Part shown: positions 1 to 5,230 of the stretch, piece after piece
Position numbering within the stretch: position 1 is the stretch's first letter
How the letters are laid out: each line of letters opens with the position of its first letter
Assembly: GCA_003660555.1 (NCBI GenBank)
Contig: QMUK01000079.1
Coordinates: 1-5,230, forward strand
DNA: 5,230 nucleotides
From: Thermococci archaeon
GTDB lineage: Archaea > Hadarchaeota > B88-G9
Direction of reading: 5' to 3'
Translations under genes and position numbers: made by a program
The notes under the pieces: model-generated
What the model saw: the letters and a program-made list of their open reading frames with translations, nothing else
Told to the model about the DNA's origin: nothing
Databases searched by the model: none

Positions 1-377
1 AGGGATTTTACAAACGGATGATCAGGAACTCTTACTCCTACTTTTCCCTCCGGAGCCACTTCCTCGGGGAGAGATACACCCCTCTTCTTTCTTAATATCA
101 GAGTGTACTTTCCTGGCAAATACTTATCTATCAAAATCCTTTCTCTAAGACCGATCTCAACGTAGGACGAGAGCATGTCCTTACTCATAGCTATCGAAAC
201 AGGTTTACTTTTCTCTCTTCTTTTTATACTGTATATCCTGTCTACAACATCCCTAGAGAGAGCATTTCCGCCCAAACCATAAACAGTATCTGTTGGATAG
301 ACTATTACTCCTCCTTCCGAAATCAGACGTGCTATTTCATCTATCTCATTCCTCTTCGGTCTCTCAATCACTCGCAA
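1..377 (-). CDS. sua5: L-threonylcarbamoyladenylate synthase (Sua5/YrdC family), 3' part beyond window
   Basis: This is the N-terminal ~125 residues of a Sua5/YrdC enzyme; the reading frame is open to the window edge, so the C-terminus is missing. The family makes threonylcarbamoyl-AMP from threonine, bicarbonate and ATP, the first step of t6A37 modification of ANN-decoding tRNAs in the cytoplasm. Seen directly: the signature YPTDTVYGLGGNAL at residues 27-40, the nucleotide-binding IKRREKSKP stretch at 51-59, PGKYTLIL at 88-95 and VGVRVPDHPF at 113-122, all in family order. The start is taken as TTG at 377, with an in-frame stop 30 bases upstream and a GAGGG seven bases before it; GTG at 371 is the alternative. 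A TATA-like box at 401-408 would place the transcript start close to 377, in which case the message would be nearly leaderless. Whether a C-terminal Sua5 domain follows the YrdC domain cannot be seen. The gene is divergent from its neighbour at 453. Confidence 0.93.
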   Translation of the reverse strand, partial: MRVIERPKRNEIDEIARLISEGGVIVYPTDTVYGLGGNALSRDVVDRIYSIKRREKSKPVSIAMSKDMLSSYVEIGLRERILIDKYLPGKYTLILRKKRGVSLPEEVAPEGKVGVRVPDHPFVKS

Positions 378-400
378 TGCGATGCCCTCTATAAGTCTGA

Positions 401-408
401 CTTATAAG
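401..408 (-). promoter_or_regulatory. TATA box for the sua5-like gene
   Basis: CTTATAAG is a perfect 8-bp palindrome centred about 27 bases upstream of the TTG at 377 on the minus strand, the usual distance from an archaeal TATA box to the transcript start. It implies a leaderless or very short leader. Because it is symmetric it could also serve the plus-strand gene with a ~20-base leader. Assigned by position and sequence only. Confidence 0.5.
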
Positions 409-420
409 TTTAGGGATACA

Positions 421-432
421 AAAAAGTTTATC
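421..432 (+). promoter_or_regulatory. BRE/TATA promoter for the gene at 453, probably leaderless
   Basis: An A-run (BRE-like, 421-426) is followed by TTTATC (427-432). Its centre lies about 23 bases before the ATG at 453, which would put the transcript start at or within a few bases of that ATG. No Shine-Dalgarno sequence precedes the ATG, which agrees with leaderless translation. Confidence 0.5.
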
Positions 433-452
433 TTATGGGTCGTGGTTAAGTC

Positions 453-1163
453 ATGGGGGTCGGGAAGTTGTCCGAGGGATACGATCCAGAACTCCTGAAT
501 GCCGCATTAGAAAAACTAGAGAAAATAGACAGAATTGGTGATTCTCCCCTGTATGAGCATATGAAGAACGACATAAAAATTGTGATAAACATTCTAAGAG
601 AGAACGGGAGTGAAATAAGTGGTGGAATAACTCCAGAAGACTTGAGGAAATTCGGCGGAGTCGGGAGACATAAAGCCAGTATGATAATAGAGAAGCTGGC
701 TAGCTTGGGTTTGCTCTATGAGAGAAATGGGAAATGGTACCTCAACTTGGATCCAATAATGTCGCAAGAGGAGGCAAAGAGTGAGGAAGAGGAAGCGAGG
801 CTAAAGATGATGATGTTCTACAACAGAGTAAGGGAGAACATAGCTAGGGTGAGGAACCTAGAGGGGGACCCCGAGCAAAGGAGAGAATACGAAAGAATTG
901 CAAGGGAAGCAGAAAATGCCCTAGAGACTATAGTGAGGGAGGAAGGAGCTGGAATAGAAGCTGCTCTTACCAGACTGGACAGAGTACTAGAAAACATAAT
1001 AGATAAGGCAGCTAGAGTACATCCAAGCTTTCTAAAGAGAACTTACATAAAGATGGAGGGGCCCCACGTCCTAAACATAAATTATTTCCCTGTACACTCA
1101 AGAGGCGCTAGAAACATAACGGTTCATGTCAAAAGCGGAAAGATATGGATTTCTAACATGTAG
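453..1163 (+). CDS. Hypothetical protein with predicted winged-helix domain and long helical region
   Basis: I do not recognise this 236-residue protein. Residues 38-99 read as a winged helix-turn-helix: a helix at 38-51, a second helix at 60-67, a likely recognition helix RHKASMIIEKLASLGLL at 72-88, and a short beta wing ending YERNGKWYLNL (89-99). Residues 104-190 are highly charged and rich in Glu, Arg and Lys with few helix breakers, which suggests an extended or coiled helical region. Residues 198-236 alternate hydrophobic and polar residues, as in a small beta-rich domain (for example HVLNINYFPVHS, ITVHVKSGKIWI). There is no signal peptide or membrane segment, so it should be cytoplasmic. 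A DNA-binding regulator is plausible from the N-terminal half, but the target and partners are unknown. The ATG at 453 is favoured because a promoter sits at leaderless distance and the only closer upstream ATG (435) runs into a stop after four codons. It is divergent from the sua5-like gene. Confidence 0.85.
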   Translation: MGVGKLSEGYDPELLNAALEKLEKIDRIGDSPLYEHMKNDIKIVINILRENGSEISGGITPEDLRKFGGVGRHKASMIIEKLASLGLLYERNGKWYLNLDPIMSQEEAKSEEEEARLKMMMFYNRVRENIARVRNLEGDPEQRREYERIAREAENALETIVREEGAGIEAALTRLDRVLENIIDKAARVHPSFLKRTYIKMEGPHVLNINYFPVHSRGARNITVHVKSGKIWISNM

Positions 1164-1182
1164 TCCCTCTGCTCTGGCCTGT

Positions 1183-1204
1183 GGTGTCCCTCGGTAGGGT
1201 CACC
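1183..1204 (+). terminator. Strong hairpin between the winged-helix gene and amrS; terminator or operator
   Basis: GGTG-T-CCCT, loop CGGT, AGGG-T-CACC: two perfect 4-bp stems separated by a symmetric T/T mismatch, beginning 19 bases after the stop codon at 1163 and followed by a T-rich tract (1205-1218). It could end transcription of the upstream gene. As DNA it is also a near-palindromic 22-bp site ending just before the probable amrS TATA box (about 1207-1213), so it could be an operator. The sequence alone cannot separate the two. Confidence 0.45.
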
Positions 1205-1206
1205 TC

Positions 1207-1213
1207 TTTAATT
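1207..1213 (+). promoter_or_regulatory. Possible TATA box for amrS
   Basis: TTTAATT is centred about 26 bases before position 1236, where the amrS ribosome site begins, so a transcript starting there would carry a leader of roughly a dozen bases. The match is weak and no clear BRE precedes it. Readthrough from the gene at 453 is the alternative source of transcript. Confidence 0.3.
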
Positions 1214-1235
1214 GTTTTACGCCCTCTACATGAAT

Positions 1236-1241
1236 GGGAGG
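1236..1241 (+). promoter_or_regulatory. Ribosome binding site that fixes the amrS start at TTG 1248
   Basis: GGGAGG lies six bases before TTG 1248, an ideal Shine-Dalgarno spacing. Neither the in-frame TTG at 1212 nor the ATG at 1230 has a comparable site. Starting at 1248 gives MKRAMFY, matching the usual N-terminus of the family. Confidence 0.75.
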
Positions 1242-1247
1242 AACGAA

Positions 1248-2288
1248 TTGAAGAGAGCTATGTTCTACTCCTCCTCCAAGGACGGAACAGTCACTTGCAA
1301 GCTCTGCCCAAGAAACTGCACAATACCTTTAGGGAGCAGGGGAGCTTGTAGGGTTAGGGAAAACAGAGGGGGCGAACTCTATTCTCTAGTGTATGGGAAA
1401 CCAGTTAGCATGTCGCCTGATCCAATAGAGAAGAAGCCTCTGTTTCATTTTCATCCTGGATCGTGTGCCTTTTCAATAGCAACTGTGGGTTGCAATCTAT
1501 TCTGCAAACACTGTCAGAACTGGGAGATAAGTCAGGCCTCTCCAGAGGACTTCCCAGTCGAAGACGTCCCTCCGGAAGACGTTGTGAGAAAGGCCTTGCA
1601 GCTAGGATGTCACGGTATCGCTTACACCTACACGGAACCAACTGTGTTCTATGAATACGTTTACGATGTGTCGGCAATTGCCAAAAAAGAGGGGTTATAC
1701 AACGTCCTAGTTACCAATGGATACATCAGCGAGGATGCGCTCAGGGAAATCTCGAGGTTCATAGATGGATTGAACATCGATGTTAAATCCATTGAAAACA
1801 ATTTCTATTCGGAGATATGTGGGGCCAAATCCAATGATGCTGTATTGAATAGTGTCGAAGTATCCTTTGAACTTGGGATGCACGTAGAAGTGACTAACTT
1901 AATAATACCGGGAAAAAACGATTCGGTCTCCAGCATTAGAAGATTATGCAGGTGGCTGCTAGGGATTAGTGACGAAATACCAATTCACTTCACGAGGTTC
2001 TATCCCCACTACAAACTCAGAGATCTGGATCCAACCCCAGTGGAAACCTTAGAAAAAGCTAGGGAAATTGCTCTTGAAGAGGGAATGAAATTCGTTTACA
2101 TCGGGAATGTCCTTGGGCATGAATGGGAAAACACATTCTGTCCAAACTGTGGAGGAGTGGTAATAAAAAGATTTGGTTTTTCCGTTTCAGAGATAAATTT
2201 AGTTGACAAGAAGTGTAAATTCTGCGGAGAGAGAATACCGATAAGGGGTGAGATACATTCCCCGTATAAGGGCCCAGATATTTATTGA
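1248..2288 (+). CDS. amrS: AmmeMemoRadiSam system radical SAM enzyme
   Basis: This 346-residue radical SAM protein is the third member of the AmmeMemoRadiSam set, which is usually found with AMMECR1 and Memo proteins. Its reaction is not established; a role in a nucleotide or small-molecule modification has been proposed for the set. Seen directly: an N-terminal CxxCxxxC (Cys17, 20, 24) plus Cys34; the radical SAM cluster motif CNLFCKHC (Cys82, 86, 89) that holds a 4Fe-4S cluster and binds SAM; the family motif YTYTEPTVFYEY near 126-137; and a C-terminal zinc-ribbon-like tail CPNC (298, 301) and CKFC (323, 326). All these parts are usual for the family, so the protein looks full length and intact. 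It lacks a signal or membrane segment and should be cytoplasmic and oxygen sensitive. A longer in-frame reading from TTG 1212 exists but adds residues with no family match. The 3' end overlaps the next gene by 41 bp. No AMMECR1 or Memo gene lies in the window. Confidence 0.93.
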   Translation: MKRAMFYSSSKDGTVTCKLCPRNCTIPLGSRGACRVRENRGGELYSLVYGKPVSMSPDPIEKKPLFHFHPGSCAFSIATVGCNLFCKHCQNWEISQASPEDFPVEDVPPEDVVRKALQLGCHGIAYTYTEPTVFYEYVYDVSAIAKKEGLYNVLVTNGYISEDALREISRFIDGLNIDVKSIENNFYSEICGAKSNDAVLNSVEVSFELGMHVEVTNLIIPGKNDSVSSIRRLCRWLLGISDEIPIHFTRFYPHYKLRDLDPTPVETLEKAREIALEEGMKFVYIGNVLGHEWENTFCPNCGGVVIKRFGFSVSEINLVDKKCKFCGERIPIRGEIHSPYKGPDIY

Positions 2289-3048
2289 GGCTCAGAGCAA
2301 TTCGGCTAGAGCTGTAAAGAATTCCCTAGAGATAATGGCTAGGGACATTTCCAGGGAGAAGTCCTTCGAAGTTTCTGACATATCTTTGGAGGATCCCATT
2401 GAGTTGGGCGATGGTATGTACTCCTCTGCTCTTGAACTAACTGCCTCCTTTCCAGATTTGAGAACTATGGTCGAGTTCTGCTTGAAGTACGGCCCGACCC
2501 ATGTAGAAGTTTTAGAACCAATGTGGTTAGAACTAGAGAAGATTGAAATTCTGTCGACTCTAGAAATTTGCTTAAACTGGATTAGAAAAATTAGTTCCCA
2601 GAAAGGAAAGAAGTTGACCTTGTATCTCAACAATGAGTATAAAAGACACAAAGAGAGTGACGAAGTCGTCGAGGAAGTTCCACCGATATTATCTGAGGAG
2701 GAGGAATTAAGAGTTCAATTAGTTTACCCAATGTCTGAGTTCGAAAATGAGGAACAGGGAGTAAATCTGATAGAAAAAATTGTGAAAAGCCATGGAATGG
2801 TAATCACAAAGAGAAAAAGTAGCATAACAAAAGAAAAGGGGAAAAAAGTACTTTTAGTTGCAATTGAAGGAATTTTCGACGACTTTAGTAAGTTTTTCGA
2901 ATTGGTTATGAGAAGTTTGCCTATAGGGGTTAGAATTGTTAATCCAAGTAAAATAAAGCTTGGTATTGGCGATTTACAGTCTATTATAAACGAACTCTGC
3001 AATACAATACACGAGATCTTCTCTACAGATGTTGTTGAACGAAGTTAA
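2248..3048 (+). CDS. Conserved-looking hypothetical protein with two tandem copies of a small alpha/beta domain
   Basis: I cannot name this 266-residue protein. It reads as two similar units joined by a charged linker (about 116-150). Unit 1 (residues 8-115) has strand RAQIFIEA, a helix (20-34), strands near 40-47 and 58-68, a helix (70-81), strand HVEVLEP (85-91) and a last helix. Unit 2 (154-258) repeats this order with RVQLVYP, a helix (171-181), KVLLVAIEGIF, a helix (212-223), VRIVNP (228-233) and a last helix. Residues 62-112 and 204-254 align without gaps, with matched F, D, E, P, V, P, L, S, N and I. The order beta-alpha-beta-beta-alpha-beta suggests a ferredoxin-like or ACT-like fold; that is inference. 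There is no signal or membrane segment. GTG 2248 is the only start that keeps strand 1, because a TAA lies just upstream and the next ATG is about residue 30. The 41-bp overlap with amrS implies co-transcription and translational coupling. The second half is richer in A and Lys codons than its neighbours. Confidence 0.85.
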   Translation: MRYIPRIRAQIFIEAQSNSARAVKNSLEIMARDISREKSFEVSDISLEDPIELGDGMYSSALELTASFPDLRTMVEFCLKYGPTHVEVLEPMWLELEKIEILSTLEICLNWIRKISSQKGKKLTLYLNNEYKRHKESDEVVEEVPPILSEEEELRVQLVYPMSEFENEEQGVNLIEKIVKSHGMVITKRKSSITKEKGKKVLLVAIEGIFDDFSKFFELVMRSLPIGVRIVNPSKIKLGIGDLQSIINELCNTIHEIFSTDVVERS

Positions 3049-3162
3049 ACCAGGCTTAAACATGCAATCGTCGATAAAAGATTAGACGGAAGAGATCAAT
3101 CCTCAGGCATTCATCTCCAAGTATAATAAAGATATCAATCACCAAGGGATTGAGGACGGCAA

Positions 3163-3178
3163 AAAGTATATATACTTT
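3163..3178 (+). promoter_or_regulatory. Strong, perfectly symmetric TATA box of the S-layer gene
   Basis: AAAGTATATATACTTT is a perfect 16-bp palindrome containing a TATATATA core (3167-3174), preceded by an A-run (3161-3165) that serves as the BRE side for plus-strand transcription. It predicts a transcript start near 3196-3200 and a leader of about 50 bases before the TTG at 3250. Strong promoters are expected for S-layer genes, which are among the most expressed in archaea. Confidence 0.8.
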
Positions 3179-3203
3179 GGGGTAGTAGCTCCACCCAAGT
3201 CGA

Positions 3204-3222
3204 AGCGGCTTCGGGGGCCGCT
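3204..3222 (+). other. Hairpin near the 5' end of the S-layer mRNA leader
   Basis: AGCGGC pairs perfectly with GCCGCT around a seven-base loop (TTCGGGG), giving a 6-bp GC-rich stem that would lie within about ten bases of the predicted transcript start. A 5' terminal stem could protect an abundant mRNA from decay; that role is inferred. Confidence 0.55.
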
Positions 3223-3236
3223 AATAAAAACGCCTC

Positions 3237-3249
3237 GGGGGGAAGGTGA
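3237..3249 (+). promoter_or_regulatory. Ribosome binding site next to the TTG start of the S-layer gene
   Basis: GGGGGGAAGGTGA abuts the TTG at 3250. The AGGTGA part matches the archaeal 16S 3' end but is unusually close to the start codon; the G-run seven bases upstream offers a second, better-spaced contact. An in-frame TGA directly precedes the TTG, and no other start would keep the signal peptide, so TTG is the start. CGCCT at 3231-3235 can pair with AGGTG at 3244-3248 and might mask the site. Confidence 0.6.
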
Positions 3250-5226
3250 TTGAGGATTAAGAAATTTGGTGCCCTCGCGACAGGTGCCCTGATGCTCGGG
3301 GCAACCTTGGCTGGAGTCCCAATATATGCTCAAAATGAGGACGTCATGATAGTCCCGGAGATACCTCCAAAGAGCTTCTTCGTAGACCCTGAGACCGGAG
3401 AAATACAAGCCAAAGTAGTAGTAGGTGAGAAGGCTGCAGCCAGTGACGTGGTAGGAGCAGCCAACATAGCTGCCAAATTAGGGAACATGGCCTTTGTGGC
3501 TAAAAAGGCTCCTGTAGAGATAAAGAAAGGGACAATAACCGGAATAAAGGCTAGATTGACATACGAACTTGAGACTGAAGACTACTGGTATGCCTACTAT
3601 GTAGAAAGCGGCCCATACGTATTGAGACACGATGCTGAGTTCGTGACTCCAGCTGGGACTACCCCACTACCAGACCCGAACAAGCTCTATGACGTATTCG
3701 ACGACAACTATTGGCCATACATAGTATCTCCTTATGAGTCTGAGTTCAAGATGGTTGCCGAGGCTAAGAACAGAGTAATAGTAAGGGATGTACTAACCTG
3801 CAGCCCATGTGACATAGCCCCGAGATACATGAGGAGGTCTACAATAGACTTCTTCGGCTCTGGATGGGATCTCTCACTACTCCAAGGAAAAGTGTACATA
3901 GGTGGGTACATAACCAGAGACGTTGGAGCAGGGCCCGAAGACTGGGAGCTCAAGATACCCAGAGCAGAATTCGAGATGAGAGGACCAACTGCTGAGGAAG
4001 TAATGGAGGGTACCGTTGATGCTGGAGGAAGCCACGGAATGACTACTGGAGAAGTAATATGTCCCACAGTCAAGGGAATAGTGCACGTATTCGACTTCAC
4101 CGATGAGAGCGAGGAGGTATATGGTGCTCTAGAGGGCGACGAAATAGACATGCTAGGCTCCTCGTACATGGTAGTGGACATAGACGAGGAGGACGAGGAA
4201 GTCTGGATCGCTAAGCTAGGATCTGAGGGATACGTCTGGCTTAAGACTGGTGGAGAGTACACCGTAAACGGATACACGATAAAACTAATAGACGTGAACC
4301 TCTTCGAGCAAAAGGCTGTGATACAGCTCTTCAAAGTAGGAGAGACCACCCCACTAGCAGAAGAAACCATAGGATACAGAGTTGATCCGAAGGATCCGAG
4401 CAAGAACGTGATGTTCATATACAAGGACGGGGAAATAGTAGTCAAGTTTGGAACTGCTCTAGTTGGTGCTGAGGGTATAGTCGAGGCCAAATTGATAATA
4501 GGACACGATGCAGTCAAATTGAGGGAGAACAGGAGCTTCCCATGGGATCCGGACTACAACACCAACTTGCTCTTCGAATACGACGAAGTGGAGGAGGAGT
4601 GGGCCCTAGGTGAAATAGTATTCTACAATAACGTAGTCTTCGATGACACCACTGAGGTATTCGGTCCAAATGAGGCTTGGATGCTCTACTACGAATACGA
4701 CGAAATAACCAAAGAGAGAGCCCACTACGAGAAAGGTAGAGTGGTCTTCCACGTAGAGAGAACTGAGACAGTTGAAAAGGCTGCAGGAGAGAGATTCGAC
4801 CTACCGTTCGAAGGACAACCTTCGGCTAAGATAACCGTTGAAGACGTAGAAGTGGCTGGAATGACCATAGTGATAGGCGGTGAGGAAGTACAAGTAGGTC
4901 AAGAGATGGAATTCGCTACTAGGATCCCAATTCCAGAGGACTTGGCCATATTAGACTCAGACGTAGAGGCCAACCCCGACTACTACAACTACAACTTGAT
5001 ACTAGTCGGAGGACCTGCAGTAAACAATGAAGTGAAGAAACTCCAAGACCAAGGAAAGCTAACCACGGACATAGCTGGTCTGAGAGCAGACCAAGGAGTA
5101 ATAGAGTGGGTAGAGGACCCATGGGGCACTGAGAAGGATGCTCTAGTGGTCGCTGGAGGAGGAAGGGAAGGGACTGCCAAGGCAGTCAAGAAGCTCCTAG
5201 AGGAACTAGATGCAATGATGGAGTGA
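3250..5226 (+). CDS. S-layer protein, methanococcal (MJ) type, secreted
   Basis: This 658-residue precursor should form the paracrystalline surface layer outside the membrane. Residues 1-27 are a Sec signal peptide: basic MRIKK, a hydrophobic core rich in Ala, Gly and Leu, and a likely cut after Ala27 (PIYA). Residues about 40-90 match the N-terminal domain of methanococcal S-layer proteins (VVVGEKAAASDVVGAANIAAKLG at 56-78). The acidic middle contains a unit near 295-375 with GDEIDMLGSSYMVVDIDEE and YTVNGYTIKLIDV, resembling beta-rich S-layer units. Residues 580-655 match the C-terminal domain: NLILVGGPAVNNEV at 582-595 and DALVVAGGGREGTAKAV near 635-651. The protein ends shortly after with no membrane anchor. 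It has only three cysteines (184, 187, 271), of which CSPC could form a disulfide, and one N-glycosylation sequon (Asn427-Arg-Ser). The many Asp/Glu clusters suggest calcium binding, by inference. Length is within the range of the family. The gene has its own strong promoter and is probably monocistronic; the stop lies four bases from the window end, so no terminator is visible. Confidence 0.93.
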   Translation: MRIKKFGALATGALMLGATLAGVPIYAQNEDVMIVPEIPPKSFFVDPETGEIQAKVVVGEKAAASDVVGAANIAAKLGNMAFVAKKAPVEIKKGTITGIKARLTYELETEDYWYAYYVESGPYVLRHDAEFVTPAGTTPLPDPNKLYDVFDDNYWPYIVSPYESEFKMVAEAKNRVIVRDVLTCSPCDIAPRYMRRSTIDFFGSGWDLSLLQGKVYIGGYITRDVGAGPEDWELKIPRAEFEMRGPTAEEVMEGTVDAGGSHGMTTGEVICPTVKGIVHVFDFTDESEEVYGALEGDEIDMLGSSYMVVDIDEEDEEVWIAKLGSEGYVWLKTGGEYTVNGYTIKLIDVNLFEQKAVIQLFKVGETTPLAEETIGYRVDPKDPSKNVMFIYKDGEIVVKFGTALVGAEGIVEAKLIIGHDAVKLRENRSFPWDPDYNTNLLFEYDEVEEEWALGEIVFYNNVVFDDTTEVFGPNEAWMLYYEYDEITKERAHYEKGRVVFHVERTETVEKAAGERFDLPFEGQPSAKITVEDVEVAGMTIVIGGEEVQVGQEMEFATRIPIPEDLAILDSDVEANPDYYNYNLILVGGPAVNNEVKKLQDQGKLTTDIAGLRADQGVIEWVEDPWGTEKDALVVAGGGREGTAKAVKKLLEELDAMME

Positions 5227-5230
5227 TTCC

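Follow-up and report, generated by a model that had tools for sequence, protein, structure and literature searches.

We report that the 266-aa protein encoded midway along an archaeal contig of 5,230 nucleotides (hereafter the window, which is the entire contig C93 of a 1.3 Mb genome) belongs to a family whose presence across archaea follows that of an S-layer gene, and not that of amrS, the gene that it overlaps. Neither Pfam nor NCBIfam has a model for this family, and we found no description of the family in the literature searched; we use the label DOM, coined here. By analogy with known regulators, DOM probably helps to control the S-layer gene. On balance, and with a little better than even confidence, we favour the reading that this unnamed, archaea-wide ACT/RAM-like family has its main job tied to the S-layer, where it would act as a regulator together with a winged-helix partner.

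The DOM gene occupies positions 2248 to 3048 of the forward strand, has a GTG start and is recognized by its relatives and its predicted structure. On re-checking, both this reading frame and its 41-bp overlap with amrS are as originally predicted, and, since the stop-to-stop frame begins at 2245, one codon ahead of the GTG, an earlier start is impossible. Upstream, amrS (1212 to 2288, forward strand) encodes the AmmeMemoRadiSam radical SAM enzyme (TIGR04337, E 2.3e-102, 342 bits; cut-off 220). Downstream, after a gap of 201 bp, a gene with a TTG start encodes a 658-aa S-layer protein (3250 to 5226, forward strand; PF05124 E 3.8e-29, PF05123 E 2e-9, TIGR01564 E 5e-27). The gap contains a TATA-box-like element, AAAAAGTATATATAC (3161 to 3175, forward strand), that lines up with AAAAGTATATATACC, a conserved element of the Thermococcaceae regions between DOM and the S-layer gene, and is the probable S-layer promoter. 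The order amrS, DOM, promoter-bearing gap and S-layer gene on one strand is like that of genome family f9, which from gene order and content we take to be the Thermococcaceae. The place in this system of an unnamed 236-aa protein encoded upstream of amrS (453 to 1163, forward strand) is uncertain: its similarity to winged-helix/MarR proteins is weak and below cut-off (PF12802, E 0.018), and no relatives were found in the loci fetched. A further S-layer-like protein (1012 aa) is encoded in the same genome on contig C8 (L198:1283-4321), about 2.4 kb upstream of AMMECR1.

DOM proteins take three forms: a single domain, a tandem pair, or one such domain joined to a winged helix. The first relatives came from a phmmer search of loci fetched by amrS and included two-domain proteins (L066, L067), single-domain proteins of about 145 aa (L002, L003, L093) and proteins in which a TrmB-like winged helix (PF01978) accompanies one DOM domain (L011, L014, L017, L053). 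A profile search then found DOM in 210 of 394 archaeal genomes, nearly always as one match per genome. In the phylum of the window, where the source genome is the sole representative of its class among the 28 genomes compared, a phylum-wide search found no relative in the 27 others; two weak matches were not credible and were set aside, one covering 44 residues (L063) and the other carrying an internal stop (L064). By gene order, MJ0538 may be the Methanocaldococcus member of the family; a literature search on it returned no papers.

Judged from sequence profiles and a predicted model, the window protein is an internal duplication of one small domain, as originally predicted. The argument given at the time was that an ungapped alignment pairs residues 62-112 with 204-254 at an offset of 142, with 10 identities in 51. 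That count is exact; as evidence, it is by itself not above chance, because shuffled versions of the protein reach at least 10 of 51 identities on some diagonal in 198 of 200 trials. The best 51-residue window by BLOSUM62 does lie on the offset-142 diagonal, with a score of 39 (shuffled maxima average 17, SD 7); with gaps allowed, local alignment of one half to the other gives only p=0.04. Stronger evidence comes from the relatives. An HMM built solely from single-domain and winged-helix-fused relatives, with all two-domain proteins left out, matches both halves of the window protein (Z=10,000): an N-terminal ferredoxin/ACT-like domain at approximately residues 6-118 (2263 to 2601, forward strand; E 5.4e-22) and a C-terminal one at approximately residues 150-262 (2695 to 3033, forward strand; E 4.2e-10). 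The same HMM matches both halves in 36 of 36 two-domain relatives, and an HMM-HMM comparison of the N-half alignment with the C-half alignment, the profile-profile check proposed with the original prediction, returns 97.9% probability (E 5e-13). In the two-domain relatives, the halves are more clearly alike than in the window protein; for L067, none of 1000 shuffles did as well. A tree of 114 domains places all N halves together and, apart from them, all C halves; these two sets and the fused domains require one change each, as expected from a single old duplication and a single fusion. The window halves are long branches in this tree and their exact placement is unsure. DOM is thus, as far as sequence comparison reveals, a widespread archaeal family whose tandem form arose from one ancient duplication.

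Structure prediction agrees with the duplication. In the AlphaFold2 (AF2) model of the full-length window protein (pLDDT 80), the order of elements is identical in the two halves: E7-17, H20-36, E41-47, E58-68, H71-81, E85-90, E93-97 and H98-118 in the first, and E154-162, H168-181, E185-196, E199-210, H213-223, E227-232, E235-239 and H240-265 in the second. The single-domain protein L002, modelled from 8 sequences (pLDDT 86), is predicted as H-E-H-E-E-H-E-H plus one short extra strand, and each domain, single or in tandem, contains the beta-alpha-beta-beta-alpha-beta order. Profiles and model together support the proposal of a fused pseudo-dimer of a ferredoxin/ACT-like domain, and the halves, which might have proved to fold differently, are predicted alike. 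VIA-align placed ribosomal protein S6, ACT, RAM (Lrp/AsnC) and NikR domains level at Z 8-10, all ferredoxin-like and among them Lrp/AsnC protein 2ia0 (Z 9.3), GcvR 1u8s (Z 8.7), the RelA ACT domain and NikR; the ferredoxin-like fold is very common, and such scores give a fold class and not a specific relative. Foldseek found no match at E<=0.001 for either AF2 model, and the Pfam and NCBIfam models for ACT and RAM (AsnC) matched neither the window protein at E<=1 nor seven relatives at E<=5. Single-sequence searches of Pfam, NCBIfam and the PDB returned sub-threshold chance matches only (DUF6671, alcohol dehydrogenases), and a PDB profile search returned nucleoside diphosphate kinase alone, at E 0.17. 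A supposed likeness to WCX, the C-terminal domain of WYL proteins, gained no confirmation from any search and was dropped.

The closest working analogies to DOM, offered as analogies and not as family memberships, are Lrp/AsnC and GcvR. Lrp/AsnC proteins, with a winged helix and a RAM domain, resemble the fused form of DOM in joining a ferredoxin-like regulatory domain to a winged helix; on residues 1-90, 2ia0 (Z 9.3) aligns over 77 residues at rmsd 2.8, a result tied with unrelated ferredoxin-like folds, and 8q90 reaches Z 8.1. DOM matches no Lrp/AsnC-type sequence model in Pfam or NCBIfam, and its single and tandem forms carry no DNA-binding domain. The glycine cleavage system regulator GcvR resembles the tandem form, with two ferredoxin-like domains per chain and no DNA-binding domain, and 1u8s aligns over 149 residues spanning both halves; at an rmsd of 14.3, the mutual arrangement of the domains appears to differ in DOM, and we saw neither sequence similarity nor a link to glycine. 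A metal sensor of the NikR type is less likely, since by eye the DOM consensus has no conserved His/Cys cluster.

The main link of DOM is to the S-layer gene, which in the window lies 201 bp downstream and which the original prediction had not considered as the partner. We read the neighbourhoods of 60 loci (L127-L186), chosen for spread over families and architectures and not for context, by neighbour clustering and profile searches. An S-layer gene lies within 5 kb of DOM in 29 of these, in all 29 downstream and on the same strand, an arrangement seen in many deep archaeal lineages. The usual one-strand order runs from amrS, where present, through DOM and, in some loci, a membrane winged-helix gene to the S-layer gene. 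In the Thermococcaceae, the PF05124 gene adjoins DOM in 19/19 genomes with listed PF05124 hits. Two genomes of that family, G339 (L129) and G152, keep amrS and DOM and have no PF05124 hit; at L129 there is no S-layer-like reading frame downstream of DOM. The association extends to co-occurrence: over the 394 genomes, some affected by incompleteness where genes are scored absent, DOM and PF05124 (the MJ-type S-layer protein) occur together in 191, DOM alone in 19, the S-layer gene alone in 46 and neither in 138 (odds ratio 30, Fisher 6e-44). Relatedness was handled by grouping genomes into taxonomic families, the lists being compiled by hand, and the corresponding counts are 85, 7, 10 and 32 (odds ratio 39, p 1e-15). 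The 27 other genomes of the window's phylum have neither DOM nor PF05124.

DOM might instead be a housekeeping protein unrelated to the S-layer, its linkage a relic of conserved old gene order. Its single copy and broad distribution would suit such a protein, as would the Methanocaldococcus/Methanococcus-like genomes and several other lineages in which DOM is not beside an S-layer gene; in methanogens the contexts include genes for lysyl-tRNA synthetase and 2-oxoacid oxidoreductase. We regard this as quite unlikely, given that the conserved order spans lineages with differing other neighbours and three domain architectures, and that DOM presence follows S-layer presence at the level of families. 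An uncharacterised protein near S-layer-like genes has been reported before, in the DPANN 'dark matter' cluster cls.004306 (NEQ255) (PMC6393860). That cluster is described as secreted (PMC6393860), whereas by eye DOM has no signal sequence, and by description the two are set apart.

The original prediction held that the overlap with amrS makes a functional link to AmmeMemoRadiSam (AmrS, AMMECR1, Memo) worth testing. Proximity to amrS is indeed recurrent: homologs, which might never have been found near it, lie beside it in distant archaea (Thermococcaceae, Aenigmatarchaeota-like and Diapherotrites-like genomes), and in about 20 of the 60 loci chosen by DOM, amrS precedes it on the same strand. 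Together with the 41-bp overlap in the window, this would be expected if DOM served AmrS as a substrate or accessory subunit of AmmeMemoRadiSam, the S-layer link being secondary. We consider this very unlikely. Positive co-occurrence with amrS, as expected of a member of the system, was not found among the 394 genomes, where the association is negative (149 with both, 61 with DOM only, 166 with amrS only, 18 with neither; phi -0.24): DOM is absent from many genomes with amrS and present in many without it, no amrS being seen in 61 of 210 DOM-positive genomes, some of them incomplete. Within the phylum of the window, each of the 27 other genomes carries amrS and lacks DOM, and in the source genome AMMECR1 and Memo both lie on other contigs. 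It is the S-layer gene, not amrS, that DOM presence follows, and the context suggested by the overlap is not borne out. Separately, two of the amrS genes encode proteins of 777-802 aa with an intein at the radical-SAM cysteine motif (L182:3075-5483 and L162:7622-9955); in L182, where it was searched, the intein matches PF14890 and PF14528 and has a LAGLIDADG domain.

A winged helix is often supplied to DOM either in cis, by fusion, or by the next gene. Of 22 single-domain loci, 19 have a gene for a membrane winged-helix protein adjoining DOM; no fused or tandem locus has one. By eye, the product of this gene has a signal sequence, a predicted outside domain, a transmembrane helix and a cytoplasmic winged helix, and these neighbours match PF24034. 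We propose that DOM acts as a cytoplasmic sensory or dimerisation module, working with a winged-helix partner that would be fused to it, encoded next door on the membrane protein or encoded elsewhere, and that the pair may set S-layer expression through the promoter that follows the DOM gene. In the window, whose DOM protein is of the tandem form, both halves of the would-be dimer would sit in one chain, with the DNA-binding partner elsewhere. The candidate in the source genome is a relative of the membrane winged-helix protein on contig C2 (10851-11762; E 1e-41, almost full length); because genomes carry several such copies, its assignment to DOM is only a guess. More tentatively, the parts may form a surface-homeostasis circuit, in which the membrane winged-helix protein senses the state of the coat and, with DOM, adjusts S-layer transcription, winged helix and DOM having become fused in some lineages and DOM duplicated into a pseudo-dimer in others.

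Should DOM indeed control the S-layer gene (slp), one of the most abundant proteins of these archaea would gain a candidate regulator. S-layer protein genes rank among the most highly expressed in these organisms, TK0895 being among the top transcripts (PMC4247193), and a review of archaeal S-layers mentions regulation once only, for Sulfolobales (PMC5744192). In Thermococcus kodakarensis, TK0894 is called a 'hypothetical protein' (PMC9014305). From locus numbering, which makes it adjoin the S-layer gene TK0895, and from the conserved order, we infer that TK0894 is the DOM gene. A broadly conserved, uncharacterised protein of regulator-like architecture thus becomes a testable candidate in a tractable species.

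The region between DOM and slp offers possible targets. In the Thermococcaceae it is strongly conserved, with the TATA element AAAAGTATATATACC preceded by two similar 20-bp blocks at a spacing of about 53 bp, TATTATCGGCAAAAGGCGAA and TTTTTACGGCAATGAGCGAG, as well as by a third partial block at the BRE (L100-L114). The composite pattern occurs once per genome, at slp only, in 5 of 10 genomes searched, and a reversed control pattern gave no hit. The blocks are possible sites for an S-layer transcription factor, and could be bound by any factor; the window retains the TATA element without the two upstream blocks.

A regulator could also act after transcription. DOM would then bind either the leader of the S-layer mRNA or the S-layer protein as it is made, and would regulate translation or serve as a cytoplasmic chaperone, keeping synthesis in step with export. 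Gene linkage and co-occurrence with the S-layer would fit equally, the RNA-binding ribosomal protein S6 is among the closest folds, and a GC hairpin can fold ahead of the ribosome-binding site in the S-layer leader of the window and in those of several Thermococcaceae. We nevertheless think such a role unlikely, as the winged helix of the fused form points to DNA and the leader hairpins vary in sequence.

Of the leaders themselves, that of the window, probably the S-layer 5' leader, includes a GC-rich inverted repeat, AGCGGC...GCCGCT (3204-3222), and several related S-layer leaders have a GGGC...GCCC hairpin ahead of the ribosome-binding site. Where the fused form is encoded, the stretch separating its gene from the S-layer gene contains a well conserved leader, GGTCTAGCTAT...GTAGCCATA...GGCTT, which follows the TATA box and is possibly a structured RNA (L011:7385-7597, L014:7702-7897, L017:4126-4358 and L053:8235-8588).
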